A stretch of DNA of 22,361 nt from positions 1 through 22,361 of IMG/VR virus record IMGVR_UViG_3300042301_001267; one strand, written 5' to 3'. This document shows positions 1 to 22,361 of the stretch, in pieces. The stretch comes from a virus. Made by a program: the position numbers and the translations under genes. The notes under the pieces are model-generated. The model was not told the origin of the DNA. It saw nothing but the letters and a program-made list of their open reading frames with translations, and did not search any database. Numbering within the stretch: position 1 is the first letter of the stretch; each line of letters starts with the position of its first letter.

Positions 1-206
1 GCGCATGTATCAATGGCAATTGCGCCATCAATTGATGCACTCCCACGCAATGTTGGCGTTCCGCAAAATGACGGTAAATGTAGGGTTGAATCGACTTTAA
101 CGCGCTTCATTTGGTAACCTTGGGCGGTCATGGGTGTATATTGCGAAGGTTGCGCAAATGCGCCCAAAAATGCAAATAATAAAACGACTAATAATTTATA
201 CTTCAT
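1..206 (-). CDS. Secreted phage structural or surface protein, N-terminal part (runs off left edge)
   Basis: An open frame starts at ATG 206 and runs off the left edge with 68 complete codons and no stop. The first ~19 residues form a clean signal peptide: MKYK, a hydrophobic stretch rich in L, V, F and A, then a GAFA|Q cleavage site. The mature part begins QPSQYTPMTAQGY and contains the stretch DSTLHLPSFCGTPTLRG. From memory this resembles the start of proteins encoded downstream of tail genes in Bacteroidota prophages, but I cannot assign a function. The start overlaps the end of the tube-like gene (stop at 196) by 11 nt, so it belongs to the same operon. A phage tail-module gene with an export signal is unusual. 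It could be an exported adhesin, a fibre, or a protein placed on the host surface. The reading frame is well supported and the role is open. Confidence 0.75.
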   Translation of the reverse strand, partial: MKYKLLVVLLFAFLGAFAQPSQYTPMTAQGYQMKRVKVDSTLHLPSFCGTPTLRGSASIDGAIAIDTC

Positions 207-630
207 CGGCTGTAATTGTTATTGTACCCGTTCCGGTAAATGATGCGTTAAATGTTACGATATTATCAAAACTTGAAACCTCATTTATTGACGTTAAATA
301 AACCGTGCCTTGTTTCTGCAAATAACTCTGTGGTGTTGCATTGTCAACCTCGTAAAATGTTACAATTAACGCGGTGCCATTAATTAAAAACTCATAAAGA
401 TTATTTACACCCCACGTTGTGCCGGATGTAGCAATTAATGCCAACCCTTCAATGCTACCGGTAAAACCAATGGCGGCGGGTTTATACGTCCTAAATACGC
501 CCGTGCCCGCTCCGCTTGTTTCGATTAATTCGCGAGTTATATCAAACGTAATTGCGCGTGCGCAACCAACCAATTGATCCGTTCCATCATCCAATTTTAA
601 AATCGCATCAATACCACGGATTAAACCCAT
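196..630 (-). CDS. Tail tube-like protein, third copy, downstream of the tail tip
   Basis: This 144-aa protein starts at ATG 630. It shows the pattern of the TP901-1/λ-type major tail protein family: an N-terminal strand ending in a small Cys/Ala segment (LVGCARAITFD), then an ETSGAG segment, a hydrophobic GSIEGLAL strand and a C-terminal half ending FDNIVTFNASFTGTGTITI. That last segment aligns by eye with AFDSVGTFTLTLQPYGTPSL of the tube protein at 6629-7060, and the preceding L.N.T...GT.YL spacing also fits. It sits after the tail-tip gene (2-nt gap), not with the other tube genes. It may form a distal tube ring, cap the tip or be an adhesin base. The fold assignment is inferred from pattern only. 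Confidence 0.6.
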   Translation of the reverse strand: MGLIRGIDAILKLDDGTDQLVGCARAITFDITRELIETSGAGTGVFRTYKPAAIGFTGSIEGLALIATSGTTWGVNNLYEFLINGTALIVTFYEVDNATPQSYLQKQGTVYLTSINEVSSFDNIVTFNASFTGTGTITITADEV

Positions 631-632
631 TT

Positions 633-3149
633 TTATTGCTTTATATCGTAAATATACGTAAAATTATAAATAGTTGAATCCTCAAAATTGCTGAAATCGC
701 ACCACGGATCAACCAATTGTTCAAACATTGCCCACAAAGTAAAATCAATGGCCTCGTTGCGATAATCAATTGAAATACTACCAAATAACATAATATTGCT
801 ATTATTGTATGCGGGATCGTCAAAATAAAAGGATGATAAATTTGTAATTATTCTATCAAAAGAATTAATTTTCAACAACGTACCATTGTATTTATACCAT
901 GGTTTGCGGAAATTAAATAATTGTTCTTTAACGGTGTATTCGCCCAATGAATTAAAAACCCGATTGGCTTGTGTGTACGTTAATAATCCGCTTTCCGGAA
1001 ATGGACTAATGTTTGTAATATCTGCATTCAACCCAATAATATTTGTGCCGGTTATTTCATCGTAACTAAAACTTGTAACCCTATATTCCGCATCCCACCC
1101 CTCGGGAAAATCGGATAATGTAATATACTCTTCAACTACCAATTCAAGATTGCAACCATTATAATAAATAACATTTGGAATTTCTGGATCAACTGATAAT
1201 GTAACCGGTATTGTAAATGGCAAACCGCTTTTTATAATAACTTTATTTCCTAATTGTTGGATTCCATTAACAATTTGATCAGTAAATAATGCACCTCGAA
1301 TTATTCCCGATGGTGCAATATCCATTGATAATTCAGTTGATAATGAATTTTTAATTGTTGCCGTTTGTGTTTGGTTGTGGGTATGGCCAATAATTGTTTT
1401 ATTGCCTATATATACTCCCGTTGTTGTTATTTGAATGTTTTGGTATTGGCTTTGGTTTCCAATTGTTGAATCTAATTGCGGGAAATAAAAATAAAATTTA
1501 CCATCGTCAGGAATAACAAACTCTTTTTCAAAAGTATGCCATTGGTTGAAATTATCCCCTGCATCTACAAAGGATTGAACTATTGGCGATGAACCATAAA
1601 AAGTTAAATCATCACGTAAATAATTTTCATTTGTACCATCAAAATAAACTATTAAAAAGTATTCACGATATGTTGGCCCCGGAATACTAATGGATGTCCT
1701 AAAATCAAAAGAAAATTTAATTTTTGAACCTTTGTTTATTTCCAATGCCTCACTTTTAACCATCCGTGCCTGGTTAAATGGTGAATAATCATAAATTATT
1801 AATGCCCTTCCAATTTCTTTATTATCTGCATCTTTTGTTATTCTAAAATACGCATCGGATGATGGCGGATTGGCTAACGATGTATAATATTTTAAATCAT
1901 AATCGCTAATTGTATTTGATCCGCTTACAAATGTTGTTCGTAAATTTCCTAAATCTTGAAAATCTGTATTTGGAATTAACGATGATTGTTGATTATAATT
2001 AAATGTTTCATTTAAAAATTTATAAGGTCTTACAATTGATTTTATTAAACCCGTTGCAATGTCATTTTCATTTATACTAAACAAATCATTTCCGTAATAT
2101 AAACCAGTATTTGTAAATGTATTATCGTATACATACCCAATTAATGAAAATGCCGGATCTGTACCCGCTTGTTTGCGGTTAAAATATTCACCCCAACGCA
2201 CAATGTACCATTCACCTTTTGATTGAAAACATGTTGCATTGAAACGCCTCATAATTTTTTCTAATACAACATAACAATCATCCCAACTTTCGTTATTTTG
2301 GAATGTACCACCTTTTATAAATGTGCTATCTAACCAACGTTCGGTTGTTGCATCCTGCAAATACAATTGAGAAATAACATTTAACCCGCAATCAATATTG
2401 GTACTTTTTAAACACAAACGTACCAATGTTAATAATGAAACATAACCCAAAATATCTAATGGGGTTATAAAAGTAATATCGGCATTTTCTGCCGGATCTA
2501 ATATACTTCCATTGTATGCGGGTGTTGTGTAAATTTTATAAACATTATTAATATAATCATATTCCAACAAATTGCATGTAAATGTACCATTGTATAAAGT
2601 TGTGCCCGCAATTGTAAATTTTTGCCCTGGTTGCAACCCACTAACTTTTGGATCAGTTGTATTAAATGAACCGCCATAAACACCCGCCGAAATACTAATA
2701 TTTGTTTCTGTAACCGGTGTGCCTAAATTTTGAGCTGCTTCATTTAATGTTACACCTTTTAATGTGCCTAAATTATCCGTTGCAACAATCTTTATTTCAT
2801 GTGCATATTCAACCACAATTTCCTGACAATCATCTTGCAAAATATAACCACGAAATAAACATTGTTCGGTATCAACACGAATAAACTCTAAATAAAATTC
2901 ATCATCCGCCTCACTATAAAAATCCTCTAATGAAATGGTGCCATCATTTAAAATGCCAACGTTTAATGTGCACCCTTTTATTGGCTCCATTGGGTTATCA
3001 TCCTGCCATTCCTGGATGCATGCGTTGGCGGTCAATGTTATTTCACTCGTTGCACCGTCGTAATCCTTTTTGTAAATATTCAACCGGTAATTTAACGGCT
3101 CCGCTGAAATAGTATTAAAATTTGCAAAATAAATTAATCCGTATGGCAT
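633..3149 (-). CDS. Large tail tip / baseplate hub-like protein
   Basis: This 838-aa protein is encoded directly after the tape measure (2-nt gap). In siphophages that slot holds the distal tail and tail-tip (Dit/Tal) proteins. The N-terminal ~130 residues are β-rich (YRLNIYKKDYDG, then an ACIQEWQDDNPMEPIKGCTL segment and RGYIL). Around residues 235-330 there is a helical/β unit with LVRLCLKSTNIDCGLN, an ESWDDCYVVLEKIMRRFNAT stretch and GEWYIVRWGEYF. I recognise this 'W..cy.vLe.im..fna...q..G.W.ivR' signature from tail proteins of Bacteroidota prophages. The rest is long, β-rich and aromatic, with no repeats or catalytic motif that I can see. It probably closes the tube and contacts the receptor or carries fibres. 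The start ATG at 3149 is clear. Hub function is inferred from position. Confidence 0.6.
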   Translation of the reverse strand: MPYGLIYFANFNTISAEPLNYRLNIYKKDYDGATSEITLTANACIQEWQDDNPMEPIKGCTLNVGILNDGTISLEDFYSEADDEFYLEFIRVDTEQCLFRGYILQDDCQEIVVEYAHEIKIVATDNLGTLKGVTLNEAAQNLGTPVTETNISISAGVYGGSFNTTDPKVSGLQPGQKFTIAGTTLYNGTFTCNLLEYDYINNVYKIYTTPAYNGSILDPAENADITFITPLDILGYVSLLTLVRLCLKSTNIDCGLNVISQLYLQDATTERWLDSTFIKGGTFQNNESWDDCYVVLEKIMRRFNATCFQSKGEWYIVRWGEYFNRKQAGTDPAFSLIGYVYDNTFTNTGLYYGNDLFSINENDIATGLIKSIVRPYKFLNETFNYNQQSSLIPNTDFQDLGNLRTTFVSGSNTISDYDLKYYTSLANPPSSDAYFRITKDADNKEIGRALIIYDYSPFNQARMVKSEALEINKGSKIKFSFDFRTSISIPGPTYREYFLIVYFDGTNENYLRDDLTFYGSSPIVQSFVDAGDNFNQWHTFEKEFVIPDDGKFYFYFPQLDSTIGNQSQYQNIQITTTGVYIGNKTIIGHTHNQTQTATIKNSLSTELSMDIAPSGIIRGALFTDQIVNGIQQLGNKVIIKSGLPFTIPVTLSVDPEIPNVIYYNGCNLELVVEEYITLSDFPEGWDAEYRVTSFSYDEITGTNIIGLNADITNISPFPESGLLTYTQANRVFNSLGEYTVKEQLFNFRKPWYKYNGTLLKINSFDRIITNLSSFYFDDPAYNNSNIMLFGSISIDYRNEAIDFTLWAMFEQLVDPWCDFSNFEDSTIYNFTYIYDIKQ

Positions 3150-3151
3150 AA

Positions 3152-5062
3152 TTATGTTGTGCGGCCGTATGTCTGGCCGTATTTTTTATTACTGAAATAA
3201 ATATCTTGGCCGCGTAAAACTCCAAACACTTCAACCGCGCCCGCAATACCGCCCATCATTGATGCGGTTTGTGCGGCGGGTACAACCTGGCTACCACGCG
3301 GCAAATTAATTAATTCCGGCCCACGTTCACCAACCAACGCAACGCCGCCCGGTGCATTACGCGTACCAACGGCAAATGCTTGCTTTTTGCCTAATTGGCT
3401 ACTAATAACAGAACCCAACGCAATCAATGCAATGCCCGCAAAAATTGCCGTTTCAGGACTTAATATTAAAGATTGCTTTATTATTTTTAATAAACCCGCG
3501 GTTGTTACCAAATATTTTCCCAAATCCTGCAACCCGCCACCAATTATTTTAAAAATGCCATCAAAAAAATCACCTAATGTTGCTGTACCACTTAATGCAT
3601 TTCCAATTGTTTCACCTAACAAAACCCCAATATCTGCAAACGATGATCCCAAAATTTCGTTTGCTCTTTCTCCAAATTCAATAATACTTTGAAACGCTGG
3701 GCCACCTTCCGGTATTTTATCATCAAACTTGGGGAAAACTCTAATTTCAATACCATCCTTTGCAATTGATTTTTGCAAATCCTTTATTGATTCCGATTTG
3801 AATAAATTTTTATCACCCTTAAAATCAAATAATGATTTTTTAAATTTCCTATTTTCTAAATCTAATGCCTTACTAATTTCGGATGCGTCCGCCAATAATT
3901 TTACAATTATTTTACTATTCGGATCAACATTGAAATCGGATATTAATTTTTTTATCGCACCTTGAATCAAAGTAATTTGATCTTGCAATGTGCTTATATC
4001 CAATGCCTTTGATATATTTTGCTGATCCTTTAAATCCTCATTTAGTTTAGCTAATACAGATGCAATTGTTTCAACATCCTTTTTTTTCTGTATTGCATCC
4101 CTTTTTTCTTCTTCCGTTGCGGCTCTATTTTCGGCGGCGGCTAAATCACGTTCCTTTTGCAGATTTTTTTCTGCCTTTTGTAAATCTAATAATGATGCGG
4201 CCGCTTGTTTGGCTGTATTAATTAATGCCTGGTCGGCTTTGCTTAATCCGCTAATTAAATCGGCGGGTATTTGCTCTAAATTTTGGCCGTATGTGCCGGC
4301 TAAATCCCGCGCCTCTTTTGATGCTTTACGTGTAAAATTGCTAAATGCAATACCGCTTAATTCATACGCTTTTTTTACCGCGTCTTGTGCTTCAACTAAT
4401 TGTTCGGATGTTGTAATAAAACCCGCTTGCCTGGTTAATTGGCTTGCCTCTGTACCCGTAAAACGTGCCCGAATATTTATATCATTTAACCTTTGCGCCG
4501 CTTTAACTGATGAAGTAAAATTATCAAAATCAATTTTTATGCTTTTTATATCACCTTGCAACTTTAAAATTGATTGGTCCAATTGTTTGGTCTTGTCGCT
4601 ACTCTTAAACAATTCATCGCCAAACGTAACCAATAAAGATGATGCAACACCAACCGCCAAACCTAAACCCGCGGGGCCGCTTAATGATGATAACAATGAT
4701 TTAAACGCACTCCCGGTGCTGCCCGTTTCCGCTTGCAATCGTTGGAATGATTCTAACAACGGGTTAATGTTGTTAGCAATACCAATGAATCCAAACGGGG
4801 CATCCTGGGCAACCCTTGACAAGTTAACCAATGATTGTGTTGCCGCTCCGGATGTTTGCGATAATTTCGGCATTTGGCCACTCAAACCGCCAATTTTTTG
4901 CTCTAATAACGAAATATTGCGCTGCAACGTTGTAATTTCTTTAACGTCCGTAGCTTTTGCCAACGCCTGATTAAATTTCTTTAACTCATTTTGCGCTGCT
5001 ATCAATTCGGCGGTTAGCTTTGAACTATCCGCCCCCAACGTTATTTTTATTTCCTCTGCCAT
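3152..5062 (-). CDS. Tail tape measure protein
   Basis: This 636-aa protein sits between the tail assembly chaperones and the tail-tip gene, the invariant slot of the tape measure. The N-terminal ~60 residues are helical (an AELIAAQNELKKFNQAL segment), followed by a Q/S/A-rich segment and long charged coiled-coil runs around residues 280-330. Hydrophobic stretches lie near residue 135 (GLGLAVGVASSLLV) and near 536-557 (IFAGIALIALGSVI), typical of the parts thought to insert in the host membrane. The C-terminal motif AFAVGTRNAPGG, then LVGERGPELINLPRGSQVVP, is a hallmark of many siphophage tape measures. At about 1.5 Å per residue the tail would be near 95 nm. It should set tail length and leave the tube during DNA ejection. 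No lysozyme or peptidase domain is obvious. Confidence 0.9.
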   Translation of the reverse strand: MAEEIKITLGADSSKLTAELIAAQNELKKFNQALAKATDVKEITTLQRNISLLEQKIGGLSGQMPKLSQTSGAATQSLVNLSRVAQDAPFGFIGIANNINPLLESFQRLQAETGSTGSAFKSLLSSLSGPAGLGLAVGVASSLLVTFGDELFKSSDKTKQLDQSILKLQGDIKSIKIDFDNFTSSVKAAQRLNDINIRARFTGTEASQLTRQAGFITTSEQLVEAQDAVKKAYELSGIAFSNFTRKASKEARDLAGTYGQNLEQIPADLISGLSKADQALINTAKQAAASLLDLQKAEKNLQKERDLAAAENRAATEEEKRDAIQKKKDVETIASVLAKLNEDLKDQQNISKALDISTLQDQITLIQGAIKKLISDFNVDPNSKIIVKLLADASEISKALDLENRKFKKSLFDFKGDKNLFKSESIKDLQKSIAKDGIEIRVFPKFDDKIPEGGPAFQSIIEFGERANEILGSSFADIGVLLGETIGNALSGTATLGDFFDGIFKIIGGGLQDLGKYLVTTAGLLKIIKQSLILSPETAIFAGIALIALGSVISSQLGKKQAFAVGTRNAPGGVALVGERGPELINLPRGSQVVPAAQTASMMGGIAGAVEVFGVLRGQDIYFSNKKYGQTYGRTT

Positions 5063-5386
5063 TTATTTTACTTTTATGTTGTGCCGTGCCATTATTTCGT
5101 TATAACGTTCTTTTGTCATTGGCTCAACTTTTTTAACCTCTTTTTTATCATCCGCTTCCATCGGCCAAAACTTGTTTATATCCCCCAACGCTTTTGTGCC
5201 AACCATACTTTCAGCAATGCGAAAAGCGGCAAAACGAATTACAAAACTCTTTTCTTTTTGCCGCTCCTGGTATCCCTCAAATGCGGCGTAAAATTCCATT
5301 GGTAACGATGTGTAATAATCGTACGCCGTCCATCCTAATTTGCCCAATGCAAATTTTAAATTCTCATACGCCCGTTCCCTTATGCT
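5063..5386 (-). CDS. Tail assembly chaperone, downstream part (gpT-like), expressed by -1 frameshift
   Basis: This frame (stop at 5063) has no ATG start; the only plausible independent start is a TTG at 5347. It is open without a stop back to the A-run at the end of the upstream chaperone gene and is exactly in its -1 frame. Reading from base 5386 gives SIRERAYENLKFALGKLGWT and onward. The segment LGKLGWTAYDYYTSLPMEFY closely follows the 'LGWsp..fw.ltp.Ef' pattern common in tail assembly chaperone C-terminal parts. The arrangement matches λ G/GT: a short product ending at 5380 and a longer fusion (106 + 107 = 213 aa) reading through to 5063. The fusion should bind the tape measure, encoded immediately downstream (stop 5063, next ATG 5062). 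The C-terminus is charged (DDKKEVKKVEP). Confidence 0.75.
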   Translation of the reverse strand, partial: SIRERAYENLKFALGKLGWTAYDYYTSLPMEFYAAFEGYQERQKEKSFVIRFAAFRIAESMVGTKALGDINKFWPMEADDKKEVKKVEPMTKERYNEIMARHNIKVK

Positions 5387-5703
5387 TTTTTTTTCTCCTC
5401 AATTTCTTTGCCCTGCTTAATTAAATCCTGCCATACCTGCGTTTCATTCAATGTTTTGGTAATGGCTCCGATTGTTTCAGCTTTATTTGGCAATGCATCA
5501 ACCCAATCTGTAACCTCTTCAAATGTATGGTTGAACTCTTCGCGCTTAACGTACGCATTGCCCTTTAAACCGCCAAATACAACCGCATAAAAAAAACCCA
5601 TACTTGTTGTATTATCGTTATACATACTCATTAATTCAATGGCCAACTGATTAAACTTTAAACCCCTTTGTTGGCCACCAATTTCAATTTGCAAATAACT
5701 CAT
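5380..5703 (-). CDS. Tail assembly chaperone, upstream part (gpG-like)
   Basis: This 107-aa protein starts at ATG 5703 and lies between the tail tube gene and the tape measure, where siphophages encode chaperones that coat the tape measure during tail assembly. The start MSYLQIEIGGQQRGLKFNQL, followed by an acidic/helical body with FNHTFEEVTDWVDAL, fits the chaperone N-domain families, in which an 'i.i.g..y.l.f' start is followed by helices. It ends EEKKKA-stop, and the lysine codons are the A-rich slip site. Most ribosomes should stop here and a minority should shift to the -1 frame. The assignment rests on position, size and the frameshift architecture more than on a specific motif. Confidence 0.75.
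   Translation of the reverse strand: MSYLQIEIGGQQRGLKFNQLAIELMSMYNDNTTSMGFFYAVVFGGLKGNAYVKREEFNHTFEEVTDWVDALPNKAETIGAITKTLNETQVWQDLIKQGKEIEEKKKA
5386..5395 (-). other. Probable -1 ribosomal frameshift (or slippage) site
   Basis: On the minus strand the end of the chaperone gene reads GAG GAG AAA AAA AAA GCA TAA. The run of nine A (5394-5386) contains the slippery heptamer A AAA AAA in the correct phase, one sense codon before the zero-frame stop. Shifting back one base opens the -1 frame for 107 further codons to 5063. A run of nine A could equally cause RNA polymerase slippage, with the same protein result. I did not identify a convincing downstream pseudoknot by eye. Confidence 0.75.
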
Positions 5704-5721
5704 TGTTTGTTTTATTTAGGA

Positions 5722-6624
5722 TTAAAAATATCTAATTGCGATAATGTTTTCCGTTTGTGTTTTTAAATAATTATTTGGCGGATCAACTACAAAAACACCA
5801 GGTGATAAAATACTAATATTTACACCACTACATGTAACATCACTTGTTTCTGTACTTGAATAATAAACAAAACTATTTGAACTACCAGTTAAATCAAACA
5901 CGGCGGTTAAATCACCCGCATTATTCAACGCTTCAATCACTTCATTTTGTGTTGGTAATTGCCATTGAACGCCGTATGTATCCCGGATATAATTTGCCGC
6001 AATTGTTGGTGTAGAATCGGCCGCAACAATTGTGTTTGTGTTTGCGGTTGCAAATCCAATTTCATTTGCATACGCGCCGCACTCAAAATTATTGCAACCG
6101 TATTCGTAACGGTCAATATTAGGTGTACCAACTTGTTTAACTACATATCCATGATCACCCGATTCATCCAAATATGCAATATATCCATCCAATAACGATT
6201 GCCCAATATAAAATGAATAGGTTGATATTGACGGGGTGCCGTAACATTGTATGGTGCCCGTAAATGTGCCTACATTATCAAATGCGTATGTGCTTGATAA
6301 CTCCGATAAGAACCCAATGCCGCTTTGCACTTCATCGCCCGTTTTTGGTATGGCGGGTGAAATTTCAAATGTAATGGCAGATTCGGCGCGTAAAAACGTG
6401 CGTAAATCCGTGCCGCTAATTTTGCCGCCGTCGGGATCTTGCAAATGTTGCCCCTCAAAACTAAAACTAATTTCGAGCGATCCCGGCGATTTATCCGGAC
6501 CGCATGCGCTTGACGCATCAACAACGGTAACCGAATCATTGGATGATACGGATGTTAAACACACAACCGTATCACCATTGATTTTTAAAATATAATCACC
6601 CCCCGCAACTTTGTGTTCGGCCAT
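5722..6624 (-). CDS. Tail tube protein fused to a C-type-lectin-like (Lcl/DUF1566) domain
   Basis: This 300-aa protein starts at ATG 6624. Residues 1-135 are a close paralogue of the 143-aa tube protein encoded just upstream: they share MAEHKV, DASSACGPDKSPG, QHLQDP, GKISGT and LSELSSTYAFD at matching positions. Residues ~138-300 are a different domain. GYIAYLDESGDHGYVV (147-162), IGFATANTNTIVAA (189-202), WQLPTQNEVIEAL (221-233), YYSSTE (254-259) and the final NIIAIRYF follow the Lcl/DUF1566 pattern (G-NT-I, W-LP-EL, YWSSTE, VR-R), which has a C-type-lectin-like fold. Tube subunits therefore likely display an adhesion domain on the tail exterior, comparable in principle to the extra Ig-like domain of λ gpV. 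Stop 5722 leaves an 18-nt gap to the chaperone start. Which tube copy dominates in the virion is unknown. Confidence 0.85.
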   Translation of the reverse strand: MAEHKVAGGDYILKINGDTVVCLTSVSSNDSVTVVDASSACGPDKSPGSLEISFSFEGQHLQDPDGGKISGTDLRTFLRAESAITFEISPAIPKTGDEVQSGIGFLSELSSTYAFDNVGTFTGTIQCYGTPSISTYSFYIGQSLLDGYIAYLDESGDHGYVVKQVGTPNIDRYEYGCNNFECGAYANEIGFATANTNTIVAADSTPTIAANYIRDTYGVQWQLPTQNEVIEALNNAGDLTAVFDLTGSSNSFVYYSSTETSDVTCSGVNISILSPGVFVVDPPNNYLKTQTENIIAIRYF

Positions 6625-6628
6625 AATA

Positions 6629-7060
6629 TTAATCGTAAATTGTTAACGATGGTGTGCCGTACGGCTGTAATGTTAATGTAAATGTGCCAACGGAATCAAA
6701 CGCGTATGTGCTTGACAACTCCGATAAATATCCGGTGCCCTCTTCTATTTCATCACCAATTTGCGGCGTTTCCGGTGCAATCTTAAATCCAATGGTTGTT
6801 TTGTTACGCAACAATTGACGGAGTGATGTACCGCTAATTTTACCGCTGTTTGGATCTTGCAAATGTTGCGCCTCCGCACTATATGATAATTCTAATGTAC
6901 CAGGTGATTTGTCCGGACCGCATGCGCTTGACGCGTCCACAACGGTAATTGAATCACTTTTACTTACTGATGTTAAACACACAACCATGTCGTATGATGT
7001 GCCGCCCGATGGATCAATAAACATCAACATTGTACCCCCGGTTACTTTGTGCTCTGCCAT
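6629..7060 (-). CDS. Major tail tube protein (plain copy)
   Basis: This 143-aa protein starts at ATG 7060 and follows the tail terminator gene, the normal place of the major tail protein. It has the family's β-rich pattern: MAEHKVTGG, a VVCLTSVSKSDSITVVDASS strand pair, QHLQDPNSGKISGTSLRQLL, and a C-terminal FDSVGTFTLTLQPYGTPS strand. It is a tandem duplicate of residues 1-135 of the next gene (4-nt gap, stop 6629 to ATG 6624). The DNA also agrees: 23 identical bases at 6912-6934 and 6494-6516. Subunits should stack as hexameric rings around the tape measure. The short form has no decoration and probably co-assembles or alternates with the decorated paralogue. Confidence 0.85.
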   Translation of the reverse strand: MAEHKVTGGTMLMFIDPSGGTSYDMVVCLTSVSKSDSITVVDASSACGPDKSPGTLELSYSAEAQHLQDPNSGKISGTSLRQLLRNKTTIGFKIAPETPQIGDEIEEGTGYLSELSSTYAFDSVGTFTLTLQPYGTPSLTIYD

Positions 7061-7075
7061 TTTTTTATTTGTTTT

Positions 7076-7498
7076 TTAATTAATAAATATATCTTGTTTG
7101 AATACTAACACTCTGCTAATATACACTTTTCCGCCCATTTCACCAATACGCTCGGTGCGGTCTGTTTGTACGCTTAAATTTAGCATTTGCAACCCATCCC
7201 CCGTTAAATCTAACACGCTTGTGCTCGTTGGTTTTATTGCCTCTAATATTTGCCCCGTTGCTTCATTAAGTAGCTTTGAATTGTTGTATTTATATTCCCA
7301 ACTATGTATTGAAACTTGCAATGTTGTGTTTACATCGCTTGAATTATCGGTACTCGTTTCAATGCTTGTTGCGTCCGATAATACAACATAAATTTTATCC
7401 TTTATATCGTCCGGCTCTTCGCCTTCATACACGGGCAAATCCAATGCGCTTATTACATTGTAATACGCAACCATCAATGCCGTGTTTATATCTTTCAT
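7076..7498 (-). CDS. Tail terminator protein (DUF3168-like)
   Basis: This 140-aa protein starts at ATG 7498 and overlaps the preceding gene by ATGA (TGA stop 7497-7495), indicating translational coupling. The N-terminus (ALMVAYYNVISALDLPVYEG), then IYVVLSDATSIE and the VSIHSWEY segment, fit the DUF3168/gpU-like tail terminator pattern: a helix, then 'PVY', then 'yv.lg...'. The later NLSVQTDRTERIGEMGGKVY portion matches the closing strands. It sits between the gp10-like neck protein and the tail tube gene, the usual order. It should cap the finished tail tube and make the joint to the head. No anomaly seen. Confidence 0.8.
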   Translation of the reverse strand: MKDINTALMVAYYNVISALDLPVYEGEEPDDIKDKIYVVLSDATSIETSTDNSSDVNTTLQVSIHSWEYKYNNSKLLNEATGQILEAIKPTSTSVLDLTGDGLQMLNLSVQTDRTERIGEMGGKVYISRVLVFKQDIFIN

Positions 7499-8022
7499 TT
7501 AAAAATGTTTTTAATATCCTTTACTAACAAAGGTAGATTTTTATTTACAGATGGGTATAAAAACGGCTTTGGCCTTATACCATCCCGCAATATTTTTTTA
7601 TAGGTAAAATATATATGCGATGGCTCCAATCCTTTGCGCCGCCCCCATGCTTGAATTGACTTCCAAAACTCTTTTGCCGTTCCCCCGCCGCCTTTACCCT
7701 TAAATGTTGCTGCATATGCTTGCCAATCATTCGGCAAGCTGCTAACATACTCCGCTGCAAATTTGCGGGTGCCAAATTCAATATATGCCGCATATTTTTG
7801 CGATGCAACAACCGATGCATTACCATTCCCATAAATTGGCGAAATGCTGCGTAATAATCCCCCTTCATCCGATGATTGCGATGATACCAACCGTTTTGCA
7901 TCCGTTGCGGTGCGGTCGGCCCAATCATTCAATGCAGCTTGCACACCTTCCTGGGTGTCTTTGCTTAATTTATCAAACTTTTTTAAAACGGCATCCAAAC
8001 CCTCTGCCTTTACGCTAAACAT
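7495..8022 (-). CDS. HK97 gp10-like neck / tail completion protein
   Basis: I take the start at ATG 8022 (MFSVKAEGLDAVLKKF, 175 aa). The frame stays open upstream to 8187, but those 55 residues are basic, low-quality sequence lying inside the previous gene, while 8022 is one base from its stop (8024). The protein has the HK97-gp10 family layout: an N-terminal 'v.G.d.vl..l..l', a long amphipathic helix (TQEGVQAALNDWADRTATDA), then YAAYIEFGTRKF, the family's hallmark 'yA.yvEfGT'. The C-terminus has a RPKPFLYPSV segment, again typical ('p.pfl.pa'). It should help join the tail to the head or complete the neck ring. Confidence 0.85.
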   Translation of the reverse strand: MFSVKAEGLDAVLKKFDKLSKDTQEGVQAALNDWADRTATDAKRLVSSQSSDEGGLLRSISPIYGNGNASVVASQKYAAYIEFGTRKFAAEYVSSLPNDWQAYAATFKGKGGGGTAKEFWKSIQAWGRRKGLEPSHIYFTYKKILRDGIRPKPFLYPSVNKNLPLLVKDIKNIFK

Positions 8023-8023
8023 A

Positions 8024-8605
8024 TTAATAGTATAAAATTGTTGCAACTTCGCCCGGCTCAAAATATGCACCCCAAACAAACGCGCCCGTTGTGCTATTAT
8101 AATATACCTCTTTGCCCGTTGCGGGATCGGTAAATTTAACCAAATATTGCACCCCGTCTTTAAACGCACCAAAAACGGTTTTACCAATTAGTGTTATATC
8201 GGTAAATTCATATTCACCACCAACGGCGGTATAATTAAATACTTTTATGTTTCCGGTATCCATTGGTGCATCGCTGTTTATATTATCATCAATCTTTGTT
8301 GCATTTATAACCTCAAAACTCTTCGCGCCCTCATTCCTTAATTGCACGCTCGTAATCTTGTATTGCGCATTTTCATACATTAACACATCGTTGGACCTGG
8401 TCGGTCGTTCTTTCTCGTATCTAAACACTATGGTTGCGTCATACTCCCATTGGCGTTGTTGGCGATCATTTACGCCCGTTCCTGTTTGCGGGTTAACATC
8501 CGCCCATTTGGTCCATTCACCCGTCAAAACCGCCTCTAAACCGCCAAACTCATTTTGCGCGGTTGTATATCTTTTTACGGTTACCCGCCTGTTTAGTTTA
8601 TACAC
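8024..8605 (-). CDS. Head closure / head-tail adaptor with extra C-terminal domain
   Basis: This 193-aa protein appears to start with GTG at 8605, because the next in-frame ATG is far inside. The 8-nt overlap with the connector gene supports that start. Residues 1-~112 match the SPP1 gp16/head-tail joining family: a LNRRVTVKRYTTAQNEFGG start, WTKWADVNPQTG, a YDATIVFRYEKE segment and the IT.V....... 'F.vin' end. Residues ~113-193 are an additional β-rich domain (GEYEFTDITLIGKTVFGAFK, later YYNSTTGAFVWGAYFEPGEV and ILYY) not part of the ~110-aa core. Adaptors of this family are usually near 100-120 aa, so this is a fusion, and the added part may decorate the neck. The core call is firm; the extra domain's function is unknown. 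Confidence 0.75.
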   Translation of the reverse strand: MYKLNRRVTVKRYTTAQNEFGGLEAVLTGEWTKWADVNPQTGTGVNDRQQRQWEYDATIVFRYEKERPTRSNDVLMYENAQYKITSVQLRNEGAKSFEVINATKIDDNINSDAPMDTGNIKVFNYTAVGGEYEFTDITLIGKTVFGAFKDGVQYLVKFTDPATGKEVYYNSTTGAFVWGAYFEPGEVATILYY

Positions 8606-9149
8606 GTTTAAAAGGGTTTAGTAACATTTTTGCAATCGGCCCCAATTGGTCAAAACGTTGGTTGCGTGGATCACTCACAAAATAAATTGATTGGCTGCGT
8701 TGGTCGTATAAATAATATATCTGGTTTAATAACGCGGTGCGTAATATTTCAGGCAAAACCGAATAACCCGCCAAATAATTGATGGTTAAATTATCATATT
8801 TTGGCCATGCCAACCGCACAAAATCATTGCCGCGAACCTTGTAATCAACATCGGCCACCAACGTAACACCCTCTTCATCCTCAACGCTTACAATTTCAAC
8901 CATTGGTTGATAAGGTAAATAAATATCACCATTGCCATTGTTTACAACCGCGGTTACATCATGCGGTACAAATCCAACGCCCGTGTATGCTTCGCACATT
9001 TGACGCGCCGCAACAATCAATGATGTTATTAACGCATCATCCGTTGATATGTCAATTTTACAAAAGTTTTTGGCATCCGTTAAATTAACCGGCTCCGTAA
9101 TTTCCCCGTCATTAAATTGAACATCCAAAACGCTATTATATGCAACCAT
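8598..9149 (-). CDS. Head-tail connector (HK97 gp6-like)
   Basis: This 183-aa protein starts at ATG 9149. Its N-terminal half has the gp6-like connector pattern: EPVNLTDAKNFCKIDISTDD, LITSLIVAARQMCEAYTGVG ('ep.tl.eaK..l.id...dD.li..li..Ar...E.ytg'). The middle is β-rich with PYQPMVEIVSVEDEEG, and the C-terminal helix reads PEILRTALLNQIYYLYDQR, as in the family. It should form a ring under the portal. It is the first gene after the capsid terminator and so begins the neck/tail block. It overlaps the adaptor gene by 8 nt. Confidence 0.85.
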   Translation of the reverse strand: MVAYNSVLDVQFNDGEITEPVNLTDAKNFCKIDISTDDALITSLIVAARQMCEAYTGVGFVPHDVTAVVNNGNGDIYLPYQPMVEIVSVEDEEGVTLVADVDYKVRGNDFVRLAWPKYDNLTINYLAGYSVLPEILRTALLNQIYYLYDQRSQSIYFVSDPRNQRFDQLGPIAKMLLNPFKRV

Positions 9150-9161
9150 ATTTATTTATTT

Positions 9162-9196
9162 AAAAAACCCCACCCCAATTGGCGGGATGGGGTTTT
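9162..9196 (-). terminator. Intrinsic terminator after the major capsid gene
   Basis: On the minus strand a 13-bp stem (9196-9184 with 9176-9164, AAAACCCCATCCC pairing GGGGTGGGGTTTT) with a 7-nt loop is followed by a T-run (9167-9162). The stem is complete in the minus-strand RNA because one position is a U-G wobble; in the plus-strand RNA the same position is a C-A mismatch. This supports use in the direction of the genes. It lies 20 nt past the capsid stop and would set capsid mRNA apart from the neck/tail mRNA, presumably with partial read-through. Confidence 0.85.
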
Positions 9197-9216
9197 ATTA
9201 TTTACTAACCTCTAAA

Positions 9217-10419
9217 TTAAGCGGTGAAATCTCCGATGATTGCCGCGGTTGGTAACATCAAGTTGATATCTTCCAAACACTCAATGCGTGCGGTAATCAA
9301 ATTGCGTTGGAAATTGTCGCTATCTTCCATTGCAAACTCAATTGTTACGCTTTCGGTTTCTACGCGCTCCAAATAATCTGCATCGAAAATCAACGCTTTG
9401 TCAGCCGGAACCCATGATGCAGGAACAACCGGTGTACCACCAATTACAATTGTACCATTTGGCAAAGATACAACTGATCCAGAACCCTGATAATATCCGT
9501 TGGTGTACAACAATTTGTTTAACGCTGCCAATTCTGTGTAATTCACCAAAACGTATGATGCATTAAAATTAGCTTGTTGTTGTTGTGCGATACAATCCAA
9601 CAAATATTTCACGTTATCAGTTTCTGTGCTTGTTGGTGTATTTGCAGCACATGCAGTTGCAACGGCTGTGTAAAACGTGCTATTCTCAATTTTGTAGAAA
9701 TCACGCGTTAACAAACGTGGTAATGTTGTTTGCATAAATGGCAATTGCTTTGCCATTTGTTTTGAGAAACGCGCAAAACCTGCGATGTAATCTTCAACAA
9801 CTTTAATTTCGCTAAAATCGTAATCAATTTGGCCCTTTGTGTTACCTTCTGTTTGTACGGTGAATGCACCTTCGCCGCCTGTTTCACGGTATTGTACATA
9901 CAATCCGGTTGGTGAAACGCTTGTTGGTATCAAATCACGCATGTTGATTTTCTGCGATGGCAGAATGGCTTGCGTTGATGAATAAGACGCTACACCATCA
10001 CCGGTCAAATTGTTTGACAAGGTCATAGTACCAACCGCCTTTAATTCCATGCGGAACGGCTTACCTTTTTTCACGTTTTGGATTGCATCGAAATTTGCTT
10101 CCAAACCTTCTGCGAAAATTTGATTAAATGATTTGGTTTCTTTTGCAGAATTACCGGTTGATTTAACACGTGTTTGCAACATATCAAACGCTTTCAAAAT
10201 AGCGGTTTGCTCACTTTTAAGTTTTGCAACTTCGCCGCTCATTGATTTAACCGCTTCGGCTGAATCGCCGCCGTCCTTAAATGATGCTATTTTTTCATCA
10301 ACTTGTGAAATAACAGATTTCAATTGCTCTGCAATTTCACTCTTTGTTTTCTCATTGATCGAACTTTCAAGGGTGCTTTTTAACCCTTCCAATTCGCTCA
10401 TTAATTCTTTTTTTTCCAT
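9217..10419 (-). CDS. Major capsid protein, HK97 fold, with N-terminal delta domain
   Basis: This 400-aa protein starts at ATG 10419, just after the prohead protease. Residues 1-~90 are charged, coiled-coil and helical (MEKKELMSELEGLKSTLE and onward), as expected for the HK97 delta/scaffold domain removed by the protease. The mature shell part begins somewhere around residues 90-130. It shows the HK97-fold sequence rhythm: MRDLIPTSVSPTGLYVQYRE (160-179), VVEDYIAGFARFSKQMAKQL (spine helix lead-in), a long helix region with FYKIENSTFYTA, YVLVNYTELAALNKLL, then GGTPVVPASWVPADKALIFD near the C-terminus. This is the shell subunit of the icosahedral head. The exact cleavage site cannot be read from sequence alone. 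Confidence 0.93.
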   Translation of the reverse strand: MEKKELMSELEGLKSTLESSINEKTKSEIAEQLKSVISQVDEKIASFKDGGDSAEAVKSMSGEVAKLKSEQTAILKAFDMLQTRVKSTGNSAKETKSFNQIFAEGLEANFDAIQNVKKGKPFRMELKAVGTMTLSNNLTGDGVASYSSTQAILPSQKINMRDLIPTSVSPTGLYVQYRETGGEGAFTVQTEGNTKGQIDYDFSEIKVVEDYIAGFARFSKQMAKQLPFMQTTLPRLLTRDFYKIENSTFYTAVATACAANTPTSTETDNVKYLLDCIAQQQQANFNASYVLVNYTELAALNKLLYTNGYYQGSGSVVSLPNGTIVIGGTPVVPASWVPADKALIFDADYLERVETESVTIEFAMEDSDNFQRNLITARIECLEDINLMLPTAAIIGDFTA

Positions 10420-10429
10420 TTTGGTTTAA

Positions 10430-11176
10430 TTAATTTTTTAATAATTGTTTAAATTCACGAATGGCATCCAACACATCATTTTGCGGCACCGTGGTTTCAA
10501 CCGGCGGTGTGCTACTCTTTATATCAATTACCAATTGCGCTAATTGTTTGCTATGTAATAATAACATCTCAATTGTTTCATCACTTGCATCCGTGTTACG
10601 GCAAAACTTTTCAATTGCGTTTGTGTGCGCAATCATTACATCAATATCACCCAATGACTTTAACCCCGTTATTGGTGTTAATGGATTGGCACCCCACGCC
10701 GTCAAACTTGAACCCTCGTATAACTTTAATTCTGTTATTTCATAATATCCTTTGCCTGGGTTTTTCATGTACTCTTCATAAGGTTGCATTTGGTTACGCT
10801 TCATTATACGAAATCCAATTGAATGCTCCGTTATCAATCCGCTTTCAACCATTTTTACAAAATCCTCACCCAAACGATGCGTACCGATTTGTGATTCATA
10901 CGCCAACCCCGTTGAATCCTCTTTTAATGTCATTAATTTACCCAACGGTTGCGATGGATCATGATTCATCAAATGCTTAATGCGTGGTTGTGCGCTATTC
11001 GGCCCATTCTCTTTAATGCTCTTTTTAAATGCACCAGGGCGGATAATATCGCCGTCCGAATCCACATTATTAAAATGCGAAAAATAGCCGGTAACAATTC
11101 CCTTTTTACCGTCCACATCATTAATTGATGCGCCTATTGTGCCGTTTTTTATTTGATATATATTTTCCACGCTCAT
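10430..11176 (-). CDS. Prohead maturation protease (HK97 family)
   Basis: This 248-aa protein starts at ATG 11176. The N-terminal region has GIVTGYFSHFNNVDSDGDII, then PGAFKKSI, matching 'v.Gy.s.f...D..gdvi..GaF' of HK97-type prohead proteases. The catalytic region shows RIKHLMNHDPSQPLGK (His68/His72) and LITEHSIGFR with Ser119, plus ITELKLYEGS with acidic residues 149/154. A His and a Ser in these positions are the serine-protease residues of the family. It should cut the delta domain of the capsid protein encoded immediately downstream (10-nt gap). The C-terminal ~70 residues are helical and predicted to be non-catalytic. No scaffold is fused. Confidence 0.92.
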   Translation of the reverse strand: MSVENIYQIKNGTIGASINDVDGKKGIVTGYFSHFNNVDSDGDIIRPGAFKKSIKENGPNSAQPRIKHLMNHDPSQPLGKLMTLKEDSTGLAYESQIGTHRLGEDFVKMVESGLITEHSIGFRIMKRNQMQPYEEYMKNPGKGYYEITELKLYEGSSLTAWGANPLTPITGLKSLGDIDVMIAHTNAIEKFCRNTDASDETIEMLLLHSKQLAQLVIDIKSSTPPVETTVPQNDVLDAIREFKQLLKN

Positions 11177-11213
11177 AAAGATACTAATTATTTAAATAAA
11201 AAAACTTTCGTTT

Positions 11214-11393
11214 TTAATCCTCAAAATCTGTGTTTATTTTTTCAAATACTATATCATTACCTTGGTTTGGCAATGGCTCGGTGTGTAAATTATCACCAAC
11301 TATTATTTCATCTGGTATGCCATTTGGAAATGCAAAACACGATTTATCACCGAAATAATGAACACATAAAAAACAATTATCATTTATTGGCAT
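11214..11393 (-). CDS. Small Cys-rich conserved phage protein (59 aa)
   Basis: This short frame reads from ATG 11393 to TAA 11214. Its start overlaps the end of the MuF gene by 14 nt and its stop is 37 nt before the protease start, so it fits the operon. The protein has CFLC, a downstream KSCFAFPNGIPDEI and HTEPLPNQGNDIVFE. From memory the 'CxxC..(y)..d..C.AFP.GIP.eI..G...H..p...D.gi.Fe' pattern is a recurrent small protein in bacteria and prophages, possibly metal-binding through its cysteines and histidines (C7, C10, C19). Its role is unknown. The reading frame, motif and placement make it a real gene. Confidence 0.75.
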   Translation of the reverse strand: MPINDNCFLCVHYFGDKSCFAFPNGIPDEIIVGDNLHTEPLPNQGNDIVFEKINTDFED

Positions 11394-13017
11394 AATCTTT
11401 AAGTTTTATAAAAAAGTTAAATAATGATTTTGGCATTTTTTCCGGTTCTCTGTAAAACATTACCAAAGATTCAGCGAATGTTTCGTGCAAATCCTGGTTG
11501 GAATATTTACTAATACTGAATCTTTCTGCATCTGTTAAATTCTTATATATATTCATATATTCATCCCGCATTAATTTTGCTTCATTTGTAAACTCCATTA
11601 ACCGCGTTGCAGGGTTTATTGTGCCATATTTTGGCAAAATTAACCTTCTATTTATTAAACCCAATAATTGATCCTCTATTGTATGGCCCAATTCATGAAT
11701 AAATAAATCCTCTAAAACTTCATTTTCTGTTCTATGCACCAAATAACGATCATAATTTAATGCATATTGTGTTTGTTTTATTGCTTTATTTTTTAATGCG
11801 GTTTTACTTGGATCTGTTATATCTTCAAATTGCTTTAATCGTTGTTCATATATTTTCTTATAATTAACCACATTATCATTAAAAATGCGCCTTATTTCAT
11901 CCGGTGTGGTTTTTGATTTATTAAATTTAATTTCAATTCCATTACCCAAACCTAATGATTTTGAACCGCCTTTTAAATTCTGTAATGGCTGCAAATTAAA
12001 ATCTGTTATAACACGTTTCATAATGTTATTGATTTTATTTACATCATTCACATTCATTCCGGAATAAGAAACATTTTTTGTAATACCGTTTTCTTTTGCC
12101 CAAATTTCAGCTTCTTTTATACTTCGTGCATTACTAATGCTTATAACATTTTGTTGCGGTATTGCTTCAATTGGTATTGGTTTTGGTGGTATTTGAAAAA
12201 CTGGTAAATTATTAACTGGTTTTACATTACTCCTAATAATATTACCGTTTGCATCCCGTTTAGCTTTAAACGCCACAACACAACGACAATTAACAACCTC
12301 ACCGGCGGGCACTTCCAAACCATTTGGTTGGATCCGCACACCCGGTTGCATCATTTTTACAATGCCATATTTAATTGAATTTATAGTAAACGGTTGATCA
12401 TAATCAACAACCTTGCCATCCACTTGCCGGTGATCATGCCGCGTGCGGCTATCTTTTACCGCAATCCAATATTTATTTAATTGGTTACCGCTTTCCTGGG
12501 CATAAATCATTGCCGCCCCGTTTGCACTTGTTACGGTTTCCGTCCTGGCAATCCTTCGCGCCCTCATTGGTCCAAACTCTGGATGCTTAATTAACGCCGC
12601 TACTATTTCATCAAATGATGCGCCCGTTTGCGCCGCCTGGCTTAATACACGGATAATTATTTCACGGCTATATTGCGTCATTAAATTGGCATCGTTTAAC
12701 AAATCCACGCCGTAATATTGCTGCATCAATTCTACAATCCGTGCATTAAACCCCATTTGCCCGGTTACAAAGTTATCATCCTGCTTTAATGCAATTTCAC
12801 GTGTTGATGTGGCCCACTTTGGCCCAACGTATTTATAAAGATTAACCAACACATCATAAATCGGAAATGCCGGAATAGTTGCAACATCTCTACTCTTTAT
12901 AAACGCGTCCAATTGTATGCGCAATGCTTTGGTAAAACGTGGCGTGTATTTCCGCTCCATTTGTTGTTGGAAATTATCCCAACGTTTCCAATAATTGTTT
13001 TGCTCCCGCTTTGTCAT
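11380..13017 (-). CDS. MuF-type minor head protein with C-terminal HExxH metallopeptidase-like domain
   Basis: This 545-aa protein starts at ATG 13017, overlapping the previous stop by ATGA. Residues ~115-255 form the MuF/SPP1-gp7 domain: RRIARTETVTSANGAAM (154-170), then DSRTRHDHRQVDGKVVDYDQ (189-208) and VVNCRCVV (241-248), the classic 'aRTE', 'D.rTr..H...dG' and 'nCrC' marks. It should reside at the head interior near the portal. After a Pro-rich linker (~264-290), residues ~295-545 form a second domain with DLFIHELGHTIED (437-449, HExxH at 441-445) and DLHETFAESLVMFY (509-522), whose ETFAE could supply the third zinc ligand. This layout resembles zincin effectors of the lethal-factor (ATLF) type carried by some polymorphic toxins. 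Injection with DNA is an inference. Confidence 0.85.
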   Translation of the reverse strand: MTKREQNNYWKRWDNFQQQMERKYTPRFTKALRIQLDAFIKSRDVATIPAFPIYDVLVNLYKYVGPKWATSTREIALKQDDNFVTGQMGFNARIVELMQQYYGVDLLNDANLMTQYSREIIIRVLSQAAQTGASFDEIVAALIKHPEFGPMRARRIARTETVTSANGAAMIYAQESGNQLNKYWIAVKDSRTRHDHRQVDGKVVDYDQPFTINSIKYGIVKMMQPGVRIQPNGLEVPAGEVVNCRCVVAFKAKRDANGNIIRSNVKPVNNLPVFQIPPKPIPIEAIPQQNVISISNARSIKEAEIWAKENGITKNVSYSGMNVNDVNKINNIMKRVITDFNLQPLQNLKGGSKSLGLGNGIEIKFNKSKTTPDEIRRIFNDNVVNYKKIYEQRLKQFEDITDPSKTALKNKAIKQTQYALNYDRYLVHRTENEVLEDLFIHELGHTIEDQLLGLINRRLILPKYGTINPATRLMEFTNEAKLMRDEYMNIYKNLTDAERFSISKYSNQDLHETFAESLVMFYREPEKMPKSLFNFFIKLKDYANK

Positions 13018-13208
13018 TGAACGTTTACATTAACATTTATTCCCATCCCGCCGCCCAACCTTTGCGCCAACATTTGTTTTACCTGCGCCCGCTTCCATTC
13101 CCATTGCTGTAACTTTGCTTTGCATGATGGTTTAGGTAATTGGAATAATAACACATCATCAATTTTGCGTTCCAATAAACCAACAATGTGTTGCGTTGAA
13201 TTATCCAT
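13014..13208 (-). CDS. Small hypothetical protein between portal and MuF gene
   Basis: This 64-aa frame starts at ATG 13208, 2 nt after the portal stop, and its TGA (13016-13014) overlaps the MuF start as ATGA. Tight coupling on both sides supports expression. The sequence is a helical segment (HIVGLLERKIDDVLLF), a basic W/Q-rich helix (KLQQWEWKRAQVKQML) and a Gly-rich tail ending in NVNVNV. I recognise no family. It may be a minor head or portal-associated factor by position. Confidence 0.65.
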   Translation of the reverse strand: MDNSTQHIVGLLERKIDDVLLFQLPKPSCKAKLQQWEWKRAQVKQMLAQRLGGGMGINVNVNVQ

Positions 13209-13210
13209 AA

Positions 13211-14569
13211 TTAAACAATCCTTTGTTCTTCATAAACCGGCATATCTTCAACACCGCCGTTTAAATCAACCAATAATTGTTTGCCGCCGTCAATAATGAT
13301 TTGATTCATCAACGGGTTGTCTATTTCCTCAAATTGTTGTATTTCGCGTTTCTCATTTGGCGTAATCCACCACATTGCGTTTAACGCGTCCGCCTGTGCT
13401 TTCATATCATCCTGCAATGCGGGTATTTCGCTGATATCAATTTCAATGGTCCGCTTTACGTTATCCATAAATTTTGGCAATGTTAACACGCCGTTTAATA
13501 ACGCATCCCTAAACAAATAAATGTTTGGCAATATTGAATTGGTGTATAACATTTTTAACGCCGTGTTCATGTTATCATACGTTGATGCATCCGTGTTATT
13601 TAGCAATACTTCGGGGAACTTGTACGCGTTGCACAACTTTGTGAAATCTATCTTTTGTAACTCTACAACGTCCATGTCCGCCAACGGTAACCCCAATGGA
13701 ATGTATCCCATTTCACCGCCCGCAAAATATGGTGCGCCTTTATTGCTCGAATTATGCAGATACTTTGCGAAATCGTTTTTACGTTCACCCAATGTTTCAA
13801 TGGCAAATTCGTTTTTCTCGTACACGATACCAGGTATGCCGCCGTTTTGTATCTGGCCAACGCTTGCATCCATTCCCGCGTTTAAACGTGTAATGCGTTT
13901 GGTTAGCACTTGTAATGGCGATAAGCCACGAAATTGCAACCCGTTTGTTATGGTTGGGTTGTAATATTTAATGTGTATTATTTCATCCGTTGTAAACTTA
14001 CCATCAAAACCAATATCAAAATAACGGTAACCAATAACGCGTTGCGGGAATGAATCGGTAACAATCACTTGGACATTTTGGTTATTTAATGCATGTAAAT
14101 AAACTTTCCCCTGATTTGGTCCTAATTCAATTACTTCCTTATATAAAAACAATTCACCGGTTACGTAAAGGATGGTAAAATATTTTATTTTATCCTCATA
14201 ACTGATTGAATCAATAAATTCAACAAACGGATCCGTATCCGGTAAATCCTGCATTGCTTTTAATCGGTAGTGTTTGCCCTGGATTGATTGTTGGCCGTGC
14301 GCCTTGTACCGCTTCATCATTGAATCATCAACGATTTGGTAACCATACATTGGAATACGCGCCGCCGTTTCACTTAAATAACTAATAATGCTGTACACAT
14401 CATCAATGGTGCAATACTGATCTATATTTTCAACAACTTGCCATGATGGATAAATTGCCGTTGTGGCGTTTATCTGCATGCCTAAATACGAACGTTGCAA
14501 CGCTTTAACCTGCGTTTCTAATTTCTTAATGGTTTTGGTGCTACCAAATAACCGGTCAATTATTCCCAT
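13211..14569 (-). CDS. Portal protein (HK97 family)
   Basis: I place the start at ATG 14569 (452 aa). The frame opens two codons earlier with a TTG, but the ATG gives the family-typical start MGIIDRLFGSTKTIKKLE. The body follows HK97-like portals: DDVYSIISYLSETAARIPMY (entering the wing), a FTILYVTGELFLYKEVIELG β-segment, DEIIHIKYYNP, FRGLSPLQVLTKRITRLNAG, NGGIPGIVY, then VELQKIDFTKLCNAYKFPEV ('.d.r.f...eIa.afgvPp') and the LYTNSILPNIYLFRDALLNG helix. It overlaps terL by 14 nt and forms the dodecameric DNA-entry ring that binds terminase and later the connector. No truncation is apparent. Confidence 0.92.
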   Translation of the reverse strand: MGIIDRLFGSTKTIKKLETQVKALQRSYLGMQINATTAIYPSWQVVENIDQYCTIDDVYSIISYLSETAARIPMYGYQIVDDSMMKRYKAHGQQSIQGKHYRLKAMQDLPDTDPFVEFIDSISYEDKIKYFTILYVTGELFLYKEVIELGPNQGKVYLHALNNQNVQVIVTDSFPQRVIGYRYFDIGFDGKFTTDEIIHIKYYNPTITNGLQFRGLSPLQVLTKRITRLNAGMDASVGQIQNGGIPGIVYEKNEFAIETLGERKNDFAKYLHNSSNKGAPYFAGGEMGYIPLGLPLADMDVVELQKIDFTKLCNAYKFPEVLLNNTDASTYDNMNTALKMLYTNSILPNIYLFRDALLNGVLTLPKFMDNVKRTIEIDISEIPALQDDMKAQADALNAMWWITPNEKREIQQFEEIDNPLMNQIIIDGGKQLLVDLNGGVEDMPVYEEQRIV

Positions 14570-16076
14570 ATGCAAATACCATTTTAGGTTTTAATTCAAA
14601 TATTTCCCGCATCATGAACATGTCCATTAAATCGGGTGAATCCCCGTTCAACTTTACTTTCATTTCATCTTTGCTAATCAAACGTAGTTTGCCGTCATAA
14701 TCGGCTTTATCGCGTTTAATTGCTTTGCGCTCATGCATGAACCTTTGGCGGATATTCATCGTTGCATCATACATTTTATTTGCAACATGTTTGTTAACCT
14801 TTATTTGCCCATCTTCAACACGTCCGCCCATCCGGTAAAAACATTGCGCCTTTAAATTCATATAATTCTCTTTAATTAGCCGTCCGCTTGTTGGATCCTT
14901 TACACTATACGCCGATGCGCCACCATTAAATGGAACCGCGCCCCTTATAAACCCGTCAATGTAACTACCAACGCCATCACTATCATAACAAATATAACGA
15001 TTATCTACCGAATATTTATTTGCCATGTTTTGTATCAAATCAATCACCTGTTTGCCGTCCGATTTATCCATAATTTCAACGTCCATTAATTCGAACCCTT
15101 CCCAATAACCAACAACCAATTTATTACTCCCCTTCATCGCAATATCCGCCGTTATATATCGGCCCTCTTTACTCTTCAACCTGGCACCATCAAAACAATT
15201 GGCGAACTTATCAAAATCAAATAAATCATTTGGGTTATTGCTTACCTTCCAACGCCCTTCTAATAATTGACGCCTCGTATCTTCGTCCTGGCTTAACAGA
15301 TTGCCGGGATAACTCGGATCATTCTCTAACCCCGCTTTATTATCGTAAATGCTACCAGATACAAACGTAATGGATTTTATAAAGTCCTTTGGATTCAATC
15401 CGCTTTGTTCAACCATTGGCGTAATAATGTGCTCGGCTTTTTGCATTACTTCATCATACGAATCCCCCCAAATATAATCATTACCGTATTTAATGAAGTA
15501 CCGCAATACCCCGCGCCGCTCCAATATTGGAAAACCCGTTTCCGGATCAATCCACCATTTGATTAGTTTATAAACCCATGATTCCGGATCGGGGTTACAT
15601 GTAGCGCGAACGAACGGCCGCACCTTACAATTGGACCGGTTACGGCTTAACAGATAAAAAAACATTGATTCACTAAAATGCGTCAATTCATCAAATCCAA
15701 TAAACGGTATCTGTGCACCCTGCCAATCATATTTGTTCTTTTCATATTCCAAATGCCGAAATGAAATCTTTGTGCCTACAGGAAATTTCCAATCTAACGA
15801 TGATTCGCGCGGCTCACCTTTAACAATCGGGTACAACTTCATTGACGTATCCCATAACCCGCCCTCATTCCTAATTTGCACCGATGTGCGCCGGAATATA
15901 ACCCCGCCAAATCCAGGGGTGTTAACGTGCCGCAATGGATCTAATAACAATGCAAATGTTTTACCCACAAACGCCGCCGCCCCACCAATAACAATATCAG
16001 CCGGACTACTCAACGCTATTTCCTGGTACCCCCGTTGCGGTCGTATTATCGTTGTGTTTTGTTGTTGTTGGCTCAT
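14556..16076 (-). CDS. terL: Terminase large subunit (packaging ATPase/nuclease)
   Basis: I choose ATG 16076 (MSQQQQNTT, 506 aa); the frame also has a TTG two codons upstream. The ATPase domain shows Walker A GGAAAFVGKT (31-40), Walker B IPFIGFDELTHF (123-134, acidic pair D129/E130) and the coupling motif TCNPDPES (159-166). The C-terminal nuclease carries acidic residues in YITADIAMKGS (D311), YICYDSDGVGSYID (D365/D367) and GDSPDLMDMF (near 478-486), as in RNase H-like terminase nucleases. It packages DNA through the portal encoded just downstream. Its 5' end overlaps terS by 71 nt in another frame, and its TGA at 14556 overlaps the portal start. Confidence 0.95.
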   Translation of the reverse strand: MSQQQQNTTIIRPQRGYQEIALSSPADIVIGGAAAFVGKTFALLLDPLRHVNTPGFGGVIFRRTSVQIRNEGGLWDTSMKLYPIVKGEPRESSLDWKFPVGTKISFRHLEYEKNKYDWQGAQIPFIGFDELTHFSESMFFYLLSRNRSNCKVRPFVRATCNPDPESWVYKLIKWWIDPETGFPILERRGVLRYFIKYGNDYIWGDSYDEVMQKAEHIITPMVEQSGLNPKDFIKSITFVSGSIYDNKAGLENDPSYPGNLLSQDEDTRRQLLEGRWKVSNNPNDLFDFDKFANCFDGARLKSKEGRYITADIAMKGSNKLVVGYWEGFELMDVEIMDKSDGKQVIDLIQNMANKYSVDNRYICYDSDGVGSYIDGFIRGAVPFNGGASAYSVKDPTSGRLIKENYMNLKAQCFYRMGGRVEDGQIKVNKHVANKMYDATMNIRQRFMHERKAIKRDKADYDGKLRLISKDEMKVKLNGDSPDLMDMFMMREIFELKPKMVFAYGNN

Positions 16077-16389
16077 TATCAATTAGTTCGTTTTCGTTTA
16101 CATTATCCTGGATGTGTGTAATATCAATTACATCCCGTTGATTATCTGGCAATTGTATTATTTGGATGTTTTGTACATTATCGCCCGTTATCTCTAATTG
16201 CTTTTTTTCCTCTGGTCTGCCAACCGCCATTTGCCATGCGTAAATTATTAACGATGGCACGCCACTACTTAACAACGCATCAAAACCCGCTTCAACGCTA
16301 CCGTATTTATTCACGATGGCAGCCAACGCGGTTTCCCTAACTTTTATTTCATATTCCTTTGGCGGTCTGCCTGCTCTCTTTTTTTCCAT
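16006..16389 (-). CDS. terS: Terminase small subunit-like protein
   Basis: This 127-aa protein starts at ATG 16389 and ends with TAG at 16006, inside the start of terL. The N-terminus MEKKRAGRPPKEYE has an AT-hook-like basic GRP element. A helical segment (AALAIV..KYGS...GFDALLSSG..SLIIYAWQMAVGRPEEK by pattern) follows, resembling the 'a..kyGs...gf..lL.S..p.L..fA...a.GkP.e' core I associate with small terminases of Bacteroidota phages. The rest is low-complexity, Asn/Thr/Asp-rich. It should recognise phage DNA and present it to the large subunit. Placement directly before terL is the strongest evidence. Confidence 0.8.
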   Translation of the reverse strand: MEKKRAGRPPKEYEIKVRETALAAIVNKYGSVEAGFDALLSSGVPSLIIYAWQMAVGRPEEKKQLEITGDNVQNIQIIQLPDNQRDVIDITHIQDNVNENELIDNEPTTTKHNDNTTATGVPGNSVE

Positions 16390-16430
16390 AATATTTAATC
16401 AAATCTAAATAACCCCTAACAATTATAAAA

Positions 16431-16565
16431 TTAACCAATCTGTGTAATATTTACCATTGTGGCACCATTACAGACGTTTTGAGCCACTTTTTGCCCTTGT
16501 TCAATTGCTTGTACTATATCGGGTGCAAATACCTTTATTTCGATTGTAATTGCGTATAACGGCAT
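16431..16565 (-). CDS. Small hypothetical protein (44 aa)
   Basis: A short frame runs from ATG 16565 to TAA 16431. The product is MPLYAITIEIKVFAPDIVQA followed by EQGQKVAQNVCN and a short tail. That is one β-strand pair, a helix and another strand, not a random translation. The frame also opens six codons earlier at ATG 16583, overlapping the previous gene by 13 nt, so a 50-aa form is possible. It fills the space between the upstream gene and terS. The function is unknown; a small ferredoxin-like or regulatory fold is conceivable but unproven. Confidence 0.5.
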   Translation of the reverse strand: MPLYAITIEIKVFAPDIVQAIEQGQKVAQNVCNGATMVNITQIG

Positions 16566-16570
16566 ATTAT

Positions 16571-16945
16571 TTAAATTTTCCATTTGTAACGTTTTTGTGT
16601 TTTTAATCTATACATTGCCTGAGATCTGGATATTTCCAACGCACTCATGAATTCGGCTAAGTTAGCAAAAGTAAATTTGGCTTCCATATCATAAACGGGG
16701 GTGTTGTTAAAATCCATTTGTTTATTATTCCATCGGGCAATTATTTTACCATTTTTGTAAATGGTTACCGGGTAATCTTTGATATAAAAACGTTCCTTAA
16801 ATATTTCCAATATTTCCGCCTCTGTTCTGGTCGTTGTAACACAACGGTAAATATTATGATGTTTTATATCTTTCCATACTTCATAAATATCTTTTTTATC
16901 CCACAACTTTTGATCGCTTGTAATCAATGTAATCGTTTTTTTCAT
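16571..16945 (-). CDS. Hypothetical protein with possible C-terminal HTH
   Basis: This 124-aa protein starts at ATG 16945 after a 145-bp AT-rich gap containing GRTTACA repeats. The first ~90 residues are mixed α/β with a clear KDYPVTIYKNGKIIARW strand pair and no family I recognise. The last ~32 residues (FANLAEFMSALEISRSQAMY and a WKI end) resemble the NUMOD-like helix-turn-helix of phage and intron-associated DNA-binding proteins: 'f.s..ea...lgiSrs...r.l'. It could be a DNA-binding regulator or small nuclease accessory. Being first after the gap and before terS, it may act at the early/late switch. Confidence in the gene is good, in the role low. Confidence 0.7.
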   Translation of the reverse strand: MKKTITLITSDQKLWDKKDIYEVWKDIKHHNIYRCVTTTRTEAEILEIFKERFYIKDYPVTIYKNGKIIARWNNKQMDFNNTPVYDMEAKFTFANLAEFMSALEISRSQAMYRLKTQKRYKWKI

Positions 16946-17090
16946 TTTTTCTACTTTCTATATATATATATAAATAACTACCTACCTACCAATTTATAAT
17001 AAAAATAGATTACATCGATTACATACATAGTTACCAAATTGATTTCCAATGTGTTAGGATGTAACCCATTTTTAAAAAATACGTTACAAA
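16946..17090 (-). promoter_or_regulatory. AT-rich intergenic gap, candidate promoter/operator or origin region
   Basis: This is the longest gene-free stretch (145 bp). It holds an alternating TA run (16959-16972), a short CTAC x3 run (16978-16990), the perfect 16-mer GATTACATCGATTACA (17008-17023) and an opposite-strand GATGTAACC (17058-17066), all very AT-rich. I see no convincing Bacteroidota -33/-7 promoter pair (TTTG...TAnnTTTG) for the downstream genes. Its position between replication genes and the packaging block is where a late promoter or origin would be expected. Confidence 0.4.
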
Positions 17091-17233
17091 TCAAAATAAA
17101 TCGGTTACATCGGTTACACTTTTTTGCTCATTTTCGCCCTTTTGCTCTATTTTGAACATTTTGAGGTTATTGTTTTGTCTGTTTTTGTAATCGATGTAAT
17201 CCATCCCCAAAATCTGGGAACCCATTTGTAACC
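17008..17233. repeat. Cluster of GRTTACATC-type short repeats on both strands
   Basis: Copies of GRTTACA(TC) occur at 17008-17016, 17017-17025 (one change), 17103-17111 and 17112-17120 (two changes) on the plus strand. On the minus strand they occur at 17058-17066, 17193-17201, 17184-17192 and 17225-17233 (the last two share only GRTTACA). The 16-mer at 17008-17023 recurs exactly, inverted, at 17186-17201. About half of the cluster lies inside the 3' end of the primase-helicase gene. Repeated 9-mers beside a replication protein gene look like iterons or operator sites. Confidence 0.55.
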
Positions 17234-19448
17234 CTTTTTTAAACCGCTTCAATGAATAATCTTTACGATCAATTTCGTACCTATTTAGGTAATTTTTCCA
17301 TTCATCCGACACCCCCAAACCTTGCCCTAAATGCTCTTTAATTAGATCATCGAAATAGTCCAAAAAGTCCTCTCCAAATTGCATTTTGATTTGTTTGCGT
17401 TTTAATTTGTCGCTGTTCTCTATTTGTTTTATCCCTTCATCCAAATACATTTGAACGCATATAAACATAAAATTGTAAAACCTTTGCCACTCTTCATGCT
17501 CCCATTCATCAAATAATTTGTGCCCAAAATGATCAAATGGGGTGTATTTGCTCGAAAAAAACGGCGCAAATTCCAACACCCTTTGCCGCCTTTTGGCATG
17601 TTCTGCGGTGTTTGAAATGCTATAATTAGTCGTAAATGCTATTTTGGGCGATTCATTATAAGATAAAAACAACTCATCTTTATTCTTTTTTTCAACGGTC
17701 ATGCCCTCTGTAATGGTTGGGTAATACTTCTCAAAATCCACGTTTTTGGGGCAATCCTCAATTACAACCAACTTTGTGCCCAATGTTACGCGTTGAAATG
17801 CAAAGGATTTATCCGGTTTAAAGTTTTTACCATCAATTCGAACGGTTGGCACTAATTTACTGATTGCCTGGAAAAACAACCCTTTGCCCGTTCCGCCCCC
17901 CTTTGCTTCATCATCCGTTTCCTCGGCTAATATCGGCGCATATGGTCGCGCCGGATCTTTATAGCTATGCAAAATATAACCAATTAATGTCATTGCATAC
18001 AAAATACGTTCCGGATCATCGCCGCTTATTTTACTGATAAATTGGTAAAACTTGCACTCTTTTAATTCAATTTCATGGTTAATTATAACCTCAAAATTTA
18101 TAATCTGTGAATCCCAAATTGACTGATGGATTGCACCGTATTTGATTAAATCAATACCATCCTTTGTTATGGTTATGATGCCATTTTTAAACGGGAAATA
18201 ACACTTATTTGATTCATCCCGTAATATTTCAACATCGCTTTTATCAATGTATTCAAAAAACGAATCGTTAAAAATTGAATTGGTTTGCCTCATTATTGCT
18301 TCCATTACCTCATAATGCTTTGCATCAACCAATTTTTGTTTAATAAACTTTTTTATTGATTCTGGGTACACTTCGCGCACTATTTTGTTATCCTCATGTA
18401 TCAAACGGTAAATGCCGCTCCTAACATCATGAAAATATAATTGGTAATTGTTAGCGTGTAACCATTCCTGTAACATAAACCGTTGTATGGTTACGGCTCC
18501 GTTTTTGCTATACGTCCAAAACCAACCATCGTTGTTTTGTTGGCCATATACACCCGCCAATTGTTTTACTGCCTTTTTAAAATCCCCGTTGCACTCCAAA
18601 ACGGCATAAATGCTAAATGGGTTGTAACCTTTATTCTCAAATACGGATGAGGTGGTGTGCGGATAAAATATGCGGGTATCTGTAAATAATACAGCCGAAT
18701 GTGCCGATGTTGTGTAACCTGGGCGCAACCAATACATTTTGTTTTCGCTTTGCCCCGTTTTGGTCCATCCGTGCTTTTCTAATAATGCCACAACATCGCC
18801 GCGTTTGTTGTAATCATCCCACACGGTAACAATATCATTGTTATGTGGCAATGTAGGTAATTTGTAGTGCTCAATAATTTGGTTAAATGATTTGGCAATG
18901 CTAATTAATGTTTCCCGCTCATTGATTGATATTACCGGTATTTCTTCACGGATTTGAACGGGGTTGTAACCATCGGTTGGTGGTGCCACTACATACCCCC
19001 CATCGCCCCGCGTTTCAATCAATACGCATTGCTTAACGTTTGGGTTATCATGTAGCTCATCATCGGTTGCGGGGCGTTCTGCTAACTTTTGGTTGCCTTC
19101 TATATATTCGCACCGGTAATAAATATGATACCCGTTTGATTTGGTTTTAACAATCAAAAGTTTGTCATATAATACCGGATCGGCTGCCTTTATTTTTTCG
19201 GCGTATTGGTCAAAATCAACCCCGTATTTACAATCCACATCTATTACTTCCAAATTACCCGATACTGCGCCACATATAACCGCAATGCCTTGCACACGTG
19301 GACCGTCAAACATTTGGTTAATTTCATCCTGGGTTGGTATGCGTTGTTGATATTGCTTCCATGATACAATGGATCGTTTGGTGTTGTCAGTTGGGATGCA
19401 CGATATGCCTTTGGTTGTATAATTCTGTGCGGGCAATTTCAAATTCAT
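17091..19448 (-). CDS. Primase-polymerase / superfamily 3-like helicase (replication protein)
   Basis: This 785-aa replication protein starts at ATG 19448. Residues ~1-165 form a bifunctional primase/polymerase (prim-pol) domain: GIAVICG (54-60), LEVIDVDCKYG with D70/D72 as metal ligands, KSNGYHIYYR (103-112) and ETRGDGGYVVAPP (145-157). After a ~300-residue middle part, residues ~480-670 carry a D5/P4-α-like helicase: YAPILAEETDDEAKGGGTGKG with Walker A GGGTGKG (517-523), LVVIEDC (Walker B, 560-566) and KIAFTTNYSI (602-611), the sensor with Asn608. It should unwind and prime phage DNA at its origin, as P4 α does at iterons. The C-terminal ~100 residues may bind DNA. Its 5' end is overlapped 62 nt by the VRR-NUC gene. 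Confidence 0.92.
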   Translation of the reverse strand: MNLKLPAQNYTTKGISCIPTDNTKRSIVSWKQYQQRIPTQDEINQMFDGPRVQGIAVICGAVSGNLEVIDVDCKYGVDFDQYAEKIKAADPVLYDKLLIVKTKSNGYHIYYRCEYIEGNQKLAERPATDDELHDNPNVKQCVLIETRGDGGYVVAPPTDGYNPVQIREEIPVISINERETLISIAKSFNQIIEHYKLPTLPHNNDIVTVWDDYNKRGDVVALLEKHGWTKTGQSENKMYWLRPGYTTSAHSAVLFTDTRIFYPHTTSSVFENKGYNPFSIYAVLECNGDFKKAVKQLAGVYGQQNNDGWFWTYSKNGAVTIQRFMLQEWLHANNYQLYFHDVRSGIYRLIHEDNKIVREVYPESIKKFIKQKLVDAKHYEVMEAIMRQTNSIFNDSFFEYIDKSDVEILRDESNKCYFPFKNGIITITKDGIDLIKYGAIHQSIWDSQIINFEVIINHEIELKECKFYQFISKISGDDPERILYAMTLIGYILHSYKDPARPYAPILAEETDDEAKGGGTGKGLFFQAISKLVPTVRIDGKNFKPDKSFAFQRVTLGTKLVVIEDCPKNVDFEKYYPTITEGMTVEKKNKDELFLSYNESPKIAFTTNYSISNTAEHAKRRQRVLEFAPFFSSKYTPFDHFGHKLFDEWEHEEWQRFYNFMFICVQMYLDEGIKQIENSDKLKRKQIKMQFGEDFLDYFDDLIKEHLGQGLGVSDEWKNYLNRYEIDRKDYSLKRFKKGLQMGSQILGMDYIDYKNRQNNNLKMFKIEQKGENEQKSVTDVTDLF

Positions 19449-19698
19449 GTGTAAAATGTTTTAGGTTGTTAGTGGTGATGACTATAAACCCAAATTGGGT
19501 TAATTGTTTATGACGATATTTTTGTAACTCGGATAATTGGCCGCTTTCGCTTTTTACCTCTATAAATATTGTATATCCGGCTTTGTGCGCTTGTAAATCG
19601 GGCCAACCATTTTTATTAGATTGGATGATTTTAACCGGGTACCATCCCGCCGATTCCAGGTATTTTATTATTTGGTGTTGTATTTCGCTTTCCTTCAT
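19387..19698 (-). CDS. VRR-NUC family nuclease
   Basis: I choose ATG 19698 (MKESEIQHQIIKYLESAGWY, 103 aa). The frame is open upstream to 19875, but those residues lie inside the helicase gene and look like a shadow, while MKESEIQ is the usual domain start. VRR-NUC catalytic marks are present: SNKNGWPDL (27-35, with Asp34), FIEVKSESGQLSELQ (45-59, with Glu47 and Lys49) and the following basic helix. This is a PD-(D/E)XK-fold nuclease, often seen as a stand-alone phage gene beside helicases, probably acting on branched or replication DNA. It overlaps the helicase end by 68 nt and the primase start by 62 nt. Confidence 0.88.
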   Translation of the reverse strand: MKESEIQHQIIKYLESAGWYPVKIIQSNKNGWPDLQAHKAGYTIFIEVKSESGQLSELQKYRHKQLTQFGFIVITTNNLKHFTHEFEIARTELYNQRHIVHPN

Positions 19699-20947
19699 CT
19701 TTGCGAAAATAGGATAATGTGTAATCTTTTTTGTTAGAAACGGCGCGGTAAATTTTATCCTCAATGCCATTTTCCGAAAATATCCAATGCACCGCCGCTT
19801 CCTTTTGACGATCCTTTGATTGCAAACGGGCACGCACTTGAAAATATGTAATGGCCGAAAAATCAATATTAACACATACCAGGCAATCCGCCGCGCTTAA
19901 ATTTATTCCTTCACGCCCGCTTTGAAACTGTGACAAAAAAACACGCTTTGATCCCTCACTTTGGAACTCTTCCGGCGATTCGGTGTAACCAACCCCCGCC
20001 AATTTAGATTGGGTGATAATAACCAACCGTTCATTTTTAAACTTGTAAAATATGGCTATTTTGTTGTTTTGCTGTTTTACGAACTTGTCAAATATGTACT
20101 CAAATTTGTACATGTCAAAAATTGCCCCTTCCGGCTCACCTTCCGGTACTTCATCAAATATAATGGTGCCCGTGTGTAATTGGTGCAACTTGTTTAATAA
20201 TTTAACCTCTGTATCTGCCAATATGGTTTGGCCATATTTGCCCGTCAATACTTTGTTAATCCGTAACCGGTTAATAATGGTTTGCAACTTTTGCGGCATT
20301 GGTACGTGGTGAATGTGCTCGTTAACCAATTCAGTAAAACCCGCTTCAACCTGGGTAAATGATAAAAACAAATGGTTTGTTTTGGATTCGATTAAATCCT
20401 TTTTTGCCTCGCTGTAATCCGCAATTTGCCGGTTAAATACGTATTTAGTTTTTTTATTTACGTATGTGTTGGCCCATTTATAAAAATTAACCTCTTCAAA
20501 CGGCGTAAACGATGATACAAAAAACTGATGATATAATTGGCTGTAACTTTCGGGCGATGGTGTACCAGATAGGTAAATAATCGGCAATCCTTTGCATATT
20601 TCCTTTAAATGCTTGGTGCGCAATGATACGGTTGGAAATTGCCCTAATGAATGCGCTTCATCAATTATAATTAAATCAAAATTGCATGTTACGTTGTGCA
20701 ACTGCTCAAAATTGATGATGGTAATATTATAATCCGATTTATAATGCTCATAATCCGCCGTAATACTTCCAATTGCCTTTTTTTTGGTTACAAATAACAC
20801 ATTGGTTGCGCCGTATAATTTGGCGGTATTTAGGGCGGTAATTGTTTTACCGGTGCGCACTTGCATAGATAGGTACGCAATTTTATGCGTTTTCAATAGG
20901 TCGCACGCTTGTTGGCTTATTTGGTTTTGGTAGTCGCGTAAAATCAT
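19631..20947 (-). CDS. SNF2-like DEAH superfamily 2 helicase
   Basis: This 438-aa protein starts at ATG 20947. Motif order is complete: RDYQNQI (Q-like start, 4-10), MQVRTGKTITAL (motif I, 28-39), FDLIIIDEAHSLG (motif II, DEAH at 96-99), IIYLSGTPSPES (motif III, 123-134), FLSQFQSGREGINLSAAD (motif IV/V, ~337-354) and YFQVRARLQSKDR (motif VI, 368-380). The SGREGINL and QVRARLQR-like motifs point to the SNF2/DEAD-like family of compact phage helicases. It probably remodels replication or recombination intermediates with the VRR-NUC nuclease encoded in its 3' end. The C-terminus after motif VI is short and basic. Confidence 0.9.
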   Translation of the reverse strand: MILRDYQNQISQQACDLLKTHKIAYLSMQVRTGKTITALNTAKLYGATNVLFVTKKKAIGSITADYEHYKSDYNITIINFEQLHNVTCNFDLIIIDEAHSLGQFPTVSLRTKHLKEICKGLPIIYLSGTPSPESYSQLYHQFFVSSFTPFEEVNFYKWANTYVNKKTKYVFNRQIADYSEAKKDLIESKTNHLFLSFTQVEAGFTELVNEHIHHVPMPQKLQTIINRLRINKVLTGKYGQTILADTEVKLLNKLHQLHTGTIIFDEVPEGEPEGAIFDMYKFEYIFDKFVKQQNNKIAIFYKFKNERLVIITQSKLAGVGYTESPEEFQSEGSKRVFLSQFQSGREGINLSAADCLVCVNIDFSAITYFQVRARLQSKDRQKEAAVHWIFSENGIEDKIYRAVSNKKDYTLSYFRKDEGKRNTTPNNKIPGIGGMVPG

Positions 20948-20950
20948 TGA

Positions 20951-21352
20951 TTAATAAATTAATTTAGTTTCATAGTTTTCACCCAATATTAGTTTTAATG
21001 CATCCGGGCTAACTTTTTCCATTGTAACTGAATTTAATGTTACACCATCCTCATTTTTTACTAATAATAAAATATCATTCATTTTTTCCGTATCTCTTCC
21101 AACATCGCACCAATAATTGCGTAATAAATAATACTCATTAATTAATTTAACCGGTTGACTACAATTTGTTGCCACCTCTTCACGTTGCGTTTTAAGTTTC
21201 TCAATATATAACACCGCATCCATTAACTCTTCTTGCAAATGGGTTAAATAATCGTCGTTGTTATTATCTGCCAATGTAGTGCCGTATTTTTTAATACCAA
21301 CGGCGGACCGCTCGTTAAATTTGGCAATCACTTGTTGTACTATTTTATCCAT
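20951..21352 (-). CDS. MazG-like nucleotide pyrophosphohydrolase-type protein
   Basis: This 133-aa protein starts at ATG 21352, overlapping the upstream gene by 8 nt. The N-terminal ~55 residues carry RSAVGIKKYGTTL and HLQEELMDAVLYIEKLK. The EELMDA helix (E41/E42/D45) matches the metal-binding 'EE..D' of MazG/phage dNTP pyrophosphohydrolase-like proteins, and 'R...G..KYG..L' is common in phage members. An upstream ExxE partner is not obvious, so the catalytic set may be incomplete. The second half (residues 60-133) is unknown, with a GENYETKLIY end. A nucleotide-pool role fits its place with replication genes. Confidence 0.55.
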   Translation of the reverse strand: MDKIVQQVIAKFNERSAVGIKKYGTTLADNNNDDYLTHLQEELMDAVLYIEKLKTQREEVATNCSQPVKLINEYYLLRNYWCDVGRDTEKMNDILLLVKNEDGVTLNSVTMEKVSPDALKLILGENYETKLIY

Positions 21353-21542
21353 GGTTCATATTTTTTGTTTCCAATATTTCATCCAATTCCTCTTTGCCTT
21401 CCATTTTTATAATTAATTGATAAATTTGATATGCCTCTTCAAATTTTATTTTTAATGATGATGAAATAATGTTATCATTAACTTTTGTAAAATAAAATAT
21501 ATCACCATTCATTTTTGTTCTTTTGCAAAATTGTATTTTCAT
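21345..21542 (-). CDS. Small hypothetical protein (65 aa)
   Basis: This frame starts at ATG 21542, overlapping the previous TGA as ATGA, and its stop overlaps the next start by 8 nt. The protein opens MKIQFCKRTKMNGDIFYFTK (a β-hairpin-like start) and continues with an amphipathic helix (FEEAYQIYQLIIKMEGKEEL). I recognise no family. The tight overlaps on both sides show that it is translated within the early operon. It could be a small anti-host or replication accessory protein, but nothing in the sequence decides this. Confidence 0.6.
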   Translation of the reverse strand: MKIQFCKRTKMNGDIFYFTKVNDNIISSSLKIKFEEAYQIYQLIIKMEGKEELDEILETKNMNHG

Positions 21543-21868
21543 TTTGTTTCTGTTTTTTGGTTTATAATTTGATCAATAAATTGTTCGACCGCATCCAATT
21601 CATACGGCTCCAAATGAACCATTTTATCATTTATTGCCTCAATGTTGAATGATTGCGCCAACTCATTTTTAAGTATTTCACGGCTGCGCTCCGATAAATT
21701 AAACTTCATATCGTTTATTATGAAATCCAATTTATTGGAATACCTGGCAAACATGTTTTTAATACTTCCGGATGTTTCACGCTGCACATCCATTAAATAC
21801 TCATTGGCAATATTTATGTGATGAAATGCCTTTGCGATTTGGTACGTTTCGCGCTTAAATAATGCCAT
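21539..21868 (-). CDS. Hypothetical helical protein of the early region
   Basis: I prefer ATG 21868 (MALFKRETYQIAKAFHHINI, 109 aa), which overlaps the upstream gene end by only 14 nt. ATG 21898 and a GTG at 21913 are open in frame but lie deeper in that gene. The protein is mostly α-helical and charged (FARYSNKLDFIINDMKFNLS; EPYELDAVEQFIDQIIN), with no catalytic or metal motif. The TGA at 21541-21539 overlaps the next start (ATGA). Similar small helical proteins are common in phage early operons. The function is unknown. Confidence 0.65.
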   Translation of the reverse strand: MALFKRETYQIAKAFHHINIANEYLMDVQRETSGSIKNMFARYSNKLDFIINDMKFNLSERSREILKNELAQSFNIEAINDKMVHLEPYELDAVEQFIDQIINQKTETK

Positions 21869-22121
21869 TGGTATTAATTTTTGCGTAATCGGTGCCATCC
21901 CATAATGGTACACCTAAATATTCGGATGGGTGTGTAAATTCGGTTACAACTTCAAACGATACATGTTTAAACTCATAACGGCAATCATCGTTAAATTTCG
22001 CGTTTAATTCGGTTGTTTGTGATGGATGCACGGGGTAGGATTTTACGTACACTTCATCCTCCCAACTTGTCATTAAATGCATTCGCCAACCGGTCTGTGT
22101 TTTAATTAAGGATCCTTTCAT
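21855..22121 (-). CDS. Hypothetical conserved phage protein (88 aa)
   Basis: This frame starts at ATG 22121, 10 nt after the stop of the edge gene. The start MKGSLIKTQTGWRMHLMTSW, the YPVHPSQTTEL segment and the later FEVVTEFTHPSEYLGVPLW with a DYAKI end form a pattern I associate with short early proteins of Bacteroidota phages ('G.l.kt..GW.v........lplhp.......F..v.FEiV.Efth'). No biochemical role is known to me. A compact β fold is likely. It overlaps the next gene and belongs to the same operon. Confidence 0.7.
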   Translation of the reverse strand: MKGSLIKTQTGWRMHLMTSWEDEVYVKSYPVHPSQTTELNAKFNDDCRYEFKHVSFEVVTEFTHPSEYLGVPLWDGTDYAKINTNGII

Positions 22122-22131
22122 AATGTTTGGT

Positions 22132-22361
22132 TTATTGTTTATTTTTTAAAAATGTGTATAACCATAATACGCCGTGCAAATACCCGTTTTGATAATCTGT
22201 TGAAATATCTTTATACATTGGTAATGTGTAAACCCTTGTTAAATCATTATATATTTTATTAAATTCTTCGTCTGAAATAAATGTATTTTGCATTTCTTTT
22301 TTATACATTTCGGTGGCAATTTTTATTTCATTTGATTTTATTATTTTGCCATAATCACTTA
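22132..22361 (-). CDS. Unknown early protein, C-terminal part (start beyond right edge)
   Basis: An open frame enters from the right edge and ends at TAA 22134-22132, giving 75 visible residues. The visible part is charged and helical: EIKIATEMYKKEMQ, DEEFNKIYNDLTRVYTLPMY, and a C-terminal hydrophobic helix (GYLHGVLWLYTFLKNKQ). I recognise no family. Codon use and the short gap to the next gene fit the same early operon. Without the N-terminus no further assignment is possible. Confidence 0.6.
   Translation of the reverse strand, partial: SDYGKIIKSNEIKIATEMYKKEMQNTFISDEEFNKIYNDLTRVYTLPMYKDISTDYQNGYLHGVLWLYTFLKNKQ

Follow-up and report, generated by a model that had tools for sequence, protein, structure and literature searches.

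An optional second tail-tube gene with exchangeable C-terminal modules in a group of uncultivated phages

Why should a phage encode two tail-tube proteins side by side, only one of which carries a long C-terminal extension? The question is raised by a virus record of 22,361 bases, probably a fragment of a genome, taken whole (hereafter the ‘window’). An earlier note had picked out two adjacent open reading frames; both are present at the coordinates it gave, on the minus strand, and are referred to here as A, which is plain, and B, which is extended. We suggest, with a probability of roughly 0.6, that A builds the tube, and that B serves as a minor, dispensable subunit of it, bearing surface modules that can be exchanged, face outward and are probably adhesive.

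The tail genes of the window occupy the minus strand, in the order that is standard for siphophages. The tail terminator (7076..7498; PHROG 176, tail terminator, E 3.4e-5) forms the upstream boundary of the tube genes and is followed by A (6629..7060, 143 amino acids) and then by B, where 6217..6624 encodes an N-terminal tube domain (residues 1-136), and 5722..6216 a C-terminal module (residues 137-300 plus the stop). The distal boundary of the ‘slot’ occupied by B is a G-like tail assembly chaperone frame of 107 amino acids (5380..5703), which sits between tube and tape measure, and has a KFNQLAIE motif that is kept in relatives. Near the end of this frame an A9G slippery run (5385..5394) precedes the T-like second half of the chaperone (5063..5347), a frame that matches PHROG 16333 (E 1.1e-5; also matched by gp086 of Cellulophaga phage phi10:1), and which, as in many relatives, has no ATG start. 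In 68 of 70 relatives an A-run slippery site occupies the equivalent position; the arrangement is likely to be a -1 frameshift of the type seen in lambda G/GT, and strongly conserved. Beyond it lie the tape measure protein (3152..5062, 636 amino acids; PHROG 19914 and 167, tail length tape measure, E 3.6e-8 and 4.5e-6), and a probable distal-tail/hub protein of 838 amino acids (633..3149), so called from its position after the tape measure and with no family match. A third tube-like gene, C (196..630; PHROG 1407, major tail protein, E 4.7e-10), which the earlier note had overlooked, closes the module on the side of the tail tip. Homologues of C are found at the same place in relatives (gp089 in Cellulophaga phage phi10:1), several with an inserted domain of ~130 residues, and its product is probably a tail-tip ring protein.

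Both A and B belong to the tail-tube family, as had been supposed, with matches to PHROG 1407 (major tail protein) at E 1.4e-6 and 4.1e-8, respectively; a Pfam search with each as a single protein gave no match. They are placed between the tail terminator and the chaperone/tape measure in relatives as well as in the window, and a tblastn search of the contig with A as query finds B at E 1.5e-56, far beyond chance. Alignment of the two tube domains over 135 codons gives 66.7% identity for protein and 68.4% for DNA. Of 45 four-fold sites that can be compared, 25 are different; with more than half of such sites changed, the duplication is not recent, and their earlier description as ‘near-duplicates’ was too strong. 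The 23 identical bases that had been pointed out (6494-6516 and 6912-6934) are exact, and are the longest run common to both genes. An AlphaFold2 model of B built from 25 relatives is moderately confident in its tube half, with several stretches at pLDDT <50, and Foldseek matches this first half to the monocin, lambda gpV, 80alpha and GTA tubes (best E 9.4e-5, probability 1.00). By these comparisons, A and B are clear but diverged tail-tube paralogues, with B representing an old paralogue lineage. The same pair recurs on three other contigs at 99-100% identity, which excludes an assembly artefact; more widely, orthologues of A in viral contigs are mostly 70-87% identical, and mean column identity in the A-group (A2) alignment is 84%. 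As the earlier note maintained, these are separate genes: the TAA of A lies four bases ahead of the ATG of B, in a different frame, and no slippery run was seen at the junction. A frameshift origin for the extension of B was rejected, given separate frames with their own ATGs and tube domains that are 67% identical.

What, then, does B carry that A does not? The extension is confined to B, just as was first noticed, and forms a module of 164 residues (137-300). Modelled alone by AlphaFold2, with 28 relatives, it gave a pLDDT of 92.6 and a pTM of 0.89, and the top Foldseek match in the PDB is the C-terminal domain of Legionella Lcl (8q4e; E 7.2e-5, probability 1.00, TM 0.52/0.63). The B. ovatus fimbrial protein BACOVA_04982 comes next, and Lcl and the Bacteroides fimbrial protein (4eps is among the structural matches) are the only good ones. 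A profile of 28 modules finds Lcl among PDB sequences at E 7.5e-15; phmmer hits of the single module to designed armadillo proteins were weak, and taken as chance. Against Pfam Lcl_C / DUF1566 (PF07603), B scores 13.5 bits where the curated cut-off is 34.9, and 25 of the 28 modules match individually at E up to 1 (best 1.1e-8). The Lcl fold implied by the original proposal is upheld, so that the lack of a fold match, which the earlier note had named as grounds for refutation, is not what was observed. The motifs quoted for the module fall in columns conserved among relatives (W221, P224 and the final YF). The broader label of ‘lectin-like’ survives only in part: the match to Lcl stands, whereas langerin and the C-type lectin-like domains of snake venoms come up only with insignificant scores (E 0.3 or worse), and a relation to C-type lectins holds only via Lcl (PMC11162425).

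The net charge of the module, calculated from its sequence, is -13 in the window and -6 to -13 across all 28. Lcl binds sulphated glycans via a basic face, and is without the Ca2+/carbohydrate motifs of C-type lectins (PMC11162425). Since all 28 modules are acidic, binding of sulphated glycans in the manner of Lcl seems unlikely and mucus binding is not to be assumed, such that the capsule- or mucus-glycan role envisaged in the earlier note is at best weakly supported. Inside the coding region of the module, a 94-base stretch at 6014-6105 is ~68% self-complementary, with an RNA that folds better than shuffles (z -3); this is perhaps chance.

Searches with A and B as queries returned 78 distinct viral loci. 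A is plain throughout, at ~143 amino acids, and is present wherever the region is intact; B never occurs without it. Across 67 complete intervals between A and the chaperone, 39 are filled, by one or two extra tube copies, and 28 are empty, figures that do not amount to an unbiased frequency because the loci came partly from searches with B and some near-identical contigs are counted. The empty count is that of 30 intervals scored as empty, minus two (L020 and L021) that carry an overlapping Lcl-type B; an empty slot is a short gap of about 80 bases at most. The C-termini found in the slot include Lcl-like (20), Fib_succ_major (4; PF09603, E 6.3e-31), Ig-like (4) and Ig plus Lcl (2; He_PIG, E 1.2e-11), together with BspA-type leucine-rich ones (PF13306, E 1e-11); in two loci a third tube copy, PKD/LRR-like, comes after an Lcl one. 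The labels Ig-like and PKD/LRR-like follow sequence appearance and weak profile matches. Many modules are joined to the tube domain by glycine-rich linkers, and all belong to types that are characteristic of proteins at the cell surface or outside the cell. That the slot should be optional, and its modules interchangeable, is a larger pattern, which the earlier note had not foreseen.

Two further features of these loci deserve mention. The three tandem tube copies (plain, Lcl, PKD/LRR-like; L030:1788-4196 and L064:6001-8406) occur in phages whose tape measure proteins are unusually long, at 1214 and 1360 amino acids. In a few other loci the slot contains a small extra gene (L102:6951-7400, L109:1283-1711 and L079:6908-7384), coming after a second tube copy that is extended slightly or not at all; it starts MG.KIS.LP in L102 and L109, has a weak tail-fibre family match in L079, and is perhaps a separately encoded decoration.

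In a tree of tube domains, 40 extended copies form one clade apart from A, at a weak support of 96/75, some divergent extended copies lying outside it on long branches, unplaced; phages without B are scattered among the A branches of those that have it. Tube copies 1 and 2 of one locus (L043:390-1710) group together, and this pair joins the extended-copy clade at 92/85, likely reflecting a single gene conversion between A and B. At 70 alignment columns the same residue is found in at least 90% of sequences in both the A and B groups, including the VDASSACGPDKSPG and GQHLQDP stretches, as would be expected if both proteins still polymerise. Set against this are differences that are all but constant: Lys87 of A (67/67) against Glu81 of B (35/38), Thr10 of A against mostly Asp/Asn in B, and Ala7 of A against mostly Gln/Glu. 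Such positions may lie at a contact between subunits that is not the same for A as for B, though, as a difference between clades, they may reflect a single event.

B is under purifying selection, with a dN/dS of 0.05-0.20 for its tube domain in eight pairs and low values in both of its parts. Its modules, in turn, are exchanged. Module types differ within single B subclades, and between L029 and L052 the modules are near-identical (dS 0.086) while the tube domains are not (dS 0.50), a combination that implies transfer of the module and, at the level of sequence, shows it directly. In keeping with such movement, divergence of the Lcl module follows that of A less closely than does divergence of the B tube domain (Mantel r 0.29 vs 0.70).

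Synthesising these findings, we propose a model in which A would be the structural subunit that builds the tail tube, and B an ancient paralogue whose tube domain has been retained as an ‘anchor’. B would enter the same tube as A, as an optional minor subunit, and so display its exchangeable C-terminal module on the exterior of the tail, where such modules would most likely make weak, repeated contacts with the host surface or with its surroundings, ahead of engagement by the tail tip. The ratio of A to B may be set by their separate translation, and a mixed tube with a tunable ratio is plausible on the present evidence. More tentatively, and at somewhat less than even odds, the slot may act as an interchangeable ‘rail mount’ in a widespread group of uncultivated phages: a constant tube gene next to an optional position, which recombination would fill with one or another of several unrelated binding folds (Lcl-like, Fib_succ_major, Ig, leucine-rich), in some cases with two together. 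Tail-side contact with host or surface could then evolve apart from the tube and from receptor-binding proteins at the tip.

The same observations can be read in other ways, of which the most serious is that B forms one dedicated ring, for instance by the terminator or the tail tip, giving around six lectin-like modules per tail, all in one place. The long separation of the B lineage, and the residues (7, 10 and 87) at which it differs in a fixed way from A, could mean just this, with B confined to one defined place rather than mixing freely, and homogenisation of the two genes is seen in one case only (L043); adhesins are moreover found at the neck or tip in other siphophages (PMC6669499). 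Nevertheless, 28 intervals without B indicate that no fixed position in the tail needs it, the tip already has a tube-like protein of its own in C (196-630), and B adjoins A rather than the tip genes. A constant A beside an optional B fits decoration better than an essential ring, and we consider the dedicated ring unlikely, albeit a reading to be taken seriously. That B should instead be an alternative tube, replacing A in some virions or under some conditions, would suit its complete tube domain and conserved loops, but is improbable, as B is never alone, A is present at every locus with the region intact, and only four bases separate the two genes, which share one orientation; no switching element was seen.

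Two readings are fainter still. DUF1566 and Fib_succ_major are target motifs of diversity-generating retroelements (DGRs) in Bacuni phages (PMC8143477), and the same fimbrial protein (4eps) is among the structural matches of the module, from which it might be supposed that B is a DGR target, with the module a scaffold diversified at its 3' end. Against this, no reverse transcriptase was found in the records of 34 relatives (mostly fragments, so that absence is no proof), the window contains no template repeat of the 3' end, and the changes between close pairs include many that are synonymous and are spread over all codon positions; we regard it as very improbable. Hardly any weight, likewise, attaches to the idea that B is a duplicate in decay or evolving neutrally, and plays no part in the virion: its absence from many relatives would be expected of one, but both parts of B have a low dN/dS, frames are intact in 39 intervals and new modules have been acquired repeatedly.

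Decorated tail tubes are already known, lambda included. The nearest parallel to the decorating subunit proposed here is SPP1, whose tails mix gp17.1 and the extended gp17.1* at 3:1 (PMC8718954), the extension being dispensable (PMC8718954, PMC6316719). Plain and C-terminally extended tube subunits are common to both, together in one tail for SPP1 and, under our model, here as well; SPP1, however, uses one gene, a +1 frameshift and an FN3 extension, whereas we find two diverged genes and a non-Ig, Lcl-type module. In 936 lactococcal phages a tail CBM binds the host (PMC6669499), and the 936-group MTP with TpeX resembles our system in having a variable (there carbohydrate-binding) extension on the tail tube, but differs in its single MTP gene with a programmed frameshift, its CBM folds and its Gram-positive host. 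Phages of several clusters have been reported with two major tail proteins (PMC11080557). In Microbacterium phage DizzyRudy, gp17, gp19 and gp20 (annotated major tail proteins) form a tandem set of paralogues that share 42-51% identity in their tube region, and one of them (gp19, 586 amino acids) likewise has a long C-terminal extension; its tubes, in contrast, are of an unrelated family (PHROG 2645) and its host is actinobacterial. Of the module's own relatives, the C-terminal domain of Legionella Lcl (8Q4E) has the same fold and significant profile similarity, but Lcl is a trimeric, collagen-stalk bacterial adhesin with a basic glycan-binding face (PMC11162425), while the phage module is acidic and borne on a tube subunit. 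The Bacuni phages of Bacteroides share the binding-domain families DUF1566 / Fib_succ_major (PMC8143477), theirs being DGR-diversified targets, where no DGR was found here in the window and 34 records, mostly fragments.

Tube decoration, and tandem plain and extended tube genes (DizzyRudy), are therefore not new. Our literature search, which covered few of the subscription papers, found no description of a tail tube bearing a domain of the Lcl or the Fib_succ_major family; what appears to be new is a tube anchor that carries modules of Lcl, Fib_succ_major or leucine-rich type, together with genomic evidence for one conserved slot that is empty in some phages and filled by different folds in others. 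If our reading is correct, gene duplication would provide a second genetic route, alongside frameshifting, to a minority of adhesive domains on the tail tube, and the tube itself would be a platform for the exchange of unrelated binding folds. Phages with empty and filled slots also form a natural set in which to ask what effect decoration of the tail has.

As to host, no relative of A was found in 84,980 bacterial and archaeal species genomes, so neither a prophage nor a host could be assigned from these. Among isolated phages the nearest tube relatives are those of Flavobacterium phage 11b and Cellulophaga phage phi10:1 (26-31% identity), which makes a Bacteroidota host likely; the isolated phages in the collection held no relative of B, and gp37 of Flavobacterium phage 11b, which adjoins the tube gene, was considered as a second tube and set aside, with no recognisable tube match. 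Outside the tail genes of the window, a Mu F-like head protein (11380-13017, minus strand) has a metallopeptidase-like C-terminal part, with an HELGH motif and a weak Peptidase_M90 match at residues 403-541; the fusion is unusual, and may represent a processing protease or an injected enzyme.

What the first reader, a model, noticed from the sequence alone, without database searches (positions are those of the whole stretch)
11380..13017. MuF minor head protein fused to an HExxH zincin-type domain
The protein joins a clear MuF region (RRIARTE, RTRHDHRQVDGK, NCRC) through a Pro-rich linker to a ~250-residue domain with HELGH (441-445) and a downstream HETFAE (511-516). Known: MuF proteins ride inside the head, and polymorphic toxin domains are found at the C-termini of MuF proteins. 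The order helix-HELGH-...-Y...HETFAES-FY-P resembles lethal-factor-like (ATLF) zincins by eye. Inference: a protease is packed in the head and injected with DNA, where it could act on a host target or clear superinfection barriers. No separate immunity gene was identified.
Basis: partly seen in the sequence, partly recalled or inferred. Interest (0 to 1): 0.75.

Follow-up and report, generated by a model that had tools for sequence, protein, structure and literature searches.

The report
Phage head-borne protease plus guard gene
A bacterial virus appears to carry in its head a zinc protease whose fold resembles the anthrax lethal-factor catalytic domain, fused to a head protein and encoded with a tiny cysteine-rich gene that travels with it and probably keeps it harmless in the cell that makes the virus.

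Summary
The ORF 11380-13017 lies on the minus strand, is 545 aa, and joins a MuF domain (Pfam E 2.4e-17) to a C-terminal HELGH...HETFAE domain. A confident model (pLDDT 91) of that domain best matches the anthrax lethal-factor catalytic domain (Z 12.1, 158 residues, 2.8 A), then Pro-Pro endopeptidases. H441, E442, H445, Y505, E512 and E516 are invariant in 30 aligned relatives; H511 is not.

Domain and small gene form one exchangeable cassette: both are absent from close relatives L004/L005, and both are replaced together between phages L128 and L131, whose MuF and protease flanks are 98-99% identical. Used as independent bait, the small gene mostly recovered extended head proteins: about half carried LF-like zincins, others JAMM-like or ADP-ribosyltransferase-like domains. 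None of 100 short MuF genes had it.

Best reading: a MuF-type polymorphic toxin with a candidate immunity gene of a broad, undescribed family (PHROG 33375). MuF-metallopeptidases are already known as a class; the paired gene is the new part. Activity, injection and inhibition are inferred, not shown.

The parts
12235..13017 (-). MuF minor head part (residues 1 to about 261), PF04233
   Evidence: Pfam E 2.4e-17 at residues 122-248, PHROG 2468 E 3.5e-35; 79% identical to the complete 262-residue MuF proteins of L004/L005, which end here
12151..12234 (-). Pro-rich linker (about residues 262-289), low confidence in the model
   Evidence: sequence; domain model pLDDT 52-58 in its first 20 residues, 271-290
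11383..12150 (-). LF-like zincin domain (residues 290-545)
   Evidence: model pLDDT 91.4, pTM 0.86; PDB comparison Z 12.1 to the LF catalytic domain; alignment A1
11683..11697 (-). HELGH, residues 441-445, predicted zinc ligands H441/H445 and base E442
   Evidence: invariant H, E, G, H in 30 and 36 aligned relatives; partly selected by the search pattern
11470..11505 (-). Y505 ... E512-T-F-A-E516: predicted third ligand E512 and conserved Tyr seven residues before it
   Evidence: invariant Y505, E512, E516; H511 varies, e.g. DEVFAE in L037/L102
11214..11393 (-). 59-aa Cys-rich gene, candidate immunity/inhibitor of the domain (PHROG 33375, unknown function); overlaps the MuF stop by 14 nt
   Evidence: ORF; PHROG E 5.8e-7; homologs directly behind the domain in relatives; C-x2-C ... 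C-x-A-F-P-x-G-I-P ... H
11207..12235 (-). Exchangeable cassette: domain plus small gene
   Evidence: blastn window versus L005: window matches stop at 12236 and resume at 11207, while L005 is contiguous within 12 bp; junction sequences
10430..11176 (-). Prohead protease S78/HK97 type, gene after the cassette
   Evidence: Pfam E 1.4e-22; 85% identical to L004
13211..14575 (-). Portal protein
   Evidence: Pfam E 1.8e-32
9217..10419 (-). Major capsid protein
   Evidence: Pfam E 1.3e-9, PHROG 10 E 1e-16

Best explanation
The protein is a MuF-type polymorphic effector. The MuF part places a few copies in the capsid; the C-terminal domain is an LF-like zinc protease (H441, H445, E512 as predicted ligands, E442 as base, Y505 in the active site) that enters the cell with the DNA and cuts one or more host proteins. 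The overlapping 59-aa cysteine-rich protein, probably zinc-bound through three Cys and one His, is made with it and most likely keeps the protease inactive in the producing cell. Domain and small gene are inherited as one cassette, inserted, deleted or replaced behind a constant MuF. Shown here: fusion, fold, conserved site, cassette behaviour, and association of the small gene with effector-bearing proteins. Inferred: packaging, injection, proteolysis, host target and inhibition.
For: MuF in a portal/protease/capsid gene block. LF-like fold and conserved zincin site. Domain and small gene absent together from the close relatives L004/L005 (portal 90%, capsid protein 95% identical). L128 versus L131: MuF 98%, domain 44%, small gene 47%, protease 99%. 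Across 15 pairs, small-gene identity follows domain identity (r 0.83) and not MuF identity (r 0.21) (pairs not independent). Small gene as independent bait: 116 hits, 53 directly behind LF-like domains, 8 behind other HExxH, most others with an upstream ORF behind JAMM- or ART-like domains. Control: 0 of 100 short MuF genes have it. Small-gene subtypes track effector class: 15 changes on the tree versus 21.4 +/- 1.2 in shuffles. The same gene occurs behind non-MuF carriers: Brevibacillus phage Jenst with the LF-like domain and an Oscillatoria plasmid protein ending in an ART-like domain.
Against: No activity or binding was tested. The small gene is not obligatory: it follows only 18 of 95 LF-like ORFs with enough downstream sequence, and the few long MuF genes in the control, two of them LF-like, lack it. 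One small-protein family beside chemically different enzymes is unusual for classic one-to-one immunity. Orphan copies exist in bacterial chromosomes and an archaeal plasmid. Its model (pLDDT 86) matches no solved structure. Flavobacterium phage lotta8-2, which has the same pair, is described among lytic phages (PMC7077304), so lysogen protection cannot be the general reason for the small gene.
Confidence: 0.62

Rival explanations
1. The small protein is an effector-specific chaperone or loading factor for head cargo, not an inhibitor; the protease is otherwise as described.
For: It accompanies effectors of different chemistry and is absent behind short MuF proteins; a lytic phage carries it.
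Against: It changes with the domain while the MuF stays constant, and it occurs behind a non-phage plasmid protein ending in an ART-like domain, where there is no capsid to load.
Confidence: 0.22
2. The zincin is a processing enzyme of the virion: it cuts the MuF fusion or other head proteins during maturation or ejection, as proposed for some polyvalent phage proteins (PMC5512222).
For: Iyer et al. 2017 propose autoprocessing roles for zincins in polyvalent phage proteins.
Against: A separate prohead protease is present, and very close relatives have no such domain. The domain sits at the extreme C-terminus with nothing behind it to release.
Confidence: 0.12
3. Counter-defence: the injected protease destroys a host anti-phage protein rather than acting as an antibacterial toxin, and the small protein limits collateral damage. 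This is a sub-reading of the best explanation that differs in the target.
For: Jamet et al. 2017 suggest moderate-activity MuF toxins such as peptidases may steer infection or resist defences. A lytic phage carries the pair. One protein followed by the same small gene joins an Acb1 anti-CBASS domain to an ART (L188).
Against: No target is known and no defence-family match was found for the two proteins.
Confidence: 0.35

Closest known systems
MuF polymorphic toxins (Jamet et al. 2017, PMC5576092; Zhang et al. 2012, PMC3482391)
   Different: Here one small-gene family is named and shown to move with the domain and to be shared by LF-like, JAMM-like and ART-like effectors; at least one carrier is a phage described as lytic, while MuF toxins were reported as almost exclusive to temperate phages
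Anthrax lethal-factor-like metallopeptidases (Pfam ATLF; Tox-ALFMetallopeptidase of Zhang et al. 2012) and Pro-Pro endopeptidases
   Same: Catalytic-domain fold (Z 12.1 and 9.5), HExxH helix, downstream Glu helix, Tyr seven residues before the Glu (the LF spacing is from my own knowledge)
   Different: 18% identity to LF; no delivery or translocation domains of LF; carried by a phage head protein; window sequence below detection by the ATLF profile
Bxa and Apk2 MuF toxins with two immunity proteins each (PMC11699363)
   Same: MuF fusion toxins of prophages with adjacent small immunity genes; Bxa is from a Bacteroides prophage
   Different: ADP-ribosyltransferase and alarmone synthetase instead of a protease; no similarity of the immunity proteins to this small gene was tested
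Zincin-like metallopeptidases of phage polyvalent proteins (Iyer et al. 2017, PMC5512222)
   Same: Phage-encoded, virion-associated zincins related in profile searches to LF
   Different: Those sit in large multidomain proteins; this is a two-domain MuF fusion with a paired small gene
Peptidase M90 (MtfA)
   Same: Sub-threshold Pfam match (20.3 against 26.2 bits) and related fold (3khi, Z 8.3)
   Different: Below the curated cut-off and structurally further than LF and PPEP
PHROG 33375 (unknown function)
   Same: The small protein is a member (E 5.8e-7; 15 of 16 aligned homologs match)
   Different: No function has been assigned; its partnership with effector domains is proposed here

Membership tests
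MuF polymorphic toxin | N-terminal MuF (PF04233) in the DNA packaging/head module | tested here: met
   Pfam E 2.4e-17, between portal and prohead protease genes
MuF polymorphic toxin | C-terminal enzymatic domain that varies behind a conserved MuF | tested here: met
   Absent in L004/L005, replaced in L131 versus L128
MuF polymorphic toxin | C-terminal domain shared with other carriers | tested here: met
   LF-like domain on a non-MuF virion protein of Brevibacillus phage Jenst and a Paenibacillus relative
MuF polymorphic toxin | Small downstream ORF as candidate immunity gene | tested here: met
   59-aa gene overlapping the stop codon
MuF polymorphic toxin | Encoded by a temperate phage or prophage | tested here: inconclusive
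   No integrase seen among the window's ORFs, but the record is a 22-kb linear fragment; a phage carrying the same pair is described as lytic
MuF polymorphic toxin | Toxic to bacteria and neutralised by the immunity protein | not testable with these tools
   needs expression
LF-like zincin (ATLF / M34-like) | Fold of the LF catalytic domain | tested here: met
   Z 12.1, 158 residues, 2.8 A to LF 562-775; PPEP-3 Z 9.5; Foldseek alone weak, E 0.067
LF-like zincin (ATLF / M34-like) | HExxH plus downstream zinc-ligand Glu and active-site Tyr | tested here: met
   Invariant H441, E442, H445, Y505, E512 in 30 relatives; metal binding itself not tested, model coordinates not measured
LF-like zincin (ATLF / M34-like) | Match to the Pfam ATLF profile | tested here: inconclusive
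   Window protein no match up to E 10; 23 of 30 aligned relatives match at E up to 1, best 1.2e-6
LF-like zincin (ATLF / M34-like) | Proteolytic activity | not testable with these tools
   needs purified domain
Peptidase M90 (MtfA) | Pfam gathering score | tested here: not met
   20.3 bits against 26.2
PHROG 33375 | Profile match of the small protein | tested here: met
   E 5.8e-7, residues 1-57
Known Pfam or NCBIfam family for the small protein | Any significant profile match | tested here: not met
   No match for the window protein; only scattered weak hits in homologs

The most novel reading that the evidence does not exclude
PHROG 33375 is a broad immunity family of small zinc-binding proteins that guards chemically unrelated effectors (LF-like zincin, JAMM-like, ADP-ribosyltransferase) whether injected by phage heads or carried on non-phage proteins, and orphan chromosomal copies protect bacteria against phage-injected effectors.
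Probability: 0.25. Interest if true: 0.8.

Novelty: new variant of a known kind. Interest (0 to 1): 0.6.

Why it matters
MuF fusions with metallopeptidases were catalogued in 2017, but what they do is open. The minimal pairs found here (module absent in L004/L005; module replaced between otherwise nearly identical L128 and L131) and the named partner gene turn that into directly testable questions: does the domain cut a bacterial protein, and does the small protein stop it? If the small gene is a shared immunity family, it is a marker that points to undiscovered virion-borne effectors, since in viral contigs it lay mostly right behind an effector-bearing protein and never behind a short MuF.

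Tried and rejected
Chance HExxH rejected by conservation and fold. PDB sequence search of the domain gave only chance pneumolysin matches. M90/MtfA membership rejected by score. H511 as ligand rejected, since it is Asp in L037/L102. Head-maturation protease rejected as the likely main role, because an S78 prohead protease is present and domain-less relatives exist. My first idea that the small gene is specific to the LF-like domain was rejected: the bait test also found JAMM- and ART-like partners. A zinc chaperone for the protease is unlikely because ART partners do not need zinc. tblastn of the domain against annotated phages found nothing, and a genome-collection scan with the domain alignment found no relative. 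One viral scan was lost to a pattern error of mine. A search for the small protein in about 300 genomes of the Paenibacillus phylum gave 6 hits, five of them without a recognisable effector next to them in the stretches read. Defence-system profiles matched nothing. The small-protein model has no PDB match.

Full report
What is in the sequence. The finding lies on the minus strand, 13017 down to 11380: one open frame of 545 codons. Residues 122-248 match Phage_Mu_F (E 2.4e-17), and the gene sits between the portal gene (with one 64-aa gene between) and, downstream, the prohead protease and major capsid genes. From about residue 250 the G+C content drops from roughly 0.42 to 0.28.

The C-terminal domain. 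No Pfam family reaches its cut-off for the domain; M90 is sub-threshold. A DNA motif scan of viral contigs for HExGH ... In an alignment of 30 domains, H441, E442, G444, H445, Y505, E512, A515 and E516 are invariant and S503 and F514 nearly so. HExGH and ExFAE were in the search pattern, but S503 and Y505 were not, so these two are independent evidence. In a second search, six loci (L129-L134) lack the DLFIHEL stretch and came through IKEAE[QI]W; they also keep HExGH and the downstream Glu. H511 is not conserved. Of the 30 domains, 23 match Pfam ATLF at E up to 1, best 1.2e-6. Of 36 full-length relatives, 23 match PF04233 at 1e-3 and three match another minor capsid family.

Structure. AlphaFold2 on that alignment gave pLDDT 91.4, pTM 0.86. 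Foldseek's top PDB hits are lethal factor with weak E-values (0.067). The VIA-align comparison gives Z 12.1, 158 residues, 2.8 A, 18% identity to the LF catalytic domain, then PPEP-1/-3 (Z 9-9.5) and an MtfA-like protein (Z 8.3). Viral predicted structures named minor capsid protein, metalloprotease and lethal factor match at E 6e-5 to 3e-4. I could not measure distances in the model, so zinc-site geometry is inferred from the fold match and conservation.

The missed gene. At 11214-11393, minus, a 59-aa ORF begins 14 nt inside the MuF-fusion gene. It has C7-x2-C10, C19-x-A-F-P-x-G-I-P, I30, G33 and H37. C7, C10, C19, A21, P27, I30 and H37 are invariant in 16 homologs found next to the domain. 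Of 119 bait-selected ORFs, 98 have C-x2-C; nearly all the rest have C-x4-C spacing. It belongs to PHROG 33375, unknown function, with no Pfam or NCBIfam match. Its model (pLDDT 86) has little regular structure and no PDB match; zinc binding is a guess from the Cys/His pattern.

Cassette behaviour. L004 and L005 are close, syntenic relatives (portal 90%, capsid protein 95%, MuF 79%, prohead protease 85% identical to the window, measured on L004). Their MuF protein ends at residue 262 (NGNIIRRR, stop), and the prohead protease gene follows after 38 bp, with neither domain nor small gene. The DNA alignment of window and L005 breaks at window 12236 and resumes at 11207 (junction letters). L128 and L131 have MuF 98% and prohead protease 99% identical, but the domain is 44% and the small protein 47% identical. 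Conversely the window and L126 share only 25% in MuF but 49% in the domain and 59% in the small protein. Over 15 pairs, small-protein identity follows the domain (r 0.83), not MuF (r 0.21); the pairs are not independent.

Reverse test. By eye about five of the 18 are further JAMM-like and about five ART- or PARP-like. Pfam confirms ADP-ribosyltransferase in L161 and L188 and gives weak PARP or ART-PolyVal matches in L241 and L215. The JAMM label rests on the HxHP...SxxD motif alone; Pfam did not name it. Some upstream ORFs are long frames in GC-rich DNA and may not be genes.

Control. With a MuF-only bait, 118 MuF ORFs were read: 100 short ones with room downstream had no small gene (0 of 100); 8 long ones also had none, two of them LF-like. 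In the motif-first set, 18 of 95 LF-like ORFs with room have the small gene. So the small gene implies an effector domain far more often than the reverse. Small-protein subtypes cluster by effector class on a tree (15 changes; shuffles mean 21.4, sd 1.2, minimum 18); host lineage could contribute to this.

Outside MuF and outside phages. Flavobacterium phage lotta8-2 has MuF-HEFGH (gp028) overlapping the small gene (gp029). Its genus is described with the lytic phages in PMC7077304, and no integrase is annotated. Brevibacillus phage Jenst carries the LF-like domain on a different virion protein, with the small gene one gene further on; a Paenibacillus contig repeats this arrangement. On an Oscillatoria plasmid the small gene lies 4 nt behind a DUF4114 protein whose end looks like an ART domain, assigned by eye. 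Orphan or tandem copies occur in bacterial contigs and an archaeal plasmid.

Mechanism. The most economical account is the polymorphic-toxin one: MuF for packaging, LF-like zincin as cargo, overlapping small protein as inhibitor. Conservation of all catalytic residues argues for activity. The non-phage ART partner and the co-replacement with the domain argue that the small protein serves the effector, not the capsid. An immunity family guarding several enzyme types has precedents in SUKH and SuFu families as listed in PMC3482391. The target is unknown; counter-defence and growth control are both open, and Jamet et al. suggested both kinds of role for MuF toxins.

Comparison and novelty. MuF toxins with metallopeptidases are known as a class, and lethal-factor-like toxin domains are known in other secretion contexts. 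I found no paper in the held library that describes this small gene or its link to effectors; subscription journals and preprints were not covered. Hence: new variant of a known kind.

Noticed in passing
window 5722-6624 and 6629-7060: Two adjacent paralogous tail-tube-like proteins; the longer one has a C-terminal extension that by eye resembles adhesin-like C-terminal domains. L004/L005 have the same pair with a diverged extension.
   Followed up: no
L188:6040-7512 (minus): One protein joins an Acb1 anti-CBASS domain (Pfam E 1.4e-37) to an ADP-ribosyltransferase domain (E 2.6e-18), followed by the small Cys-rich gene.
   Followed up: partly
L146, L154, L172, L177, L179, L195, L211, L226, L227, L229 and others: Virion-type proteins ending in a JAMM-like domain (HNHPxxxSFSxxDI) not named by Pfam in the two scanned (L195, L226), paired with a recognisable subtype of the small gene (GIPxxIWxGxNDH).
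   Followed up: partly
L381 (8538-8786 minus), L383 (7725-7982 minus), L382 (7772-8047): Orphan copies of the small gene in bacterial chromosomes with no recognisable effector beside them; the first two resemble the JAMM-associated subtype.
   Followed up: partly
L140 2637-3277; L213 2280-3003: Two copies of the small gene in tandem, as seen in polyimmunity arrays.
   Followed up: no
L389 1-3171: Oscillatoria plasmid: DUF4114 protein ending in an ART-like domain, with the small gene 4 nt downstream and a DNA/RNA non-specific endonuclease gene next.
   Followed up: partly
L136 2136-3719: Brevibacillus phage Jenst: LF-like domain on a non-MuF low-copy virion protein, small gene one gene further on.
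   Followed up: partly
window 19387-19875 and 19631-20947 (minus): VRR-NUC-like ORF overlapping a helicase-like ORF by over 200 nt in another frame; the true start of the nuclease is probably further in.
   Followed up: no
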